Shown in pieces: positions 1 to 64,000 of a stretch of DNA of 64,000 nt. The stretch covers positions 496,001 through 560,000 of the forward strand of contig NZ_LRML01000001.1 in assembly GCF_001647285.1 (NCBI RefSeq), read 5' to 3'. Origin of the DNA: Rufibacter roseus. GTDB taxonomy: Bacteria; Bacteroidota; Bacteroidia; Cytophagales; Hymenobacteraceae. Within the stretch, counting starts at the first letter, position 1; the number at the start of each line of letters is the position of its first letter. The notes beneath the pieces were generated by a model that saw only the letters and a program-made list of their open reading frames with translations, was not told the DNA's origin and did not search any database. A program made the translations under genes and the position numbers.

Positions 1-50
1 GCGGCTTTTGGTAGGAGAGCAGCTAATATAGATGGCGTTTAAGCAAAAAA

Positions 51-102
51 CTCTAGCCGTTTTAGAGCCGCTTTTTGAAAAACGGCTCTAAAACGGCTAG
101 AG
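51..102. repeat. IP palindrome copy 1, nested in a longer perfect stem
   Basis: This is the first copy of the intergenic palindrome family that recurs through the window. The family form is a left arm near CGTTTTAGGCCTG, a centre near TTTTCTGAAAA and a right arm near CAGGCCTAAAACG. Here the core is extended outward by CTCTAGC and GCTAGAG, giving a 20-bp perfect stem with a 12-nt loop. It lies 31 bp beyond the stop of the porP/sprF-like gene and could end its transcript. Confidence 0.85.
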
Positions 103-132
103 AGTTATAACTCAAGAAGGTGAAAATGTAAA

Positions 133-1143
133 CTACATCTGATCAGGAGAGGAAGCCGTGTTCTGCCCAAGCCACTTATAGCCTTTCGTTTTCTTAATTC
201 TGAAGCCCAGCATCAACTCATGTGAGCCAGCGCTATGGTGTCTTAGTGGTGATACTGTAATGTCATAAGAGTAAGAAAATTGGTACTGTTCCTTAAACTG
301 CAAGCCAACTAGTCCTACCAACGCGTCTTGGGTGCGGTAAGAAACAGCTGTCCACACGTGGTCATCATAGGCAGTACGGCGTCGTTTGGTAAAGTAGTAG
401 GTGCCCTTCATGTTCAGGTCTGCCTGCAACGGGGCTGGCCCCGCATACTTGAGCAAGACGGAGGGAGTGAGGGTAATGTTTCTTCTCACATCAAAGTTGT
501 AGCCACCCGACATAAACAAATGTTTAGAAAGATAACTTGCGGCATCAGCGTTTTCGGCACTAACATATTTGTTGTCCAGGAGCTGAAAAAGGGAAATACC
601 CACATAAAACCTGTTGCTGTGTAAATAGGTGCCCACGCTTAAGTCAGGCACGAAGGCATTTAATACTCCATTTCTGGTGACAGGATCAATACCATTAGAA
701 TTATCTGCCATTACTACTTTGTTGGGATCAAACCGGAACTGCTGAAACCCCGCAAAAACACCCGATGAAAAATAGATTTCCCGGTTCAGGGGAATGTGGT
801 AGGCATAAGACAAGAGAGCAGCGGTGCGGGTGGTGGGGCCGGTGTTGTCAGTATACGCGTAGCCGCCCGCGCCGTGGTATGCCTGAACGCCTCTCCTGCC
901 TTTCTTGCGTTGGTTTTGGAACAGGGCTGTTTCTGCGCTTAGGTAAAAAGTTTTAGGGGCTCCTTCAAATCCTACCCATTGGTTTCGGAACCCAGCCTTT
1001 AGGTTCAGGTCTTTCTCAAAGCCTGCCACCGCCGGATTAACAAGATAATAATTGGTCATGTACTGGCTGTACAAGGGCTGCTGTTGGGCTGTTGCCATAA
1101 GGCTACACAGCAGAAGTAAAATGATTGATATATACTTTTTCAT
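133..1143 (-). CDS. PorP/SprF-family outer-membrane protein (type IX secretion)
   Basis: This 336-residue protein has a cleavable signal peptide (a lysine pair, a hydrophobic run, then ATAQ near residue 19). It then shows the PorP/SprF family start QPLYSQYMTNYYLVNPAVAG, followed by beta-strand-rich sequence and an aromatic C-terminus. Members of this family are outer-membrane partners of the type IX secretion system. In Flavobacterium, SprF is needed to secrete the SprB adhesin encoded next to it. The gene starts 30 bp after the stop of the giant SprB-repeat gene on the same strand, so the two are almost certainly co-transcribed, and this protein is probably the dedicated partner of that adhesin. 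The family call is strong; the partnership is inferred from position. The ATG at 1141-1143 is directly followed by the signal peptide. Confidence 0.93.
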   Translation of the reverse strand: MKKYISIILLLLCSLMATAQQQPLYSQYMTNYYLVNPAVAGFEKDLNLKAGFRNQWVGFEGAPKTFYLSAETALFQNQRKKGRRGVQAYHGAGGYAYTDNTGPTTRTAALLSYAYHIPLNREIYFSSGVFAGFQQFRFDPNKVVMADNSNGIDPVTRNGVLNAFVPDLSVGTYLHSNRFYVGISLFQLLDNKYVSAENADAASYLSKHLFMSGGYNFDVRRNITLTPSVLLKYAGPAPLQADLNMKGTYYFTKRRRTAYDDHVWTAVSYRTQDALVGLVGLQFKEQYQFSYSYDITVSPLRHHSAGSHELMLGFRIKKTKGYKWLGQNTASSPDQM

Positions 1144-1173
1144 AAGATGCGGTTAAGGTGTTTTGAGAAAAAA

Positions 1174-4100
1174 CTAGCGCATTATGGTTATTGACTTCTT
1201 AAGCAGGGGTTGGGCGTTCCCCAGATCAATGGTGCAGTAGTAGGTGCCATTTGGCAACGGCTGGCCATTGTAAGTTCCGTCCCATGGTTTCCTATATCCC
1301 TTCGATTCAAACACTGGGCTTCCCCAGCGGTTGTACACTGTGATTTTGCAGTTAGGGTATAGGGTGGAGATATTCTTGATTTCCCACAGGTCATTCAAAC
1401 CATCACCGTTTGGAGAGAAACCGGTAGGGATTTCAAAGTCTTGGCTGGCTTCAATAGTGAAGTTGACCTCAGTAGTACAACCGTTTTTGTCTTTCACCAC
1501 TAGCAGGTGGGTACCTTCACTCAGGTTGTGAAAGACAGAGTCAGTGGTAAATCTTCCCTTGTCTAGCTGGTAGGTGTAAGGAGCGGTACCGCCGCCAACA
1601 AAAGTAACCGCAGCGCTGCCTGTTGAGCTGGCGGCAACGGTATTAGATAAGGCGGTTACTTTTACTTGAATAGGCTTAGGCTCTTTGATCTCTACTGTGC
1701 CAAGGTTAACTGTACACTCTGGAGAGAATCTGACAAGAACCTGATAACTGCCGCCTGCCAAGTTTGTAAACACAGAATCTTTCAGGAAAGTACGGCCGTT
1801 GTCAATGCTGAATTCTGCTTTGCCTTCTCCGCCTTTGGTAGTTACTGAAATGGAACCATTGGCCTGACCTGAGCAGAGTGCATCCTGCACTAAAGCTATT
1901 TTGCTTTCTACTTTCTTGATCAGAACCGAGGTGGAGTAGGTGCAGTTATTGGCGTCTTTCACCGTTAGTTGGTAGGTGCCAGGTGCCAACCCAGTAAGGG
2001 TAGCTGAAGCAGAGAAACGAGTGCCGTCTGTGGAGTACGTGTAAGGAGCAGTGCCGCCAGTTACTTCTTTCACAACTACCTGGCCGGTGGTCTGGCTGCA
2101 GCCTGCTGCCTGGGTAGTGAAGATTACTCCCGTGATGGCGGAGCTGTTGCCAAGGTTAATTTCCTTTGTCTTCACACAACCCGCGGCATCTTTTACAGTT
2201 ACCACATGCTTGCCTGAGGCCAACCTAGTGAACTCTGGGTTAGTCTGGAAGTTACTGCCATCAATACTGAAGGTGTAAGGACTTCGGCCGCCGCTTATCT
2301 GACTAACTATGATAGTGCCATTGTTAGTCCCGCAAGTGGCGTCTGTGTTGGTCAAGGTGAAGCTTTCCGCTCCCCCGCTGCCTTTCACTTCATGGCTTTG
2401 GGTGAAGGTACAACCTGCTGCATCTTTGATGGTGATGGTATAGTTGCCAGTACCTAAGTTGCTAAATACCGCAGCAGATTGGAAGCTAATTCCGTTGATG
2501 CTGTAGGCAAGTGGAAGTGTACCACCCGTTACAGATTCTACGTTGATAGATCCGTTGTTCTGGGCGCAGTTAGCTGAAACAGAAGAAAGTGTTGCCTTCG
2601 TTATTTTGTTTTCTGTTACAGTTACACTAGAGGTAAACACACAGCCATTCGCATCTTTCACGAACACCTGATAGGCCTGCGGCGAAAGAACTGTGAAGGT
2701 GCTGGAGGTTTGGTAGCTGACTCCATCAAGAGAATAAGCATAAGGCGCCTTGCCGCCGGTAGTGGAAGTTACTTTGAAAGATCCTTTCTCAGAGCAAGTA
2801 GCCGGTGTGGTTGAAGTGGTAATAGCGGTGACACCTGCCAAGTTGGAAACAGACACTTCCTTGGTGATGGTACATCCGCTGGCGTCTTTCACGGTAAGGG
2901 TATGAAGTCCCTCCGCTACCTCATTAAATGTGGTTTGGCTTTGGAAAGCTGCTCCGTTAAGTGAGTAAATGAAGGGTGCTGTGCCACCACTTATTTCTCC
3001 AATACTGATGCTGCCATTGCGGTTGCCACAGGTGGAGGCAGTAGTGGTGTAAGCGAAATCAGTTGGTCCGCTAATACTTTCTACTTCAATGGATTTAGAG
3101 TAAGTGCAGCCGTTGGAATCCTTCACTACAATGGTATAGGAGCCGGCTGTCAGCGCCGTGAAGGTGCCGGTTTCTTGGAAATTAACGCCGTCTTTGCTGT
3201 AGGTATAAGGTGCTACGCCCGCGACCACATTGGTTACAGTAATTTGCCCGTTGGCCTGTCCGCAGGAGGAGGACAGTTGAGTTAGCGTAATATCTGTTGG
3301 CCCTTCAGTACCTGATATAGTGACTTCAGTTGAGTATGTGCAGCCATTGGCATCTTTCACGGTAATGGCGTATGCGCCTGCTGTAAGGCCACTATAGAAA
3401 GCACTTGATTGGAAGTTGACCCCGTCTTTGCTGTAGGTGTAAGGGGCTGTGCCGCCAATAACCGCTGTTACCGTTACCGTTCCGTTGCTGTTGTTGCAGG
3501 TAGTACCAGTAACCGCCGCGGCCACGCTTTCTATGCCCTTCAAATCTTTTACCTGCACCTGGTCTGCAAACTCACATCCTTTGGCATCTAGCACGGTCAC
3601 TTTGTAAGTGCCTGCAGAAAGATTGTCAAAAGAGGCTGAAGAGGTGAATGTAGATCCGTCTATTGAATATTTATAAGGGGCGGTGCCTCCATTGATGGTG
3701 GTTATACTAATGCTGCCGTTGCCATTGCCACAGGTAGAAGGTGCTACGGAGGTGGTGAAAGCAGACGGAGCCGTTTTAGCGACAGTAGCTACTTCCGTGG
3801 TTAAACACCCGTTTGCGTCTTGAACAGTTACACTGTAGGTGCCAGAAGCAAGACCTGTAAAGGAAGCGCTACTCTGGAAAGAAAGACCATCAAGAGAATA
3901 GGCATAAGGGGCAGAGCCTCCGCTTACCTCTTTCACTGTAATGGCACCATCTCTGTCAGAACAGCTGGCAGGAGTGGTGTCTACTGTTGCCGCAGTAGGT
4001 CCGGCCAAGTCTTGCAGAAGCATCTCTTTAGAGAAGGTGCATCCGTTGCCGTCTTTCACTGATAAAGTGTGTGTGCCAGCTTGTAAGGCGGGAAAGGAAG

Positions 4101-7100
4101 TAGAGTGTTGGAAGGGTCCTCCGTTAATGCTGTAGGTGTAAGGAGCAACGCCTCCGGTTACTAATTCTACCGTTAAACTTCCGTTGTTCCCCCCGCAAGT
4201 AGAAGGTTGGGTGCTGACGGTAATACCAGTAGGTCCAGTGACATCAGTTACAGTTACGGTTTCTGCATAAGTGCAACCATTGGCATCGCGCACGGTCACC
4301 ACATGTTTTCCGGCAGTTACCGCGGTAAAGGTGGTTTCGTCCTTGAACTCTTTACCGTCTAAAGAGAAGGTAAATGGTGCTGTTCCGCCCTTCACTGTAG
4401 TTACCATTACGGTGCCGTTGTTGCTTCCGCAGGTAGCAGTAGTGCTCGCCAGTTCTAAACCAGCAGGGCTCGCAATGTCATTTACTGAAGCCTGTTTGGA
4501 AAAGGTGCAGCCGTTGGCATCTTTAACCGTGATGGTGTAGGTGCCTGCAGTTAAGGCAGTAAATACAATAGCATCCTGAAAGACAGAACCGTTAATGCTG
4601 TACGTGTACGGAGCAGTGCCTCCTGTTACAGTAGCTACCTGAAGCTGTCCATTAGCAGATCCGCACGTGCTTGCTTGTGCAGAGACAATAAAGTCAGTAG
4701 GGCCAGCCTTGTCTTCTATTACCACCACCTCAGTTGACATGCAGCCAGTGGAGTCTTTTACGGTAATAGAATACGTTGCCGCAGTGAGTGCCGTGAACGT
4801 AGCAGAAGTTTGAAAGTGAACGCCGTCTATGCTGAATGAATAAGGAGCAGTGCCGCCTCTTGTTTCAGCGATTGTTATTTTGCCGTTGCTGTTTCCGCAG
4901 GTGCTTGGTACTACCGTTGCGGTGAAAGCTGGTCCGGCAACATTGTTGACAGCAACTGCCTTTGAATAGGTGCAGCCATTCGCATCTTTCACTGTGATGA
5001 TATGCGAGCCTGCGCTCAGATTCTGAAAAGTAGCAGAAGCTTGGAAGCGCTGTCCATCTTGGCTATAAGTATATGGTCCAGTTCCTCCAGTAACCGAAAG
5101 AATGGTGATTGTTCCGTCACTGTTTCCGCACCTTGTTTCGGTGGTGGAAACAGTAAATGCCGTTGGTGCATTTTGCCCAACTCTTACCCCCGATGCAAAC
5201 TGACAACCATTGGCATCTTTCACCGTGACGGTGTACAAGCCTGCTGCCAATCCTGAGAACGAACCGCTCTCCTGATAAGTGGAGCCATTGATAGAGTAGG
5301 TAAAAGGAGCAGTTCCGCCGGTTACATTGCTTACCGTAATACTGCCGTCGCTGTTGGTGCAGTTAGCAGGTTGGGCAGCAGTTGTCATTGTGGTTGGTCC
5401 GGCAATGTTTGAAACTTCTGCTTTCTGCGTGTAGGTGCAACCGTTGGCGTCTTTCACATAAACTTGGTAGGTATTGGCTGCAAGTGCCGTGAAAGTGACA
5501 GATGTCTGAAAGTTTACGCCATCTATGCTATAGGTGTATGGTGCTGTGCCGCCGTTCACTCCGTTTACAGTGATGCCGCCATTGGCACCGCCGCAGGTAG
5601 AAGGAGAGCTTGTAAGAGTTAAGGCAGCAGGTCCAGTCACATATTCCACTTCTGCTGTTTGGCTAAAGGTACAGCCATTGGCATCTTTCACGGTAAGGGT
5701 GTAGGTGTTGGCAGCCAAAGCTGAGAAAGAAGCAGATGATTGGAACTGGACACCATCTACACTATAGCTGAACGGAGCGGTTCCTCCCGTTACTTCTCTT
5801 ACTTCAAGCTGTCCGTTGGTGCCGCAGATGGCAGGTTTAGACGCTATTCTAACTTCAGTTGGACCGGCAATGTCTTCCAGTAACACCTGCTTCACAAAAG
5901 AACATCCGTTAGCGTCTTTCACGGTTACAGTAAAAGTGCCTGAACGTAACCCAGTAAATGTGGAAGAATTTTGAAAGACAGTTCCGTTGAGGGAGTAGGT
6001 GAAAGGAACCGTGCCGCCGTCAACGTTGCGAATGGAAATACTGCCGTTGCTATTGCCACAGGTTGACGCCTGTACTGAAGAGGTGAAATCTTGTGGGCCA
6101 GGGGTGTTGGTAATCTGAATTTGGCCAGCAAAAGTACAGCCATTGGCATCTTTTACTGTGATAGTGTAAGTGCTCGCTACCAAGCCAGTAAGAGTGGCAG
6201 AAGATTGGAAGTTTTTACCATCAAGGCTATACGAATAAGGGCTCGTGCCACCAGTTATATTTAGAATGGTAATACTTCCATTGCTATTGCCGCAAGTAGA
6301 GGCTACCGTTGTAGCGTCAAAAGCAGTAGGAATGTTCTTAGAAACTTTAACAGAGGCGGTGACGAGGCATCCGTTGGTGTCTTTAGCAGTTACTGTGTAC
6401 GTGCCACTTGAAAGTGCTGTAAAGCGGTTGTATTCCTGAAAAGTAACTCCATCCAGAGAATAAACAAAAGGAGCAGTGCCTCCTGTTACAGTATCAACGA
6501 TAATGCTGCCGTCATTGTCAGCACAGGTGGCCGGAGAAGAACTGGCTGTTACTGCTGCCGGACCATTGATGTTGTTGATGACAAATGACTTGTTAAAGGT
6601 ACATCCGTTCGCATCTTTCACAAACAAGGTATGGGTGCCTGCAGCTAAAGCGGTAAAAGTAGGAGAGGGTTGGAAGTTCACTCCGTCTCTGCTGTAGCTA
6701 TAAGGGGCAGTTCCACCTGTTATTTTGGTTAGGGTAAGGGCACCGTTGCTGTTTCCGCAGATAGAAGCGCTTATTTCAGCGGTCAGGTCAGTAGGTCCGG
6801 CTACGTTGGTAACGGTAGCTTTTTTAGTGAAGACACAACCGTTTGCGTCTTTCACAGTGACAGTATGTTCTCCGGCCGTAATAGGGGCAAAGGCAGTACT
6901 GCTTTGGAAAGAGCCACCATTTAGTGCAAATGAATAAGGAGCTACTCCACCGGTTACTCCTCTTACGGTGATGGTGCCGTTGCTGGCGCCGCAGGTAGAA
7001 GCTGCCGTTGCCAACGCCAGATCAGTTGGCCCGTAAATATTTTCTAGTTGCACTTCTTTGTTGAAAGTACAGCCGTTGGCGTCTTTGACGGTGATGGTGT

Positions 7101-10100
7101 GGTTGCCTGCGGGTAAAGATGTAAAGGCTGCAGAGTTTTGGAAAGCAGCGCCGTTTATGCTGTAAGTGTATGGGCTAGTGCCTCCCGCTACTGAGCTGAT
7201 GTTAATGCTGCCATTGCTACTGCCGCAGGTAGAGGAAGATACTGCCAACGTTAGATCAGAAGGTCCGGCAATGTCTTTTACCTCTATTTCCTCTGATGAT
7301 AAGCAGCCTTTGGTATCTTTTACCATGATCAGGTACACACCCGCGCCCACTGTCATGAATGTGGCAGATGATTGGAAATTAGTACCGTCTATGCTATAGA
7401 GATAAGGAGCGGTGCCTCCTGTTACTCCTTTTACTGTAATGGCTCCATTGGTATTGCCGCAGGTGCTGGCAGTAGCTGTAACCGTAAACGCAGGCCCAGC
7501 AGTGTTGCTCACCGATACGCCTTTGCTGTAAGTGCAGCCCTTCGCATCCCGAACACTGATGGTGTGTGTGCCAGCTAATAAACCAGTAAATGTAGAGTTG
7601 CTTTGGAAGACACCGCCATCAATGCTGTACTGATAGGGAGCGGTGCCACCGGTAACAGTTCCAACAGTGATGGTTCCATCATTGCGCCCGCAAGAAGTTT
7701 CAGTGGTGGAGAACGTAAAGGCAGTTGGCACATTTTGCCCTACCGTTACTTGTGTAGAAACAAGGCATCCATTGGCATCTTTGGCGGTGATGGTGTATGT
7801 GCCTGAAGATATACCTGCATAAATGATTTCTGTCTGAAAGTTTGTATTGCCTATGGAGTAGGTGTAAGGAGCAGTGCCGCCTGTCACGCCGGAGATTGAA
7901 ATACTTCCGTCGTTATTTAAACAGCTGGCAGAACTAGAAACTGCTGTGATAGCTGATGGGCCTGGAACATCTCGTACGGCAACCTGCTGAGCAAATGTGC
8001 AGGCATTGGCATCTTTAACATAAATGGTATAGGTGCCAGCAGCCAGTTCAGTAAAGGTGGCGGAAGCTTGGAAATTTACCCCGTCTTTACTGTAGCTGTA
8101 AGGCGCTGTGCCACCCGTAACGCTATTCACGCTCAAGGCACCGTTGCTTCTTCCGCAAGAGGAGGAAACAGTGGTGGAAGCCAGTGCGGTTGGGCCAGAC
8201 AGGTTTTCTACTCTTACTTTCTTTGTAAAGGAACAGCCATTCGCATCTTTTACTGTAACAGTGTGCTCTCCTGCCGGAACTCCCGTATAGGTGGCATTCG
8301 TTTGGAATTCTTGTCCGTTGAGCGAGTAGGTGTAGGGTGCCATTCCTCCGCTTACCCCTTCCACTTTGATAGACCCGTTGCTGGCACCGCAGGTGGAAGC
8401 TTGGTTTGACATAGCAATGTCACGTGGCCCAGCCTGATCTGTTACCTCAATGGTTTTCGAAAAGAGGCAGCCATTGGCATCTTTCACCAAGATAGAATAT
8501 GTGCCGGCGATGAGGTTCTCAAAGGTGGCTGAAGCCTGAAACTGAACTCCGTCTTTGCTATAGGTAAAGGGAGCAGTTCCGCCATTGACAGATTCAATCA
8601 TCACCCTGCCGTTACTGGCGCCGCAAGTTGAGGCAACGACAGTGGATTCTACACCTTGAGGGCCTGCCACATCTTCAATAACAACTAATTTTGTATATGT
8701 GCAACCGTTGGCGTCTTTAATTGCCACTGTGTGCTGGCCTGCCTGTAACTGATTGAATGTAGCGGAAGTTTGATAGTTCGTTCCGTCAAGGCTATAGGTA
8801 TAAGGAGAAGTTCCGCCTGTTACCTCTGTTACTGTTAGCGCTGCATTGCTGTAACCACAGGTAGAAGAGCTGGTGGAAACATTTGCCTCAGTAGGGCCAG
8901 CTACATTGTTTAAAACTACTGATTTAGTAAACGTACAGCCTTTTGCATCTTTCACCGTGATGGTGTAGGTGCCGGCGGCTAGACTGCTGAAAGTGCTGGA
9001 GGCTTGAAAATTTATGCCGTCTTGGCTGTAGTAATAAGGAGCCGTGCCTCCGGTAACTGAAACAACAGTAAAAGTGCCATTGTTGCGGCCACAGGTAGAT
9101 GCTACTGTAGAAGTGGTAAAGCCGGTAGGTACGTTCTTTTTAACAACAACAGCCGTGGTAACTAAACAACCGTTGGCATCTTTTGCAGTAACGGTGTAGT
9201 TGCCGGAAGCAAGGACTGTAAAAGCGGTTCCGGTTTGGAAAGCAGTACCATCTATGGAATAGGAATAAGGAGCAGAGCCACCCGTTACTCCTGTCACTTT
9301 TATTTCCCCGTCATTGTTCAGGCAGCTGGCAGATGCAGTAGAGGCCGTTACTGCTGTTGGGCCAGCTATGTCAGATAACCTTACTTCTTTGGCATAAACA
9401 CAACCGTTGGCGTCTTTCACAGTGAACATGTAAGATCCTGCTTTTAGGGAAGTGAAAGTGGCAGAAGCCTGAAAGTGGATGCCATCTTTGCTGTAACTAA
9501 AAGGAGCTGTCCCGCCAGAAACATTACCGATGTTAATGGAGCCATTGTTGCCGCCGCAGGTTGATGGAGTGAGGCTGGCGGTAAAACCCGATGGCCCTGC
9601 CACGTCCCTAACAGAAACCTGGCGGGTAATGGTACAGCCGTTCGCATCTTTTACGGTGACAGTATAAGTGCCCGCAGACAGACCTGCTAAAGTAGCCGAT
9701 GCCTGAAAAGTAGTGCCATTGGTGCTGTAGGAGTAAGGGGCTGTGCCACCTATTACAGACGTGACGGTAACGCTTCCATTACTGGAGCCACAGGTAGATG
9801 AAGCGGCTGTTAAACTTATCTCAGTAGGGCCTGCAATGTTCTCCAGTAAAACTGTTTTAACAAAAGTACACCCATTGGCGTCCTTGATAGTTAGTAAATG
9901 TTGCCCAGCGGATAACCCGGAAAAAGAAGCAGAGCTTTGAAAGGCAGCTCCGTTTAGACTGTAGGTATATGGTGCCGTTCCGCCAGTGACGCTAGCTACT
10001 GCTATAGTTCCGTTTTTGGTTCCGCAAGTAGTGGCTTTAGTAGTGAGGGCAGCGTCTGAAGGGCCAGCAATATTGTTAACTGTAAAAGCCTTGGAGAAAC

Positions 10101-12429
10101 TACAGCCGTTGGTGTCTCTGACAGTAATAGAATAAGTGCCTGCTGCTAAAGCCTGGAAAGAGGAAGCTGTCTGGAATGCTCCTCCGTTCAAACTATAGGT
10201 ATAGGGCGCAGTACCACCAGTAGCGGCAATGCTTAGCGTTCCGTTGCTGTTTCCGCAAGTAGAAGACGTAATGGAGGCAGTGAGGTCAGAAGGACCAGCT
10301 ATGTTACCAATGACTATGGAGCGGGAGGTGATACAACCGTTCGCATCTTTCACTGTGATCGTATAAGTGCCGGCGGCAAGCGCTGTGAAAGTGCCCGTCT
10401 CCTGAAAAGAAACGCCGTCCTTACTGTAGGTGAAAGGTGCAGTTCCGCCTGTCACTGAGGTGACGGTGATGCCGCCATTGCTAGCGCCACAGGTGCTGGA
10501 AGAAGTGTTGAAAGCGAAGGTAGTGGGACCTGGTGCACTGCCCACCACTACTGTTTTGGTGAAGAGGCAGCCGTTCGCATCTTTCACTGTAATAGTATAA
10601 GACCCAGAGGCTACTCCGGAAAAAGTATTAGTGCTTTGGAAAGTTACGCCGTCTTTGCTGTAAGTAAAGGGTGCCTGGCCATTTATAACGTTAGAAACAG
10701 TAATGCTTCCGTTGCTGTTGCCGCAAGTAGTACTGGTGGTGGAAGTGGTAAAACCGGTAGGGCCCGAAATATTTTGTAAAATATACGTGTTGCTGTACAC
10801 GCAGCCATTGGCGTCTTTCACGCTGATGGAGTAGGTGCCAGCAGAAAGAGCGGTATAACTAGTGGCACTTTTGAATTCTGAGCCATTCAAGCTGTACAAA
10901 TAAGGAGCTCGTCCTCCGGTAACACCATTTATTTGCAGTGAACCATTGCTGTTACCACAGGTAGAAGGGGTGGAGGTGATTGTAACAGCTGATGGGCCTG
11001 CTTCCTCGCTTACTGTAAATGATTTCTGAATTGAGCATCCTTTCGCATCGGTAGCGGTCACTGTATAAGTGCCGGCAGCTTTGTTTGAAACAGTAGCAGT
11101 GGTTTCGCCGGTGTTCCATTGATAGGTGATAGGCGCCTGCCCTCCTGTAGTTGCAGCTGTGATGGTGGCCGTAGAGCCTGCGCAAATAACTGCTGGGCCT
11201 GTGAAGGTAAGGTTAAATTGGTAAAAGGAAATCAGTACTTCATCTGAAATAGGGGAGCAGGTGCCGTTGACAGTGGTTGTGAGGGTAAGTTTTACCTTGC
11301 CTGCCGCCAATTCACTGGCAGTAGGGGTGTAGGTGGCGTTCAATGAAGTGTTATTTGGGGAGAAAGAACCTGCACCCCCACTCCAGATGCCGCCAGTGGC
11401 AGCCGTAACAGAACCTGTTAACGACACTGGGCTTGTGGTACAAATTAATTGGTCTGGACCTGCATTCACTGACAAATCTGTGACAACCGTAACAGAAGCC
11501 TCAAACTTTTTACAGTTAGGGTAGTTTTCAGTTCTAACTTCGAGAAAATATTCACCTACCGTAGGAGCTATATAGTTTTTTGTAGTGGCCAATAGCTGCC
11601 CACTTTTATTTGTCCAGAAGTAGCTGAAGTTTCCGCTGCCGCCAGTAACATTTCCGGTTAACTCAACGCCTGTTGAGCCGGGGCAAATAATGGCAGGGGT
11701 GGGGCTGATAGAAACTATTGGGGCAGGGAAAAAGTAAACCCGCACCGTGTCACAAAAAGGGAGATCTGAGCAGGGTGAAGCTACTGAACTACCGCACACC
11801 ACGTAGTCAACAAACGCAGGAGCGTTGTCGTCTGGGGTTATGGTTGGGGTAGCGCAACCTGAGGTGCAACTCAAATACTTGTTGTAGGCACCGCCGCCTG
11901 TTATATCTGTCCAGGTGATGGATGCTTCTTCAAACGCTATGGGAGCCTGTAAAACAGAAGAACATCCACCTGAAATTTTTACGTCTGGGACAGGAGTAAA
12001 AGCGGCAATGGACTTTACCTGAAAGCTATTACTGGCACCGCCAGGCATGCAAATGGTGAGCACATGGGGGCCAACACCAGATACGCAGATGGGTTGCCCT
12101 ACTGGTACGGGTGGTCCGCAATCTATCTGATAGGCCATGGCGCCGGAAGGTACTGGTCCGCCCGTAATGCTGAACTCCAGCCCTCCCGCATTTTTGTCAA
12201 GGGTTATGTTGAACTGAATGCAGTTTTCGTTGCCTTTAGCGCCACAAATGCTGCCATTGCGGCTTAGATCTCCTGAATTCCAGATGCCATTGGGTTGACC
12301 TGTAAGGTTAACTTCATGTACCGGTACACTGTTCCCTTGCGCATGCAATTGCAATGGAGCCATATAAAGCATCCAAAGTAGGAGGAGAGGAAATGCGTAA
12401 GTTATTTTTTGAGTAAAGGTTCTTTCCAT
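1174..12429 (-). CDS. Giant SprB-repeat cell-surface adhesin with gliding-motility-type C-terminal domain
   Basis: This is a secreted protein of about 3,750 residues. A signal peptide (MERTFTQKITYAF, hydrophobic run, LQLHAQ) supports the ATG at 12,427-12,429 rather than one 63 bp upstream. Residues to about 470 hold non-repeated and PKD-like modules, including a segment beginning VNAGPDQLICTTSPVSLTG. From about residue 475 to 3,600 lie about 40 SprB repeats of 75-78 residues, each with STCGNSNG, VTGGTAPYTYS, DG..FQ and GTYTITVKDANGC. The last 85 or so residues (IPTGFSPNGDGLNDLWEI ... NRWG ... PWDG ... NGTYYC) are the gliding-motility-associated C-terminal domain, the type B signal of type IX secretion. 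The paired cysteines of each repeat suggest intra-repeat disulfides. A surface adhesion or gliding role is inferred from SprB. The porP/sprF-like gene follows 30 bp downstream. Confidence 0.95.
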   Translation of the reverse strand: MERTFTQKITYAFPLLLLWMLYMAPLQLHAQGNSVPVHEVNLTGQPNGIWNSGDLSRNGSICGAKGNENCIQFNITLDKNAGGLEFSITGGPVPSGAMAYQIDCGPPVPVGQPICVSGVGPHVLTICMPGGASNSFQVKSIAAFTPVPDVKISGGCSSVLQAPIAFEEASITWTDITGGGAYNKYLSCTSGCATPTITPDDNAPAFVDYVVCGSSVASPCSDLPFCDTVRVYFFPAPIVSISPTPAIICPGSTGVELTGNVTGGSGNFSYFWTNKSGQLLATTKNYIAPTVGEYFLEVRTENYPNCKKFEASVTVVTDLSVNAGPDQLICTTSPVSLTGSVTAATGGIWSGGAGSFSPNNTSLNATYTPTASELAAGKVKLTLTTTVNGTCSPISDEVLISFYQFNLTFTGPAVICAGSTATITAATTGGQAPITYQWNTGETTATVSNKAAGTYTVTATDAKGCSIQKSFTVSEEAGPSAVTITSTPSTCGNSNGSLQINGVTGGRAPYLYSLNGSEFKSATSYTALSAGTYSISVKDANGCVYSNTYILQNISGPTGFTTSTTSTTCGNSNGSITVSNVINGQAPFTYSKDGVTFQSTNTFSGVASGSYTITVKDANGCLFTKTVVVGSAPGPTTFAFNTSSSTCGASNGGITVTSVTGGTAPFTYSKDGVSFQETGTFTALAAGTYTITVKDANGCITSRSIVIGNIAGPSDLTASITSSTCGNSNGTLSIAATGGTAPYTYSLNGGAFQTASSFQALAAGTYSITVRDTNGCSFSKAFTVNNIAGPSDAALTTKATTCGTKNGTIAVASVTGGTAPYTYSLNGAAFQSSASFSGLSAGQHLLTIKDANGCTFVKTVLLENIAGPTEISLTAASSTCGSSNGSVTVTSVIGGTAPYSYSTNGTTFQASATLAGLSAGTYTVTVKDANGCTITRQVSVRDVAGPSGFTASLTPSTCGGNNGSINIGNVSGGTAPFSYSKDGIHFQASATFTSLKAGSYMFTVKDANGCVYAKEVRLSDIAGPTAVTASTASASCLNNDGEIKVTGVTGGSAPYSYSIDGTAFQTGTAFTVLASGNYTVTAKDANGCLVTTAVVVKKNVPTGFTTSTVASTCGRNNGTFTVVSVTGGTAPYYYSQDGINFQASSTFSSLAAGTYTITVKDAKGCTFTKSVVLNNVAGPTEANVSTSSSTCGYSNAALTVTEVTGGTSPYTYSLDGTNYQTSATFNQLQAGQHTVAIKDANGCTYTKLVVIEDVAGPQGVESTVVASTCGASNGRVMIESVNGGTAPFTYSKDGVQFQASATFENLIAGTYSILVKDANGCLFSKTIEVTDQAGPRDIAMSNQASTCGASNGSIKVEGVSGGMAPYTYSLNGQEFQTNATYTGVPAGEHTVTVKDANGCSFTKKVRVENLSGPTALASTTVSSSCGRSNGALSVNSVTGGTAPYSYSKDGVNFQASATFTELAAGTYTIYVKDANACTFAQQVAVRDVPGPSAITAVSSSASCLNNDGSISISGVTGGTAPYTYSIGNTNFQTEIIYAGISSGTYTITAKDANGCLVSTQVTVGQNVPTAFTFSTTETSCGRNDGTITVGTVTGGTAPYQYSIDGGVFQSNSTFTGLLAGTHTISVRDAKGCTYSKGVSVSNTAGPAFTVTATASTCGNTNGAITVKGVTGGTAPYLYSIDGTNFQSSATFMTVGAGVYLIMVKDTKGCLSSEEIEVKDIAGPSDLTLAVSSSTCGSSNGSINISSVAGGTSPYTYSINGAAFQNSAAFTSLPAGNHTITVKDANGCTFNKEVQLENIYGPTDLALATAASTCGASNGTITVRGVTGGVAPYSFALNGGSFQSSTAFAPITAGEHTVTVKDANGCVFTKKATVTNVAGPTDLTAEISASICGNSNGALTLTKITGGTAPYSYSRDGVNFQPSPTFTALAAGTHTLFVKDANGCTFNKSFVINNINGPAAVTASSSPATCADNDGSIIVDTVTGGTAPFVYSLDGVTFQEYNRFTALSSGTYTVTAKDTNGCLVTASVKVSKNIPTAFDATTVASTCGNSNGSITILNITGGTSPYSYSLDGKNFQSSATLTGLVASTYTITVKDANGCTFAGQIQITNTPGPQDFTSSVQASTCGNSNGSISIRNVDGGTVPFTYSLNGTVFQNSSTFTGLRSGTFTVTVKDANGCSFVKQVLLEDIAGPTEVRIASKPAICGTNGQLEVREVTGGTAPFSYSVDGVQFQSSASFSALAANTYTLTVKDANGCTFSQTAEVEYVTGPAALTLTSSPSTCGGANGGITVNGVNGGTAPYTYSIDGVNFQTSVTFTALAANTYQVYVKDANGCTYTQKAEVSNIAGPTTMTTAAQPANCTNSDGSITVSNVTGGTAPFTYSINGSTYQESGSFSGLAAGLYTVTVKDANGCQFASGVRVGQNAPTAFTVSTTETRCGNSDGTITILSVTGGTGPYTYSQDGQRFQASATFQNLSAGSHIITVKDANGCTYSKAVAVNNVAGPAFTATVVPSTCGNSNGKITIAETRGGTAPYSFSIDGVHFQTSATFTALTAATYSITVKDSTGCMSTEVVVIEDKAGPTDFIVSAQASTCGSANGQLQVATVTGGTAPYTYSINGSVFQDAIVFTALTAGTYTITVKDANGCTFSKQASVNDIASPAGLELASTTATCGSNNGTVMVTTVKGGTAPFTFSLDGKEFKDETTFTAVTAGKHVVTVRDANGCTYAETVTVTDVTGPTGITVSTQPSTCGGNNGSLTVELVTGGVAPYTYSINGGPFQHSTSFPALQAGTHTLSVKDGNGCTFSKEMLLQDLAGPTAATVDTTPASCSDRDGAITVKEVSGGSAPYAYSLDGLSFQSSASFTGLASGTYSVTVQDANGCLTTEVATVAKTAPSAFTTSVAPSTCGNGNGSISITTINGGTAPYKYSIDGSTFTSSASFDNLSAGTYKVTVLDAKGCEFADQVQVKDLKGIESVAAAVTGTTCNNSNGTVTVTAVIGGTAPYTYSKDGVNFQSSAFYSGLTAGAYAITVKDANGCTYSTEVTISGTEGPTDITLTQLSSSCGQANGQITVTNVVAGVAPYTYSKDGVNFQETGTFTALTAGSYTIVVKDSNGCTYSKSIEVESISGPTDFAYTTTASTCGNRNGSISIGEISGGTAPFIYSLNGAAFQSQTTFNEVAEGLHTLTVKDASGCTITKEVSVSNLAGVTAITTSTTPATCSEKGSFKVTSTTGGKAPYAYSLDGVSYQTSSTFTVLSPQAYQVFVKDANGCVFTSSVTVTENKITKATLSSVSANCAQNNGSINVESVTGGTLPLAYSINGISFQSAAVFSNLGTGNYTITIKDAAGCTFTQSHEVKGSGGAESFTLTNTDATCGTNNGTIIVSQISGGRSPYTFSIDGSNFQTNPEFTRLASGKHVVTVKDAAGCVKTKEINLGNSSAITGVIFTTQAAGCSQTTGQVVVKEVTGGTAPYTYSTDGTRFSASATLTGLAPGTYQLTVKDANNCTYSTSVLIKKVESKIALVQDALCSGQANGSISVTTKGGEGKAEFSIDNGRTFLKDSVFTNLAGGSYQVLVRFSPECTVNLGTVEIKEPKPIQVKVTALSNTVAASSTGSAAVTFVGGGTAPYTYQLDKGRFTTDSVFHNLSEGTHLLVVKDKNGCTTEVNFTIEASQDFEIPTGFSPNGDGLNDLWEIKNISTLYPNCKITVYNRWGSPVFESKGYRKPWDGTYNGQPLPNGTYYCTIDLGNAQPLLKKSITIMR
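1640..11005 (-). repeat. Array of about 40 in-frame SprB repeats (about 233 bp each)
   Basis: I count 39-41 tandem units by eye. Most begin GP(T/S) and contain a TCG.(S/N)NG motif and a DANGC motif. Variant units with the motif ASCLNNDG or a relative (ATCADNDG, ANCTNSDG, ASCSDRDG) fall at units 8, 14, 20, 25 and 31, near nt 9,325, 7,925, 6,525, 5,360 and 3,965. Each is followed by a unit beginning PT(A/G)F or PSAF. This 5-6-unit spacing shows that the array grew by copying blocks of units, not only single units. Confidence 0.9.
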
Positions 12430-12492
12430 ATGCGAAGAGTTTTTGATCCTGTTCAAATCTGTAATGAGGTGCGCTGAAAGATTACCATTCAA

Positions 12493-13314
12493 GGCTGAGC
12501 GCGCGTAGTAGAATCAGGTGGAGCCGCTTCTGAATTAATTCTTCTGTTGCTAAAGTTGACTTATAGACTAAGCAAACTCGGGGGTGTTTGAGAATAGTCA
12601 TATTTGTTCAAGATAAAATTTTATAACAAACAGTTAAATTGTATTATTTATAATAAGTCATGTAACTATAATGATTTATAGAGATAACTTGATATTTGAT
12701 TAGTTATATAAATTATGTTATCATAGTATTTGTAGTTATAAATTTGTCTTATAATATAGGCTATAAACACTGTTTTTAAGTCTTATTTGCCTGTTTCTGA
12801 TAAATATAAGTACTAATTTAAATATAGACCTATATATTTTATTAAATTTATTTAGCACCCATTGCTCTTATGTTAAATAAGAAAAAACTTAGAAAGAGGC
12901 TTATTGGTTAATGGTGTGGGTTCTTTGATAAGTTATGTAAAGTACAATGAAATGTAAAAGGGTTAAGTAAAAGGATAAGAGTAAGTTGGGTGTAGTTTTT
13001 TTGACAGAGGGAAGTAGAGGGCAAATAAAAAGGCGGATTTTTAACTTCGGGAAAAAGATACTTAACCAAAGTGTATTAAGCTCTACAATTCTCTGCCAGA
13101 AGCTTACAATTAAAAAAGACCTGAACAGAAGAAACGATTTAAACTGAATTTCGTATGATTTCTTCCCTGCTGATTCTTTAATGGAAAACTAGCGTAAGTT
13201 TTAGGTGGTGAAGAACTTTTTTGGATGCCAACTGGAATCCTTTATATTTAATACTTCATTCCTAAACATCTGCTAATTGGCAGGTCTACTACCTAACCTA
13301 TTCCACCTATTCCT
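12493..13314. other. AT-rich non-coding region upstream of the adhesin gene
   Basis: About 820 bp separate the divergent adhesin and DUF3050 genes. The stretch from about 12,600 to 12,960 is strikingly AT-rich, with many short TTATAAA-like and TAAATAT-like runs. I find no convincing ORF, RNA gene or copy of the window's repeat families. It probably carries the adhesin promoter and its control sites, but I could not fix a clear TTTG/TANNTTTG pair on the minus strand. Confidence 0.5.
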
Positions 13315-14106
13315 ATGCCCATTAATCAAGAAAAAATTCAGTGGCTTAAAAAGGAGCTTCAACCGTACCGCAAAGAGTTGATGGAGCACCCGCTGTATGA
13401 AAACCTGTATGATCTGGCTGACCTTCGGGTGTTCATGGAGCATCATGTTTTTGCGGTCTGGGACTTTATGAGCCTGCTCAAAAGCCTGCAGCGCTACCTT
13501 ACCTGCGTAGAAGTTCCCTGGACCCCCCACGGAAACCCCGCCAACCGCCGCTTGATTAATGAGATTGTGCTGGAAGAGGAAACCGATGTAGATGTTGATG
13601 GGCAGCCAATCAGCCATTTTGAATTGTACATGAGGGCTATGGAGGAATGTGGTGCCAACACAAAACTTATGCATGATTTTATGGATGGGTTGCAGCATGG
13701 CAAAGCCGTTTATACGCAACTGGAGAATCTGCCAGTTCCGGCATCGGTGCAGGACTTTGTAAAGCATACCTTCCAAATCATACAAAGTGGGCAGCCGCAC
13801 CGTATTGCTGCCGCCTTCACTTTTGGCCGTGAAGACGTAATTCCTGATATGTTCCGGTGTCTGGTTGGTGACATTGGCCGCCGTTACCCTGGCACGTTAG
13901 ATACTTTCCAGTATTACATGGACCGCCACATTCAGCTAGACGATGAGGTGCATTCCCCGCTGGCCATGCAAATGGTGTCTGTTTTGTGCGGAGACGATGA
14001 GCAGAAATGGCAGGAATGCCGCGAAGAGGCGGTAGCCTGCCACAAAATGCGCCTGCACCTTTGGGATAGTATACTGGCTAGTTTTCAACGTAGAGCCGCA
14101 AGTTAA
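13315..14106 (+). CDS. DUF3050 domain protein (heme-oxygenase-like fold)
   Basis: This 263-residue soluble protein has no signal peptide or membrane segment and matches DUF3050 from end to end. Recognisable parts are the N-terminal LKKELQPYRKELMEHPLYE, then FMEHHVFAVWDFMSLLKSLQ (about residues 40-60), an acidic NEIVLEEETDVD stretch and a C-terminal DRHIQLDDEVHSPLAMQM. The His, Glu and Asp positions (EHH, LDDEVH) resemble the metal- or heme-binding helices of the heme-oxygenase-like superfamily. That is a fold-level inference, and no reaction is assigned. The gene is divergent from the adhesin gene and is followed 56 bp later by two small orphan genes on the same strand. Confidence 0.85.
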   Translation: MPINQEKIQWLKKELQPYRKELMEHPLYENLYDLADLRVFMEHHVFAVWDFMSLLKSLQRYLTCVEVPWTPHGNPANRRLINEIVLEEETDVDVDGQPISHFELYMRAMEECGANTKLMHDFMDGLQHGKAVYTQLENLPVPASVQDFVKHTFQIIQSGQPHRIAAAFTFGREDVIPDMFRCLVGDIGRRYPGTLDTFQYYMDRHIQLDDEVHSPLAMQMVSVLCGDDEQKWQECREEAVACHKMRLHLWDSILASFQRRAAS

Positions 14107-14162
14107 ATCTTTTGCCATAGTCTTGTCGTACTGTAGAGGCACAGACCTTAACACGACAGACT

Positions 14163-14465
14163 ATGGATAACCTGAGCTCAAACAGCGAGAACATTGAAAA
14201 TACTGGCTACCTCATCTTAAAAGCCTTCAAAGCCAAAGGCACCCAGGCAGAGGAAGTATTAGCCTGGACTGATATTTACCCGTTTCTACATAAGGAAGAC
14301 GAGAACTACCACTATAAAGACGTGCAAAAGCGCGCCGAAGAGCACTTGCGGAACCAAGGCTATGCTACTCCAGACCCTGCCGGCCTGCGCCTGACCCCTG
14401 TCGGGTACCAGGCAGTACAGGAGCTTGATGATAAGGACTTAACACAAGGTTCACATACTGAATAA
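14163..14465 (+). CDS. Small hypothetical protein, possibly winged-helix-like
   Basis: This is a 100-residue soluble acidic protein I do not recognise. It reads as mostly helical, with a GYLILKAF segment, a helical DVQKRAEEHLRNQGYATPDP stretch and a final GLRLTPVGYQAVQEL. The motif LxLTxxGxxA near a C-terminus is common in winged-helix DNA-binding proteins, so such a fold is possible but unproven. The gene lies 56 bp after the DUF3050 gene and 8 bp before the next small gene, so the three probably form one transcript. The ATG directly begins a sensible protein and no alternative start is needed. Confidence 0.65.
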   Translation: MDNLSSNSENIENTGYLILKAFKAKGTQAEEVLAWTDIYPFLHKEDENYHYKDVQKRAEEHLRNQGYATPDPAGLRLTPVGYQAVQELDDKDLTQGSHTE

Positions 14466-14473
14466 GCACGGTC

Positions 14474-14821
14474 ATGGAAACGTTTTGGAGGAGTTTTGGG
14501 AAAAAGGGGCGGAAAACGTTTAGCACGATTTTTTGCTGTGTAGCGGTAGGTGTGGGTGCTGCCTGTACCTCGTCAAGAGACAATCCGGCGTTGGAAGAAA
14601 CTGCACCCGTGCGTGTGTATAGAGCCACGCCTACGGTAGAGCAAATGAACCAGCAGTCTAGTACCGTCAACCGGAAAATAAACATAGAGGCCCAACCGCA
14701 CGATGCGGCCATGCGCCCACCGGGTGAACGGACCCAGCGGGTATTGCCGAACCGTCAGCCTTTGTACGTTGACACCGTGAGTACCCGCCGCCCCCGCCCT
14801 GACACAACAAGACGTGAGTAA
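14474..14821 (+). CDS. Small putative lipoprotein
   Basis: This 115-residue protein begins with basic residues (GKKGRKTF), then a hydrophobic run STIFCCVAVGVGAACTSS whose final cysteine fits a lipobox. The mature part is polar and disordered-looking, rich in Pro, Arg, Thr and Gln (MRPPGERTQRVLP, STRRPRPDTTRRE), with no recognised domain. It starts 8 bp after the preceding small gene, so they are probably co-transcribed. An envelope location is inferred from the signal. The long basic N-region before the hydrophobic segment is unusual, so translation could begin slightly differently. A strong hairpin terminator follows at 14,864-14,910. Confidence 0.6.
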   Translation: METFWRSFGKKGRKTFSTIFCCVAVGVGAACTSSRDNPALEETAPVRVYRATPTVEQMNQQSSTVNRKINIEAQPHDAAMRPPGERTQRVLPNRQPLYVDTVSTRRPRPDTTRRE

Positions 14822-14826
14822 ACGGG

Positions 14827-14865
14827 CGTTTTTAGCCTGTTTTTTAAAAAGTAGCCTTAAAACAG
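14827..14865. repeat. IP palindrome copy 2
   Basis: The arms are CGTTTTTAGCCTG and AGCCTTAAAACAG around a TTTTTTAAAAAG centre. It begins 6 bp after the lipoprotein stop and touches the terminator hairpin that follows. Confidence 0.75.
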
Positions 14866-14910
14866 AAGCCATCTGTCATCAGTAATAATTGATGGCAGAT
14901 GGCTTCTTTG
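14864..14910. terminator. Hairpin terminator after the small lipoprotein gene
   Basis: An 18-bp stem (AGAAGCCATCTG... pairing with ...CAGATGGCTTCT, one mismatch) encloses an 8-nt AT-rich loop and is followed by CTTTG. It ends the three-gene run from 13,315. Confidence 0.75.
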
Positions 14911-15049
14911 CTTGGCAGGAATTTGTTAATGCTGCCATCTTGAATAGGTAGAGCAGTACTACAGCAGCCGTTGTGAATACTTCAGAGGCATCAAACGAAT
15001 CTTTCAAAACATCATCTTCCAAAGCGGGAAAGTCAATAAGGCATTAGTT

Positions 15050-15087
15050 GTTTCTGGCCTCTTTTTACAAAAACAGCCTGAAAACGC
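15050..15087. repeat. IP palindrome copy 3
   Basis: The arms GTTTCTGGCCT and CAGCCTGAAAACGC surround CTTTTTACAAAAA. This degenerate copy lies about 70 bp before metG. Confidence 0.6.
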
Positions 15088-15134
15088 TTTCATGATATCA
15101 AAGCGAGCTAAAGCCAAAGCTGTCTGCAATTCGC

Positions 15135-15142
15135 TATATTTG
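15135..15142 (+). promoter_or_regulatory. Candidate -7 box of metG
   Basis: TATATTTG fits the Bacteroidota -7 consensus TANNTTTG and ends 17 nt before the metG ATG. I do not see a good TTTG at the expected -33 distance. Confidence 0.5.
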
Positions 15143-15159
15143 CGTTTTAAAGAAACAAC

Positions 15160-17205
15160 ATGGCTGAGACTACTTATCCAAAAAGATATACCATTACCGC
15201 GGCGCTTCCGTACGCCAACGGCCCCGTACACATTGGCCATTTGGCTGGTGTATACATTCCCGCCGATATTTATGCCCGTTACCTGCGTTCGCGCGGGCGT
15301 GATGTCAAGTTTGTGTGCGGGTCAGATGAGCATGGTGTTCCTATTACCATTCGGGCCAAGAAAGAGGGCATAACGCCGCAGCAGGCTGTAGACAAGTACC
15401 ACGAGTTGATCAAGAACTCTTTCGCAGATTTCAATATCTCCTTTGATATCTACTCACGCACTTCGTCTAAAACACACGCTGAGGTTGCCTCTGGTTTCTT
15501 TAAGAAACTCTACGAGGAGGGCAAGTTCATAGAGCAGACCACCCAGCAGTATTATGATGAGAAGGCGCAGCAGTTTTTGGCCGATCGCTACATTGTAGGC
15601 ACTTGCCCCAAGTGCGGCAACGAGAATGCTTACGGCGACCAGTGCGAGAGCTGTGGTACTTCACTCAATGCCACCGATCTGATCAACCCTAAAAGCACCC
15701 TGAGCGGTGAGCCACCCGTGATGCGTGAAACCAAGCACTGGTATTTGCCACTGAATGAATACGAGGCTTGGCTACGCGAATGGATTGTGGAAGGGCATAA
15801 AAGCGACTGGAAAACGAACGTGTACGGCCAGTGCAAAAGCTGGATTGACCAAGGCCTGCAGCCTCGTGCCGTAACCCGAGATCTGGACTGGGGCGTGCCC
15901 GTTCCGGTGGAAGGTGCCGAGGGTAAAGTATTATACGTGTGGTTCGATGCGCCTATCGGATACATTTCCGCCACCAAAGACCTGACTCCTGACTGGGAAA
16001 CCTATTGGAAAGACAAAGATTCTAAGTTGGTGCACTTCATCGGCAAAGACAATATTGTGTTCCACTGCATCATTTTCCCGGCCATGCTCAAGGCCCACGG
16101 AGATTATGTGCTGCCAGACAACGTGCCAGCCAATGAATTCCTGAACCTGGAAGGCGACAAAATCTCTACCTCTCGTAACTGGGCGGTGTGGCTGCACGAG
16201 TACATGCAGGATCTGCCCGGTAAAGCCGATGTGTTACGCTACGTGCTGTGTGCCAACGCGCCAGAAACCAAAGACAACGACTTCACCTGGAAAGATTACC
16301 AAGCCCGTAATAACAATGAGTTGCTGGCCATTTTCGGTAACTTCATAAACCGGGCGGTGGTGCTTACCCACAAATACTACAACGGCGCTGTTCCGCAGCG
16401 TGGGGAGTTAACCGACTTTGATCAGGAAGTGCTGCAGCAATTAGCAGGCTTCCCTGAGAAGATTGCAGCCTCACTAGAGCAATACCGTTTCAAAGAAGCA
16501 TTGGGTGAACTCATGAACCTGGCTCGCCTCGGTAACAAGTATTTGGCAGACACTGAGCCCTGGAAATTGATTAAAACCGATGCCTCGCGTGTAGAAACCA
16601 TAATGAACATTGCGCTGCAGATTTCGGCTAGCCTGACCATTTTGTCTGAGCCGTTCCTGCCGCAGACTGCCCAGAAGTTGGCGAACATGCTGCAGTATAC
16701 CCCTGGCAAATGGGACGTGGCCGGTTCAGTAGATTTGCTGCCTGCTGGTCACACTATTGGTGAAGCTGCTCTGTTATTTGAGAAAATAGAGGACGCGGTA
16801 ATTGATGCTCAGGTTCAGAAGTTGCTGGATACCAAAAAAGCAAACGAGCTTGCTAATGCTGTAGCCGCGCCAGCCAAAGAAAACATCTCTTTTGAGGATT
16901 TCTCTAAAATAGACATCCGGATTGGTACCATCTTGGAAGCTGAGAAAGTAGCCAAAACCAAAAAGCTTCTGAAGCTGAAAGTAGATACCGGCATTGACCA
17001 ACGCACCATTGTGAGCGGTATTGCCGAATACTTTACTCCGGAGGAAATTATTGGGCAGCAGGTAAGCGTGCTGGTGAATCTGGCGCCGCGCGAGATCAAA
17101 GGAATTGAAAGCCAAGGCATGCTGCTCATGGCCGAAAACGCCGATGGTTCCCTTGCTTTCATGCAGCCTTCAAAACCTATTGTAAACGGAGGGGGAGTTT
17201 CTTAG
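15160..17205 (+). CDS. metG: Methionyl-tRNA synthetase with C-terminal tRNA-binding domain
   Basis: This 681-residue class I synthetase charges tRNA-Met. The HIGH signature is at residues 24-27 ([10 protein letters not shown]). A zinc knuckle of the CPKC...CESC type lies near residues 149-166. The KMSKS loop reads KISTS at about residues 333-337. The [10 protein letters not shown] and [15 protein letters not shown] blocks are typical of the catalytic core. The anticodon-binding helices follow. From about residue 580 a Trbp111-like domain ([20 protein letters not shown]) binds tRNA and promotes dimerisation, giving the usual length for this phylum. The ATG is set by the conserved N-terminus. 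A row of heptad repeats begins 3 bp after the stop codon. Confidence 0.97.
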
Positions 17206-17207
17206 TC

Positions 17208-17242
17208 AATTAGGAATTGAGAATTAGGAATTAATAATTCAA
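17208..17242. repeat. H7 heptad repeat array (5 units)
   Basis: Five consecutive 7-mers, AATTAGG, AATTGAG, AATTAGG, AATTAAT and AATTCAA, start 3 bp after the metG stop. This is one of about ten heptad arrays in the window. Confidence 0.8.
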
Positions 17243-17243
17243 A

Positions 17244-17278
17244 TGCGTTTTGAGGCTGTTTTGGCTAAAACTGCCCCA
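17244..17278. repeat. Degenerate IP palindrome copy 4
   Basis: The left arm GCGTTTTGAGGCTG is well preserved, but the right half (AAAACTGCCCC) is eroded. It sits directly after the heptad array. Confidence 0.4.
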
Positions 17279-17288
17279 GAACCGCAAT

Positions 17289-17331
17289 AAAGCAGACGCT
17301 CTCCACAACATTTGGAGAGGCGTCTGCTTTT
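17289..17331. terminator. Bidirectional terminator between metG and the TonB-C gene
   Basis: The stem AAAGCAGACGCTCTCCA pairs with TGGAGAGGCGTCTGCTTT, apart from one bulge. A-rich and T-rich flanks let it serve both convergent genes. Confidence 0.8.
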
Positions 17332-17342
17332 ATATACTTGCC

Positions 17343-18188
17343 TTACCTTTCCATCTGAAACCGGAAAGGTATGCTGTACCGCATCTTGACTGGTCTGCCA
17401 TTAACTACAGCTGGGGCCCAAGCCGGATAATCGGCCATTTTCTCGATAGCTTTCTTGTGGAAATTGGAGCCTGGGCGGTTCAGGGGGATAAATTCAACCA
17501 GCTTTCCTTCTTCGTTGACAATAAAGCTAATATATACTACCCCTTCTTTGCCAAGTATACCCGCTAAGCCAGGGTACTGCACAGTGGTGGCCAAATGTGT
17601 CGTGAAATGAGCCATCCCTTCTTTCGGCATGGCCATTTTATCAGCATACACATAAATTGTGTCTTTCTGCTTTAGCCGGACTGAGTAACCTGCTACCATG
17701 ATGGAGTCTTTGTAGAGGTAGTAAACCTTCTCAGTATTATTATTACTAAAAGTATGGTTAGATCCTGTTCCATTTTCAAGAAGCGGGGTGTTGTCGCGGC
17801 TCCAAAGCTGTCCGATTCTTACAGTAAATCCCCTCGCATAGAGTTCCTCTTCCAAGTTGCCTTTGGCATTATAGGTAGAAAAAGTGCCTGATAATTGAGG
17901 AAAGTATTCCCTTTTGTTAGTTTCTAAGCCTGTGTGCCAAGTCTTTGTGTACCAGATATAGGCATCTGCCTGGTCAAAAGAGCGGGTGCCTTTTATAAAT
18001 CCCTTCCGCTCTAATTTCCCATTACCATAGTCCTCTATTCTGATACCGGTATCTTCTAGATAGTAAACCCTTTTGTTAGGGGTCTGCTTTTTTTCATGGG
18101 TCTGAAAATTTCTGGAAAAGTATCTTTCCTCTTGAGCGAAAGAGGTGAGGGAAAAGAGAAAAAAGAGCGTAAAAAGCAGAAGGCGCAT
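17343..18188 (-). CDS. Secreted protein with TonB C-terminal domain
   Basis: This 281-residue protein has a signal peptide (MRLLLFTLFFLFSLTSFAQ). The middle region (about 40-160) has toxin/MORN-like phrases such as GNGKLERKGF and LSGTFSTYNAKGNLEEELYARG. The last 90 or so residues form a TonB-C domain (GVVYISFIVNEEGKLVEF, then AIEKMADYPAWAPAVVNGRP and a final RFQMER). In Bacteroidota such proteins are often annotated as energy transducer TonB. This one has a cleavable signal rather than a clear N-terminal anchor, so a periplasmic role distinct from classic TonB is likely. It is transcribed towards metG with the shared hairpin between, and is preceded by the PhyH-type gene 60 bp upstream on the same strand. 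Confidence 0.8.
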   Translation of the reverse strand: MRLLLFTLFFLFSLTSFAQEERYFSRNFQTHEKKQTPNKRVYYLEDTGIRIEDYGNGKLERKGFIKGTRSFDQADAYIWYTKTWHTGLETNKREYFPQLSGTFSTYNAKGNLEEELYARGFTVRIGQLWSRDNTPLLENGTGSNHTFSNNNTEKVYYLYKDSIMVAGYSVRLKQKDTIYVYADKMAMPKEGMAHFTTHLATTVQYPGLAGILGKEGVVYISFIVNEEGKLVEFIPLNRPGSNFHKKAIEKMADYPAWAPAVVNGRPVKMRYSIPFRFQMER

Positions 18189-18247
18189 CCAGAAAGATAT
18201 TTTGAATATACTAATAAGATTTAGTAGCTATAATTGGTAGTAAGCCT

Positions 18248-19255
18248 CTAATCATCATCACGGAGGCTGAACTGATGCTGCAGGTCTTTCGGGAAAAGGG
18301 CAGGGCGTTGGGTGATCTCATGGTAGCAGATAGCGTCTTGGGCGTAGTAGTGAATCACCATGCTTTTACGCGTTGCTTCTGGGTCAAGAATAGGGCAGCC
18401 GCCATGTAGCAGGTTGGCGTGCCACACAAAAGCATCGCCTTTCTTGGCATAAAATATTTTTTGCTCCAGCTGGTTTTCCTCAATCACTTGCCCAATCTTT
18501 TTCTCATAGCTGGGGTACGCATCGTCGCCAATCCGGAAGAAAGAGCCGCCATTGTCAAACTGTGGGTTGAGCACGTAGGGCAGTTTATGGCTGCCGGGGT
18601 AATAGAACAACGGACCGTTATCTGAAGTGATATCTTCCAACGCTATCCAGACAGCAATGAGGTTGCCCAGCGGATAGGTGGTCATGTGAATGGTGTCTGA
18701 ATGCGCTTTCTGCTCGCTGCCTTTCAAAAAATTGATGGTCTGGAACGGTATCACCTTTTTGCCCAGAATAAATTCCAGCACCTTTACCAAGTCTGAGTTA
18801 AACACCACTTCCTTGATCTTCTCAGACTGCCGGAAAGCGAACATGATTTTGCGGTTGGTGTAGTTAAAATCCACCAGCCTGCTCTGCAGCATGTCGTCAA
18901 TTTCTTGGTTGATGCCATCAACCGTTTCTTCTGAGAAAAATTTATCTAACATCAAGTAGCCATTATTGGGCCACTCTTGAATCTGCTCCCGCACTTGGTC
19001 AGGAAAAGCTGAAAGCTCAGGAGTACTCTGCAGTTTCTGAAGCGCGTTAGGTTGGTCTAGCCACGGCGAAGGCTGAGGCGGGAGGCTTGCAAAATCAGTG
19101 CTGGAAATAGGAGCGAAGACTGGTTTCTTCACCCCAAATTTGCGGTAAAGCGGCTTGTTATGTTGTAGTTGGCTAAGGTGTAACAGATTGTTGGCAACAT
19201 AAACGGCTTTCAACGTCCGCAGAAACCCTGTGTATTTTTGGAGCAGCTTTTTCAT
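18248..19255 (-). CDS. Phytanoyl-CoA dioxygenase (PhyH) family protein
   Basis: This 335-residue protein has the Fe(II)/2-oxoglutarate oxygenase fold of the PhyH family. The metal-binding HxD is visible as AHSDTIHM (about residue 190). A GPLFYYPGSHKLPY block follows, and the distal histidine lies in GDAFVWHANLLHGGCPI. The arginine of ATRKSMVIHYYA would bind 2-oxoglutarate. The N-terminal 60 residues are a basic helical extension. No signal peptide is seen. Substrates of this family are diverse (phytanoyl-CoA, ectoine, small metabolites), and neighbours give no hint, so the substrate is unknown. The catalytic residues look intact. The quinone oxidoreductase gene ends its own reading 76 bp upstream on the same strand. 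Confidence 0.85.
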   Translation of the reverse strand: MKKLLQKYTGFLRTLKAVYVANNLLHLSQLQHNKPLYRKFGVKKPVFAPISSTDFASLPPQPSPWLDQPNALQKLQSTPELSAFPDQVREQIQEWPNNGYLMLDKFFSEETVDGINQEIDDMLQSRLVDFNYTNRKIMFAFRQSEKIKEVVFNSDLVKVLEFILGKKVIPFQTINFLKGSEQKAHSDTIHMTTYPLGNLIAVWIALEDITSDNGPLFYYPGSHKLPYVLNPQFDNGGSFFRIGDDAYPSYEKKIGQVIEENQLEQKIFYAKKGDAFVWHANLLHGGCPILDPEATRKSMVIHYYAQDAICYHEITQRPALFPKDLQHQFSLRDDD

Positions 19256-19330
19256 AATCCGGAAAGAGAACGAAAGATAAGCTTTTTAAAACAGCCGCGC
19301 TTCTGTTTTAGGAGTGAAAAAGTGACTCAA

Positions 19331-20302
19331 TTACCGTACCCGCAGCACAATTTTGCCAATGTGCTGACTGCTTTCCATGAGCGTATGTGCTTGGGCGGCT
19401 TCAGTTAGTGGGAATGTTTTGTACAGTATTGGCTTGAATTTTTCATCTTCTAGTAGTGGCCAAACGTGCTTCAGAATATCCGCGGTGAGGGAAGCTTTGA
19501 AGTCACCATCTCTGGGGCGCAGGGTGCTGCCCGTAATAGTGAGCCGCTTCTGCATCACCTGCAGTGCGTTGAATTCTCCTTTGGCGCCGTGCATGGCATT
19601 GATAAACACCAGGCGCCCGTCGGGCTTGAGCAGGTTCAGGTTCTTGGGAATATATTCGCCGCCCACCATGTCCAAAATAACGTCTACACCTTCCTCCTTC
19701 AGGACTTCCTCAAAATCTTCGGTTTTGTAATTGATGCAGCGCTCTGCACCCAAGACTTCACAGGCGGCGCATTTCTCCTGGCTGCCTGCCGTGGCAAAAA
19801 CGCGGGCTCCTAGGGCGGCGGCTAGTTGAATAGCGGTAATGCCTATGCCGCTGCTGCCACCGTGCACCAAAAGTGTTTCGCCAGCCTTAAGCTGACCGCG
19901 CTGAAAAACATTGTGCCACACGGTGAAAACCGTCTCAGGCAGAGAGGCGGCTTCTTCAAAGCTCCAGCCGTGGGGCAGAGGCAGGCAGTGACGGGCGTCA
20001 ACCACAGCGTATTCGGCATAACCACCGCCGGGCAGAAGAGCACATATGGCATCACCGGTTTTCCATTGGCTCACGGCATCACCACAGGCTTCTACTACTC
20101 CGGCAATCTCAAGACCTGGAATATCAGAGGGGGCACCGGCAGGAGCGGGATAGCGGCCTTTGCGCTGGGCCACATCAGGCCGGTTAATGCCGGCGGCATA
20201 CACTTTTACAAGTACCTGGTGTGCCTCTGGGGAAGGTGTTGGCCGCTCCTGAATCTGTAGCACCTCTGGCTCACCGGGAGCTGTGATCACAACTGCTTTC
20301 AT
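19331..20302 (-). CDS. NAD(P)H:quinone oxidoreductase, zinc-free MDR family (PIG3-like)
   Basis: This 323-residue medium-chain dehydrogenase/reductase has an N-terminal GroES-like domain (MKAVVITAPGEPEVLQI, GINRPDVAQRKGRYP). Its Rossmann domain carries VHGGSSGIGITAIQLA at about residues 145-160 and ARVFATAGSQEKCAAC. The cysteine-rich structural zinc lobe of alcohol dehydrogenases is missing, which fits the QOR/PIG3 branch. It probably reduces quinones or other electrophiles with NADPH in the cytosol. The length is standard, and the ATG at 20,300-20,302 matches the family start. An IP palindrome lies 41 bp upstream. Confidence 0.9.
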   Translation of the reverse strand: MKAVVITAPGEPEVLQIQERPTPSPEAHQVLVKVYAAGINRPDVAQRKGRYPAPAGAPSDIPGLEIAGVVEACGDAVSQWKTGDAICALLPGGGYAEYAVVDARHCLPLPHGWSFEEAASLPETVFTVWHNVFQRGQLKAGETLLVHGGSSGIGITAIQLAAALGARVFATAGSQEKCAACEVLGAERCINYKTEDFEEVLKEEGVDVILDMVGGEYIPKNLNLLKPDGRLVFINAMHGAKGEFNALQVMQKRLTITGSTLRPRDGDFKASLTADILKHVWPLLEDEKFKPILYKTFPLTEAAQAHTLMESSQHIGKIVLRVR

Positions 20303-20342
20303 CTTGTCAGAATTCTTAATGAGATAGTTGTAGAAAGAAAAG

Positions 20343-20384
20343 GCTGTTTTAGGCCTGCTTTTTGAAAAACAAGCCTAAAACAGC
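20343..20384. repeat. IP palindrome copy 5
   Basis: The arms GCTGTTTTAGGCCTG and AAGCCTAAAACAGC surround CTTTTTGAAAAAC, nearly perfect. It lies between two tandem genes, 20 bp beyond the restored stop of the lactonase gene. Confidence 0.85.
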
Positions 20385-20403
20385 ACTGGCATAAGTAATG
20401 TAA

Positions 20404-21575
20404 CTACTTGTTTCCGAATTGAGGAAACGCCGGAATGGCCTTTACAAAAACCGGTTGCGATACCTCGGTGGAATGGCCGGTGTAAGTCAGTTTTCCGGAG
20501 TTAGTGTCCACTTTGTAAGTAGTGATGTTGTTAGATCGCTGGTTGCCACTAACATGGTTTTGCCGCTAGGGGAAAACCCGAAATTACGTGGCCAATTTCC
20601 TTCGGTGCCAATGTGCTGTACTAGGCTTAGTTTGTTTGTATTTTGGTCAATGGCGAATACTACAATGCTGTTGTGTCCGCGGTTAGAGCCGTACACAAAA
20701 CGCCCGTCTTTAGAGACATGCACATCGGCGCAGAAACTCTCACCTGTAAAGCCTTCTGGCAGCGTAGAGACGGTATGATTCTCTGTAAACGTGCCATTTT
20801 CTGAGTTGTAGGTAAGCGCCACCATGGTAGAGTTTAGCTCATTGATCAGGTACGCGTACTTCTTATTCGGGTGAAATACCAGATGCCTTGGCCCGGCTCC
20901 GGCCTTGGTGCTGTAGGCTATTTTAGGGGTACGGGTCAATTCGGTGTGGTCTGCTTCCAGCGCGTAGGCATACACTTTATCCACACCCAGATCTACTGCC
21001 AAGGCGAATTTGTTGTTGGGGTCTGGAATAATGCAGTGGGCGTGTGCGGCGTCTTGCTGTTTTTTTGGGCCAGAACCTTGGTGCTGGTCTGAGGCGGTGG
21101 TGACGCCCAGGCTGCCGTCTTCTTTTAACAAGTTGGCTACCACGTTGCCTCCCACATAATTAGCTACCAACACTACCTTGTTTCTGTGGTCAAGGCTGAT
21201 GTAGCAAGGGGCGCCGCCGTGGCTTGGCTGCTCGTTCAATTTGGTGAGGTTGCCGGTTTGCTGGTCTACCGCAAAAGCGCTGATAAAGCCGCTCTTCTGA
21301 CCTTGGTATTCGGTGGTTTCATTGACGGCATACAAATGCTTTCGGTCAGCGTCTAATGCCAAGAAAGAAGGATTCTCGCCCCCTTTTATGCCTAAAACTT
21401 TGGTCAATTCGCCAGTTTTCTCATTCAAAGAGAATGCAAAAATGCTTTCAGCGTCTGGTTTTGCATAAGTGCCTACGTACACCATCTGTTCTTTGGTTGG
21501 TTCATTCTTTTTAACGGAAGTACAGGCGGCAAGGGTTATGCCCAGAAAAAGAAGAAACAGATTTAATGCTTTCAT
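20404..21575 (-). pseudogene. Lactonase (6-phosphogluconolactonase-like beta-propeller) lipoprotein gene, broken by a frameshift
   Basis: The reading frame from ATG 21,575 encodes a lipoprotein signal (MKALNLFLLFLGITLAACTS) and a seven-bladed-propeller lactonase of the YbhE/Pgl type (MVYVGTYAKPDAESIF, GGENPSFLALD, GPRHLVFHPNKKYAYLINEL). Around nt 20,541-20,545 it shifts and runs out as a foreign tail ending LLTKWTLTPEN at 20,487. The neighbouring frame continues perfectly from the same point, with QRSNNITTYKVDTNSGKL, then QPVFVKAIPAFPQFGNK and a stop at 20,404-20,406. Adding one A to the coding GCAACC (giving GCAAACC) restores GKTMLVANQRSNN. So one base has been lost near the end of the gene. 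The rest looks intact, which suggests a recent event or a sequencing error. Confidence 0.88.
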
Positions 21576-21627
21576 GATGTAGAGGTTTACCAATGTTTGA
21601 AGATGCCAAAAAGAATTGAAACGCTGG

Positions 21628-21669
21628 GTTGTTTTAAGCTAGTTTTTTGAAAACCAGCCTTAAAACAAG
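21628..21669. repeat. IP palindrome copy 6
   Basis: The arms GTTGTTTTAAGCTAG and CAGCCTTAAAACAAG surround a TTTTTTGAAAAC centre. It lies in the 145-bp gap between the MFS gene and the lactonase gene, which are on the same strand. Confidence 0.8.
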
Positions 21670-21719
21670 TCATTTATTACGCTCAGAAGGAGCGGGTTGC
21701 AGTAGGTAAGAAGGCAAAC

Positions 21720-22937
21720 TTATGCCTGCAGCCGCTGTATGACCATATAAAACCCAACGGCCCCTACCAGACAAAGCGCTACTCCACCCCACCATAACGT
21801 CTCAAACCCGAACTGGGCAATAGTAGAGGTGCCTACATATGGTCCAATTATATGGGCAGCGGAATAGGACAGGCTGTAGAGCCCCATATAAGACCCACGG
21901 TTCTTCGGGCCTGACCGCTGCACCGTGAGCGTGCTCATAAACGGCATGGCGAAGATCTCAGAGAGGCTCATGAGCAAAACAGACAGCACCAGCACAATAA
22001 ACCCTTCTGCCAGGTTTAACAATGCAAACGCCAAAGCCAACAGTAACAGCCCAGTTACCAGCATTTTCCAGAGCGCGAATTTTTCTCCAAACAGATACAC
22101 CAATATCATTTCCAGCAGGAAAACCACTAAGCCGTTAAACGCTAATAAAGCACCAATCTGAAGCTCTGACAGCTGGTAAACCTGCCGCCAATAAAGGGGC
22201 ATGGTGGAGAAAAACTGGAAAAAAGCCACGGCATAAAGGCAGCACAGCACCACAAATAAAATAAACAAACCGTCTTTGTAGGGCGAACGGGAGTCACCTA
22301 TGGTAGGTGGAGGTGCCGTGGCGGTGGAAGTAGGTGTATTTCCTTTTCGGTTCCGGAAGTAGAAGTAGAAGATAACCCCCGCGCCCAGACAGGTAAAACC
22401 ATCGGCCATGAACAGGAACTGATAAGAAACCGAAGCCAATAATCCACCCAAGGCAGGGCCTAGGGAAAAGCCCAAGTTAATGGCCATCCGGTTCAACGAA
22501 AACGCTCTGGTGACATTCTCTGGCCGGGCGTAGGAACTTACTGAGGAGGCATTGGCTGGACGGAGGCATTCGGTGAGCACACTTAAGATGAAAATACCCC
22601 CGGCAAACAATTCAAACCGCTGCAGGGGCAGCATCACAAAAAACCATGCTCCGCCAAATATCAGACTAAAGAGCTGCACTTTAAAATGTCCGATGCGGTC
22701 AGTGAGCCAGCCGCCCAGAAAGGTGCCGCACATAGAACCCGCGCCAAACAAACTAAGCAAAATACCTGTCTGTTTTAAGGTGAAACCTAAAGATTCGGTC
22801 AGGTACACACTCAGGAAAGGCACCACCATGGCCCCGCTCCGGTTAATGAACATAACCGCCGCCAGCAACCAAGCCTCTTTAGAGAGACCGCCAAACGCGT
22901 TTCGGTACAAAAGGAAAATCCGGTTCATGAGAGACAA
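21720..22937 (-). CDS. Major facilitator superfamily transporter (exporter-like)
   Basis: This 405-residue membrane protein has about 12 hydrophobic segments. MFS motif A appears as GGWLTDRIGHFKVQL between helices 2 and 3, and a motif C-like GFSLGPALGGLLA in helix 5 suggests an exporter. A loop rich in Thr, Ser and Pro (about 195-215) divides the two halves. The substrate is unknown. The start may be Met1 (22,937) or Met4 (22,928), both just before MNRIFLLYR. A candidate -7 box (TANNTTTG on the minus strand) lies at 22,946-22,953. It is probably inner-membrane multidrug or sugar efflux, but the evidence does not choose. Confidence 0.85.
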   Translation of the reverse strand: MSLMNRIFLLYRNAFGGLSKEAWLLAAVMFINRSGAMVVPFLSVYLTESLGFTLKQTGILLSLFGAGSMCGTFLGGWLTDRIGHFKVQLFSLIFGGAWFFVMLPLQRFELFAGGIFILSVLTECLRPANASSVSSYARPENVTRAFSLNRMAINLGFSLGPALGGLLASVSYQFLFMADGFTCLGAGVIFYFYFRNRKGNTPTSTATAPPPTIGDSRSPYKDGLFILFVVLCCLYAVAFFQFFSTMPLYWRQVYQLSELQIGALLAFNGLVVFLLEMILVYLFGEKFALWKMLVTGLLLLALAFALLNLAEGFIVLVLSVLLMSLSEIFAMPFMSTLTVQRSGPKNRGSYMGLYSLSYSAAHIIGPYVGTSTIAQFGFETLWWGGVALCLVGAVGFYMVIQRLQA

Positions 22938-22945
22938 TTGCGGCG

Positions 22946-22953
22946 CAAATGTA
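22946..22953 (-). promoter_or_regulatory. Candidate -7 box of the MFS gene
   Basis: The minus-strand reading TACATTTG fits TANNTTTG and ends 8 nt before the first ATG (17 nt before the second). No clear -33 TTTG is present. Confidence 0.4.
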
Positions 22954-22994
22954 GAGAAATGTGTTGAACAGGAAACCAGCTACCGCTAGAAAAA

Positions 22995-23053
22995 CCAAGT
23001 CCCGCTGTTTTGGGCTGTTTTCTGGAAAACAGCCCCAAAACAGCGGGACTTGG
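22995..23053. repeat. IP palindrome copy 7, nested in a 28-bp gene-specific stem
   Basis: The core (GCTGTTTTGGGCTG, TTTTCTGGAAAA, CAGCCCCAAAACAGC) is extended by CCAAGTCCC and GGGACTTGG, giving a near-perfect 28-bp stem with one bulge. It lies 16 bp beyond the pth stop and is a likely terminator for pth. Confidence 0.85.
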
Positions 23054-23069
23054 CAGTGCTGAGAAGATA

Positions 23070-23702
23070 TTACTTGTTAAAGAAGTTCATGGTTCGTTCC
23101 AGGCCAATGGCTCCAAAAGAAATACACATCTCACCTGCTTTCTCAATGTGCGTGGATAAATCAATCTTCTCGTCTTCAGAGAAGGGACTGAGCACATAGT
23201 CTACCTGCCGGCCTTTAGAAAACTGCGCATCTACCCCAAAACGAAGGCGAGGGTATTCATTGGTGCCCAGGGTTTGTTCAATGTGCTTGAGGCCGTTGTG
23301 CCCGCCGGCGCTGCCTTTGGCGCGCATTCGCAGTTTGCCATAGGGCAGAGCTAAGTCATCTGTGATAACCAGCATTTGTTCCGCCGGAATTTTCAGAACG
23401 CTCAGCCAGTGCGCTACCGCTTTTCCGCTTAGGTTCATAAAAGTGGTAGGCTTCACCAAGGTGAAATGACGGCCTTTGGTTTTGAATTCCGTCACGAACG
23501 AATGGCGGCCTGTATCAAAAGAAGCTCCATGTTGTTTGGCTAAATGGTCTAATACCATAAACCCGATGTTGTGGCGCGTATCTGCATATTCAGGCCCAAT
23601 GTTCCCAAGGCCTACAAGTAAATATTTCATATTAGGAGGAGTGTCGTCAGCGGGCACAGATTGTCTGGTGCCACCTAACCAACTCATTAAACTTTTAAGC
23701 AT
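23070..23702 (-). CDS. pth: Peptidyl-tRNA hydrolase
   Basis: This enzyme recycles peptidyl-tRNA. The catalytic histidine lies in NIGPEYADTRHNIGF. FMNLSGKAVAHWL and KGSAGGHNGLKHIEQTLG are family blocks, including the DDL aspartate region. The open frame is 210 residues, but the conserved protein begins at MKYLLVGLGNIG, residue 25 (nt 23,630). The extra 24 residues (MLKSLMSWLGG...) may be real, because a -7-like box lies just before the upstream ATG, or they may be leader. Neither start has a clear ribosome-binding site. The gene probably ends at the IP hairpin at 22,995. Confidence 0.95.
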   Translation of the reverse strand: MLKSLMSWLGGTRQSVPADDTPPNMKYLLVGLGNIGPEYADTRHNIGFMVLDHLAKQHGASFDTGRHSFVTEFKTKGRHFTLVKPTTFMNLSGKAVAHWLSVLKIPAEQMLVITDDLALPYGKLRMRAKGSAGGHNGLKHIEQTLGTNEYPRLRFGVDAQFSKGRQVDYVLSPFSEDEKIDLSTHIEKAGEMCISFGAIGLERTMNFFNK

Positions 23703-23706
23703 TTGG

Positions 23707-23714
23707 CAAATTTA
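23707..23714 (-). promoter_or_regulatory. Candidate -7 box of pth
   Basis: The minus-strand reading TAAATTTG fits TANNTTTG and ends 4 nt before the ATG at 23,702. If used, the transcript would start almost at that codon. No clear -33 box is seen. Confidence 0.4.
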
Positions 23715-23806
23715 GTGATTAGTGATTAGTGATTAATGTTTAGTAAAGGCAAGTGGATTTTTTCAATCTAAACACTAACAACTAAACACCATCAACTAAT
23801 CACTAC
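23714..23806. repeat. H7 heptad repeat, two inverted arms
   Basis: The left arm is three perfect copies of AGTGATT (23,714-23,734). The right arm is six degenerate heptads (AATCTAA, ACACTAA, CAACTAA, ACACCAT, CAACTAA, TCACTAC; 23,765-23,806) that are roughly its reverse complement. The arms fill the gap between pth and the trans-sulfuration gene and could fold into one long hairpin. Confidence 0.8.
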
Positions 23807-23810
23807 CAAC

Positions 23811-24974
23811 CTACACCGCTGCCAGGCCTTTTTCTAAATCCTTAATAATTTCATCGGCGTCTTCAATGCCAACAGACAGGCGAACTACACCCACCGTAAT
23901 GCCCATTTTCTCTTGCATTTCTTTAGACAGGCCTCGGTGCGACGTACCTAGCGGATAAGAGATAGACGTGGTCACTCCAGCCAGTGAAGGAGAGAAAGGA
24001 ACTTGAGATAAGCCCCGCATGAAACGGTTCACAGCTTCAGTATCATCTGTAATACGGAAAGAAAGCATGCCTCCGTACAGGCCTTTGCCTTGCTGCGTAG
24101 CCAAATCGTACTGTGGGTGTTGCTCTAGACCGGGGTAAAATACTTCCTGCACCTTGGGGTGATTTTGTAGCCATTTCGCTACAGCCAGCGCGTTGCTAGA
24201 GTGTTCCCGAACCCGCAGCTTTAAGGTTTTAAGTCCGCGTACGGCTAACCAGCTTTCAAACGGACTCAGGTTTAAGCCCCATGTGCGCATAATTTGGGAA
24301 GCGCGGGTAACATCTTCTGGAGTAGAGGCCACCACCACGCCAGCGGTCACATCACTGTGCCCCGACAAATATTTGGTGACACTGTGGATTACCAGGTCAG
24401 CACCCAACGTCAAAGGATTGGTGATGATAGGAGTTGCAAATGTATTGTCAATAATTAGTTTGATGCCGTGGTTTTGGCAGGTCTGTGCCAGTTGGCGTAA
24501 ATCCATCACCATCATCATGGGGTTGCTGATGGTTTCGGCTAAAAGCAACTTTGTGTTTTCGCGCACATAGCCTTCCAGAGAAAAGATATCATCTGTAGGC
24601 ACAAAAGAAACCTCTATGCCCATGTGGGTGAGTTCCTGCGAGAGGAGAGAGGAGGAGCCGCCGTAGATTTCCTCGGCGCACAACACATGGTCACCAGCCT
24701 TAGCATACACCAATACCGCCGTCAAGATAGCCGACATGCCGGAAGAGGTGACTACTGCCCCGTGCCCTTGCTCCAGTTTGTTTACTTCTTGTGCGAGTTC
24801 CTCGGTGTTTGGGTTGCCGTAGCGTGTGTACATGTAATGCTGGCCCGGCTCCTGGAAATAAGCTTCCAGCGCATTTAAATCTTCAAACGTGAAAACAGAG
24901 GTCTGATAAATTGGGGTGACTTTGGGTGATATAGACACGGCGTGGTGAATTTGGAAGTAAGAATTAAGAGTCAA
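23811..24974 (-). CDS. Trans-sulfuration PLP enzyme (cystathionine gamma-synthase/beta-lyase family)
   Basis: This 387-residue Cys/Met-metabolism enzyme has the substrate block YTRYGNPNTEEL, the PLP-phosphate block TSSGMSAI, DNTFATPI with the ring-stacking Asp, and SVTKYLSGHSDVTAG with the Schiff-base lysine. Members use O-acyl-homoserine, cystathionine or cysteine, and sequence alone does not choose among them. The start is doubtful: the frame opens only at TTG (24,972-24,974), an in-frame stop lies 9 bp upstream, and no ATG precedes the conserved IHHAVSISPKVTPIYQTS. The first eight or so codons are themselves degenerate heptad repeats (24,947-24,974), so the repeat may have replaced the original start. 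The catalytic core looks complete. Confidence 0.9.
   Translation of the reverse strand: MTLNSYFQIHHAVSISPKVTPIYQTSVFTFEDLNALEAYFQEPGQHYMYTRYGNPNTEELAQEVNKLEQGHGAVVTSSGMSAILTAVLVYAKAGDHVLCAEEIYGGSSSLLSQELTHMGIEVSFVPTDDIFSLEGYVRENTKLLLAETISNPMMMVMDLRQLAQTCQNHGIKLIIDNTFATPIITNPLTLGADLVIHSVTKYLSGHSDVTAGVVVASTPEDVTRASQIMRTWGLNLSPFESWLAVRGLKTLKLRVREHSSNALAVAKWLQNHPKVQEVFYPGLEQHPQYDLATQQGKGLYGGMLSFRITDDTEAVNRFMRGLSQVPFSPSLAGVTTSISYPLGTSHRGLSKEMQEKMGITVGVVRLSVGIEDADEIIKDLEKGLAAV
24947..24974. repeat. H7 heptad repeat reaching into a coding start
   Basis: Four heptads GAATTTG, GAAGTAA, GAATTAA and GAGTCAA cover the first codons of the trans-sulfuration gene as read on the plus strand. Confidence 0.65.
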
Positions 24975-25116
24975 GAAGCGGCTTTAGGCAAGCTTTATTC
25001 TCAATGGTATAAATGCTTCAGAAAGGTAAGAAGAATGCCTATAATATTAGAAGCTTGTGCTAGGTATTCTTTGTCAGGATTATGAATGAAAATGGATTCT
25101 ACAGAACCTAAGGCTA

Positions 25117-25155
25117 CTGTTTTTGAGCTGCTTTTAGAAAATAAGCCTAAAACAG
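25117..25155. repeat. IP palindrome copy 8
   Basis: The arms CTGTTTTTGAGCTG and AAGCCTAAAACAG surround CTTTTAGAAAAT. It lies in the gap of about 240 bp between the YetF-like gene and the trans-sulfuration gene; I see no gene in the rest of that gap. Confidence 0.8.
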
Positions 25156-25211
25156 AATCAAGCACATGGTGGAGTAGAGACTTTTTTGGAAACTAAGGAA
25201 GTTTACAGACT

Positions 25212-25733
25212 TCAGCTTGCTAACTGTTCAAATGAAGAAGAGTCTTTGTTTTCGCCTTTTTTTATCACGGAAACAGTGCCATCGGTTTCTAAGACAATGG
25301 CATCTACCTCTTCTAAGCTGTTCAATTTATTCTTTCTGACACTAGCCAGCAAAGATTCTTTTCTGATTCTCTCTTTGCGCATGTTCTTCTCCAGAAACTG
25401 GTTGTGGTAGTACAGCAGGGTAGGCTCTGACGTGATAAAACGCGAAAACAGTTTTGACCTTTTCTGTAGAAAAGATATGATGAATTGCAGCGAAACCAAG
25501 AGTGCAAAAGTGGTCAGTGCTTCGGCAATAGATACTTGCTTAGCAGTGAGAATACGCCCGAAGGCCGAGCCCATGGCTACCGTCACTATAAAGTCAAAAG
25601 CGTTCATGCTGGCTAGGGTGCGCTTACCTGAAATGCGGAGCAGCAGGACAATGCCAAAGTAGGTAATGCTACCCACCACCAGTATTCTTAGCAGCGGCTC
25701 CCAGCCGTTCCAGAAAAAAATTACTTTATCCAT
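25212..25733 (-). CDS. YetF/DUF421-family membrane protein
   Basis: This is a protein of about 173 residues if it starts at ATG 25,731-25,733 (MDKVIFFWNGWEPLL). An alternative ATG at 25,769 would overlap the upstream gene by 26 bp. Three hydrophobic segments are followed by a cytosolic DUF421 domain: GKRTLASMNAFDFIVTVAMG is the signature block, and the C-terminal half has the ESLLASVRKNKLNSLEEVDAIVLETDGTVSVI module. YetF-type proteins are linked in Bacillus to germination and membrane functions; the reaction is unknown. The gene follows the channel-like gene by 10 bp, so both are probably translated from one message and may work in the same membrane process. Confidence 0.88.
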   Translation of the reverse strand: MDKVIFFWNGWEPLLRILVVGSITYFGIVLLLRISGKRTLASMNAFDFIVTVAMGSAFGRILTAKQVSIAEALTTFALLVSLQFIISFLQKRSKLFSRFITSEPTLLYYHNQFLEKNMRKERIRKESLLASVRKNKLNSLEEVDAIVLETDGTVSVIKKGENKDSSSFEQLAS

Positions 25734-25743
25734 GAGTTCAGTT

Positions 25744-26736
25744 TTAAGCAGGCCACTCCCAAGCCCCATTCTGGGTCAGGCCTAGCAACAGTTTTCTGCG
25801 GTCTTTTAACTTTTCCTCCAGCTTATGGTGAAACTCCTGCTCTGGTACTGTGGGCAGTCCCTTGTTAGTGAGCTTCACAAGTTTGGGAGCTTCAGGTGTT
25901 TCTTTAGCAGCAGTTATAAAGGCTGACTGCACTGTTTGCAGAAACGTGCTGATGGAGTTTCTGGTAGAAGCTAAAATGGTTTGGGCCGGCTGATGTTCTT
26001 CCTTGATTCCGAACTCAATAAGGGTAAGCGCGTCATCTAAGATAGTAATGGCCACATCCTGCGATTTTTGATAATCGGCGGCATGGTAGTAGTGTAAGAT
26101 AGGAAAAGCCATGTGCTGCTCATCTAGCACCGCCAACTGCCCCGAGAGGGAGTTGAGCTGAAGTTCAATGGCGCCAAAGTCTTTGCCGTTCCACTGCTTC
26201 AACACAAACTCTTCCGCTGATTGGCCAATGCTGGTGACCTGGCTGGCGAAAGCTCTCTTGTTCACCACCGCTGATACCACCTGTAGAACATATGTAATGG
26301 ACAAGGTAACCAAAGCCATACCCGTGAGGCCAACCAAAGAACTCAGGAGCTGCCAGCCATCTTCCTTGGGCATAAAGTCTCCGTTGCCAATGGTGAACAT
26401 GCAGTAAGCAACGTACCACATGGCATCAGATAAATCTGGGGGTGACCCGTCTTTCGCATCGATAGAACTTTGGTCAGCATAAAAAACAAGGCTCCAGCCT
26501 AGCCACAATAAGACAATCCAGAAGATCACTGTTAAGAACAGAATGAAAGGGCCAGCTAAACTGAGGGCTTTATGACTTTTTGAACTGATGACCGCCCGCA
26601 TTCCTTTCCAAACTCCTGACGTAAGTCGGCCTGTTATTGGAGCGGAGTTGCCGTCAACCCAGATGGTAGTCCAAAGGCCTTCAACCAAAGCTATAATGAG
26701 AAGGAGTATGCCTGTAATGAGTAGAACTGTATTCAT
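25744..26736 (-). CDS. Potassium-channel-like membrane protein with TIGNGD filter
   Basis: This 330-residue protein has an N-terminal membrane segment (LLITGILLLIIALVEGLW), a second at about 70-95 (LTVIFWIVLLWLGWSLVFY), a pore loop with WYVAYCMFTIGNGDFMP at about 105-125, and a third segment (LVGLTGMALVTLSITYVL). The pore matches the two-helix K+ channel domain, but the filter reads TIGNGD instead of TVGYGD. The remaining 170 or so residues form a cytosolic helical domain without a recognised RCK/TrkA fold. The Asn in place of Tyr could alter selectivity. It is the upstream partner of the YetF-like gene. The inner-membrane location is clear; ion specificity is inferred. Confidence 0.85.
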   Translation of the reverse strand: MNTVLLITGILLLIIALVEGLWTTIWVDGNSAPITGRLTSGVWKGMRAVISSKSHKALSLAGPFILFLTVIFWIVLLWLGWSLVFYADQSSIDAKDGSPPDLSDAMWYVAYCMFTIGNGDFMPKEDGWQLLSSLVGLTGMALVTLSITYVLQVVSAVVNKRAFASQVTSIGQSAEEFVLKQWNGKDFGAIELQLNSLSGQLAVLDEQHMAFPILHYYHAADYQKSQDVAITILDDALTLIEFGIKEEHQPAQTILASTRNSISTFLQTVQSAFITAAKETPEAPKLVKLTNKGLPTVPEQEFHHKLEEKLKDRRKLLLGLTQNGAWEWPA

Positions 26737-26863
26737 AAGTATGTAGTGTCTCCTTTACAAAACGGGAAGAGCAGGCTATTTGTTAAAGTCAGGTGTTCAA
26801 CTACCTTAGTTCTAGACTCTACAAGTCCTTTAATTAGAAGGTAGAAGAGCAGAAAAAAGAAAG

Positions 26864-26904
26864 GCGTTTTGGTGCTGTTTTTTGAAGAACAGTCTCAAAA
26901 CAGC
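26864..26904. repeat. IP palindrome copy 9
   Basis: The arms GCGTTTTGGTGCTG and CAGTCTCAAAACAGC surround TTTTTTGAAGAA. It lies between atpC and the channel-like gene, next to the atpC terminator. Confidence 0.75.
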
Positions 26905-26913
26905 TATAAAAGC

Positions 26914-26948
26914 GAAAGCCCACTTCCTTTACAGGAAAGCGGGCTTTC
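26914..26948 (-). terminator. Terminator of the atpDC transcript
   Basis: GAAAGCCC pairs with GGGCTTTC, with an inner CTTCC/GGAAG-like stem. On the minus strand it is followed by a T-rich run (GCTTTTATAG). Confidence 0.7.
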
Positions 26949-26970
26949 ATTATGAAAAACAGGAAAAGTC

Positions 26971-27219
26971 TTAGGCGGTAACGGCTTCGGCCAAAACGAT
27001 AATTTTGTTGTTCTGCACTTCTACTACGCCCCCGTCAATGTTGAAGAAAACTTGAGCTCCAGTAGTAGGCGTGATTTTCACCGTTCCGTTGCCCAAAGCA
27101 CTAATCAATGGCGCGTGGTTATTTAAAACCTCAAAGCCCCCGTTAATGCCCGGAAACTGAGCCGACGTCACGTCGCCTTCATACACTCTTTTATCTGGGG
27201 TGATGATCTCTAAATACAT
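26971..27219 (-). CDS. atpC: ATP synthase epsilon subunit (short form)
   Basis: This 82-residue F1 epsilon subunit holds only the N-terminal beta-sandwich (MYLEIITPDKRVYEGDVTSA, FPGINGGFEVLNNHAPLISALGNG). The C-terminal helical hairpin that inhibits ATPase in E. coli (about 139 residues) is absent, as is common in this phylum. It would link the central stalk to the c-ring. It follows atpD on the same strand with about 155 bp between, filled by heptad repeats, and ends at the hairpin at 26,914. The other F1Fo genes are not in the window, so atpDC is separate from the main atp operon. Confidence 0.95.
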   Translation of the reverse strand: MYLEIITPDKRVYEGDVTSAQFPGINGGFEVLNNHAPLISALGNGTVKITPTTGAQVFFNIDGGVVEVQNNKIIVLAEAVTA

Positions 27220-27226
27220 TTCTTAG

Positions 27227-27371
27227 GAGTTCTGAGTTCTGAGTCTTGAGTCTTGAGTCAACATCTTAAAGAGACCCAGAATTCTTAACTTAGAATGAAT
27301 GAAAACTATATTGATTCTGAGCCTTAAGCTCTGAATTTAAATCTTTTACAGACTCAAGACTCAGAACTCAA
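27227..27371. repeat. H7 heptad repeat, two inverted arms between atpD and atpC
   Basis: The left arm is five heptads GAGTTCT, GAGTTCT, GAGTCTT, GAGTCTT, GAGTCAA (27,227-27,261). The right arm is GACTCAA, GACTCAG, AACTCAA (27,351-27,371). The right arm is the reverse complement of the left in type and lies 4 bp from the atpD stop. The 90 bp between them contain weaker heptad-like sequence. Confidence 0.8.
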
Positions 27372-27374
27372 AGT

Positions 27375-28889
<1,515 letters not shown>

Positions 28890-28928
28890 TTATAATTATT
28901 TATAAAGATACTCACTTCTTTCAGGCTG

Positions 28929-28936
28929 CAAAACTA
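28929..28936 (-). promoter_or_regulatory. Candidate -7 box of atpDC
   Basis: The minus-strand reading TAGTTTTG fits TANNTTTG, 48 nt before the atpD ATG. The -33 position reads TATG rather than TTTG. Confidence 0.45.
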
Positions 28937-29040
28937 CGGCATTCTGCTCTGATTTCCATAGAAGAACCAAAAAAGTTTTGTGCAGAAAGAAGCCAATATC
29001 TTTAGTGTTGATATTCCGGCGGTAGAGGGGTGTGGCACAG

Positions 29041-29082
29041 GCTGTTTTAAGTTTCTTTTCTGAAAAAGAGGCCAAAAACAGC
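29041..29082. repeat. IP palindrome copy 10
   Basis: The arms GCTGTTTTAAGTTTC and GAGGCCAAAAACAGC surround TTTTCTGAAAAA. It lies between the second small paralogue and atpD. Confidence 0.75.
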
Positions 29083-29142
29083 GGTAGGCGAAAGAAGTAG
29101 AACTTCTTATTATATAAGTGTGGGCAAAGGCCAGAAATAAAT

Positions 29143-29379
29143 TTAAGCTGCTGAAGAATCTTCTGTAGCAAGTTCGGTGGGTTCACCTAAAAAATACATA
29201 GCCCGTTCCCACTCATACTCACTGCGCAGGTGAATGAAGATGTGGCTGCCGTGGCGCACCATCCGCACGTCATCTAATACTTGAGTCAGGCGCTCGTCAT
29301 GGGCTGGCAACGTTTGGGTATACACCGGCGAGGCAGAGCGGAAATAGATCCACAGAGAGACAGCAGAGGAGGTTTTCAT
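29143..29379 (-). CDS. Small hypothetical protein, paralogue of the upstream gene
   Basis: This 78-residue soluble protein is not recognised by family. It begins VSLWIYFRSASPVYTQTLPA, then DERLTQVLDDVRMVRHGSHIFIHLRSEYEWERAMYF. It can be laid over the upstream protein (LYVYFKSKEPIGKIELAEDD, LLDWLKSS..., VALRISDKSELRQLR) along about 65 residues: a beta strand with a YF(K/R)S turn, an acidic loop, a helix, then a strand before a second helix. The two are tandem paralogues 4 bp apart and surely co-transcribed. The upstream copy has an extra C-terminal half. Function is unknown. Confidence 0.7.
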   Translation of the reverse strand: MKTSSAVSLWIYFRSASPVYTQTLPAHDERLTQVLDDVRMVRHGSHIFIHLRSEYEWERAMYFLGEPTELATEDSSAA

Positions 29380-29383
29380 TTTG

Positions 29384-29779
29384 TTAGCTGTTAAGGGTGC
29401 GTTTAAACAAAGCTGATATCCATTTGGTCCGGAAGATATTGAAGAGACTCATCTTAGGGCTCTCAAACAGGATTGGGGTGTAATGCTCTGTGAAGCGTTC
29501 AATATGAATGGCTTCCTTTTTGGTGGCTTTTCTCCGGATAATGCCCCTAAACCGTAGGTGCCTGCTGCTCTTGCCAACCAAAGGGAAGTGGTGGCGTAGT
29601 TGGCGAAGTTCACTTTTATCGCTTATCCGCAGGGCTACGTCTTCGCCACAGGGCATTAGGGTCATGCTGCTTTTTAGCCAATCTAAAAGCCGGTCGTCTT
29701 CTGCCAATTCAATTTTACCTATTGGTTCTTTTGACTTGAAATAGACATACAAGGTTATTCTTTTAACAGGAGCGCGCAT
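29384..29779 (-). CDS. Hypothetical protein, longer member of a tandem paralogous pair
   Basis: This 131-residue protein has an N-terminal domain of about 70 residues (ITLYVYFKSKEPIGKIELA, DRLLDWLKSSMTLMPCGED) that resembles the whole of the next protein. It also has a basic C-terminal half (HLRFRGIIRRKATKKEAIHIERF, then a hydrophobic-basic FNIFRTKWISALFKRTLNS). No signal peptide or catalytic motif is visible. The basic, amphipathic tail could touch membrane or nucleic acid; that is a guess. The gene starts at ATG 29,779. The 450 bp upstream hold an IP palindrome and the tRNA-Gln promoter. Confidence 0.68.
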   Translation of the reverse strand: MRAPVKRITLYVYFKSKEPIGKIELAEDDRLLDWLKSSMTLMPCGEDVALRISDKSELRQLRHHFPLVGKSSRHLRFRGIIRRKATKKEAIHIERFTEHYTPILFESPKMSLFNIFRTKWISALFKRTLNS

Positions 29780-29910
29780 GGCAAACGGTGTAAAGCATTA
29801 GACCTGAAACAAGTCTACGAAATCACAGCCAAGGAATCTACTGTTAGCCAAAGCCTTAACTAAAACATAAAGCGCCGGAAACATGGTGGTAACCTAAAGG
29901 TAACATTGTG

Positions 29911-29950
29911 GCTGTTTTAGGGCTGATTTTCTAAAAACAGGCTAAAAACA
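29911..29950. repeat. IP palindrome copy 11, in a divergent gap
   Basis: The arms GCTGTTTTAGGGCTG and CAGGCTAAAAACA surround ATTTTCTAAAAA. Both neighbouring genes point away from it, so it is not a terminator for either. The remaining non-coding sequence of this 450-bp gap shows nothing else apart from the tRNA promoter. Confidence 0.8.
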
Positions 29951-30168
29951 TAAGAGATGCAGGCCAAAGCAACACCAGCGGGGCAAAGGCTGGAGGGAAA
30001 ATAGAATTTGCCAACCGATTGATTCCCAAGAAAATTAGCGACGCAACTTCTGAAAACCGTGTGGCGGCAAGTGAGGTGTTCTAGACGGCAACTAACGCCA
30101 AAAACAGCTATGGCACCGCGCTGGTGCCCTTTCTGGAATATTTTTTCAGAAAATTTTTGTTCTGATTA

Positions 30169-30199
30169 CTTGCGGTGAATAAAATCTTTCCTACCTTTG
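30169..30199 (+). promoter_or_regulatory. Bacteroidota-type promoter of tRNA-Gln
   Basis: CTTG at 30,169-30,172 (TTG matching the -33 TTTG) is followed by 19 nt and then TACCTTTG at 30,192-30,199, the TANNTTTG -7 box with exact spacing. Transcription would start near 30,206, about 30 nt before the tRNA. Confidence 0.85.
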
Positions 30200-30235
30200 C
30201 ATCACCAAACGACAACAACGTTGTCTAAGGGAAAT

Positions 30236-30308
30236 TGTCCGATGGTGTAACTGGCAACACGTCTGATTTTGGTTCAGAAGAGTCCAGGTTCGAAACCTGG
30301 TCGGACAA
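30236..30308 (+). tRNA. tRNA-Gln (anticodon TTG)
   Basis: The acceptor arms TGTCCGA (30,236-30,242) and TCGGACA (30,301-30,307) pair fully, with discriminator A at 30,308. The anticodon stem TCTGA/TCAGA holds the loop TTTTGGT, anticodon TTG, which reads CAA. The T arm is CCAGG TTCGAAA CCTGG. No CCA is encoded. A promoter of the phylum type lies upstream and a hairpin terminator follows. Confidence 0.95.
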
Positions 30309-30312
30309 CTTA

Positions 30313-30349
30313 GAAAAGCCTCTCAGAGAAATCTGAGAGGCTTTTTTGC
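30313..30349 (+). terminator. Terminator of tRNA-Gln
   Basis: AAAAGCCTCTCAGA pairs with TCTGAGAGGCTTTT around GAAA, with a final T run. Confidence 0.85.
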
Positions 30350-30404
30350 TTTTGGCCTAATGCTGCCTTTCCTCAAGCCTTCTTCTCTCAGCCGTGTGTT
30401 AAAT

Positions 30405-30442
30405 GTGTTTTTAGGCTGTTTTTCTAAAAACAGGTGCAAAAC
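30405..30442. repeat. IP palindrome copy 12
   Basis: The arms GTGTTTTTAGGCTG and CAGGTGCAAAAC surround TTTTTCTAAAAA. It lies between tRNA-Gln and the metalloprotease-like gene. Confidence 0.7.
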
Positions 30443-30580
30443 CTAGCCATCTTAAAGGTTCTGGTGCCATGGCAATAGTCCCTTGAAAAATTCCGCTATA
30501 TTGCCGTAAAGGCTCGGGTCTTGAATAGTTGCCGTTTTGACTGAAAACCTGTCCTCCTGGAAAGATAGCTTGAGTATTGC

Positions 30581-33274
30581 ATGAAACTTACTTCTCTCAA
30601 AACATTCGTCGCGCTCGAAACGCGGTTGCTTCTGTTGCTGCTGTCTGGTGTGTTCTTGCTGGCAAGCTGCAAAAGAGACAGCCTGTCTGCCTCGGGAACA
30701 ACCCAGCATTCAACAGCAGTGGCTGATAGTGCAGCTGCAGATGTTGAAAAGGAAGCTTCTGTTGTAGCGTCAGTGTCAGCTTCAGGGCAAAAGGCTGCGG
30801 TAGAAAAGGCATTTTCAGGTCCGCTTTCTTCCAACGGTAAAGTGTTCACTCCCAAAGGTGAAATCCGGTTCCTGATCATTTTTGCAGGGTTCAATAGTGC
30901 GGAAGGAAGGGCGCCAATGGATTTATGGTCTGCCGATTCCACCCATATTCTAAACATATTTGATGCCGAGCGGGGTGGTGACCCTGCCAGCATGTTTTAT
31001 AGCGACAATAAGCAGTTTGGAGTAGTAGGGCAGCCAGCAAATAAATCCATTTCTAATTACCTGTATGAAATGTCAGGGGGTAAGTTAAAAGTGACTGCCG
31101 ATGTTTTCAAGAACCCATTGACAGGTAAAGCCGAGCGGATTAACATTAGCCCCCAGAACCTGCGCAATTGGGAGCAAGCAAACCGCAGGGTATTGGAGCA
31201 GATTAAAGAACGTTTCGATGGTAAGTTCAACTGGGGGAGGTATGATCAGAGGACAAATTACCCTAATTACCGGTTTGATAACAGCGCCAGCGGACCAGAC
31301 GGTGAGCCAGATTATGTCATCATTGTGTACCGAAACAACAATAAAATAGGAAGCCTGCCCACCAACTTCCATGCTTCCTCCAGGTTGAGTGGCGCAGGTG
31401 ACTTGAAAATTAGAGGCACGGGCAATAAAATGTATTCCTTCGGAAAAGGAGCCGGGTTTACTTATGCCAAAGGTTTCTACTTTGAGCCTAGCCTTTTTAT
31501 TCATGAGTTGGCGCACGAACTGTTTGACTGTCCCCATTATTTTGCCGCCAATTATGTCACCTGGAACAGGTTCTTTTTGAGCAACGGAATAGGCATGATG
31601 AAGCACGGGGAACTCACCTCAAGCTGTAATGCCTGGGAAGCGTGGTATTTAGGATGGCTAAATTTGAAACCATCTTATGATATTACGCCAGCAAGAGTGC
31701 CTCAAAAACCCATTGTAGTGCGTGATTACCTGACATACAGAGAACCTATTCGGGTAGCAATACCGCATACTAATCCTGTTCAGCACCTCTGGATAGAGAA
31801 CCGACAACGCGTACACCTCTTCGATGAGCGTTCTACCTACCACAAAGACAACCTAGGCAATATAATCCCCGAGCCTCCTGCTGGTCTTTATTTATATGTA
31901 GAAGACATGGCTCCTACCCGCGAAAACCCAGAGCCACTGGTGTACAAACGCAATAACAGTATGAGGTTACTTCATGCTGCCGGCAACTATGACTACACCG
32001 TGCAGAAAATAGCTGCCGAAGAAAGAATTTGGTGTAATCTGGTAGGTGAACTGTCGCCATTGCAGGTTACAAACCCTATGAGCGGCACCAACGACATTAG
32101 CGTGGTGCCCGGCGACTATACTACTTATAAAAAGGTGCCCAACTGCAGTGCGGAGTTCTTAGCTGGACCAAATAATATAATTGAGTACAACAGTTCCAAC
32201 ATGAACACCGGCAAACTTGAGCATGTGACGGTCCTGAAAAAAGGTGCAAATTTTACTTACGGCTGGTGGGGTGCCTATGACCCGAAGGTGCCGGGCTCTA
32301 CCAGTGTGGCATTTAACCAAGTGGGGCAAGGGGCGGGGCTTTCTTATAACCCGCCCATACTGCCGCTTCAGGAGTACCATTCCTCTTCCCCTAATCCCGG
32401 TCTTTCACCGATTTACCTGAACGGACTTTCGGTAAAAATAGTGGGCAAAAGAGCCGACACTGGTGGCAAAAAAGCCGGAGAGGAATATTTGGTAGAAGTG
32501 AGGTATAACAATGTAGACATCAGCGTTAATCAGCGGTTTACCGGAAATATTGTACAGCAGAAGGTGCCCGATACGCCTCACGGGTATGACATAAATTTAA
32601 AAAAAGGCATTACCCTTACTATTGATAAAAGCGGAACAGCCAACAGACATCTTCCTACCCCGTCTAAAGAATTTATCAATCCCACGTCTTACACTGTTGA
32701 AGAGGGCAGTATTTCTCATCAGGAAAGAAATTCTGCAGTTGTGGTTACCAATGGCAGCACCTTCACGGTGAGAAATGGGGCCAGTGTTGTTTTGGAAGAA
32801 GGAGCCTCTTTTGATGTAAAAGCGGGAAGTTCCTTAGTGGTTGAGCCTGAGGCTAAGTTTTCATTAGGAGCTGCAGGAGTTCTCACCATTCATCATGGTG
32901 CTGTGCGGCTAGATAAAAATAGCCACGGCCTTTTCCTGGAAAAGAACAGCAAAGTAAGGGTGCAAGAAAATGGGCAGTTAGTGCTGGCTGGTAACCTGAA
33001 AGCAGCGCCGGGTGGTTCAGTGGAGTTGATGGTAGAGAGAGGAGGGGTGCTGGAACTCAGAAACGCCCAGGCAGTGAACTACAGAATAACCATACGGCCA
33101 GGGGGCAGACTAGTCATTCCGGCAGTAGCTAACATAAGCTTAAGTTCCTATGGGAAAATAAATGTAGAAAAAGGAGGAAAGATCTGCCTGCACCCATCAG
33201 CTAAGGTGACAGGGGCAAATGCAAAGAACTTGGCTTATAATTCAGATTCTCTCATTAAAGGAGGGTGTTTATGA
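30581..33274 (+). CDS. Lipoprotein with HExxH (M6-like) metalloprotease domain and beta-solenoid tail
   Basis: This is an 897-residue protein. The signal peptide ends in a lipobox (LLSGVFLLASCKRD), so it should be anchored by Cys29 or so. A proteolytic domain follows (about 85-420): GEIRFLIIFAGFNSAEG, PASMFYSDNKQFGV and KSISNYLYEMSGGKLKV are typical of the M6 immune-inhibitor-A group. HELAHELFDCPHY places the zinc ligands at His308 and His312 with Glu309. From about 700 to the end is a run of short strands (STFTVRNGASVVLEEGAS, GSSLVVEPEAKFSLG, GVLTIHHGAVRL) like a beta-solenoid. The usual M6 ending of the HExxH region (GLPD) is replaced by DCPHY, so activity is likely but unproven. The neighbours do not indicate a substrate. 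Confidence 0.78.
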   Translation: MKLTSLKTFVALETRLLLLLLSGVFLLASCKRDSLSASGTTQHSTAVADSAAADVEKEASVVASVSASGQKAAVEKAFSGPLSSNGKVFTPKGEIRFLIIFAGFNSAEGRAPMDLWSADSTHILNIFDAERGGDPASMFYSDNKQFGVVGQPANKSISNYLYEMSGGKLKVTADVFKNPLTGKAERINISPQNLRNWEQANRRVLEQIKERFDGKFNWGRYDQRTNYPNYRFDNSASGPDGEPDYVIIVYRNNNKIGSLPTNFHASSRLSGAGDLKIRGTGNKMYSFGKGAGFTYAKGFYFEPSLFIHELAHELFDCPHYFAANYVTWNRFFLSNGIGMMKHGELTSSCNAWEAWYLGWLNLKPSYDITPARVPQKPIVVRDYLTYREPIRVAIPHTNPVQHLWIENRQRVHLFDERSTYHKDNLGNIIPEPPAGLYLYVEDMAPTRENPEPLVYKRNNSMRLLHAAGNYDYTVQKIAAEERIWCNLVGELSPLQVTNPMSGTNDISVVPGDYTTYKKVPNCSAEFLAGPNNIIEYNSSNMNTGKLEHVTVLKKGANFTYGWWGAYDPKVPGSTSVAFNQVGQGAGLSYNPPILPLQEYHSSSPNPGLSPIYLNGLSVKIVGKRADTGGKKAGEEYLVEVRYNNVDISVNQRFTGNIVQQKVPDTPHGYDINLKKGITLTIDKSGTANRHLPTPSKEFINPTSYTVEEGSISHQERNSAVVVTNGSTFTVRNGASVVLEEGASFDVKAGSSLVVEPEAKFSLGAAGVLTIHHGAVRLDKNSHGLFLEKNSKVRVQENGQLVLAGNLKAAPGGSVELMVERGGVLELRNAQAVNYRITIRPGGRLVIPAVANISLSSYGKINVEKGGKICLHPSAKVTGANAKNLAYNSDSLIKGGCL

Positions 33275-33448
33275 TTTGCCAAATTTTAGTTGCCTGCCTG
33301 TCAGTCAAGGGAACGGTTATCCTAAACTTTTAGCGGAACAACTTTCCTGCGGCAATTAGAATTGGCCAATGGTGCGGCAAGGGCTTTAATCTTTATTGTA
33401 TATTTCCATTCAAAATAATTTTAACTACAAACACCAAACTAATTCTTC

Positions 33449-34636
33449 ATGATGATTTTGTTCCGAAAGACAGTTCCGGCGTTCCTGCTGGCTTCGCTAA
33501 TGTATGCAAGCGCCTGTACCCAAAACAGCAACCAAGAACAAGCCGATTCTTCTAAGACAGAAACTGCTGAAGGGCAGCAAGCCCAGCTCCCCGATGCCTC
33601 TAAATTTCAATCTACTATAGATGAAAAGCAGACGGACCTGTACGTGCTAAAGAATAAAAACAATGCACAGGCCGCCATAACCAACTACGGCGGCAGAGTG
33701 GTGAGCCTGCTAGTGCCAGACAAAAATGGTAAGTTGACAGATGTAGTGGTGGGGTCAGGCAGCGTGAAAGAGTTTGCCCAAGGGGCAGACACCTTCTTTG
33801 GGGCTGTTGTTGGACGCTACGGCAACCGTATTGCCAAAGGCAAGTTTACCTTGAATGGCAAAGAATATACTTTGGCTACCAATAATGGCGCAAATCATTT
33901 GCACGGCGGCAACAAAGGATTTTCACGTGTAGTCTGGAATGCCAACAAAATTGATGACCAGACCTTGGAGTTGACGTATCTTTCTAAAGACATGGAAGAA
34001 GGGTATCCTGGGAATTTAAATGTGAAATTGACTTATACCCTCACTGATGAAAACGAACTGAAAATTAACTACCAGGCCACAACTGATAAACCAACCATTG
34101 TAAACTTGACCAACCATACTTATTTCAACTTAAACGGAGAGGGCAGTGGAGATATTCTGGGGCACCAGCTGCAAATAAATGCAGACAAATACAATCCAGT
34201 AGATTCTACTTTGATTCCTACGGGCATTGAGCCAGTGGCCAATACTCCATTTGATTTCAAGCAGGCCACTACCATTGGCGCCAGAATAGAAAACCAGAAC
34301 CAGCAGCTACAGTATGGCAAAGGCTATGACCACAACTTTGTTTTAAACCGCAGCGCCCAGGATGACATGTTCCATGCCGCCACTGTGGTTGGTGAAAAGA
34401 GCGGTATCAAAATGGATATTTACACCCAAGAACCTGGCCTGCAGTTTTACAGCGGTAACTTCATGGACGCAACGCACACACTTAAGTCAGGGGCGAAAGA
34501 TGAGTTTAGAACAGCTTTCTGCCTGGAGACCCAGCATTTCCCTGATTCCCCAAACCAGTCTTCTTTTCCTAGCACAGTGCTTAAGCCAGGAGAAACTTAT
34601 AATACCACTTCGGTATACAAGTTCTCTGTGAAATAG
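33449..34636 (+). CDS. galM: Aldose 1-epimerase (mutarotase) lipoprotein
   Basis: This 395-residue GalM-family enzyme interconverts alpha and beta anomers of aldoses. It has a lipoprotein signal (FLLASLMYASACTQNSN), a Gln/Ser-rich linker to about residue 50, then the beta-sandwich domain. Family blocks are YGGRVVSLLVPDKNGKL, VVGRYGNRIAKGKF, NGANHLHGGNKGF with an active-site His, VNLTNHTYFNLNGEG with the second His, and PGLQFYSGNFMD. The lipobox suggests a periplasm-facing enzyme acting on sugars before uptake, as for many Bacteroidota mutarotases. A strong terminator follows 8 bp after the stop. The start could be Met1 or Met2. Confidence 0.93.
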   Translation: MMILFRKTVPAFLLASLMYASACTQNSNQEQADSSKTETAEGQQAQLPDASKFQSTIDEKQTDLYVLKNKNNAQAAITNYGGRVVSLLVPDKNGKLTDVVVGSGSVKEFAQGADTFFGAVVGRYGNRIAKGKFTLNGKEYTLATNNGANHLHGGNKGFSRVVWNANKIDDQTLELTYLSKDMEEGYPGNLNVKLTYTLTDENELKINYQATTDKPTIVNLTNHTYFNLNGEGSGDILGHQLQINADKYNPVDSTLIPTGIEPVANTPFDFKQATTIGARIENQNQQLQYGKGYDHNFVLNRSAQDDMFHAATVVGEKSGIKMDIYTQEPGLQFYSGNFMDATHTLKSGAKDEFRTAFCLETQHFPDSPNQSSFPSTVLKPGETYNTTSVYKFSVK

Positions 34637-34643
34637 ACATTCT

Positions 34644-34679
34644 AATATCACGCCTGCCCATGGGTAGGCGTGATATTTT
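34644..34679 (+). terminator. Terminator of galM
   Basis: AATATCACGCCTGCCC pairs with GGTAGGCGTGATATT around a small loop and is followed by TTTA. Confidence 0.85.
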
Positions 34680-34798
34680 ATATGACTCTTATCTATAAGC
34701 CTTATAAGTTTAATAAAGGTTTAACCGGTGTAGAGATAGAATTCAGACTCTTGTTGGGAAACATCTTTATAATATGAGCTATATTTTTGGTCACTTCG

Positions 34799-34829
34799 TT
34801 TGAGCCTTAAGAAATAAGGAGTAATTTTG
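34799..34829 (+). promoter_or_regulatory. Bacteroidota-type promoter of prs
   Basis: TTTG (34,799-34,802), exactly 19 nt, then TAATTTTG (34,822-34,829) is a full match to the -33/-7 consensus. Transcription would begin near 34,836, about 23 nt before the ATG. Confidence 0.88.
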
Positions 34830-34858
34830 CGGCTCCATTTAGCAACCTCGCCTACTCC

Positions 34859-35791
34859 ATGAGCCCTACGGTTAAAATCTTCTCCGGAACTGCCTCCCGG
34901 TATTTTGCTGAACAAGTAGCTGCTTCTTATGGTCTGCCTTTGGGAGACTTAACCATTCAGCGCTTCTCAGACGGTGAAATTTCAGTTCATTTCAATGAGT
35001 CTGTGCGCGGGTGCGAGGTGTTCCTGATCCAGTCTACTTTCCCGCCTTCTGAGAACCTTATGGAACTCATGCTGATGGTAGACGCGGCTAAGCGTGCTTC
35101 GGCGCATAAAGTAATTGTGGTTATGCCCTACTACGGATATGCCCGCCAGGACCGCAAAGACAAGCCACGGGTTTCTATTGGGGCTAAGGTAATGGCTAAT
35201 GCCATTCAGTGCGTAGGAGCCGACCGCTTGATGACATGTGACCTGCATGCTGGTCAGATTCAGGGCTTCTTTGATATTCCGGTGGATCATTTAGATGGTT
35301 CGGCCATATTTGTGCCTTACCTGCGCAGCCTTGACTTGGGGCAGGATCTGATTTTCGCCTCGCCAGACGTAGGAGGGGTGGTAAGAACCAGAAGCTTCGC
35401 CAAAATATTTGGGGTAGAGATGGTTGTTTGTGATAAGCACCGGAAACGCGCCAATGAAATTGCCTCTATGCAGGTAATAGGTGATGTAGAAGGTATGGAC
35501 GTGGTATTGGTAGACGACTTGGTAGATACTGCTGGAACCATCACCAAAGCCGCTGAGCTGTTGAAAGAGAAAGGTGCCAAAAGTGTACGAGCTATCGCCA
35601 CTCACGGAGTTTTGTCAGGCCCAGCTTACGAGCGAATAGAAAATTCAGTTTTAGAGGAATTGGTTATCTCAAACACTATTCCGTTGCGCAAAGAGAGCTC
35701 TAAAATAAAGGTTCTAACCTTCTCTGATCTTTTCGCCAGAGCCATCAGCAACGTGGTAACGCATGATTCTATCAGCTCACTGTTCATCTAA
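34859..35791 (+). CDS. prs: Ribose-phosphate pyrophosphokinase
   Basis: This 310-residue enzyme makes PRPP from ribose 5-phosphate and ATP for purine, pyrimidine, His, Trp and NAD synthesis. Visible blocks are the N-terminal KIFSGTASRYFAEQVA, FNESVRGCEVFLIQST, the ATP flexible loop MPYYGYARQDRKDKPRV (about 96-112), the DLHAGQIQGFFDIPVDHL signature (about 127-144), and the PRPP-binding DVVLVDDLVDTAGTITKA (about 214-231). It has standard class I length. It has its own clear promoter and is followed 100 bp later by rplY, a common arrangement that may give a joint transcript. Confidence 0.97.
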   Translation: MSPTVKIFSGTASRYFAEQVAASYGLPLGDLTIQRFSDGEISVHFNESVRGCEVFLIQSTFPPSENLMELMLMVDAAKRASAHKVIVVMPYYGYARQDRKDKPRVSIGAKVMANAIQCVGADRLMTCDLHAGQIQGFFDIPVDHLDGSAIFVPYLRSLDLGQDLIFASPDVGGVVRTRSFAKIFGVEMVVCDKHRKRANEIASMQVIGDVEGMDVVLVDDLVDTAGTITKAAELLKEKGAKSVRAIATHGVLSGPAYERIENSVLEELVISNTIPLRKESSKIKVLTFSDLFARAISNVVTHDSISSLFI

Positions 35792-35890
35792 GAGCTGTAA
35801 AATATATCTGGAGTGAACTAAACAGAGGCGAAAGTCATTGTTGAATCGCTCCTAAAAGAGTTTTTATTTTTTATTTTTTAACTATTTTTT

Positions 35891-36478
35891 ATGCAAAGCT
35901 TAGAGATTATAGGGTTTAAAAGAGCAAATCTCGGTAAATCCGAAGCTAAGGCGCTTCGTGATGAAGCTCAAGTTCCATGTGTGTTATACGGTGGCGCAGA
36001 GCAAATTCACTTTTCTGCCCCAGCCATTCTGTTCCGTCCGTTGGTATACACTCCAGATGTGTATCAAGTAGACTTGAACATTGAAGGAACACACTACAAG
36101 GCGATCATGCAAGACCTGCAGTTCCACCCAGTGAACGAGCAACTCCTGCACGTGGATTTCTTGTTGTTGCAAGACGATAAAGAAGTGAAAGTTGATGTGC
36201 CTGTACGTTTCGTAGGTACTTCTCCGGGTGTGATTGCCGGTGGTAAACTGGTGACTAAACTGCGTAAACTACGCGTGAAGGCTCTTCCTGCTAACCTGCC
36301 AGATTCTATTGCAGTAGACATTTCTGAACTGGAATTAGGTAAGTCTATCAAAGTAAACAAAATCGCACCAGCCGACTACACTATCTTGACCAACGGTCTT
36401 GCTCCTGTAGCTACGGTAACTATCCCAAGAGCGCTGAAGAGTGCTCAGGCCGAAGAGAAAAAAGGTGGCAAGAAATAA
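35891..36478 (+). CDS. rplY: 50S ribosomal protein L25/general stress protein Ctc
   Basis: This 195-residue L25 of the long CTC type binds 5S rRNA. The N-terminal L25 domain (MQSLEIIGFKRANLGKSEAK, VPCVLYGG, DLQFHPVNEQLLHVDFL) covers about residues 1-95. The TL5-like C-terminal domain (VPVRFVGTSPGVIAGGKL, LPANLPDSIAVDISELELG) runs to about 180. The tail is Lys/Glu-rich. It lies downstream of prs, and a hairpin with a T run follows it. The ATG comes after a poly-T leader. Confidence 0.96.
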   Translation: MQSLEIIGFKRANLGKSEAKALRDEAQVPCVLYGGAEQIHFSAPAILFRPLVYTPDVYQVDLNIEGTHYKAIMQDLQFHPVNEQLLHVDFLLLQDDKEVKVDVPVRFVGTSPGVIAGGKLVTKLRKLRVKALPANLPDSIAVDISELELGKSIKVNKIAPADYTILTNGLAPVATVTIPRALKSAQAEEKKGGKK

Positions 36479-36503
36479 GCGCTGCTTTTTCAACCTTTCT
36501 AAA

Positions 36504-36541
36504 AATCCTGTTCTGCTACACGCGGGGCAGGATTTTTTATT
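36504..36541 (+). terminator. Terminator of rplY
   Basis: AAAATCCTG pairs with CAGGATTTT, with an inner GC-rich loop region (CTACACGCGGGG), followed by TTTA. Confidence 0.7.
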
Positions 36542-36547
36542 TACCTC

Positions 36548-36586
36548 CGTTTTAGGACTGTTTTGGAGAAATGAAGCCTAAAACAC
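36548..36586. repeat. IP palindrome copy 13
   Basis: The arms CGTTTTAGGACTG and AAGCCTAAAACAC surround TTTTGGAGAAATG. It follows the rplY terminator. Confidence 0.7.
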
Positions 36587-36630
36587 ATAAGGTGAAATTT
36601 TCCAATAATCAGTTTTAAAACGCATTTAAG

Positions 36631-36842
36631 ATACCTCCCTTTGAAGGGGCGAGGGGAATGTTTATACCTGCCGGTACATGCATTTTTGATACTCCCCTCT
36701 TTGGAAAGGCGGGGGCAAGTTCCACTCATTCTGTATCTTCCATGGTCATCCTGGGCACTAGCCGAAGGATCTAACGAAGATGTACCATTGTAGGCAGCAA
36801 TGTATTAGCCACCGCAATGGACAGGTCGCGACCTGTCCGTAC
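36631..36842. repeat. Diverged relative of the 47.8-kb composite element
   Basis: Two degenerate copies of the G/C-rich end (CTCCCTTTGAAGGGGCGAGG at about 36,634, and CTCTTTGGAAAGGCGGGGG at about 36,697) are followed by TAGCCACCGCAATGGACAGG and a CCTGTCCGTA. This order matches the inner part of the element at 47,827-48,068 (TGGCCACCGCAGCGG, CCTGTCCGTAAA). A perfect 20-bp palindrome GGACAGGTCGCGACCTGTCC lies at 36,820-36,839. No coding sequence is seen. Confidence 0.6.
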
Positions 36843-37192
36843 ATTTTTCCGCTCCCGAGCTTTAGTAGCAACTGCTTATCCAAGGCCTCACAGGACAGCC
36901 TTCTCCGTCTCTTTGGCGCTGAGCGCTCACGGCCGCGAGGCCCTGCCCTGTGGATTCGCACTGCCCTTTTCACTAGACCTTCGGTCTTGCCGCTGCCGCG
37001 GCACCGCTCAAAGCGAGGCGCTCACCCCCACGGCTGGTATCAGTTCCAATTCTGCTGCCTGTGATTTTCCTGATTTGAAGTTATTGGTTTATTATTTCTG
37101 TAGTTCCTTGGTAGAGTTACCCGCGATGCGCGCATCACCTTTTATTTGGTATAGAGATAGGAGCTTCCTAATATATTTCATTAGTGAACCAT
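36843..37192. other. Non-coding stretch without a recognised gene
   Basis: This stretch is GC-rich to about 37,060 and then AT-rich. It holds overlapping open frames on both strands but none with protein-like composition; the translations are rich in Arg, Ser, Pro and Cys. Short palindromes such as GCCGCTGCCGCGGC are present. It may be the remains of a mobile or structured element joined to the one at 36,631. Confidence 0.45.
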
Positions 37193-37230
37193 GTTTTTGA
37201 CTTTTTTTCAGGAAATCAGGCCAAAAACGC
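37193..37230. repeat. Degenerate IP palindrome copy 14
   Basis: A weak GTTTTTGACTTTT left arm and a good right arm CAGGCCAAAAACGC. It overlaps the stop end of the aminotransferase gene, so its right arm encodes the last residues. Confidence 0.55.
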
Positions 37231-38352
37231 TTTTGAAATAACGTCGGCAATACGTTCTTGATCTGTTAATGAAAGTGCGGAACCGGAGGGGAGGCAGAGG
37301 CCGCGGGCAAATAGGTCTTCGCTCACTTCGCCGCCAAAGCTTTCAGCGCCTTGGAACAATGGTTGCCGGTGCATTGGTTGCCAGAGCCTGCGGACTTCAA
37401 TGTTCTCCTTTAAAAGAGCTAGCCGCAGATCTTCAGGAGAGATTTTGCTGCCCTTCTTGGTGGTGAAGCAGGAAAGCCAGCGGTTTGAGAAAAAACCTTT
37501 TGGTTCCTCATGCCACTCTATCTCTTCTATGTTTTGCAGCAGGTTCTTGTAATTGTTGAATATAGCACGGCGCTGCTCAATTCTTTCTTCTAATACCTGC
37601 AGCTGACCGCGACCAATACCGGCACTGATGTTGCTAAGCCCGTAATTAAAGCCAACGGTGCTGTGGTGATAAAAAGGCTTATCATCTTTAGCCTGCTGAG
37701 CCAGCCATTTTGCCTTTTTCACTAATTGATTGTCAGCTGAGATCAACGCTCCGCCGCCTGAGGTGGTGATTATCTTATTTCCGTTGAAGGAGAAGGCTCC
37801 AATTGCACCAAAAGTACCCAGCAATTGACCATGGAAACGAGAGCCAAGCGCCTCAGCAGTGTCTTCAATGATGGGCACACCGTAATGCTGGGTAATTTCA
37901 ACTATCTCTCTCATTTTGGCAGGCATACCGTACAGGTGCACTAACATGAGAGCTTTCGGAAGTTTGCCTTTTTGTTTTCGGTCTATAAGAGCTTTTTCTA
38001 AGGTGAGAGGGCAGAGGTTCCAGGTGTTGGGCTCACTATCTATAAATACGGGTGTGGCCCCTACATATAAGATTGGATTGGCGCTGGCAACAAAGGTGAA
38101 GGTAGAGCAGAAGACTTCATCTCCGGAGCCTACGCCTAACGCAAGCAAGGCCAGGTGCAACGCGGCCGTGCCCGAAGACAAAGCTGCCGCAGCAGGAGCC
38201 TGTAAATACTGAGCCAGTTCTGTTTCAAAACCATCTACATTGGCGCCTGCGGTGGTAATCCAGTTCTGGTCAAAAGCCTCCTGTACGTACCGCTGCTCCT
38301 GGCCGCCCATGTGCGGGGGCGAGAGATAGATAAAGTCTTGAGACTGGCTCAT
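37216..38352 (-). CDS. PglE-like sugar aminotransferase (DegT/DnrJ/EryC1 family)
   Basis: This 378-residue PLP aminotransferase probably adds the 4-amino group to a UDP-4-keto sugar. Visible are the entrance motif QNWITTAGANVDGFE, ALSSGTAALHLALLALGVG for PLP phosphate, the DEVFCSTFTFVASANPILY block, PIIEDTAEALGS with the PLP aspartate, and SFNGNKIITTSGGGAL with the Schiff-base lysine. It is the last of three genes on the minus strand with 4-bp overlaps (sugar transferase, acyltransferase, this gene), the order and pairing of the Campylobacter pgl bacillosamine genes. The 4,6-dehydratase (PglF) that would make its substrate is not in the window. Confidence 0.9.
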   Translation of the reverse strand: MSQSQDFIYLSPPHMGGQEQRYVQEAFDQNWITTAGANVDGFETELAQYLQAPAAAALSSGTAALHLALLALGVGSGDEVFCSTFTFVASANPILYVGATPVFIDSEPNTWNLCPLTLEKALIDRKQKGKLPKALMLVHLYGMPAKMREIVEITQHYGVPIIEDTAEALGSRFHGQLLGTFGAIGAFSFNGNKIITTSGGGALISADNQLVKKAKWLAQQAKDDKPFYHHSTVGFNYGLSNISAGIGRGQLQVLEERIEQRRAIFNNYKNLLQNIEEIEWHEEPKGFFSNRWLSCFTTKKGSKISPEDLRLALLKENIEVRRLWQPMHRQPLFQGAESFGGEVSEDLFARGLCLPSGSALSLTDQERIADVISKAFLA

Positions 38353-38999
38353 GCGCTCTGGGTGGTAACTCGGGCTGGCACACCCACTGCAGTACAGTAA
38401 CTGGGTAAATCTTGCGTGACTACGGCGCCTGCGCCAATAGTGGTGAAAGCTCCTACTTTACGGTTTTGTAAAATGGTGCTGTTGGTGCCACCGTAGACTC
38501 CTTTGCCCAAAACTACGCCGCCGCTTACCGCTACCTGTGGCATAAGAGAGCAGAAATCATGAAGAACGGCATCATGGCCAACGGTGCAGGATAGATTCAG
38601 GAAAACGTGCTGACCCAGCGTTACATTGGTGGTAAGAATACAATTCTGGCAGATTATGGTGCCGGCGCCGAAGGTGTTGCCCTGATACTCTTCATTGGCT
38701 ACGGAAGGGTGCACTAGCACCGGAAACATGAGCAGAGGGTTGAACAGGCGTTTCACCACATCGGCTTTAGCAGTAGGGTTGCCAATGCCAATGGCCACGT
38801 GCACCGGAAACTGGGCATTGTTCAGGTCTCGCACTGTGCCCAGGTAAGGCAAGTGATTGGGCAATTGCTCTGGTTCGGCATCGTCATAAAAGCCGGTAAC
38901 TTCCCATTGGGGCGAAACCGTATTTAATTGGTGAAGTAGCATCAGAACTTCGCGGCCTAAGCCGCCTGTACCTACTATCACTATTTTTTTTAAACTCAT
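38349..38999 (-). CDS. PglD-like sugar O/N-acyltransferase (left-handed beta-helix)
   Basis: This 216-residue protein of the NeuD/PglD family has an N-terminal Rossmann-like domain (KKIVIVGTGGLGREVLMLL) that binds the UDP-sugar. Hexapeptide-repeat strands follow (GAGTIICQNCILTTNVTLGQHVFLN), with the likely catalytic His in CTVGHDAVLHDFCSL and the coenzyme end GAVVTQDLPSYCTAVGVPARV. PglD acetylates the 4-amino group of the sugar made by PglE, which fits the downstream neighbour. It overlaps both neighbours by 4 bp, so the three proteins are translationally coupled. The sugar identity is inferred from context. Confidence 0.9.
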   Translation of the reverse strand: MSLKKIVIVGTGGLGREVLMLLHQLNTVSPQWEVTGFYDDAEPEQLPNHLPYLGTVRDLNNAQFPVHVAIGIGNPTAKADVVKRLFNPLLMFPVLVHPSVANEEYQGNTFGAGTIICQNCILTTNVTLGQHVFLNLSCTVGHDAVLHDFCSLMPQVAVSGGVVLGKGVYGGTNSTILQNRKVGAFTTIGAGAVVTQDLPSYCTAVGVPARVTTQSA

Positions 39000-39610
39000 G
39001 TCTGATTTGATGAACCGGTAAAACGCTCCATGGTGGCCGTGCCTGGCGCCGAAACTCCTTCTGGTTTGAACAAATGGCGTACGGTGCGCCAGAGAATGTA
39101 CAGGTCTAGCTTAAACGAAACATGCTCCACGTACCACACATCAAAGGTAAACTTTTCTTCCCATTTGAGAAGATTCCGGCCATTCACCTGCGCCCAGCCT
39201 GTTATACCCGGTTTTACGAGGTGCCGGCGCGCTTGTTCAGGAGAGTACAGCGGCAAGTAGTCCATGAGCAGCGGCCTTGGGCCCACAAAGCTCATGTCGC
39301 CGCGCAACACGTTTAAAAGCTGGGGCAGTTCATCTAAAGAAGTGCGGCGGATCAACTTGCCAATAGTGGTGAGCCGTTCTGCATCTGGTAAAAGCTCCCC
39401 ATGTATGTCAAGTTTATCCGTCATGGTTCTGAATTTGTAGAACGTAAACGGCTTTCCATGCAGCCCGGGCCGCTGCTGCCGGAACAGAATGCGCCCTTTC
39501 AGACTGAACCACAATACTGCCGCCACCAACACCATCAGGGGCCAGAGCAACAGCAAGGTAGCGCTGCCCAAAGAAATATCAAAAAGGCGTTTCCCGTGGG
39601 GTTGGTACAT
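38996..39610 (-). CDS. PglC-like undecaprenyl-phosphate sugar-1-phosphate transferase
   Basis: This 204-residue small-type initiating transferase has a single N-terminal hydrophobic re-entrant helix (about 12-35), RPGLHGKPFTFYKFRTM, the catalytic Asp-Glu pair in RRTSLDELPQLLNVL, RGDMSFVGPRPLL, and PGITGWAQVNGRN. It would move a phospho-sugar from UDP to the lipid carrier, the first membrane step in glycan or glycoprotein assembly. It is the first gene of the pgl-like run. The gap upstream holds weak heptad-like AT sequence and no obvious promoter. Confidence 0.92.
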   Translation of the reverse strand: MYQPHGKRLFDISLGSATLLLLWPLMVLVAAVLWFSLKGRILFRQQRPGLHGKPFTFYKFRTMTDKLDIHGELLPDAERLTTIGKLIRRTSLDELPQLLNVLRGDMSFVGPRPLLMDYLPLYSPEQARRHLVKPGITGWAQVNGRNLLKWEEKFTFDVWYVEHVSFKLDLYILWRTVRHLFKPEGVSAPGTATMERFTGSSNQT

Positions 39611-39691
39611 GAACAGTTTCCAGTAATTAGTTATCAGTAAACAGTGACAGTTTTTGATTACTGAGCCTAAATATGGAGTGAAATTAGAAAA

Positions 39692-40789
39692 TTACCGCGC
39701 CTTAGAAGCTTTAAAATAATTATCTATGAAGGTTTCTTGTGACAGTGCGTGCGCAAGAGCCAAGTCAATATTTTTGGCGAAGGAGGTAATGTCTTTCCGT
39801 TGTTTCCATTGGGCAGCCGTTATCTGACTTTTGGCAGACTTCAGGTTCTCCACCGAACTCGTGAGTATCCGCTTTACCTCCGCTTCTCCTTTTTTAGAAA
39901 GCAGGCGGTTGTTTTTGTAATGAATAAATTCGTTAAGCAAATCAATGCCTTGGTTATAGGTGTTAGTGATGGCGTTGTAACGCTCTATTTCAACACCCTG
40001 CTTTAGGTGCTGGAGGTGCTCAGCCAAAAATGGATGTTCTGCGCCGTGGGCTTCCATGCGGCGGGCGGTGCTCTCTAAGCGGCGGTAGTCATCTTCTGCC
40101 TCGTACGCCTTTAAAGTGTCGGTGAACTGGAAGAAAGGCTTGCGAGGCGTAGCCGGGGAAATACCAGCATCAAATTCCTTGCTTTTAATGGGCGAAAGCG
40201 AGAACTGCCAGAGCGGGTCAAACGGGTAATGTGACTGAATCATGTCAGAAGGTGCTACCATGAAATGCTTTTCGGTAGGCTTTTTGACAAATTTATTGGC
40301 CTGTACAAAACCAGCTCCCCAAGTGGGGTCGAAGAGGTACCACTTGCCGTCTATCTGGGCAGCGCACCAAGCATGCCTGAGGTAATCTACCTGACCAAAT
40401 TGTTTCGTGTAGCCACCTACAAAATAAGCTTTCACGCCGGCCCGGTTGCAAAGCTCCTGAAATACCTCGGCATAGCCCTGGCAAAGCGCCTTGCGGGTAC
40501 GCAGGGTCTGGTCAATAAAATTCTGACCTTTTCTAAGGAGCATGTTGCCGTTCAGACTGGCTACATCATATGCCACATTATTGGCCAGCCACATATACGC
40601 CGCCCTGACCCGGTCTTGCGGCGTCTGGAAATGACGGTTTATATAAGCCGAAAGTTGTTCAATAGTTTGTGTCTCCTGCGCCGGAATTTGCAGCACCTTT
40701 TGGTCTACCTGGGCAAACGGCGAAGTAGCCTGGGCGGCAAGTTGTAGCGGAAGAACAGAAATGAGTAAAATATATATTAGAACTCGCAT
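39692..40789 (-). CDS. Secreted transglutaminase-like domain protein
   Basis: This 365-residue protein has a signal peptide (MRVLIYILLISVLPLQLAAQ). The transglutaminase-like core at about 95-165 has the catalytic Cys in RTRKALCQGYAEVFQELC, then VGGYTKQFG, the His in LRHAWCAAQIDGKWYLFD and the Asp of DPTWG: a complete Cys-His-Asp triad. The C-terminal half is charged and helical, with no known domain. Proteins of this kind in Bacteroidota are usually periplasmic proteases or peptide-bond-modifying enzymes; the substrate is unknown. It is separated from the pgl-like run by about 80 bp on the same strand, and divergent from ispE. Confidence 0.87.
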   Translation of the reverse strand: MRVLIYILLISVLPLQLAAQATSPFAQVDQKVLQIPAQETQTIEQLSAYINRHFQTPQDRVRAAYMWLANNVAYDVASLNGNMLLRKGQNFIDQTLRTRKALCQGYAEVFQELCNRAGVKAYFVGGYTKQFGQVDYLRHAWCAAQIDGKWYLFDPTWGAGFVQANKFVKKPTEKHFMVAPSDMIQSHYPFDPLWQFSLSPIKSKEFDAGISPATPRKPFFQFTDTLKAYEAEDDYRRLESTARRMEAHGAEHPFLAEHLQHLKQGVEIERYNAITNTYNQGIDLLNEFIHYKNNRLLSKKGEAEVKRILTSSVENLKSAKSQITAAQWKQRKDITSFAKNIDLALAHALSQETFIDNYFKASKAR

Positions 40790-40851
40790 GTAAAGGCAAG
40801 AATAAATTCAGATGTATAACGATAAACAAGTAACTGGTAGTGAGTCAGCGG

Positions 40852-40890
40852 GCGTTTTAAGCTTATTTTTTGAAAATCAACCTAAAAACG
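40852..40890. repeat. IP palindrome copy 15, in a divergent gap
   Basis: The arms GCGTTTTAAGCTT and CAACCTAAAAACG surround ATTTTTTGAAAAT. It lies between the divergent starts of the transglutaminase-like gene and ispE. Confidence 0.8.
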
Positions 40891-40967
40891 TGCTGCTTCA
40901 GTATTGATTGAACAACAAGAAGATAGCTGAAGGTTCGGGCGGAAGAGGCGAATATGAAGGAACCTGC

Positions 40968-40975
40968 TAAATTTG
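40968..40975 (+). promoter_or_regulatory. Candidate -7 box of ispE
   Basis: TAAATTTG fits TANNTTTG and ends 5 nt before the ATG chosen for ispE, so the message could be leaderless or nearly so. No -33 TTTG is seen at 19 nt. Confidence 0.45.
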
Positions 40976-40980
40976 CACCC

Positions 40981-41793
40981 ATGATTCAATTTCCGAACGC
41001 AAAGATTAATCTGGGTCTTCAGTTGGTGGAGAAACGGCCAGACGGCTTCCATAACCTGGTATCTTGTTTTTACCCGGTAGGCTGGTCTGATGCCTTGGAA
41101 ATTCTACCTGCTAACGACGAGCCTTCGTTTACCTTGTCTGGACTTCCTGTACCCGGGGAGCCAAAGCAAAACCTTTGTTGGAAAGCGTATGAATTGTTGC
41201 GGAAGGAATACCAGTTGCCACCCATTAAAATGCACCTGCACAAGGTCATACCTATGGGCGCGGGTTTGGGAGGCGGCTCCGCCGATGCCGCTTTCACGCT
41301 CAAGATTCTGAACAGCACCTTTGACCTAGGTTTATCAGACGAGATTCTTCAGAATTACGCCCGCCAGTTAGGCAGCGACTGTGCCTTCTTCGTTAAAAAC
41401 GAACCGGTGCTGGCAGTAGAGAAAGGTGATGTGTTTGAAGAAATCAATCTGGACCTGAAAGGGTGGCACATTGTGCTAGTGTACCCCAACTTGGCTATTA
41501 GCACCGCTGAGGCTTACGCGGGGGTAGTGCCACGCACTCCTGAAAAAGATTTAAGATCGCTACTGAAGCAGGACCCGATAACCTGGAAAAATGAAGTGGT
41601 GAATGACTTTGAGCTGAGCCTCTTCCCCAAATACCCGGTGCTGGGAGAGTTAAAGGAACAGTTGTACCAAATGGGAGCGGTGTGCGCATCTATGTCTGGT
41701 TCCGGCTCTACCGTTTTCGGCCTGTTTTCCGGAAATCAGCCCGAAAACGTGAGTTTCCCAGCAGAATACTCAGTTTGGCAGGGCACTCTTTAG
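40981..41793 (+). CDS. ispE: 4-diphosphocytidyl-2-C-methyl-D-erythritol kinase
   Basis: This 270-residue GHMP kinase of the MEP isoprenoid pathway phosphorylates CDP-ME. MIQFPNAKINLGLQLVEKRPDGFHNL is the family start, so the ATG at 40,981 is preferred over one 27 bp upstream. The GHMP ATP motif PMGAGLGGGSADAAF is at about residues 92-106, and SMSGSGSTVFGLF near 236-248 is the second glycine loop. The sequence for VFGLFSGNQPENV is an IP palindrome read as coding DNA. The end of the gene overlaps that of the convergent EamA gene by 24 bp. The enzyme looks intact. Confidence 0.95.
   Translation: MIQFPNAKINLGLQLVEKRPDGFHNLVSCFYPVGWSDALEILPANDEPSFTLSGLPVPGEPKQNLCWKAYELLRKEYQLPPIKMHLHKVIPMGAGLGGGSADAAFTLKILNSTFDLGLSDEILQNYARQLGSDCAFFVKNEPVLAVEKGDVFEEINLDLKGWHIVLVYPNLAISTAEAYAGVVPRTPEKDLRSLLKQDPITWKNEVVNDFELSLFPKYPVLGELKEQLYQMGAVCASMSGSGSTVFGLFSGNQPENVSFPAEYSVWQGTL
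41712..41749. repeat. IP palindrome copy 16, inside the ispE coding region
   Basis: The arms CGTTTTCGGCCTG and CAGCCCGAAAACG surround TTTTCCGGAAAT. It is read in frame as part of the ispE C-terminus and is the only clear copy within a conserved gene. Confidence 0.85.
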
Positions 41794-42714
41794 CTTGCGC
41801 TGCCGGCGGTTGATCAGCGCTTCCAGAATTGGGTGCAGGAATACACTGAATAGAATGATAGCCGCCCCGTAGTAAAAGCCCGCCGACATTCTTTCGCCTT
41901 CTTTGAAAATGAAGAAAGCCAGCAGAATTCCATATACAGGCTCTAAGTTCACCGTCAGGTTCATGGTGTAGGCGCTGAATTTCTGCATGAGGCGTACGGC
42001 AGCGGTGTAGGCATAGAACGTGCAGACAATGGTTAGAATTCCTATCCAAAGCACATCTGATGTGTTTACCCCTAACTGAAGCTCGCCATTTTCTGACAAC
42101 CAAAGTTGATAAAAGGGCAGGAACAGCGTAGTAGCCAGCCAGGCACCGGCCATCTCATAGCAGGTAATGGTGGTGGCAGGCAGCCGTTTGGTGAGGCCAC
42201 TGTTGATGATGGTAAAGCAAGAAGCCAAAAACGCAGAAGCCACGGCCATAAAAATACCCAGGGCATGGTCAAACTCAAATCGGAAGATAATGTAAAGCCC
42301 CACCATTATGAGAACGGCCAAGGCCACCTCATGAGGCTTAATTTTCTTGTTTGTGAAGATGGGTTCCAGAATAGAAGTCCAGAGGCTGGCGGTAGACAAT
42401 CCCGCCAAGCAGATTGACACCGAAGATACCCGGGCAGAGGCGAAAAACAGAATCCAGTGCCCGGCAATCAGAAAGCCTACACTCGCAATTTTAATGATTT
42501 CTGCCCGCCCAATATTGAATGGCTGCTTCCGGTATTTGATCAAAACTGCCAGCGCAAGAGCTGTGAACAGGGTGCGGTAGAACACCAACTCCACCGCCGG
42601 AATTGAAATAAGCTTGCCTAAAATAGCGGTGAATCCCCACAGCAGAATAATGAAGTGAAGCTCAAAAAAGTCTTTAAAACGAGGTGCTTCCAAGTGAGAA
42701 TGAGTAATGAACAA
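41770..42714 (-). CDS. EamA/DMT-family transporter
   Basis: This 314-residue membrane protein has ten hydrophobic helices in two EamA halves (for example FIILLWGFTAILGKLISIPA and VELVFYRTLFTALALAVLI; second half NLTVNLEPVYGILLAFFIFKE, the usual EamA signature with a Glu-Pro). It is probably an inner-membrane exporter of amino acids, nucleobases or other metabolites; the substrate cannot be told. The gene overlaps ispE by 24 bp tail to tail. Upstream are an IP palindrome and heptad sequence. It ends with a basic tail INRRQRKLKSALPN. Confidence 0.88.
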   Translation of the reverse strand: MFITHSHLEAPRFKDFFELHFIILLWGFTAILGKLISIPAVELVFYRTLFTALALAVLIKYRKQPFNIGRAEIIKIASVGFLIAGHWILFFASARVSSVSICLAGLSTASLWTSILEPIFTNKKIKPHEVALAVLIMVGLYIIFRFEFDHALGIFMAVASAFLASCFTIINSGLTKRLPATTITCYEMAGAWLATTLFLPFYQLWLSENGELQLGVNTSDVLWIGILTIVCTFYAYTAAVRLMQKFSAYTMNLTVNLEPVYGILLAFFIFKEGERMSAGFYYGAAIILFSVFLHPILEALINRRQRKLKSALPN

Positions 42715-42742
42715 TGAAGAAGGAGCAATTAAGTTTCTGTGT

Positions 42743-42781
42743 TGTTTTAGGCCTGTTTTTGTGAAATCAAGCCTAAAACAG
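42743..42781. repeat. IP palindrome copy 17
   Basis: The arms TGTTTTAGGCCTG and AAGCCTAAAACAG surround TTTTTGTGAAATC, in the tandem gap upstream of the EamA gene. A second hairpin TGGCGCAAGCG/CGCTTGCGCCA follows at 42,803-42,828. Confidence 0.8.
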
Positions 42782-42802
42782 GAGTAACTAATTGTTGATT
42801 TT

Positions 42803-42828
42803 CTGGCGCAAGCGGACGCTTGCGCCAG
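42803..42828. terminator. Hairpin downstream of the lptF/G-type gene
   Basis: TGGCGCAAGCG and CGCTTGCGCCA form an 11-bp perfect stem around GA, a compact palindrome. No strong T run follows, so a terminator role is only possible. Confidence 0.45.
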
Positions 42829-42839
42829 AAGAGATCAGT

Positions 42840-42874
42840 CAATGAACAATCAGCAATAGACAATCAGCAATCAA
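42840..42874. repeat. H7 heptad repeat array (5 units)
   Basis: CAATGAA, CAATCAG, CAATAGA, CAATCAG and CAATCAA lie directly beyond the stop of the lptF/G-type gene (stop at 42,878). CAATCAG also occurs in the array at 54,246. Confidence 0.85.
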
Positions 42875-42877
42875 CCA

Positions 42878-43954
42878 TTACCGAGGTACCGTTTTGTACA
42901 GGAATATACCAATGCCGGAGAATACAATGAGCGGAATCCAGGCGGCAAACATGGGGTGAATACCGCCTACCGAGGCTAGGCTCCGGCTCATCATCACGAA
43001 GATAATAAACACGAAGGCCAGCACGAATCCGAGTGCTATCTGCAGGCCGACGCCTCCTCGTACCTTCCTGGAACTCAGAATCACGCCAATAATGGTAAGC
43101 ACGGTAATGGCAAAAGGGTAACTCATGCGCTCGTACTTTTCAGTCATGTACATTTCCACATCCGTGGCGCCACGTAAGATTTTCTCATCTATGAGTGCGT
43201 TTAGCTCTGCATTGGTGAGGGTTTCTTTCAGGCGGTAGGTACTGGCAAAATCTTTGGGCAGCATGTTGAGCGTGGTGTCAACCGCTCCGCCATGTTGAAT
43301 GGTCTCTTTATCGCCGTTAAAGGTGCGCAGGGTGTAGCTGTCCATGTGCCACTTTTGTTTGGTACTGTCCCAGCGAATGCTCTCAGAAGTCAATTTGCTC
43401 AGCAGCTCCTGTTTTCTGATTTTTTCCAGCGTAAACTTATAGCCCACATTGGCGTGGTTGTTATAGCTTTCCAGGTAAGCATAAGTTTCTGGCCCAATAC
43501 GGAAATGCACATTTCGCCCCTCAAACGTGTAAGGGTTCTTTACATACTTAATCTCAAAAGCAACGCGTGTTTTGTTGGCAGTAGGAATAACATACGAAGC
43601 GAAAAAGAAGATAAGTATCCCGATGATGATAGACCCGATGATGTAAGGCACCAGCATCCGTTTAAAAGAGACACCACTGCTCAGAATAGCCACAATTTCC
43701 GTACGTGTGGCAAGCTTTGCCGTCACAAACACCGTAGCAATAAACACCGTGATAGGGCTCAGCATGTTGATGTAATGCGGAATCATGTTCATGTAATAAT
43801 CGAACACAATGATCTTCACGGGGAGGTTGTGCTGAATGAAATCATCATTCTTCTCTACAAAGTCAATCACGCAGATTACCGCAATCAGAATGATCACCAC
43901 AAACACGAACGTGGTCAGGAACTTCTGGAGAATATATTTATCTAAAAGCTTCAC
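42878..43954 (-). CDS. LptF/LptG-family permease (YjgP/YjgQ)
   Basis: This 358-residue inner-membrane component of the lipopolysaccharide export ABC transporter (LptB2FG) begins MKLLDKYILQKFLTTFVFVV, the standard family start. Three N-terminal helices follow, including SPITVFIATVFVTAKLA and the cytosolic coupling region TRTEIVAILSSGVSFKRML. Then come a periplasmic beta-jellyroll domain (about 130-270) and three C-terminal helices. It is preceded by tgt 108 bp upstream on the same strand, a common pairing in this phylum. Whether it is LptF or LptG cannot be told from this alone. Heptad repeats border it on both sides. Confidence 0.92.
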   Translation of the reverse strand: MKLLDKYILQKFLTTFVFVVIILIAVICVIDFVEKNDDFIQHNLPVKIIVFDYYMNMIPHYINMLSPITVFIATVFVTAKLATRTEIVAILSSGVSFKRMLVPYIIGSIIIGILIFFFASYVIPTANKTRVAFEIKYVKNPYTFEGRNVHFRIGPETYAYLESYNNHANVGYKFTLEKIRKQELLSKLTSESIRWDSTKQKWHMDSYTLRTFNGDKETIQHGGAVDTTLNMLPKDFASTYRLKETLTNAELNALIDEKILRGATDVEMYMTEKYERMSYPFAITVLTIIGVILSSRKVRGGVGLQIALGFVLAFVFIIFVMMSRSLASVGGIHPMFAAWIPLIVFSGIGIFLYKTVPR

Positions 43955-43961
43955 ACTGTTT

Positions 43962-44067
43962 AATTATGAATTAAAAATTAGAAATTAGAAATGACTTCTG
44001 ATTTCTAAGACAACTGAAAAAGGAGCATCCCCAATTTCTAATTCATAATTTCTAATTTCTAATTAAA
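43962..44067. repeat. H7 heptad repeat, two inverted arms between tgt and the lpt gene
   Basis: The left arm is AATTATG, AATTAAA, AATTAGA, AATTAGA, AATGACT (43,962-43,996). The right arm is AATTTCT, AATTCAT, AATTTCT, AATTTCT, AATTAAA (44,033-44,067). The right arm is close to the reverse complement of the left. Its last unit contains the tgt stop codon (44,063-44,065). Confidence 0.88.
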
Positions 44068-45193
44068 GTCTGGTCATTAACTTTTTCACCATTTCGTCTT
44101 TCCAGGTGCGGAAGGTGCCGGCTAAGATTTGCTCTCTGGCCTGACCCACGAGCCACAGGAAGAACGTGAGGTTGTGCACGCTGGCAATCTGGGCACCCAG
44201 CATTTCGGTGGCGTGCATGAGGTGGCGCAGATAAGCCTTGCTGTAAAACGAGCTCACGTAGCCACCCAACTCAGCATCAATTGGCGAGAAATCTTCTTTC
44301 CAGCGCTCATTTCTGATGTTGATGATCCCTTGAGTAGTGAAAAGCATGCCGTTTCTGGCATTTCTGGTCGGCAATACGCAGTCAAACATGTCTACGCCCA
44401 AGGCAATGTTCTCTAGAATGTTGGCTGGCGTGCCCACACCCATGAGGTAACGCGGTTTGTCGGCGGGCAGTATGTCACATACCAGTTCCGTCATTTCGTA
44501 CATCATCTCGGCGGGCTCGCCCACGCTTAAGCCACCAATGGCGTTGCCCGGTCTTCCTTTACTGGCAATGGTCTCGGCAGACTGTATGCGCAAGTCTTTG
44601 TAGGTGCTGCCCTGCACAATTGGGAAGAGGGTTTGCTCATAGCCGTAATGTCCTTCAGTAGCGTCAAAACGGTCAATGCAACGCTGCAGCCAACGGTGGG
44701 TACGCTCCATTGAATTCTTTGCGTACTTATAGTCGCAAGGGTAAGGGGTGCACTCGTCAAAAGCCATGATAATATCGGCCCCAATCACGCGCTGGGTGTC
44801 CATCACATTCTCAGGAGTGAACAGGTGCCTAGAGCCGTCAATATGGGAGCGGAATTTCACGCCCTCTTCCACAATCTTGCGGGTGCCGGAAAGGGAGAAA
44901 ACCTGATAGCCGCCGCTATCGGTCAAGATAGGTTTGTCCCAGCCGTTAAATTTGTGCAATCCGCCAGCTTTACCCAGCACATCCAGTCCTGGTCTCAAGT
45001 ATAAGTGATAGGTGTTACCTAAAATGATTTGGGCCTGAATGTCGTCGTGCAGCTCGCGCTGGTGCACGGCTTTTACGGTGCCGGCAGTGCCTACCGGCAT
45101 AAAAATAGGGGTTTGTATGGTGCCATGCGCCGTGGTAAGAACGCCGGCGCGGGCTTTGGAAGCGGGATCTTTCGCTACTAAATCAAAAGTCAT
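44063..45193 (-). CDS. tgt: Queuine/preQ1 tRNA-ribosyltransferase lacking the zinc cysteines
   Basis: This 376-residue enzyme swaps guanine 34 for preQ1 in Asp, Asn, His and Tyr tRNAs. The start is ATG 45,193 (MTFDLVAKDPASKARAG). The general-base region is LTDSGGYQVFSLS, substrate loops are AFDECTPYPCDY and FPIVQGSTYKDLR, and the nucleophile lies in GVDMFDCVLPTRNARNG. The usual zinc site CxCxxC before the last histidine is replaced by DAELGGYVSSFYSKAYL, while the later His of SVHNLTFFLWL is kept. I recall the same loss in other Bacteroidota Tgt proteins, so this is probably a lineage trait and not damage. It is followed by the lptF/G-type gene. Confidence 0.95.
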   Translation of the reverse strand: MTFDLVAKDPASKARAGVLTTAHGTIQTPIFMPVGTAGTVKAVHQRELHDDIQAQIILGNTYHLYLRPGLDVLGKAGGLHKFNGWDKPILTDSGGYQVFSLSGTRKIVEEGVKFRSHIDGSRHLFTPENVMDTQRVIGADIIMAFDECTPYPCDYKYAKNSMERTHRWLQRCIDRFDATEGHYGYEQTLFPIVQGSTYKDLRIQSAETIASKGRPGNAIGGLSVGEPAEMMYEMTELVCDILPADKPRYLMGVGTPANILENIALGVDMFDCVLPTRNARNGMLFTTQGIINIRNERWKEDFSPIDAELGGYVSSFYSKAYLRHLMHATEMLGAQIASVHNLTFFLWLVGQAREQILAGTFRTWKDEMVKKLMTRL

Positions 45194-45286
45194 GTACAAC
45201 AGGTAAAGTGCCGGAGAAATCTACCTTTTAGTTCTTGTGCGGCAGAAGGTTGGCATTTTTGCCAAAGCCACTCTTTCTCCAAACCA

Positions 45287-45294
45287 CAAAGATA
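45287..45294 (-). promoter_or_regulatory. Candidate -7 box of tgt
   Basis: The minus-strand reading TATCTTTG fits TANNTTTG, 93 nt before the tgt ATG. The -33 box is not clear. Confidence 0.45.
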
Positions 45295-45336
45295 CAGATT
45301 GCCCTGCGGATAACCGCCACGCATCAAAATTTGTGC

Positions 45337-45344
45337 TACATTTG
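45337..45344 (+). promoter_or_regulatory. Candidate -7 box of the small lipoprotein gene
   Basis: TACATTTG fits TANNTTTG, 32 nt before the ATG at 45,377. It is back to back with the tgt box, 42 bp away. Confidence 0.5.
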
Positions 45345-45376
45345 GTTCAACATTCAAGTCTGTAAAAATGCAATAA

Positions 45377-45871
45377 ATGAAAACGTATGTTAAAGTTGTA
45401 AGCTTATGGTTGGCACTGGTTTTTACTGGCTCATGTGGGGGGAAGGAAAACCTAGAGAGGGAGGCAAATCTAGCCTCTGAAACTTCCATTGCCGGTGAGG
45501 CAGCCATGGAAGGCGACGCTGGCTCCGCTTCAGGTAGTCTGACTTCAACTGAACCGGTCTCTGATGCCACTGCTGATAAGAAAGCGCAGAAAACTCAGAT
45601 TGTGAATGCATCTGTGCCTTTAGAAAAGCTTTTTCATGCCTGGGTGAGTGATTTAAATGACCCGCATGCTACTTTTGATTTAACAAAAGATGGTCTGTTT
45701 GTGGTAGACTATGACGGCGACGGAAACATGCCTTACCTGTTGAAAGGAGATTCATTGATAGTTTACTATGATTACGGAACGGAGAGAAGCCGAATAAAAA
45801 AATTGACGAATGACAGCCTTGTACTTAGCATGAACGGGTATGAAGTAGCCTATGTGAGGTGGAGAAATTAA
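45377..45871 (+). CDS. Putative lipoprotein, unknown function
   Basis: This 164-residue protein has a lipoprotein signal (VVSLWLALVFTGSCGGKEN; lipid on Cys20 or so). A low-complexity Ala/Ser/Glu/Thr linker follows to about residue 80, then a compact C-terminal domain of about 75 residues. This domain has WVSDLNDPHATFDLTKDGLF, DYDGDGNMPYLLKGDSLIVYYD and a run of short strands. The DYDGDGN motif resembles a calcium-binding loop, but the fold looks more like the small beta-barrel domains of envelope lipoproteins. It is not recognised by name. It is divergent from tgt and has its own -7 box. Confidence 0.7.
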   Translation: MKTYVKVVSLWLALVFTGSCGGKENLEREANLASETSIAGEAAMEGDAGSASGSLTSTEPVSDATADKKAQKTQIVNASVPLEKLFHAWVSDLNDPHATFDLTKDGLFVVDYDGDGNMPYLLKGDSLIVYYDYGTERSRIKKLTNDSLVLSMNGYEVAYVRWRN

Positions 45872-45928
45872 TCCTACTTCAGGTTATCTTTACAGCCAAA
45901 CTATTCCCTTCCTTTTAATCTTTTTTGC

Positions 45929-47065
45929 TTGTTTTCAGATTTACCCATTTTAGCTCAATATTTGCCATTAAGTCTGCTCGGGCTTATAGTGCTGATTCAG
46001 TTTTTTTATGAGTTTTATTATTTTCTGCCGCTCGCTTTCTATAAAGATCCAGCGCCAGCACGGGCAGAAGATCTGCCGCCGCTGTCTATTTTGGTGGCCG
46101 CCCATAATGAAGTAAAGAACCTGCAGGAACTGTTGCCAATGCTGGTACAGCAAGAGTATCCGGCGCCTTTTGAAATTATCATCATAGATGACCGCTCCTG
46201 GGACGGCACCCACGTGCTGGTGAAGGAGTACATGCTGGAGCACCCGCAGGTTAAGTTGGTGCGGGTAAAAGAAGAGGCGCGGTACATGAGCCATAAAAAA
46301 GTGGCGTTGTTTCTGGGCATAAAAGCGGCACAGAATGAGCACCTACTGTTCACAGACGCTGACTGCAGACCTGTTTCTGCCCAATGGGCGCAACGAATGG
46401 CCGCAGGATTTTCAGCAGGTGGGGATATCATTTTGGGCGTTTCTCCGTATATGCGTATATATGGATTCTTAAATCATTTAATCCGTTTTGAAACCTTCTT
46501 GACGGCAATGCAGTATCTGTCGTTTGCCAAGAAGGGGAGAGCGTACATGGGAGTGGGCCGAAACTTAGCCTACACCAAAACCACGTTCTTACGGAATAAA
46601 GGTTTTGCCAGCCATATCAGATCTGTAGGCGGTGATGATGACTTGTTTGTGCAGGAAGCCGCCAAACATTCTGCCGTTCAGATTGTCATTGAGAAAGACG
46701 CGCAAACAGAAAGTGCCCCCGAGACGCGGTGGCTCAGCTGGTGGAAACAAAAAAGAAGACATTTAGCCGCCGGAAGGCACTATAAGAAAAAAGCACAGTT
46801 CAGAATCGGACTTTTTGTCCTGTCTAACATACTGTTTTATGTAATATCAGGAGTTCTTTTGGGGGTTCAGTACCAATTGCACTGGGTTGGCGTTATTATT
46901 GGAGTGAGGTATGTGGCACTATATTGCACATATCTGCCAGTAGCCCGCCGGTTACATGACCCACTTAAATGGTGGCTGTTGCCTGTACTGGAACTGGGGT
47001 ATTACCTCAATTATATAGGGATTGGAATCTCTGTTCTAACGACTAAAAAGGTAAGATGGAAGTAA
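45929..47065 (+). CDS. Membrane glycosyltransferase, family 2
   Basis: This is a protein of about 378 residues. An N-terminal hydrophobic helix (PLSLLGLIVLIQFFYEFYYF) precedes a GT-A domain: PPLSILVAAHNEVKNLQELL, EIIIIDDRSWDGT with the nucleotide-binding Asp, HLLFTDADCRP as the DxD-like motif, and GGDDDLFVQEA near 235. A run ETRWLSWWKQKRRHLAAG matches the (Q/R)xxRW end motif. Two or three C-terminal helices follow. It would add sugar to a lipid or polymer at the inner membrane; the acceptor is unknown. The frame opens at TTG (45,929) with no nearby ATG, so a non-ATG start is likely. It overlaps the sigma-factor gene by 10 bp. Confidence 0.88.
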   Translation: MFSDLPILAQYLPLSLLGLIVLIQFFYEFYYFLPLAFYKDPAPARAEDLPPLSILVAAHNEVKNLQELLPMLVQQEYPAPFEIIIIDDRSWDGTHVLVKEYMLEHPQVKLVRVKEEARYMSHKKVALFLGIKAAQNEHLLFTDADCRPVSAQWAQRMAAGFSAGGDIILGVSPYMRIYGFLNHLIRFETFLTAMQYLSFAKKGRAYMGVGRNLAYTKTTFLRNKGFASHIRSVGGDDDLFVQEAAKHSAVQIVIEKDAQTESAPETRWLSWWKQKRRHLAAGRHYKKKAQFRIGLFVLSNILFYVISGVLLGVQYQLHWVGVIIGVRYVALYCTYLPVARRLHDPLKWWLLPVLELGYYLNYIGIGISVLTTKKVRWK

Positions 47066-47664
47066 ACAAGCAATTCTCCGCGAAAGCGAAACACGATTTT
47101 AAACTGATTCAGTCGGCCGTGGAAGATGGGGATGAGAAGGCATATGCAGAGCTGATGCAGATATACAAAAAGCCGGTTTATCACGTGGTGCTCAAGATGG
47201 TGCGTAACGCCGATGACGCCGAAGACCTCACCATCGAAGCTTTTGCGAAAGCCTTCCGTAACCTGCACAAGTTCAACCCCGAGTATGCCTTCAGTACCTG
47301 GCTTTTCCGTATCGCCACGAACAACTGCATCGACTTCATCCGGAAGAACAAGATCAAAACGATGAGCATTGACTCCGCCATCAAGATTGACAACGGCGAC
47401 GAGATCACCATCGACTTTAAAGACAACAACCTGAACCCGCAGGAGACGGCTATCAAAAACCAGAAAATCGAGATCATGCAGTACATCGTGAGCAAACTGC
47501 CTGATAAGTACCAGCGCCTCGTGACCCTCCGTTATTTTGATGAACTCTCCTATGAAGAAATAGCCACTGAATTGAGTGCCCCGCTAGGAACCGTAAAAGC
47601 CCAGCTTCACCGCGCCCGCGAGTTGCTCTATGACATGGTGAAAAATAAGAAACACTTGATTTAG
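47056..47664 (+). CDS. ECF-type RNA polymerase sigma factor
   Basis: This 202-residue sigma-70 family factor has region 2 at about residues 25-100 (YAELMQIYKKPVYHVVLKMV, ADDAEDLTIEAFAKAFRNL, FSTWLFRIATNNCIDFIRK) and region 4 at about 135-195 (LPDKYQRLVTLRYFDELSYEEIATEL, GTVKAQLHRARELL). The linker is acidic (DNGDEITIDFKDNN). Its start overlaps the glycosyltransferase stop by 10 bp, so the two are coupled. No anti-sigma gene (FecR or zinc-binding type) is next to it, unlike most ECF loci in this phylum, so its control is unclear. Heptad repeats, then a 24-bp-stem terminator, begin directly after the stop. Confidence 0.93.
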   Translation: MEVNKQFSAKAKHDFKLIQSAVEDGDEKAYAELMQIYKKPVYHVVLKMVRNADDAEDLTIEAFAKAFRNLHKFNPEYAFSTWLFRIATNNCIDFIRKNKIKTMSIDSAIKIDNGDEITIDFKDNNLNPQETAIKNQKIEIMQYIVSKLPDKYQRLVTLRYFDELSYEEIATELSAPLGTVKAQLHRARELLYDMVKNKKHLI

Positions 47665-47710
47665 ATGTTAGACGTTGGATATTAGATTTTAGACACAAGA
47701 CGTCAGACCT
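47662..47710. repeat. H7 heptad repeat array (7 units)
   Basis: TAGATGT, TAGACGT, TGGATAT, TAGATTT, TAGACAC, AAGACGT and CAGACCT start inside the stop codon of the sigma-factor gene and run into the palindrome that follows. This is the longest single array. Confidence 0.8.
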
Positions 47711-47755
47711 AAAACACCAGAAGCAGCCCGAGGGCTGCTTCTGGTGTTTTAGGTC
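47706..47755 (+). terminator. Perfect 50-bp palindrome, terminator of the sigma-factor gene
   Basis: GACCTAAAACACCAG AAGCAGCCC pairs without error with GGGCTGCTTCTGG TGTTTTAGGTC around GA (24-bp stem). Its right side also supplies the left arm of the next IP palindrome. Confidence 0.8.
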
Positions 47756-47783
47756 TGTTTTTGCGACATTAAGCCGAAAACGC
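47744..47783. repeat. IP palindrome copy 18
   Basis: The arms GTGTTTTAGGTCTG and AAGCCGAAAACGC surround TTTTTGCGACATT. It overlaps the perfect 50-bp palindrome by 12 bp. Confidence 0.65.
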
Positions 47784-47826
47784 TGTTCAGGTGTTCTCCA
47801 GTTGCCAAGGCGATAGTGCATGCTCT

Positions 47827-48068
47827 AGCAGATTCCCCCCTTTGAAGGGGGCGAAGGGGGATGTATACAGGAGAGACACGTATTGCTGATCTGTAGGGGC
47901 GTATAGCATACGCCCTGCTTAGTTATTGATGATGTTCTATTGCAGGCGGAACACGTTGGCCACCGCAGCGGAAAGGTAAAGCCCTGTCCGTAAACAGAAA
48001 TGGTTGGAACACCATGCCCGGCAGGTGTAAACATCCCCCCTTCGCCCCCTTCAAAGGGGAAGTCTGCT
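47827..48068. mobile_element. MITE-like composite element with about 38-bp terminal inverted repeats
   Basis: The left end (AGCAGATTCCCCCC, then TTTGAAGGGGGCGAAGG, GGGATGT) and the right end (ACATCCCCCC, TTCGCCCCCTTCAAAGG, GGAAGTCTGCT) are inverted copies. The 242-bp unit has no coding capacity. Inside are GGGCGTAT AGC ATACGCCC (47,897-47,915) and TGGCCACCGCAGCGG followed by CCTGTCCGTAAA. A diverged relative is at 36,631-36,842, and a right end alone at 53,889-53,935. No flanking duplication is clear. Confidence 0.65.
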
Positions 48069-48106
48069 TATAATAGGCGTAAAAGGAGAAGCTTTAAATA
48101 TAAAAT

Positions 48107-48145
48107 CGTTTTCAGCCTAAATTTTAGAAAACAACGCAAAAACGC
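48107..48145. repeat. Degenerate IP palindrome copy 19
   Basis: The arms CGTTTTCAGCCTA and CAACGCAAAAACGC surround AATTTTAGAAAA. It lies between the composite element and rsmG. Confidence 0.55.
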
Positions 48146-48166
48146 ACCTCCTGCACTTACTTCAAA

Positions 48167-48201
48167 ACTCAAGACTCAGAACTCGAGACTCAGGACTCTT
48201 T
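48167..48201. repeat. H7 heptad repeat array (5 units)
   Basis: ACTCAAG, ACTCAGA, ACTCGAG, ACTCAGG and ACTCTTT lie just upstream of rsmG. The same heptad type (ACTCAAG/ACTCAGA) occurs between atpD and atpC. Confidence 0.85.
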
Positions 48202-48205
48202 TAAT

Positions 48206-48213
48206 TATCTTTG
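48206..48213 (+). promoter_or_regulatory. Candidate -7 box of rsmG
   Basis: TATCTTTG fits TANNTTTG and ends 5 nt before the rsmG ATG, which would give a leaderless or nearly leaderless message. No -33 box is evident; the heptad array occupies that place. Confidence 0.45.
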
Positions 48214-48218
48214 AGCCT

Positions 48219-48860
48219 ATGAACGCGAACTCCGTCGATATTCTTCTCCAATATTTTCCAGATCTCACTCCTGAGCAACAGCAGCAGTTTTCGCAGCTGG
48301 TGGAGTTGTACGGGGAATGGAACTCCAAAATCAATGTCATCTCCCGCAAAGACATGGACAACCTGATGGTGAACCATATTCTGCACTCGCTGGGCATTGC
48401 CAAAGTGGTACAGTTCCCGGCGGGTACCAGCGTAATGGACGTGGGAACGGGCGGCGGATTGCCAGGGTTGCCATTAGCCATTCTGTTCCCCGAGGTGAAG
48501 TTTCATTTGGTAGATTCCATTGGCAAGAAGATTCACGTGGTGCAGGAGATTGCGCACGAGCTGAAATTACATAATGTGAAAGCCAGCCATACCCGCGCTG
48601 AGCAGGTGCATGAGAAGTATGACTATATAGTGAGTCGTGCGGTGGCCAGATTGGCTACTTTCTACCAGTGGATTCAGTTTAGCTTCAAGAAAGAGAGCGT
48701 GCCGGAGCAAGGGCTGTATTATCTGAAAGGCGGTGATTTAGAAGAAGAACTAGCCGAGGCAGGGCTGGTGCATGAGGTATTTGAACTGAACAGTTACTTC
48801 AACGAAGAGTTCTTTGAAACCAAGAAAGTGGTGTTCGTGCCCCAGCACCCAACGGCGTAA
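48219..48860 (+). CDS. rsmG: 16S rRNA (guanine-527-N7)-methyltransferase
   Basis: This 213-residue methyltransferase modifies G527 of 16S rRNA with SAM. The ATG at 48,219 (MNANSVDILLQYFPDL) is preferred, because the open frame upstream to 48,000 is repeat DNA with no protein character. Blocks are FSQLVELYGEWNSKINVISRKD, HILHSLGIAK, the SAM motif VMDVGTGGGLPGLPLAILFP at about residues 72-91, VDSIGKKIHVVQEIA, and DYIVSRAVARLATF. Standard length. It stands alone between repeat-rich gaps. Confidence 0.95.
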   Translation: MNANSVDILLQYFPDLTPEQQQQFSQLVELYGEWNSKINVISRKDMDNLMVNHILHSLGIAKVVQFPAGTSVMDVGTGGGLPGLPLAILFPEVKFHLVDSIGKKIHVVQEIAHELKLHNVKASHTRAEQVHEKYDYIVSRAVARLATFYQWIQFSFKKESVPEQGLYYLKGGDLEEELAEAGLVHEVFELNSYFNEEFFETKKVVFVPQHPTA

Positions 48861-48863
48861 ATC

Positions 48864-48902
48864 TATTTTTGGCCTGTTTTCTGGAAAACTGTCTTAAAAC
48901 GC
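48864..48902. repeat. IP palindrome copy 20
   Basis: The arms TATTTTTGGCCTG and CTGTCTTAAAACGC surround TTTTCTGGAAAA. It starts 4 bp after the rsmG stop. Confidence 0.75.
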
Positions 48903-48906
48903 ATTA

Positions 48907-49072
48907 TCGCTGTCCCTTCTCCTTAGGGGAGAAGGTTAGGATGAGGGGAAACTACGGTTCAAGCTGTAAAAGCAGCTATTCAAGGTAAGTTTAACAGCCT
49001 GAATTAGGCAAGAGGTATTGCTTCATAGCAAATGGTTGTCCCCTAACCCTCTACTCGAGGGAGAGGGGATAC
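48907..49072. mobile_element. Second MITE-like element with inverted G/C-rich ends
   Basis: The left end (TGTCCCTTCTCCTTAGG, GGAGAAGGTTAGGATGAGGG) and the right end (GTCCCCTAACCCTCTACTCG, AGGGAGAGGGGATA) are inverted relatives, about 165 bp overall, with no coding sequence between. A related single end occurs at 54,122-54,158 (CCCTAACCCTCTCCCTTGGG, GAGAGAG). Such ends resemble the common CCCTCTCC repeats of many bacterial genomes. Mobility is inferred only from the structure. Confidence 0.5.
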
Positions 49073-49078
49073 CGCTTT

Positions 49079-49117
49079 TCTGTTTTCAGCCTAATTTCTG
49101 AAAAACAGACTGAAAAG
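49079..49117. repeat. IP palindrome copy 21
   Basis: The arms TCTGTTTTCAGCCTA and CAGACTGAAAAG surround ATTTCTGAAAAA, next to the second MITE-like element. Confidence 0.65.
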
Positions 49118-49134
49118 AGCTAGGGCCATAAAAG

Positions 49135-49172
49135 AGAAGCCGCTCCAGTAGTGGGGCGGCTTCTGCTTTTAT
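49135..49172. terminator. Bidirectional terminator between rsmG and the AAA+ gene
   Basis: AGAAGCCGCTCC pairs with GGGGCGGCTTCT (one G-T-type mismatch) around AGTAGT, followed by GCTTTTA on the plus strand and preceded by AAAAG for the minus strand. Confidence 0.75.
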
Positions 49173-49211
49173 AGATACTGTTCAGTAAAAATTTGCGCTG
49201 ATGGAGCAGAG

Positions 49212-50291
49212 TTAAAAGCCAATCTTCTTTCTGGAGCCTGCTGTTTCAAAAGCTTTGTCTTCATAATTGAAGATGTCAGCGAGCGACATGTCTGTGTCGG
49301 TAGTGGTGTGACCTAATGTTTGCAATAGCTTATTTGTTTTTTCTGATGAAAGAGGCTTGAACTCATAATTAGCAATCAAACGACCTTTCCGGAGCAAAGC
49401 TTTGTCAACTCTGTCAATATTGGTGTTGAAGGTGCAGATAATTTTAATGTTCAAATAGTCACTGAAAAGCCCGTCAGTTAATTGCAGAATGGTAGAGGCC
49501 ACGGAGTTCTCATGAATGTTCTCTCTAGTGGTTATTACTTTTTCGGCATCTTCTATGACTAAAATAGAGTTCCTGTTCTTCAACAAGAACGAGATGAAGT
49601 CAGGGTTCAATAAATCCTTTACAAATTCATTTTGCACAAATATGAAATTGTGCTCATGGAAACGTGAAAGTAGGTGCTTAATATAGGAAGTCTTTCCGGT
49701 GCCAGGCGCTCCATGCAGCAGAATCAGGCCAGATCTTTCCTGTTCCAGGGAGTTTTCTATGATGCTGTTTATCTCCTGAAAGTCATCATTATAATGTTCT
49801 TCTATGTTTACCTGTAGAAACTCACTCTTGACATCCTCGGTGTCAAAATGCTTTGAATCATAAGTGAGAACTTTAAACGTAGGAGCCTTATTAGTGCCAA
49901 ATTCAACACGCAAGGTTTTATTCAAAGAGATTACCTCTTGCTCCAAATTCAAATCTGTTGCATCATACAAGAATTCAACGTAGAGTTCATTGTTGTTCAG
50001 AGAAACCCAAATAAGTAAAGCCTTGGCTGTACTTTTCAATAGGTACTGGTAGGGATAATCTTTTGAAGAGTCTGAATCTTTGTCATCTTCTGTGCTCCAG
50101 TTCTTGAAAACCTCCACTAGCTTATTTTTTTCAAAGTCAAGGGAGGTAACTACCTGTTCCATTGATTCTTTACTTGCCTTGAGGGCTGTTTCAAAACTTA
50201 AACTAGAAGGTAACTTATCAAAACAGATGATAAAATATCGGGTCCGGCCGAAGTCATTGTAATCATCAAATGCATCTATCAAATGGGGCAT
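49212..50291 (-). CDS. AAA+ ATPase with N-terminal unknown domain
   Basis: This is a 359-residue protein. Residues 1-165 form an alpha/beta domain I do not recognise (FGRTRYFIICFDKLPSSLSF, ALLIWVSLNNNELYVEFLYD). Residues about 175-345 are a AAA+ domain: Walker A LLHGAPGTGKTSYIKHLL, Walker B NSILVIEDAEKVI, sensor 1 IKIICTFNTNIDRVDKALL, then the arginine-containing RKGRLIANYEF. The very end SRKKIGF resembles the conserved (R/K)xIGF tail seen in this group of single-gene AAA proteins. A remodelling role is likely, but the client is unknown. It stands alone, with no obvious operon partner, between repeat-rich gaps. Confidence 0.85.
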   Translation of the reverse strand: MPHLIDAFDDYNDFGRTRYFIICFDKLPSSLSFETALKASKESMEQVVTSLDFEKNKLVEVFKNWSTEDDKDSDSSKDYPYQYLLKSTAKALLIWVSLNNNELYVEFLYDATDLNLEQEVISLNKTLRVEFGTNKAPTFKVLTYDSKHFDTEDVKSEFLQVNIEEHYNDDFQEINSIIENSLEQERSGLILLHGAPGTGKTSYIKHLLSRFHEHNFIFVQNEFVKDLLNPDFISFLLKNRNSILVIEDAEKVITTRENIHENSVASTILQLTDGLFSDYLNIKIICTFNTNIDRVDKALLRKGRLIANYEFKPLSSEKTNKLLQTLGHTTTDTDMSLADIFNYEDKAFETAGSRKKIGF

Positions 50292-50434
50292 TTCTCTTTT
50301 TTATTTAATCTTAAATACTGCAGTAGTTAAAATGTAAGCAACTCTAAAGGAATGATAGTTTATCCATGCTTCTTGAACGAATGCTGGGAGAAAAAAGAGG
50401 AGATGAGTTTCCCCTAAACACTAACAACCATATA

Positions 50435-52381
50435 CTACTTCACCAACGTCACCTTCTCAATCTTATCGCCAATCTCCAGTTGATGCACCACATCCATGCC
50501 TTTTATTACATGGGCGAAGATGCTGTAGCGGCCGTCTAGGTGCGGGGTGGGGGAGTGGGTGATGAACCATTGCACGCTTTCGGTGTCTTTGCCGGCACTG
50601 GCCATGCCTAAGGTGCCTTCCAGGTAGTGCAGGTTCGGGAATTCTGAGCGGATAGCGTAGTCTGAGCTGCCCCAGCCGTCGCCACGCGGGTCGCCGCCCT
50701 GTACCACAAAGTTGGGCACCACACGGTGAAAATTCTTGCCATCATAGAAGCCTTTCTTCACCAACTCCACAAAATTGGCTACTGAGCCGGGGGCATCCTC
50801 TACGTACAATTGAAGGGTTATATCGCCTTTTGATGTACGGAGCAAAGCTTTCTGGTCTTTAGAGAGGCTGTTCACCGTTGCCCAATTGATAGGGTGCGAG
50901 AAGGGTGTTTTGGCTACCGGACTTTCTGGTTTTCCTTCTAAATAATCAATGGTTTTCTGCAGCTCAATGTGGGTTTCCACATCGCGGGGTAGGGTGAGTT
51001 TGTCGCGGGCTTGGGTCAGGAAAGATTTGTCTGGAAATGAGAATCTCATGCCTAGGTCCGGATTACGAATAGCTCCAGCCCCGATGCCCACTAAAGCCAC
51101 GTCGCCAGACTCTACGGCTCGTTTAAAAATATTGCTGAATTCTGCGGCGTTGGCTTGATTAAAGTCTTTCCGGCCCCTGATAGAAGCCAAGGTTTCTAGT
51201 CCGGTGGTGCCGATAACCGGGTCTTTGGCAGTGAATACCTGCTCTTGAATGAACTTGAACTGGTTCTGGTCTTTGCTCAAAGCCGTAAGAAGAGCGGCTT
51301 TTTCATAAGGGTCTTTACTAGTAGTATATCGCTGCTGTATCTGTTGGGCAACCGCACTTTTTTGAGCAGAGGGGGCTGTTGCCAAAGCGGCTCCAAAAAG
51401 AGCAGCTCTCACACGCCACTTTGACTGCTTGTTAGCTTCCTCTAATAATCTACCCGATTCTGAAGCAGGAGCTTTGGCCGTTAAATATTCAGCGGCAGCC
51501 AGTGCCACGTGCGGGTGTTTGTCTGAAAGTGCAGCAAAGGCAGCGTCTTTCACCTGGGCATACGCTAAATTGTGCAGCGGACGTACGGCATTTACCCGCA
51601 CCCGGTAATCAGTATCGTTGCGCAGTACCTGGGTTATGACAGGGGCAACTCCGCTGGTATCAGTCATTTTACCTAAGGCCAGCACTGCGGCCATGCGTAC
51701 GTGGGCACTAGGGTCTTGCCGCACCACAGTGAACAATGGCTGTTTCAGGGCACTAACATCTAAGTTAGGCGTACGACCTAAAAAATGAGCGGCCCCTAGT
51801 CGGGTGGCTTCATCTTTGGCACTCAATAAATTGCTGGCTTTCTTTAAAGCGGCACCATAATTCAGTTTCCGTTGGCCAGCCCGGTATAACGCCCACGCTT
51901 GTCCTCGTTGAAGTTCAGAGTCACCAGATGAAATCATAGATAACATGTCCAGACCTCGTTGAGTAGCTACTTTTCCCCAGACTTCCAGTATTTCAGCCCG
52001 AACTGCAGGATTGGTGATAGAGCCGTACGCTGCTATCAAAGCTTGTTCTGCCGACGATTTTCCTATTTGACCAAGCGCATAGGCAGCGGCTTTCTGTACT
52101 TCGGCCTCTGGGTCTTGCAGTAACGGAGTCAAGGCAGAAACAGCGGCAGTGTCCTGCACTGAGGCAAATGCTAAGGCAGCTTCACGACGGTACATAGCCT
52201 CAGGGCGCTGCAGAAAAGGCAGTAGGCCTTCAGTTTTGCGCTCGTCTTGCAAGGTGTAGATGTTGCGGATGGTGGCGTCTGAGAATTTGTTGCCAGTACC
52301 GGAGCTGCTTTTCTGACCAGGTTGGCTACAGGCAGCCGCTATCAAGAGTAGCGCAGCGGCACTGCGGAATCTTTTTTTCAT
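50435..52381 (-). CDS. HEAT-repeat lipoprotein fused to a cyclophilin-type prolyl isomerase
   Basis: This 648-residue protein starts from ATG 52,381, chosen because a lipoprotein signal (MKKRFRSAAALLLIAAACSQ) begins there; the 26 upstream codons are heptad-repeat sequence. From about residue 40 to 470 are HEAT-like helical repeats (EAEVQKAAAYALGQIG, SAHVRMAAVLALGKM, DYRVRVNAVRPLHNLA). The last 160 residues are a cyclophilin domain: TSKGDITLQLYVEDAPG, NFHRVVPNFVVQGGDPRGDG with the catalytic Arg, and STGMASAGKD-like LGMASAGKDTESVQWF. It would act in the periplasm as a folding factor with a large protein-binding scaffold. This fusion is known in Bacteroidota. Confidence 0.9.
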   Translation of the reverse strand: MKKRFRSAAALLLIAAACSQPGQKSSSGTGNKFSDATIRNIYTLQDERKTEGLLPFLQRPEAMYRREAALAFASVQDTAAVSALTPLLQDPEAEVQKAAAYALGQIGKSSAEQALIAAYGSITNPAVRAEILEVWGKVATQRGLDMLSMISSGDSELQRGQAWALYRAGQRKLNYGAALKKASNLLSAKDEATRLGAAHFLGRTPNLDVSALKQPLFTVVRQDPSAHVRMAAVLALGKMTDTSGVAPVITQVLRNDTDYRVRVNAVRPLHNLAYAQVKDAAFAALSDKHPHVALAAAEYLTAKAPASESGRLLEEANKQSKWRVRAALFGAALATAPSAQKSAVAQQIQQRYTTSKDPYEKAALLTALSKDQNQFKFIQEQVFTAKDPVIGTTGLETLASIRGRKDFNQANAAEFSNIFKRAVESGDVALVGIGAGAIRNPDLGMRFSFPDKSFLTQARDKLTLPRDVETHIELQKTIDYLEGKPESPVAKTPFSHPINWATVNSLSKDQKALLRTSKGDITLQLYVEDAPGSVANFVELVKKGFYDGKNFHRVVPNFVVQGGDPRGDGWGSSDYAIRSEFPNLHYLEGTLGMASAGKDTESVQWFITHSPTPHLDGRYSIFAHVIKGMDVVHQLEIGDKIEKVTLVK

Positions 52382-52422
52382 AGAGTTGGAATTCAAAAAC
52401 GGAAGATACGAATTTTGTTTTT

Positions 52423-52450
52423 CGTTATCCGTTAATCGTTGTTCGTTATG
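52423..52450. repeat. H7 heptad repeat array (4 units)
   Basis: CGTTATC, CGTTAAT, CGTTGTT and CGTTATG lie 42 bp upstream of the chosen start of the HEAT-cyclophilin gene and inside the false N-terminal extension. Confidence 0.8.
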
Positions 52451-52541
52451 CAATGTCACAAGTTTTGAAGCACTTATTGTGAGGGGGCGAATGTGCGGAT
52501 CTTTGTGTTGCGTTCATTACTGATTAGCGGGTGCAGGAGTT

Positions 52542-52578
52542 GCGTTTTTAGCTTGTTTTCCTGAAAACAGGTCAAAAG
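52542..52578. repeat. IP palindrome copy 22, in a divergent gap
   Basis: The arms GCGTTTTTAGCTTG and CAGGTCAAAAG surround TTTTCCTGAAAA. It lies between the divergent HEAT-cyclophilin and MFS starts. Confidence 0.75.
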
Positions 52579-52612
52579 GACATCTGTCTTTGTAGGCTTG
52601 GGCAAACTTTCA

Positions 52613-52620
52613 GACCTTTG
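52613..52620 (+). promoter_or_regulatory. Possible -7 box of the second MFS gene
   Basis: GACCTTTG resembles TANNTTTG with one mismatch. TTTG lies 20 nt upstream at 52,589-52,592, close to the expected 19. Confidence 0.4.
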
Positions 52621-52641
52621 CGGCTTCTGTTTTATATAAGA

Positions 52642-53829
52642 ATGTCCTCAGCTACTCCCCAGGTCTATACGCTGCAATTCTGGTTGCTTTGCCTTAGCTC
52701 CTTCTTGTTCTTTGCCAGCTTTAACATGCTCATTCCCGAGCTGCCCAGTTACCTGACGCGCCTGGGTGGCGAAGAATACAAAGGCTTAATCATTGGTTTG
52801 TTTGCCATTACCGCCTGCATCTCCAGACCCTTCAGCGGAAAGCTCGCCGATACCTGGGGCCGAATGCCCGTTATGTATTTTGGTGTGTTGGTGTGCGTGG
52901 TATGCGGACTGCTGTACCCCGTGTTTACTACAGTCTTCGGATTTTTGCTTTTGCGCCTGCTGCACGGTTTTTCCACGGGTTTCACACCCACAGGCAACTC
53001 TGCCTACATAGCCGATGTGGTGCCGTTGTCACGCAGGGGCGAGGCTATTGGAATCTTTGGTTTGGCGGGAAGTTTGGGCATGGCCGCCGGCCCGGCGTTA
53101 GGGGGTGAGTTAGGTAAGTTTATGTCCATACAGTACCTGTTCGTAGGATCGGCAGGGCTGGCGTTGCTGTCGGTGCTGGTGTTGTCGGGTATGAGGGAGA
53201 CCTTGCCTCGTCCGCAGCGTTTCAGTTTACGGCTGCTAAGGGTGCGCCGCCATGAGATTTTCGAGCCCAATGTACTGCCTCCCTTCATTGTCATGCTGCT
53301 CAATATCTTTTGTTTTGGCGCGGTACTTACTCTTGCTCCTGATTTCAGTGAGCACCTGCAGATGGGCAACAAAGGACTCTTTTTTACTTTCTTCACGGTT
53401 TCCTCGCTAGGTATCCGGTTTTTAGCCGGTCGCGCCTCTGATAAATATGGTAGGGTACGGGTGTTAAAGGTTTCTTCAGTGATATTAGTGATTTCTATGG
53501 TCACGCTGGCTACGGCTACAACTAAGTTTCAATTCTTAGTTGCGGCCATTTTGTTTGGCGTGGGTTCGGGCATGAACTCACCTACGTTGTACGCCTGGTG
53601 CATTGACCTGAGCCACCCCCAGAACCGGGGACGTGCCATGGCCACTATTTATATTGCATTGGAAACCGGTATTGGCATGGGCGCTTTTGTATCGGGATGG
53701 TTGTACGGTAATGATGCTTCTACGCTTCCTTATCCGTTTTGGGCCGCAGCCGGGCTTTGTGCATTGGCATTTCTTTATCTGGTTTTTGGGAATCACAGCA
53801 AGTATAGGTCTCTGGAGAAGGCTGGGTAG
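52642..53829 (+). CDS. Major facilitator superfamily transporter
   Basis: This protein is about 395 residues from ATG 52,642 (MSSATPQVYTLQFWLLCLSS); the frame also opens at TTG 52,618. Twelve hydrophobic helices are present. Motif A occurs in both halves (SGKLADTWGRMPVMYFGV after helix 2; AGRASDKYGRVRVLKVS after helix 8), and helix 5 has an exporter-like GLAGSLGMAAGPALGG. It probably acts as an inner-membrane drug or metabolite exporter; the substrate is unknown. It is divergent from the HEAT-cyclophilin gene. An IP palindrome starts 3 bp after the stop. Confidence 0.87.
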   Translation: MSSATPQVYTLQFWLLCLSSFLFFASFNMLIPELPSYLTRLGGEEYKGLIIGLFAITACISRPFSGKLADTWGRMPVMYFGVLVCVVCGLLYPVFTTVFGFLLLRLLHGFSTGFTPTGNSAYIADVVPLSRRGEAIGIFGLAGSLGMAAGPALGGELGKFMSIQYLFVGSAGLALLSVLVLSGMRETLPRPQRFSLRLLRVRRHEIFEPNVLPPFIVMLLNIFCFGAVLTLAPDFSEHLQMGNKGLFFTFFTVSSLGIRFLAGRASDKYGRVRVLKVSSVILVISMVTLATATTKFQFLVAAILFGVGSGMNSPTLYAWCIDLSHPQNRGRAMATIYIALETGIGMGAFVSGWLYGNDASTLPYPFWAAAGLCALAFLYLVFGNHSKYRSLEKAG

Positions 53830-53831
53830 GT

Positions 53832-53872
53832 GCTGTTTTAAGGCTGCTTTCTGAAAAATAGGCCGAAAACAG
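53832..53872. repeat. IP palindrome copy 23
   Basis: The arms GCTGTTTTAAGGCTG and TAGGCCGAAAACAG surround CTTTCTGAAAAA, directly after the MFS stop. Confidence 0.75.
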
Positions 53873-53888
53873 TTTTAGGAATGCGTGG

Positions 53889-53935
53889 ACCGGCAGGTGT
53901 AAACATCCCCCTTCGCCCCCTTCAAAGGGGGGAAT
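53889..53935. repeat. Solo right end of the 47.8-kb composite element
   Basis: CCGGCAGGTGTAAACATCCC followed by CCTTCGCCCCCTTCAAAGGG matches the right end of the 47,827-48,068 element, including the inner CCGGCAGGTGTAAACAT. No left end is found. Confidence 0.65.
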
Positions 53936-53982
53936 ATCTCCAAGAGTAGCAATGGGTATGGACAAACGCTTGATGAGGAAGT

Positions 53983-54020
53983 GCGTTTTTGGCCTGTTTT
54001 CTGAAAAATTAGCCTAAAAT
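53983..54020. repeat. IP palindrome copy 24
   Basis: The arms GCGTTTTTGGCCTG and TTAGCCTAAAAT surround TTTTCTGAAAAA. It is the second of three IP copies in one 445-bp convergent gap. Confidence 0.7.
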
Positions 54021-54121
54021 GGTAGCTCAATAGACTTCACAGCGTCTTCAAGACCTGCGAGCGTCTGTGCCAATAAGCGGGGAATTGGAGAATTTTGAGG
54101 CTTTTGTTTCATAGTTACCGT

Positions 54122-54158
54122 GCCCCTAACCCTAACCCTCTCCCTTGGGGAGAGAGAA
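54122..54158. repeat. Solo CCCTCTCC-type repeat
   Basis: GCCCCTAACCCTAACCCTCT followed by CCCTTGGGGAGAGAG is a relative of the ends of the 48,907-49,072 element. Confidence 0.5.
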
Positions 54159-54174
54159 TGGCGCTTTCCAATTA

Positions 54175-54209
54175 TCGGCCTCTTTTTCTAAAAGTAGGTC
54201 TAAAATGTT
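54175..54209. repeat. Degenerate IP palindrome copy 25
   Basis: TCGGCCTC, TTTTTCTAAAAG and TAGGTCTAAAAT; the outer left arm is lost. Confidence 0.45.
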
Positions 54210-54245
54210 TACGTGAGTGGTTTGTTTTGATCCTTCACATTAAAA

Positions 54246-54273
54246 CAATCAACAATCAGCAACCAACAATCAG
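54246..54273. repeat. H7 heptad repeat array (4 units)
   Basis: CAATCAA, CAATCAG, CAACCAA and CAATCAG abut the stop of the ABC transporter gene at 54,274. Confidence 0.85.
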
Positions 54274-56127
54274 TTACAAATACCCCTTTGCCTGCAGCCG
54301 GAACAACTCAGCGTATCTGTCGCCTTTGGCAATGAGTTCTTCATGTGAGCCCATTTCCACGAACTGACCGTTCTCGATCACTAGAATTCTGTCGGCCATT
54401 CTAACGGTGCTGAAGCGGTGGGAGATGAGCACGGCAGTTTTGCCTTGGGTGAGCTCAGAGAATCGCTGAAATACCTCGTGTTCGGCACGGGCATCCAGGG
54501 CGGCGGTTGGCTCGTCCAGAATCAGGAGCTGAGCGTCACGCATGTAGGCACGGCCCAAAGCTATTTTTTGCCACTCTCCGCCAGATAAATCTACACCTTT
54601 GCTGAACCGGCGACCAATGATTTGGTCATAACCTTCGGGCAGTTTGGAAATAACCGTATCTGCCAGGCTTTGTTGCGCCGAAGATTCAATGCGGGGGCGG
54701 TTTTCCTTCTCGTCAATGCGGCCAATGGCGATGTTGGTGCCCGCGGTCATCTGAAAACGGACGAAGTCCTGGAAAATAACCCCTATTTCGCGACGCAAGT
54801 CTTCTGGGTTATACTCTCGCAGGTCTACTCCGTCTAATAAAATACGGCCTTCGGTGGGGTCGTAGAGGCGGGAGAGGAGTTTGACAAGGGTAGTTTTGCC
54901 GGCACCGTTTTCACCAACCAAAGCCAGTTTTTCACCGGCTCTAAGTGTGAAGTTAAGGTTCCGGATGGCCCATTTTTCAGTGTTACGGTATTTGAAGCCT
55001 ACGTTTTCAAACGTAAAGCCGTGCAGAATAGGGCGCGGGAATGTAGGAGCCGAAGCTTGCCGCTGTATTCTAGGTTGCAGGTTAAAAAAGTCGAAAAAGT
55101 CCTGCAGGTACAGCGATCCCTCGGCCACACTGGTGAACCTATTCAATACAGCCTCCAGCAGACCCCGCATGCGCATAAAAGAGCCGGCCAAAAAAGTGAG
55201 CTGGCCAATGGAAACTACGCCAGCGGCGGTTTGCAGAATAAGATAAACATAGGCGCCATAGTAACCCGCGCTTCCGAGCGAGGCAAACACGCTTCCCCAA
55301 GCGGCCCGGCGGGTAGACAACTTTTTGTTATCGAGGTAAAATTTAGAAGATAATTCCCGGAAGCGGTTCACCAGAAAACCAGAAAGACCAAATATTTTCA
55401 CTTCTTTGGCAGTATCATCGCTGGCACCGGTTTGGCGGAGGTAGTCCAGCTCACGGCGCTCAGGTGTCCAGCCATGCACCAGCGAATAGCTTCTTTCGTT
55501 GAAATGTGATTCGCCCAAAAAAGCTGGCAGCACGGCTATAAACAGTAACAGCAGCAGCCAAGGGTTAAAAGCTGCCAGACCCACTGCTAAAATCACCATG
55601 GTCAATATATCCTGCAGCTGCCCCAGCACCTGACTCATGAGCACGGTTCGGCTGAGGGTTTGGCGGCGGGCGCGCTCCAGTTTGTCATAGAAAGCTGAGT
55701 CCTCGAACTGGTCAAGGTCTAGCTCGGCGGCGTGCTCCATGAGTTTTATAGAAGACTGATTCGCAAATAAATCGCCCAGCAGCCCATCAATTAGGGCAAT
55801 GCCCCGGTTCAATACATCTGAGACAACGGCCAACCCAAACTCTACGGCCACCAGCGTAAGAAGGTAGTTGGTGGAGCCGCCGGTGGTTTGGGTAAGGCGT
55901 ACCACCTCGTCAATTATCAGTTGCCCCACATACAGTATTGCCAGCGGAATACCCGCCCGCAGTGCCCGCAGCACCACGTTGACCAAAGCCATACGGGGGT
56001 TGGTTTGCCACACCATCTTCAGGAAGGGCGGCAAATGCTTTAGGGCACTCACTCTCTCTTGTACTGAAAGAGCTGGCTGCCCCAGTTTAGGAGGCTTTTT
56101 GCCAAAGAAGTTAGACCAAATTGCCAT
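54274..56127 (-). CDS. ABC transporter, fused permease and ATPase
   Basis: This protein has about 617 residues (start ATG 56,127, MAIWSNFFGKK; a longer start at 56,145 is possible). The type I exporter membrane domain spans about 30-340 with six helices. The ATPase domain spans about 370-610: Walker A LVGENGAGKTTLVKLLSRLY, Q-loop GVIFQDFVRFQM, signature DLSGGEWQKIALGRAYM, Walker B QLLILDEPTAALDARAEH, and the switch histidine in AVLISHRFSTVRMADR. It should work as a homodimer or paired half-transporter in the inner membrane, exporting lipids, peptides or drugs; the substrate is unknown. No partner gene is adjacent. Confidence 0.92.
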   Translation of the reverse strand: MAIWSNFFGKKPPKLGQPALSVQERVSALKHLPPFLKMVWQTNPRMALVNVVLRALRAGIPLAILYVGQLIIDEVVRLTQTTGGSTNYLLTLVAVEFGLAVVSDVLNRGIALIDGLLGDLFANQSSIKLMEHAAELDLDQFEDSAFYDKLERARRQTLSRTVLMSQVLGQLQDILTMVILAVGLAAFNPWLLLLLFIAVLPAFLGESHFNERSYSLVHGWTPERRELDYLRQTGASDDTAKEVKIFGLSGFLVNRFRELSSKFYLDNKKLSTRRAAWGSVFASLGSAGYYGAYVYLILQTAAGVVSIGQLTFLAGSFMRMRGLLEAVLNRFTSVAEGSLYLQDFFDFFNLQPRIQRQASAPTFPRPILHGFTFENVGFKYRNTEKWAIRNLNFTLRAGEKLALVGENGAGKTTLVKLLSRLYDPTEGRILLDGVDLREYNPEDLRREIGVIFQDFVRFQMTAGTNIAIGRIDEKENRPRIESSAQQSLADTVISKLPEGYDQIIGRRFSKGVDLSGGEWQKIALGRAYMRDAQLLILDEPTAALDARAEHEVFQRFSELTQGKTAVLISHRFSTVRMADRILVIENGQFVEMGSHEELIAKGDRYAELFRLQAKGYL

Positions 56128-56186
56128 AGGCGTGAAGTTACACAAAGCTTGTTAGTACGGAAGAGATGGGCTTGAGATGCAGACAC

Positions 56187-56224
56187 TCTTTTTGGTCTGT
56201 TTTAAAGAAAATAGGTCGAAAACG
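56187..56224. repeat. IP palindrome copy 26, in a divergent gap
   Basis: CTTTTTGGTCTG, TTTTAAAGAAAA and TAGGTCGAAAACG. It lies between the divergent ABC transporter and serine acetyltransferase genes. Confidence 0.6.
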
Positions 56225-56332
56225 TATAGTTGTGGTGCCTTAACGAGAGTTGGTTTAGCAAAGGGTATCAGGTTTTCTGTGTTATTACAGCCATGGTGTA
56301 TAGCTTTGCAACCTATTTGCGTACGTACTTTT

Positions 56333-57166
56333 ATGGAAGAATCTTTTTTACAGAAACTGTGGGGGTTGCACCAGCAAAACCAGCTCCGGATCCCTACTGG
56401 GTTGCTCTGCCAGTTTCTGAACAGGTTGCTGCAAATGTTGTTTCCGCCGTTGGCCGAGCAGCCCTTTAAAAGCGCACAGGCACTGGGGCAGGAGGCCAGT
56501 TTTCTGGAGCAGGAACTGGAAAAATTATTGGAAGGGGTGCAGCATATCAGTCCGTTTTCCGCCTCCGAGACCGTAAACCACTTTATAAAACAATTGCCCT
56601 GGTTACACGAGCAGCTCCTTGCCGATGCTCATTTTATCATGCAGGAAGACCCGGCCGCCCGCCACGTAGAAGAGGTAATGCGTTCTTACCCAGGGTTCTA
56701 TGCCATTGCCGTTTACCGTATTGCGCACGTGCTGTACCAGGCAGGAGTTCCGTTGCTGCCGCGCATTCTCACCGAATCTGCCCATGACCGGACGGGTATT
56801 GACATTCACCCAGGCGCCAGCATTGATTTTCCGTTTTGCATTGACCACGGCACCGGCATTGTCATTGGCGAAACCACGGTCATTGGCAAATACGTGAAGC
56901 TGTACCAAGGCGTGACTCTGGGCGCATTGAGCGTGGCCAAACATATGCAAGATCTGAAACGGCACCCTACGCTGGAAGACCACGTCATTATTTACGCCGG
57001 GGCTACTATACTAGGAGGCAGTACTACCATTGGTGCGCGCAGTATCATTGGCGGAAATGTGTGGCTTACGGAAAGTGTCCCGCCCTTTTCAAGGCTCTAT
57101 CATAGAGCCCAGATTAAGGTAAGTCGTTCTGAAGCCCCTGAAGACATTCTTGATTTCTCTATATAG
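56333..57166 (+). CDS. cysE: Serine O-acetyltransferase
   Basis: This 277-residue enzyme makes O-acetylserine from serine and acetyl-CoA. ATG 56,333 (MEESFLQKLWGLHQQN) is chosen; the open frame upstream to 56,177 overlaps an IP palindrome and lacks family character. An N-terminal helical domain (to about 150) with YPGFYAIAVYRIAHVLYQ is followed by the left-handed beta-helix. There the catalytic segments are HDRTGIDIHPGASIDFPF and IDHGTGIVIGETTVIG, then YQGVTLGALSV, and the tail ends EDILDFSI. The C-terminal Ile fits docking into cysteine synthase. The cysteine synthase gene follows 156 bp downstream, giving the two last steps of cysteine synthesis in order. Confidence 0.95.
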   Translation: MEESFLQKLWGLHQQNQLRIPTGLLCQFLNRLLQMLFPPLAEQPFKSAQALGQEASFLEQELEKLLEGVQHISPFSASETVNHFIKQLPWLHEQLLADAHFIMQEDPAARHVEEVMRSYPGFYAIAVYRIAHVLYQAGVPLLPRILTESAHDRTGIDIHPGASIDFPFCIDHGTGIVIGETTVIGKYVKLYQGVTLGALSVAKHMQDLKRHPTLEDHVIIYAGATILGGSTTIGARSIIGGNVWLTESVPPFSRLYHRAQIKVSRSEAPEDILDFSI

Positions 57167-57322
57167 TTTCATCAACGATTACGGTAGCTGACTAAAAAGA
57201 ATTTTAATCTTTGGCTAAGTCTACTAACTTTATTGACTTGACGGAGTAACATCTACTTGTTTTACCATTTGAGAGCAGTTTTTTAGCAACTGCCTCTTCA
57301 CTAGCAACAGTCTTTTTATAAT

Positions 57323-58237
57323 ATGAAAGCAGAAAACGTTTTACAGACCATCGGCAACACGCCAGTAGTGCGGATTAACCGCTTGTTCGGTGCTGATGCC
57401 CAAGTGTACATGAAGTTGGAGCGGGCCAACCCAGGCGGAAGCATCAAAGACCGTATTGCCTTGTCTATGATCGAAGACGCCGAGAAACGCGGTATCTTAA
57501 AAGAAAACAGCCGCATCATAGAGCCTACTTCAGGAAACACCGGTGTGGGTTTGGCCATGGTGGCTGCAGTGAAAGGATACTCCCTTACACTGGTTATGCC
57601 CGAATCAATGTCAATTGAGCGCCGCCGCCTGATGGCCGCCTACGGTGCTCAATTAGAACTCACTCCGCGTGAGAAAGGCATGAAAGGTGCCATTGAGCGC
57701 GCACATGAACTGGCTGACCAAGATGAGAATGCCTGGATACCTATGCAGTTCGATAACGAAGCCAACACCAAAATTCACGTTGAAACCACCGCGCAGGAAG
57801 TACTGGCAGATTTCCCTGACGGGCTGGATTATTTGATCACTGGCGTTGGTACCGGTGGCCATATTACAGGTGTGGGCAAAGTACTGAAAGAGAAATTCCC
57901 GAACCTGAAGGTGTTTGCCGTTGAGCCTACGCTGTCACCGGTATTAAGTGGCGGAGCTCCGGGCCCGCACCCAATCCAAGGGATTGGTGCCGGTTTTGTG
58001 CCTTCTATTTTAGACACAGAGGTTTTAGACGGTGTAATTCAGGTGGCTCCACCAGATGCATTTGAGTATACCCGCCGCGCTGCCAAAGAAGAAGGACTTT
58101 TCATTGGTGTTTCTTCTGGATCATCATTGGCGGCCGTTGCCCAAAAACTGGCGGAGGTTGAGAAAGGAGCCCGTGTGTTAACTTTCTGCTATGACACCGG
58201 TGAGCGGTACCTTTCAGTGGAAGGACTGTTTGTTTAA
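57323..58237 (+). CDS. cysM: O-acetylserine sulfhydrylase (cysteine synthase, CysK/CysM)
   Basis: This 304-residue PLP enzyme makes cysteine from O-acetylserine and sulfide. The family start is [19 protein letters not shown]. The PLP lysine lies in [17 protein letters not shown] (about residue 43), the substrate loop is [15 protein letters not shown], the PLP phosphate loop is [15 protein letters not shown], and [15 protein letters not shown] is near the end. It is likely to dock with the CysE encoded just upstream. CysK and CysM forms differ in details I cannot fix by eye, so the symbol is a best guess. A hairpin and an IP palindrome follow. Confidence 0.93.
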
Positions 58238-58267
58238 GCCCCCACAAAACAATTTACTGCAAAAGAA

Positions 58268-58302
58268 AAGCCGCCCCTGCTCAGTGCAGAGGCGCTCTTT
58301 TG
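58268..58302 (+). terminator. Hairpin after the cysteine synthase gene
   Basis: AGCCGCCCCTGC and GCAGAGGCGCT form an imperfect stem around TCAGT, with TCTTTTG after it. Confidence 0.55.
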
Positions 58303-58352
58303 CAGTAAAGTCATCTTAAAGAGCCTGTTTTGTTAAATGCTCATACGGCTGG

Positions 58353-58393
58353 GCTGTTTTTAAGCTGATTTTTGAAAAATGGGCTCAAAACAA
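58353..58393. repeat. IP palindrome copy 27
   Basis: The arms GCTGTTTTTAAGCTG and GGGCTCAAAACAAGC surround ATTTTTGAAAAAT, in the convergent gap between the cysteine synthase and DASS transporter genes. Confidence 0.75.
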
Positions 58394-58411
58394 GCTTCTG
58401 CTGTTTACCTG

Positions 58412-59914
58412 TTAGGGCTTGAGCTCAGCAGGCAGAGACAAAACATCTATATGCCATACCACAGGAAGGAGATAATATACTGCCAGAGTCAGAACCACTA
58501 CAGAAATTAGGTTCAGTACAAAGCCTGTTCTGATCATGTCCTGCATTTTTATAAAGCCGGAACCAAAGACAATGGCATTGGGTGGCGTGGCCACGGGCAA
58601 CATAAAGGCGCAAGAGGAGGCCATACAAGCAGCCACCATAGGTCCGAATGGGTGAATGTCAATAGCCAGAGCCAGAGAGGAAAGCACAGGCAGCATCATG
58701 GTGGCAGTGGCAGTGTTGGAGGTGATTTCGGTTAAGAAGTTGATAACCGCAATAATTGTCAGGAAAATGAGCAGCACGCTTACGCCTTGGAGCAGGGTCA
58801 TTTTGGTACCAATCCAGGCAGCTAGTCCTGAGTCTTTAAAGCCTAAGGCAATGGCCAAGCCGCCGCCAAACAGCAGCAATATTCCCCACGGAATCTTCTC
58901 GGCAATACTCCAGTCTAACAGTTTCTCTTTGTTTTGGGTAGAAGAGGCCGGAATCAGAAACAGCAAGATAGCACCAAACATGGCAATCATACTGTCGTCT
59001 AGTTCCGGAAAGAACCTGTTCAATACAAAAGTTCGGGTTAACCAAGCCAGGGCTGTAAAGGCAAACACAGCCAACACCCACTTCTCCTCCGTTGAAATGC
59101 GTCCCAATATTGCTAACTGAGATTCTATTTCTGCTTTACCGTTTTGGCTCTTCTCATTGTGAAGCGGAAAAGACACCCGCACCAGATAAAACCAGCATAT
59201 AAACAAAAGCACAAAGGTTACAGGAACTCCTAATAGCATCCACTGCAAAAAAGAAATTTCCATCTGGAATTGCTGCCCTACTACCGCTACCAGAATGGCA
59301 TTGGCCGGAGTACCCACAAGCGTGGCTAAACCGCCTATGGAAGCAGAGTAGGCAATGCCCAGCATCAAGGCTTTCCCAAATTTATTGCCAGCGCTGATAG
59401 GGCCTTCCCCAGAAAAGCTGGTCAACTGCATGGTGATAGAAACGCCAATAGGAAGCATCATCATGGCAGTGGCTGTGTTGGAAATCCACATAGAAAGAAA
59501 GGCCGTAGCCAGCATAAACCCAAGTACTATCTTCCTTTGGTTTGTGCCCACTAAATGAATGATGTTGAGTGCTATGCGTTTGTGCAGGTTCCATTTCTCC
59601 ATGGCAATGGCCACAATAAAGCCGCCCAAGAACAGGAAAATGATGGGGTTACCATACTGGGAGGTAGTTTGATTTAATCCTAAAGCGCCGGAAAGAGGGA
59701 ATATCACAATTGGCAGCAAGGAGGTAGCCGGTATTGGAATTGGTTCTGTTATCCACCAGGTAGAAATCCAGGCAGTACAAGCCAAAACTGCCAATGCCTC
59801 TGCAGTCATACCTTCGGGCAGGCTCAGGTTTATAATAAGTAAGAACAGGGCAGGGCCAAGCAGCAGGGACAGGGTGTTACGGAAAGAGGAAGCCTTGAAG
59901 GTGGTTGAATTCAT
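58412..59914 (-). CDS. SLC13/DASS-family sodium-coupled anion transporter
   Basis: This is a 500-residue membrane protein with about 11-13 hydrophobic segments. The two SNT motifs that bind sodium and the carboxylate in VcINDY are both present (SMWISNTATAMMMLPIG at about 145-160, TEITSNTATATMMLPVLSS at about 393-411). A central TPANAILVAVVG loop and a PPNAIVFGSGFI end repeat also match. It would import dicarboxylates, citrate or, in some members, sulfate with sodium. Position near the cysteine genes hints at sulfate, but they point the opposite way and the hint is weak. The ATG is at 59,914. Confidence 0.92.
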   Translation of the reverse strand: MNSTTFKASSFRNTLSLLLGPALFLLIINLSLPEGMTAEALAVLACTAWISTWWITEPIPIPATSLLPIVIFPLSGALGLNQTTSQYGNPIIFLFLGGFIVAIAMEKWNLHKRIALNIIHLVGTNQRKIVLGFMLATAFLSMWISNTATAMMMLPIGVSITMQLTSFSGEGPISAGNKFGKALMLGIAYSASIGGLATLVGTPANAILVAVVGQQFQMEISFLQWMLLGVPVTFVLLFICWFYLVRVSFPLHNEKSQNGKAEIESQLAILGRISTEEKWVLAVFAFTALAWLTRTFVLNRFFPELDDSMIAMFGAILLFLIPASSTQNKEKLLDWSIAEKIPWGILLLFGGGLAIALGFKDSGLAAWIGTKMTLLQGVSVLLIFLTIIAVINFLTEITSNTATATMMLPVLSSLALAIDIHPFGPMVAACMASSCAFMLPVATPPNAIVFGSGFIKMQDMIRTGFVLNLISVVVLTLAVYYLLPVVWHIDVLSLPAELKP

Positions 59915-60032
59915 GTAGAGGATGGAGCGCTGTTAGTTTAGGGCACAAGTTAGCCCAACAATTGGAAAAAGCACAACAGCCGGTAACGTAGGCAAGAACT
60001 TACAACGCTCAGTTCCTAAAGGGCATAAACAG

Positions 60033-60060
60033 AAAAGGCCCACTTAGTAGTGGGCCTTTT
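60033..60060 (-). terminator. Hairpin downstream of tRNA-Ala
   Basis: AAAAGGCCCAC and GTGGGCCTTTT form an 11-bp stem around TTAGTA, 5 bp beyond the tRNA 3' end. Confidence 0.8.
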
Positions 60061-60064
60061 GATG

Positions 60065-60138
<74 letters not shown>

Positions 60139-60270
60139 GTGGTTTTGATGATGCAAAAGTAATAGAGAATTCTTTTCCTGCCAAATTTTCTAAAAGCAAT
60201 AGTTTAAATAAAATTGATGCAAAGAAGTAAACGACTTATAGTGAAGGAGTAAGAGGTGATGTTTAAGTTA

Positions 60271-60306
60271 AAAACAAAGGCGAAACATTTGTTTCGCCTT
60301 TGTTTT
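60271..60306 (-). terminator. Terminator of the TonB-dependent receptor gene
   Basis: AAAACAAAGGCGAAAC and GTTTCGCCTTTGTTTT form a perfect 16-bp stem around ATTT, 20 bp beyond the stop. Confidence 0.9.
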
Positions 60307-60326
60307 GTAAATAATAAATGAGGCAC

Positions 60327-63300
60327 TTAGTTGAAGATATAGCGTAAGCCAACCTGACCAGTCCATCTTGAACCACCAATAGGCTCATCAGAGATATTGT
60401 ATGGTTGAGCACCATCTCTTAATGAGAATTTGTAAACTGGAGTGTTTCCTTCAAAACGGGCTAAATCAAGAACCTGGAAGTTGTTGTCCCAATAAGAGCC
60501 GGTAAATCCGCTTCTCTCGCCCCAGTTCTTATTGATAAGGTTGCCTACGTTAAGAACATCAAGAGAAAGCTGTAGCGTGTTACGTTTTCCACCAACGTTC
60601 ACGAAAAGGTCCTGAATAATTTTCAGGTCGAATTGGTGAGTGAAAGGAGTTCTTGCGGCATTTCTCTCGGCGTATTCTCCTCTACGCTCTCTTAAGTACT
60701 CCTGTGATTCAATGAAATTGTTTAACTGAGTCCACTGGGTTGCTTGTTGCTCAGGAGTTCCGTCAAATTGAATTTCACTTGCATTTCTGGGAATGTACAT
60801 TAAGCTGAACTGGTTGCTGGCAGAAGTACCCAAAACTGAACGGTTTAGATCTCCTCTCACTAAGTAGGAATAGCCAGGGCCTGATTGACCAGTGTAGAAT
60901 AAGGTAACTGAAGTACCCAAAAAACCTAAGTATTCTTTTCTGTAAGACACAGCACCTACTATTCTGCTACCAACATTGTAAGGAGAGAAGCCTAACTCAA
61001 CATTGTTTGAGCCATTCACAGAAGCAACTCTGTAATAGTTAGAGTGGTTTTGTGAAGAAGTGCCAGGGAATAAATCTTTTGACTCTGTATAAGAGTAAGC
61101 AAGAGATGCATAGAAGCCGCTCTCAAAAGTTTTTTGCAATTGAGCAGTAGCAGTCCAAGAGTATCCTTCGTTAACATTGTCAATATAAACCACCTCATCA
61201 TACTGGGTCAATCTTTTTCTGGCCGGAATTGAAGCCGGATAAAGTAATCTGTTGTCTGCGCCAGCCAACGTCTCAGATGGATTCACCAAGTTGATGTTCG
61301 TAAATCTGAACGAATTGATATTCTTAGAATACAGGAATTCAGCTGTTCCTACAAAACCAAACGGAAGCTGCTGGTCAATAGCAATATTTGATCTGGCTAT
61401 TTGTGGAAGTTTGAAATCATTGTCAATCACAGTGATTACTCCACCTGGACCTGAAGCTGAAGCTTTTTTAGGTTGTCCGTTCGGGTCTGCAATGAATTGA
61501 ACATCAGCAGGAGCACCAGTGGCAGTGTTTATACGGTTCTGGTCTAAAAGAACACCAGACTGGGTGAAGGCACCGCCAGCCCACACAAACGGAAATCTAG
61601 AGGTAAATACCCCGGTACCACCTCTTACCTGTGTGCTTCTGTCACCGGTTACATCCCAGTTAAAACCTACTCTAGGAGACCACATAAGGGCAGCCTTAGG
61701 CATTCTGTTGGTTTTAACGTTGTATTGCTGGGCCAGAACTGAATTGTTGAAATCTGTATTTTCTAGTGGTTTGTCAAGGTAAAGCGGAATGTCTAAACGC
61801 ATACCACCAGTTAATTTCAGGTTGTCCGTTATCTGGAACTCATCCTGAGCATAGAATCCTATTTGCATAGCTTTGAACTTGGCGCCTTCTCTAGGGTCAC
61901 TTGTTCTGCTGTATTGGTAAACTAAGCTGTTGGCCAATCCTAGGTTCCAGTTTTCAATAGCGGTTCTGGCAGGAGTAGTACCGGCGGCAGGAGAATCACC
62001 GAACTGGTAATCACCGAATGCCTGTCCAATAAAGGCATTGTACATGCTGTAAAGCTCATTGTGGGTACCAAAGGTGAACGTGTGCTTGCCAGCAAATACA
62101 GATAAGTTATCTGTTAAGGTAAAAATATCTTGGTCTAATTGGTTTACAGTAGAGAATGCTTCTGTACCAAGGTTTACCGTTCTGCTGCCAGACATTCTAA
62201 TGGTAACTCTAGGAAACGCAGCACCTGGAGCGGTTCTTGGTTCTCTTACTCTGGTGTAGCCAGCTATGAAGTTATTAGAGATAGTGTTTGAAAAACGGCT
62301 GTTTAATTCTATAACTCCTGAGTTGGTTGTGCTTTCTCTTAAAATGGCACCATTAGAAAACGTTACCGTTCTGGCAGATCTGCTCAACTGGGTAGTTTCA
62401 CCAAATGTATAGCTGTAGCGGGCAGTTAGTTTATGAATGTCAGAAAGGTTCCAGTCTAAACGGGCAAAGAACTTCTCTGATGAGCCAGTTTCTTCCTGAT
62501 TGATAAAGCTTCCTGGGTCGTAACCCAGTTCTCTTGCTCTTGTCGCAATTGTTTCTAGCTCTGCTACAGTAAACTCTGAGCCAGCCTGACCTGGTGCGAA
62601 ACTTAATGGAGTAACACGCTCGGTTTTCTCAGCATTTAAAAAGAAGAACAACTTGTCTTTGATGATAGGTCCACCAACTCTTAAGCCATATTGCTTGTCA
62701 GTGAATTCATTATATTTTAGTCTTTCCTGACCCTCAGAAAGCAACCCTACAGGGGTTTTACCCGCCAAGTCTTCATTTCTGAAGAAGTAGTAAGCCGAGC
62801 CTGTAAATTCATTGGTACCAGATCTGGTTACGGCAGAAATACCACCGCCGGCAAAGCCACCTAATCGTACATCAAATGGGGCAATTTGAACACTGAATTG
62901 CTCAATGGCGTCTAGTGAAATAGGCGAGGTGCCGGTGCTACCCCCATTGGTGCCCGTGTCAGAAAGACCAAAAACGTCATTGCTTACAGCTCCATCTATG
63001 GTTAACTGGTTAAATCTGTTGTTGATACCAGCTATAGAAATCGCGCTTCCCTTTATATCTGCCTGAGGGGTTAAACGCACAAAGTCATTTATACCACGGG
63101 TTACTGTAGGTAAAGTAGCAATCTGCTCGTTAGAAATAGTAGTGGCTGCTCCTGTTCTGTCTGAGTTGAGGATTGCATTGCGGCTACCTACCACTTGAAC
63201 CTCATTCAGGCCAACTGCCCCTGAGGATAAAGTGAAGTCGACAATCAAGTTTTGGCCGAGAACCAATCTAAGGCCTTCTTTTCGTTGTTCTTGATAACCC

Positions 63301-63560
63301 ACATAAGAAGTGGTTACGGAATAAGGTCCGCCCACCCGCATGTTCTGGAAATTATAGCGGCCGTTAGCATCTGTGCTGGCAGCATACTGGGTGTTAGTTG
63401 GAGTGTGTACCGCCACAACAGTAGCGCCTACCAGCCCTGCTCCGGTGTCGTCAGTAACTACTCCACTCATGGAGGCGGTGGTTGATCCCTGGCCCCAGCT
63501 AAGGTGCACAGGCAAACACATCGCCACAATCAGCATTAATCGTGTAAATAGGTTTTTCAT
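60327..63560 (-). CDS. TonB-dependent receptor, Oar-like, with carboxypeptidase-regulatory domain
   Basis: This 1,077-residue outer-membrane protein has a signal peptide (LMLIVAMCLPVHLSWGQGS). The carboxypeptidase-regulatory-like domain is at about 28-105 (SGVVTDDTGAGLVGATVVAV, GRYNFQNMRVGGPYSV). The plug domain follows (NEVQVVGSRNAILNSDRTG, NDFVRLTPQADIKG, RFNQLTIDGAVSND), then a beta-barrel to the end (final aromatic GLRYIFN). The DAxEQFSVQIAPFDVRLGGF block is typical of Oar-like proteins. It would import or export a large substrate using TonB energy; the ligand is unknown. No SusD-like gene follows, so it is not a SusCD pair. The gene stands alone with its own terminator. Confidence 0.93.
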   Translation of the reverse strand: MKNLFTRLMLIVAMCLPVHLSWGQGSTTASMSGVVTDDTGAGLVGATVVAVHTPTNTQYAASTDANGRYNFQNMRVGGPYSVTTSYVGYQEQRKEGLRLVLGQNLIVDFTLSSGAVGLNEVQVVGSRNAILNSDRTGAATTISNEQIATLPTVTRGINDFVRLTPQADIKGSAISIAGINNRFNQLTIDGAVSNDVFGLSDTGTNGGSTGTSPISLDAIEQFSVQIAPFDVRLGGFAGGGISAVTRSGTNEFTGSAYYFFRNEDLAGKTPVGLLSEGQERLKYNEFTDKQYGLRVGGPIIKDKLFFFLNAEKTERVTPLSFAPGQAGSEFTVAELETIATRARELGYDPGSFINQEETGSSEKFFARLDWNLSDIHKLTARYSYTFGETTQLSRSARTVTFSNGAILRESTTNSGVIELNSRFSNTISNNFIAGYTRVREPRTAPGAAFPRVTIRMSGSRTVNLGTEAFSTVNQLDQDIFTLTDNLSVFAGKHTFTFGTHNELYSMYNAFIGQAFGDYQFGDSPAAGTTPARTAIENWNLGLANSLVYQYSRTSDPREGAKFKAMQIGFYAQDEFQITDNLKLTGGMRLDIPLYLDKPLENTDFNNSVLAQQYNVKTNRMPKAALMWSPRVGFNWDVTGDRSTQVRGGTGVFTSRFPFVWAGGAFTQSGVLLDQNRINTATGAPADVQFIADPNGQPKKASASGPGGVITVIDNDFKLPQIARSNIAIDQQLPFGFVGTAEFLYSKNINSFRFTNINLVNPSETLAGADNRLLYPASIPARKRLTQYDEVVYIDNVNEGYSWTATAQLQKTFESGFYASLAYSYTESKDLFPGTSSQNHSNYYRVASVNGSNNVELGFSPYNVGSRIVGAVSYRKEYLGFLGTSVTLFYTGQSGPGYSYLVRGDLNRSVLGTSASNQFSLMYIPRNASEIQFDGTPEQQATQWTQLNNFIESQEYLRERRGEYAERNAARTPFTHQFDLKIIQDLFVNVGGKRNTLQLSLDVLNVGNLINKNWGERSGFTGSYWDNNFQVLDLARFEGNTPVYKFSLRDGAQPYNISDEPIGGSRWTGQVGLRYIFN

Positions 63561-63580
63561 AAAAGGGTTTGAATTTTTGC

Positions 63581-63588
63581 CAAAAGTA
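63581..63588 (-). promoter_or_regulatory. Candidate -7 box of the TonB-dependent receptor gene
   Basis: The minus-strand reading TACTTTTG fits TANNTTTG, 20 nt before the ATG. The -33 box is not clear. Confidence 0.5.
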
Positions 63589-64000
63589 AGGCGGCTAAAT
63601 GGAATAAGAAGAAGGGCTGTTGTTAAGTTAGCGTTAAGAATGCAGGGTAGTTTGAAGGAAAAGGGTATTCTTTAAAAAGGAAATTATTGAGTAGTTTCAA
63701 GATTTGTTTGAATAATAATGGAGAGAAGTGGAGATGGGTTTTATAGGAAAATAAAGAAGGGATATTTTTCTAATAGTATAATGACAAAAGAAAGGGAATA
63801 ATGGCTTGTTGAATTGTTGATTTCTTGTAATTCTGTTGCAAAAAGAATAAAAAAGAGGCTATAGAAGTAGGAATAACACTATATAATAAGTTTGTTGTTG
63901 TGCCTCTATAAGCTGCTGATACGGAGTGGCTTTGTTTATATAATTTTAAACAAGACAGATTATATTCTGTAAATTCATTCTTACCTTTGCGGCAAAGAAC
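63589..64000. other. Upstream region of the receptor gene and promoter at the window edge
   Basis: No gene is seen in this AT-rich stretch. At 63,982-63,989 the plus strand reads TACCTTTG, a good -7 box, probably for a gene or RNA starting beyond the window. The same eight bases are the -7 box of tRNA-Gln. The -33 position lacks TTTG. Confidence 0.5.

Follow-up and report, generated by a model that had tools for sequence, protein, structure and literature searches.

A six-domain super-repeat in the SprB-type array of a giant adhesin from Rufibacter roseus and its relatives

The locus and its array

The stretch of Rufibacter roseus DNA analysed here (64,000 nucleotides, hereafter the window) carries a giant gene with a long tandem array of SprB-type repeats. 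Is such an array organised above the level of the single repeat and, if so, how is this order maintained? An initial annotation had proposed two alternating blocks, copied in at least two readable duplication steps. The analysis reported below leads to a simpler building block: the array is probably the stalk of an adhesin that is exported by the type IX secretion system (T9SS) and anchored by an SprF-like protein, and which is built from groups of six Ig-like SprB domains maintained in register.

The adhesin ORF extends from 1174 to 12492 on the minus strand, on which the other features of this locus also lie, and amounts to 3772 residues when listed from its TTG; translation probably starts at the ATG at 12429, where a sequence resembling a signal peptide begins. 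The N-terminal region (11221–12429) lies mostly outside the array. The array itself (1900–10995) comprises 39 canonical SprB-type units of 77–78 residues each, from u01 (10762–10995) to u39 (1900–2136). The SprB profile PF13573 scores 737.5 bits on this ORF, with 39 matches at E ≤ 0.001, of which 31 stretches are over the curated cut-off. A type B T9SS sorting domain (1210–1434) forms the C-terminus, recognised both by TIGR04131 (64.3 bits, cut-off 35) and by CHU_C (84.5 bits, cut-off 27). Directly downstream lies the gene of an outer membrane protein of the PorP/SprF family (133–1143; TIGR03519, 273 bits), which probably carries and anchors the adhesin. SprA, the T9SS translocon, is present in the genome (TIGR04189, 2432 bits). 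By its sequence features, the adhesin belongs to the SprB-repeat proteins and to the type B substrates of the T9SS, its carrier gene adjoining. The same genome holds a second ORF of 698 residues with two SprB repeats (L001, G000:C36:292319-292648).

Independent cutting of the array into 39 units reproduced the unit numbering, the coordinates and the marker units of the initial annotation. A CxNNDG-like variant is indeed found at u08 (9130–9360, class c), u14 (7729–7959), u20 (6331–6561), u25 (5167–5397) and u31 (3769–3999), thus with spacings of 6, 6, 5 and 6. It recurs in weaker form at u36 (2605–2832), a degenerate sixth marker unit (PATCSEKG...TENK) which is scored as tail class h. The five full markers, designated phase 0, open super-repeats 1 (u08–u13, 7960–9360), 2 (u14–u19, 6562–7959), 3 (u20–u24, 5398–6561) and 4 (u25–u30, 4000–5397), and block 5 (u31–u35, 2833–3999). 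Six units correspond to 1.40 kb of array DNA. Super-repeat 3 has five units in the window versus six in the same-genus relative Rufibacter glacialis (G015); block 5 has five units in both.

The units that follow the markers start, in order, with PTGF, PTAF, PTAF, PTAF and PSAF, just as had been listed. GPAFT opens u16 (7264–7497) and u27 (4702–4935), both of class e and third in super-repeats 2 and 4, respectively. The match reported earlier between u14–17 and u25–28 is retained, since this pair ranks 5th among the 528 four-unit block pairs. The fourth units of these blocks start as described, with PSDL in u17 and PTDF in u28, but a PTD start is not specific to u28, being shared by u18 and u19. 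Units 8, 20 and 31 do not hold together as one group: the pair of blocks at 8 and 20 ranks 10th, but 8–31 comes only 109th and 20–31 192nd of 528.

Periodicity in the window and age of the blocks

The period was tested by comparing all unit pairs and permuting the unit order, over 24 lags. At the protein level, identity peaks at lag 6 (z +4.1, p<0.001), followed by lag 5 (+2.3) and lag 11 (+2.2); at the DNA level, lag 11 comes first (z +4.0), before lag 17 (+2.8) and lag 6 (+2.2). The maximum over the 24 lags gives p=0.002 for protein and DNA alike. Banding at 5–6 and 11–12 units, as anticipated in the initial annotation, is thus present in the form of raised lags 5, 6 and 11. Neighbouring units are not the closest ones, the similarity at lag 1 being below average. 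A higher-order repeat does exist, with a block of about 1.4 kb, of which the longer spacing of 2.6–2.8 kb proposed before is a harmonic. The lag-6 signal persists when the marker units are left out (p=0.003) or when the linker columns are removed (p=0.001), which excludes a period carried by the marker unit alone or by the linker alone. The phase signal per unit is modest: unit identity averages 47% in the window, with 0.50 for lag-6 pairs versus 0.47 overall. Tandem Repeats Finder detected nothing in the array, its copies being too diverged or the period too long.

Synonymous positions look very different. Synonymous codon identity between window units averages 0.40, without any lag-6 excess (z -0.1), and neither synonymous nor fourfold sites showed a period after correction for the many lags tested. 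The closest pair of units has 65% DNA identity, and no exact repeat of at least 45 bp occurs in the adhesin gene of the window. Because synonymous sites are saturated and lack a lag-6 signal, the blocks are not recent duplications. For the same reason of saturation, a unit tree was not used as evidence and the lag permutation was relied on instead. The copying which formed the blocks is thus ancient relative to synonymous change, and the phase-specific residues have outlasted the signal of the synonymous sites.

The six-unit period in related genomes

The N-terminal region (11221–12429), used as a query, identified orthologs with 45–75% identity in 36 further genomes of this family, among them genomes of Rufibacter, Pontibacter and Adhaeribacter. 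Their genes were cut into units by profile and the lag test was repeated on 37 arrays, window included. The lag-6 z is positive in all 37, with a mean of 7.0, as compared with 3.4 for lag 12 and 0.2 for lag 1; these orthologs are not independent, and several of the statistics given here draw on the same arrays. In 30 of the 37 arrays lag 6 scores highest, and in six the period spans 11 units (5+6).

A mixture model with eight classes, blind to unit order, was fitted to about 1550 units. One of its classes corresponds to the marker units, and members of this class are six units apart in 132 of 188 gaps, as against a mean of 13.6 and a maximum of 28 after shuffling. When the blocks are aligned on the marker class, six phases emerge, each with conserved residues of its own. 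Phase 0 has D17, conserved in 132/132 copies, together with N16, S12 and V4, and by a shortened end, the last model columns being absent in 132/132 units. Those of other phases include F4 and K63 in phase 1, L6 in phase 4, and F71, E19 and T23 in phase 5. When the phase 1–5 units of Rufibacter were assigned from Pontibacter and Adhaeribacter units alone, 74% were placed correctly (null mean 20%, maximum 33%), which means that the phases are homologous across genera. The six-phase super-repeat is ancestral to Rufibacter, Pontibacter and Adhaeribacter. As the pattern predates their split, and synonymous sites are saturated, the two duplication steps that the array was said to record are not countable in the window sequence.

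Departures from six are seen as spacings of 3, 4, 5 and 9 units, as the 11-unit period of one lineage and as gains and losses of single units. In the N-terminal third of the L099 and L105 arrays, a three-unit period is found, with the marker class at every third unit (lag-3 z of 6.2 and 6.8) and exact repeats of 46–58 bp at lag 3, as if this part of the array had been amplified in steps of half a super-repeat. Outside the family, the more distant N-terminal homologs L121 and L122 have units which are different and non-canonical by eye.

That SprB domains should everywhere be constrained to a period of six was also considered, and it is excluded by 19 distant SprB arrays, whose top lags range from 1 to 5 and are never 6. 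The period of six belongs to this adhesin lineage and not to the SprB domain. Four distant Bacteroidota (L126, L128, L135 and L142) have SprB-type arrays with a four-unit period, with z values of up to 9.5, which shows that super-repeats of different length occur in other lineages.

Array sizes, copying and upkeep of the register

Array size was taken as the unit count delimited by constant landmarks at the N- and C-terminal ends (29 for L087, which has a split tail domain). Core arrays contain 12 to 60 units, and these sizes are quantised, with clusters at 12, 24, 30, 36, 42, 48 and 60; 21 of the 37 arrays are exact multiples of six. Sister pairs were picked by hand from the N-terminal tree; of their 12 non-zero size differences, 6 can be divided exactly by six (p=0.008), and 11 fall within one of a multiple of six (p=0.003). 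Many clean gaps of 6, 12, 18 or 24 units are also visible in unit-level alignments.

Copying that cannot be seen in the window is visible in its relatives. Unit pairs with at least 80% DNA identity and exact repeats of at least 45 bp occur there at lags 3, 5, 6, 9, 11, 12, 15, 21 and 22, and hardly elsewhere; long copies at lag 1 are absent from these arrays. The highly similar tracts usually span one to three units. Such patches look like the products of gene conversion, and the size steps like those of unequal crossing-over. In six-period arrays, exact repeats of at least 45 bp are distributed as 16 at lags that are multiples of six, 14 at other multiples of three and 1 elsewhere. The longest exact repeat among the relatives, of 606 bp, is found in the single-contig genome of L083, where it links units 8–10 to units 20–22, exactly 12 units (2796 bp) apart. 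The remaining unit pairs at lag 12 in this array are below 80% DNA identity, and the 606 bp repeat looks like a recent in-phase gene conversion.

Short exact matches in six-period arrays behave otherwise, since 61% of those of 20–24 bp and 52% of those of 25–29 bp are out of phase, versus 1 of the 31 long repeats. This contrast favours the removal of out-of-phase products; a single event may leave several repeats, which are then not independent of each other, and pairing through long homology could contribute to it.

The following scenario is proposed. Six Ig-like SprB domains (phases 0–5, about 1.4 kb) make up the super-repeat, which arose before the three genera separated. Its register would be kept in two ways: in-phase products of recombination would be retained and out-of-phase ones lost, and each phase has conserved residues of its own, most strongly phase 0, with its NDG loop and its shorter linker to the next domain. 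This would explain why arrays change in length mostly by whole super-repeats. In the window, the blocks are old and saturated, and one unit has presumably been dropped from block 3. The protein lag-6 signal of the window, devoid of a synonymous counterpart, counts in favour of this explanation. Selection on the register is likely, either through the geometry of the stalk or through a contact made once per super-repeat, and the adhesin would work as an extended adhesive stalk. A more specific version, put forward tentatively, would make the super-repeat itself a selected module: in every sixth domain, phase 0 with its shorter linker would provide a fixed kink or rotation, or else a site for a ligand or an ion, and changes in length would work only if they preserve the register. 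If this is true, the stalk should show a regular axial period of roughly 20–25 nm, assuming a domain length of 3.5–4 nm, and would represent a bacterial counterpart of the ruler-like super-repeats of titin.

Much of the pattern could be obtained from in-phase recombination alone, if long homology sets the pairing. The array would in that case be a purely mutational higher-order repeat of the satellite type, with blocks amplified once and then subjected to in-phase crossing-over or gene conversion, and no selection on the register. In alpha-satellite higher-order repeats, a multi-unit block is the unit of growth and is copied in register, and the adhesin array is alike in both respects; it differs in being protein-coding, in having its register visible in amino acids and in having copies with at most 65% DNA identity in the window. 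The long exact in-phase tracts of the relatives, up to the 606 bp found at 12 units in L083, are what such a process would leave, as are the gene-conversion-like patches of one to three units at lags 6, 11, 12, 21 and 22. The periods of 1–5 in other SprB arrays are also those predicted by historical accident. Yet phase-specific protein features persist in the window in spite of saturated synonymous sites and with no such copying in evidence, and the phases are recognisable across genera. Matches of 20–29 bp, the likely seeds of recombination, are mostly out of phase, but the long products are not, and long copies at lag 1 are missing. Taken with these observations, recombination without selection appears rather unlikely, and the account in which recombination products are sorted according to phase is preferred.

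Five- and eleven-unit spacings

The initial annotation had interpreted the window as two alternating blocks, of five and six units, forming a composite of 11–12 units whose duplication could be read as two steps. Several features invite this interpretation, namely the 6, 6, 5, 6 spacing of the markers, the strong lag 11 at the DNA level and the confinement of GPAFT to blocks 2 and 4. The unit-by-unit alignment with R. glacialis leads elsewhere, since both arrays are collinear save for a single gap at the u22/u23 junction (5862–5863), where the window lacks a unit that R. glacialis (L039) has and that the six-unit register calls for. R. glacialis thus has six units where the window has five. 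With a blank restored at this position, lag 6 reaches a z of 4.4 and lag 12 a z of 3.6, and lag 11 vanishes (z 0.1). The window's 11 is therefore 2 x 6 minus 1, its composite being two six-unit blocks less one lost unit. Since six dominates the other arrays, this unit was presumably lost in the window rather than gained in R. glacialis. Alternating blocks are not needed despite the GPAFT pattern, because lag 12 does not exceed lag 6 once the register is restored. In addition, the DNA bears no trace of recent copying. The two-block account of the window is thus largely refuted and looks very improbable, even with a 5+6=11 period being real elsewhere: an 11-unit period, with alternating 5- and 6-unit blocks, is observed in six Pontibacter/Adhaeribacter arrays (L044, L085, L046, L087, L045 and L084), so that the arrangement once proposed for the window truly occurs in other species.

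Chance or convergence, by which NDG loops and short linkers would be regular through mere coincidence, could draw on the modest per-unit signal in the window and on the few pairs that 39 units provide, but its probability is negligible in view of the p-value of 0.002 that the window gives across all lags, of the positive lag-6 z in 37/37 arrays and of 132 six-unit spacings versus 13.6 expected, the period having been looked for in the orthologs and present there, which refutes coincidence.

Predicted structure and nearest solved relative

For u14–u20, AlphaFold2 run with 48 aligned super-repeats predicts seven domains rich in beta-strands, with a mean pLDDT of 92.8; at a pTM of 0.54, the domain angles and any six-domain superhelix are not reliable from this model. 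The only solved sequence relative is the grappling hook protein A (GhpA) of Aureispira sp. CCB-QB1 (PDB 9flp and others), found by profile search with an E-value of 1e-26 and also ranked first by Foldseek and VIA-align (Z 8.5–10.9). Unlike the profile search, phmmer with a four-unit stretch gave no match in the PDB. GhpA resembles the adhesin in forming strings of the same kind of domain, but identity is only 13–19% over the structural alignment.

Is it a gliding SprB?

The name SprB given in the initial annotation is appropriate for the repeat family (PF13573); the implied role as a gliding adhesin is not borne out by the neighbouring gene. The Flavobacterium johnsoniae SprB/SprF pair (PMC9143113, PMC12635249) shares with the adhesin a giant protein with a type B C-terminal domain, SprB-type repeats and an adjacent gene of the PorP/SprF family. 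In the gliding machinery, the Cys-X-Cys C-tail of SprF, joined to GldK, couples SprB to the track, and this motif of the periplasmic C-tail is invariant among close SprF homologs (PMC12635249). In contrast, the SprF-like neighbour of the adhesin lacks a Cys-X-Cys C-tail, in the window as in the complete relatives checked: there is no cysteine in the C-tail of the window protein, and none in the last 25 residues of any of the 34 complete downstream proteins of the relatives. The SprF-like carriers of this adhesin family (window, L039–L105) end at the barrel. Matches to GldJ in the genome are below the curated cut-off, and GldB is over it. As far as these sequences tell, it is doubtful that the adhesin is an SprB in the gliding sense. 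Carriers devoid of the Cys-X-Cys tail may be the sign of a class of SprB-repeat adhesins that do not serve gliding, and giant proteins with PF13573 repeats should not all be called gliding SprB.

Parallels and significance

The nearest parallel in terms of mechanism is provided by the A-band super-repeats of titin (PMC10665226). There also, a giant filament consists of Ig-like domains, those that occupy the same place in the super-repeat are alike, a shortened linker is specific to one position and growth involves whole super-repeats. Residues conserved by position and a distinct linker at one position, as a titin-like organisation would have, are both found in the adhesin, in its phase-specific consensus and in the shortened end of phase 0. 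The differences are that the adhesin is bacterial, consists of a single domain family throughout, has a period of six and is not known to share sequence homology with titin; moreover, titin has the thick filament as a periodic partner, for which the adhesin has no known equivalent.

The periscope proteins SasG, Rib and Sgo_0707 (PMC8201768) are likewise bacterial surface stalks, in which folded domains follow one another in tandem and in numbers that differ from one relative to another. Their adjacent repeats are highly similar, in contrast to those of the adhesin, where the lag-1 z is about 0 and identity is 47%, and the length of the adhesin varies mostly by six. No higher-order repeat in SprB or in bacterial adhesins was found in the open-licence literature, although this says little about whether one has been described.

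A giant Bacteroidota adhesin can thus be organised above the level of the single domain, in a manner that several genera share and that array sizes reveal. For structural work, six domains form a natural unit of expression, and assemblers and annotators gain a check on array length. Nature also provides here a case in which to ask if the register of super-repeats is kept by recombination alone or by selection.

Tandem repetition on a much smaller scale is seen elsewhere in the window. Short tandem arrays of 7- or 14-base units, mostly intergenic, lie at 17208–17239, 23712–23746, 23768–23810, 42834–42875, 44033–44064 and 48162–48198, those at 23.7 kb having TTAGTGA-like units.

Follow-up and report, generated by a model that had tools for sequence, protein, structure and literature searches.

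A non-coding mosaic of palindromic repeats in Rufibacter roseus, probably of BIME/REPIN-like character

The element and its intergenic slot

The window, i.e., the whole 64,000-nucleotide stretch of Rufibacter roseus DNA analysed here, contains a 242-bp element between what we take to be an ECF-type sigma factor gene and what is presumably an rsmG-like gene (Table 1). Self-matching aligned positions 47,827-47,869 with 48,026-48,068 as inverted copies of 43 nt that are 89% identical, and the inner 24 nt (47,837-47,860 and 48,036-48,059) are perfect; no gene lies in the element, and the inverted ends around a gene-free interior that were noted in the preliminary description are thus real. Both ends belong to a 60-bp unit, here named E, which consists of a CCCCCTT/AAGGGGG hairpin and, after two bases, a third AAGGGGG followed by ATGTTTACAC and a tail, and which is preceded mostly by GATACT or AGCAGATT. 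In the interior, GTAG at 47,893 directly precedes a 19-bp palindrome (47,897-47,915), beside which lies a GGACAGG/CCTGTCC module; the foot of the E hairpin lacks GTAG, the tag being found only on the interior hairpin. Folded as single-stranded DNA, the element reached -62.7 kcal/mol (z -8.05), and as RNA a z of -7.17, neither fold being equalled by any of 200 shuffles. By blastn, the full 242 bp is present once in the R. roseus genome.

Table 1. Features of the window that are discussed in the text.
Feature	Position	Strand	Basis
Type-B mosaic: E, second degenerate E, TCATCC..GAAGGATCT hairpin, GGACAGG palindrome, long tail	36630..37150	+	
D9 left of type-B mosaic	36545..36585	.	
D9 right of type-B mosaic	37189..37229	.	
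Presumed ECF-type sigma factor gene, left of slot	47056..47664	+	name assigned from sequence
D9 left of focal element	47742..47782	.	
Focal element (two inverted E units around a mosaic interior)	47827..48068	.	sequence, self-match, fold
Left E end	47827..47869	+	aligned E core 47836-47869
GTAG tag and 19-bp palindrome GGGCGTATAGCATACGCCC (GTAG-type REP-like hairpin)	47893..47915	+	sequence
Type-B module head (GCAGG..GGCCACCGCAGCGG..CCTGTCCGTA)	47939..47996	+	comparison with type B
Right E end, inverted	48018..48068	-	E alignment
D9 right of focal element	48104..48144	.	
Presumed rsmG-like gene, right of slot	48219..48860	+	name assigned from sequence
D9 left of solo E	53831..53871	.	
Solo E unit	53878..53938	-	E alignment
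D9 right of solo E	53981..54021	.	

Two relatives of the element had been described in the window. The one placed at 36,631-36,842 exists, but its extent had to be revised, as it is a mosaic of about 520 bp; the lone right end placed at 53,889-53,935 was found as described and is slightly longer.

The interval between the sigma factor and rsmG genes was compared in 16 Rufibacter genomes. That of G007 is 195 bp long and free of repeats, and in most of the others it is filled with differing palindromic repeats. E stands in the same orientation in G000, G001, and G012; because G000 and G001 are sisters, and G012 groups with G007 and G013, the left E may be an old occupant of this slot that some lines have lost, the rest of the mosaic having changed.

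Short repeat runs resembling GACTCAGAACTC occur near genes at 48162-48198 and 27227-27370 of the window, and such runs lie upstream of rsmG in nearly all Rufibacter genomes compared. Elsewhere in the window, positions 1174-12492 on the minus strand form an 11.3-kb open frame of ~234-bp (78-codon) repeats.

Copies, arrangement, and host range of E

The R. roseus assembly comprises 5.12 Mb in 39 contigs. The focal element had 89 blastn matches in it, which were collapsed by hand to ~45 sites, and the exact E pattern is present at 40 sites. Allowing at most one mismatch, CGCCCCCTTCAAAG was found 34+31 times in the genome, whereas the reversed pattern was found 2+1 times, so the recurrence of E is not due to chance. 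The end sequence has many copies, and orthologous sites vary in presence between species, so that neither finding which would have spoken against the earlier proposal was made. A dispersed, mobile-looking non-coding repeat is supported.

Arrangements were counted over 37 distinct R. roseus loci (38 entries, two being of the same region). E forms one end of a ~380-630-bp mosaic at 19 of them and one end of a shorter repeated stretch at two, it stands alone at ten, and the remaining six are inverted doublets. The interiors of the doublets are other palindromic repeats that differ from one doublet to the next; by eye, the interior of one (L007) is a repeat that is also seen next to a Y1 gene (L063). 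When the six doublets are taken together with four close inverted pairs from other genomes, all 10 have their hairpins outward and none inward (p 0.002). The long mosaics are of two forms, each of ~500 bp and with a fixed order of modules: type A gave 29 long matches, most of which start with E and finish near the same place (14 aligned), and type B gave 14 in the R. roseus genome. Translating 15 elements of types A and B revealed no conserved open frame. The genes flanking E (n=36 loci) were convergent in 16 cases, in the same direction in 15, and divergent in four, and one case was open.

The preliminary description offered, as one of two readings, a MITE with inverted ends of about 38 bp. 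In a classical MITE, E would be the terminal inverted repeat of an element whose DDE-transposase gene has been lost, and the focal copy and five others do have inverted ends around a variable interior. However, 31 of the 37 loci are not doublets, and inspection of the focal copy by eye showed no target-site duplication. Three E pairs lie 1.6-2.5 kb apart, and the ORFs that they enclose, judged by eye, look like ordinary cellular genes with no transposase among them; E also has no match in the plasmid collection. We consider this origin highly improbable. The MITE label thus fits the focal copy but only 6/37 loci in its genome, and the E family is not a typical MITE. An IS or transposase with the same terminal repeats was not found in the loci examined. 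For the wide pairs, which contain only ordinary-looking genes, an E-ended IS was rejected, as was a plasmid origin of E, for want of a plasmid match.

The hairpins could alternatively be of use where they stand, as a cis-acting RNA or terminator (a structured 3' end or an attenuator) that is under selection for what it does to nearby transcripts. The focal element folds strongly, and E is found most often between convergent genes (16/36), but the same slot is empty or otherwise filled in relatives, and no Rfam family was found. The fold of type A is a string of short hairpins in which 3/97 pairs changed on both sides among the long relatives; we regard a cis-acting role as quite unlikely. Of the structured element suggested earlier, the chain of hairpins stood, but covariation is thin and a family assignment did not materialize. 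A known structured RNA was rejected as well, the Rfam matches being chance ones of miRNA type below gathering scores.

E is nearly confined to one genus. With the best 20 candidates at most scored per genome, matches were obtained in 15 of the 16 Rufibacter genomes (the exception being G003) and in one of 23 more distant relatives. The exact E 31-mer was present in 51 stretches of the genome collection, 50 from Rufibacter and one from Sabulibacter ruber. A looser pattern, a hairpin plus a third arm, was present in 12 of 295 further genomes of the phylum, with one to three occurrences in each, its reversed pattern in none, and CCCCCTTYRAAGGGGGATYAAGGGGGATG was read at four of ten listed loci of the looser pattern in other Bacteroidota. 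The E-like design may therefore extend beyond Rufibacter at low copy. Low-copy CCCCCTTYRAAGGGGGATYAAGGGGGATG motifs of other Bacteroidota (L218-L221) have a hairpin-plus-third-arm design like that of E. Overall, E units are scattered through intergenic DNA almost exclusively of this genus, and intergenic slots differ in such cargo between species. Searches of the open-licence literature with the E hairpin string found no paper, those for Rufibacter with repeat found no relevant title, and those for interspersed or intergenic repeats of Cytophagales found nothing; among the matches listed for AGGCCTGTTTT, all seemed unrelated, judging by title.

The D9 dyad and its repeat cargo

All three copies in the window, i.e., the focal element, the type-B mosaic, and the solo E, have on both sides a 38-bp dyad, TGTTTTAGGCCTGTTTTTCGAAAAACAGGCCTAAAACA, here termed D9. 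D9 is genus-specific, almost only intergenic, and far more abundant than E, at ~0.4 per kb or about one per 2.6 kb. With a scoring matrix, the window yielded 28 D9 and a shuffled version of it yielded none; a strong match at 41,709 is within a coding frame and is probably due to chance. With a covariance model, every one of 16 Rufibacter genomes yielded from 133 to at least 150 matches, compared with 0-2 per genome in 23 others. Similarity among D9 copies is higher within a genome (0.729) than between orthologous copies of different species (0.688), and none of 500 permutations reached the within-genome value; the D9 sequence is homogenised within each species, and its number is kept between sister species. 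Twenty-four window sites are listed, e.g., 20342-20382 and 42740-42780. Another inverted pair (CTCCTTAGGGGAGAAGGTTAGG / CCCCTAACCCTCT), at 48864-49118 of the window, likewise lies between two D9 dyads.

Three simple identities for D9 were rejected. Covariation was not clearly above that of shuffles (0.179 vs. 0.157, 51/500), which argues against an RNA hairpin, and pairing of this kind makes D9 look like a double-stranded dyad. Half sites resembling uptake sequences are excluded because 49 of 54 half-site matches are inside full dyads. Similarity between the two D9 of a pair does not significantly exceed that between unrelated D9 (0.727 vs. 0.709, p 0.055), so they do not appear to be a target duplication.

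The placement of D9 suggests a further reading, in which the unit that moves or is lost is whatever repeats lie between two D9, with E a frequent passenger; we hold this to be possible but doubtful. The mechanism that it calls for, a gain or loss of cargo through recombination at D9 with one D9 left behind, is to our minds similarly tentative. The sister species G007 and G013 were compared over 420 kb each. These stretches hold 172 and 155 D9, respectively, of which 158 and 141 are outside called ORFs, which make up 88% of the G007 stretch. The 182 orthologous intergenic pairs comprise 125 whose lengths differ by less than 100 bp, 37 with a difference of 200 bp or more, and 20 in between. D9 number is the same in 121 of the 125 pairs of similar length and changed in four, whereas it changed in 17 of the 37 that differ by at least 200 bp, where the longer member has more D9 in 15, an equal number in 20, and fewer in two; a change in D9 number is thus tied to a difference in length (p 1e-9).

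E and D9 are also associated in these two species. Of the 21 regions with E, 17 have two or more D9; among long regions that lack E, the figure is 19 of 115, these controls possibly including missed small genes. E is bracketed by D9 on both sides in 8/16 and 11/14 cases in G007 and G013, compared with 10% of random control positions; one further E, located inside an ORF, was left out of these counts. In addition, of the 15 genomes covered at one divergent-promoter slot, G007 and G013, which form a terminal clade, are the only two that have cargo there together with a second D9. Against this, D9 is on both sides of 10 of 36 E loci in R. roseus itself, which is not above the control of 0.31 (control positions taken from six window regions).

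Thirteen cases of one D9 vs. two or more were tested for their flanks. Two are precise, in that both outer flanks match and the inside does not: D9-cargo-D9 in one species corresponds to a single D9 in the other, the cargo being in G013 in one case and in G007 in the other, and each cargo contains E and a GTAG hairpin. The other 11 are not precise, and in three of these it was the inner side that matched. At none of the orthologous sites compared was a lone E or a doublet seen to be precisely excised; both clean cases of presence and absence involve the larger, D9-bounded cargo. An integron-like cassette system would flank its cargo with recombination sites and leave one behind when empty; here, 2/13 cases are precise, and the R. 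roseus genome is not enriched. The paired D9 are not significantly more alike, and no recombinase is known for D9; the cassette reading is attractive in the two sister species and unproven elsewhere. In its broadest form, Rufibacter chromosomes would have well over a thousand D9 (an extrapolated number) as attachment sites at gene boundaries, where patches of repeats, E included, would enter and leave as D9-bounded cassettes, while D9 would drift as a set in each species as if following one recognising protein; this we think unlikely. D9 is nonetheless a larger prospect than E and possibly the more unusual discovery, and if it is gained and lost with cargo, it would make a testable system for the gain and removal of intergenic DNA in bacteria.

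Candidate movers and known repeat systems

Six Y1_Tnp genes above the cut-off and one weaker match were found in the R. roseus genome (L061-L067). E was within 1.5 kb of none of 35 Y1 loci, comprising all seven of these and the 28 from relatives that were given a locus; a cognate transposase was thus not identified, and E as the REP of a RAYT was rejected. G007 has no Y1_Tnp match, yet its E copies are kept. Across 16 genomes, the numbers of Y1_Tnp and E matches, counted up to a cap, are weakly correlated (rho 0.52, p 0.04). By eye, the RAYT-like genes of R. roseus appear to adjoin differing hairpin repeats of their own.

REPs and REPINs are described, in PMC3116915 and PMC3733652, as short palindromic intergenic repeats in many copies, whose head-to-head doublets form long hairpins and whose single units are thought to be remnants. 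E is similarly short, palindromic, multi-copy, and intergenic, but it is without the GTAG foot, its doublets are a minority (6/37) and enclose long, variable stretches, and it flanks none of the RAYT genes examined. BIMEs (bacterial interspersed mosaic elements) combine intergenic palindromic units with other short motifs, according to PMC2817692 and PMC6006769; the E family likewise mixes palindromic units with other repeated motifs between genes, although its set of sequences differs and its type-A and type-B modules keep a fixed order over ~500 bp. Small MITE-like repeats such as ERIC and Correia, which according to PMC2229807 are non-coding, intergenic, at most hundreds of bp long, and provided with inverted ends, resemble the focal element in these traits, but the two-ended form is a minority of E loci, and no partner IS was found. 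Lastly, PMC6006769 reports repeats that adjoin TnpA_REP of subclasses 2.4 and 2.6, which are frequent in Bacteroidetes. The phylum is the same, and RAYT-like genes of R. roseus adjoin hairpin repeats by eye, but none of these repeats is E.

The focal element truly belongs to a family of mosaic palindromic repeats, and on balance, we think that it is a non-coding, Rufibacter-specific mosaic that is built from short palindromic repeats in the manner of BIMEs and REPINs and is probably moved in trans. A Y1-type enzyme would be the preferred mover, by analogy with REPINs (PMC3116915). In such a scheme, E hairpins would be recognised as single-stranded ends by a trans-acting enzyme, most likely an HUH/Y1-type transposase, as with REPs, and E doublets with whatever sits between them would be copied to other sites between genes. 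Units that stand alone and mosaics with E at one end would then be partial or decayed products, and any influence on the sigma factor and rsmG genes would be secondary. As a clear BIME/REPIN-like family in Bacteroidota without a visible cognate RAYT, E should be useful in asking what moves such repeats. At one RAYT-like gene of G001 (L194, 350-2373), seven D9 dyads occur within ~2 kb, in addition to the gene's own hairpin repeats.
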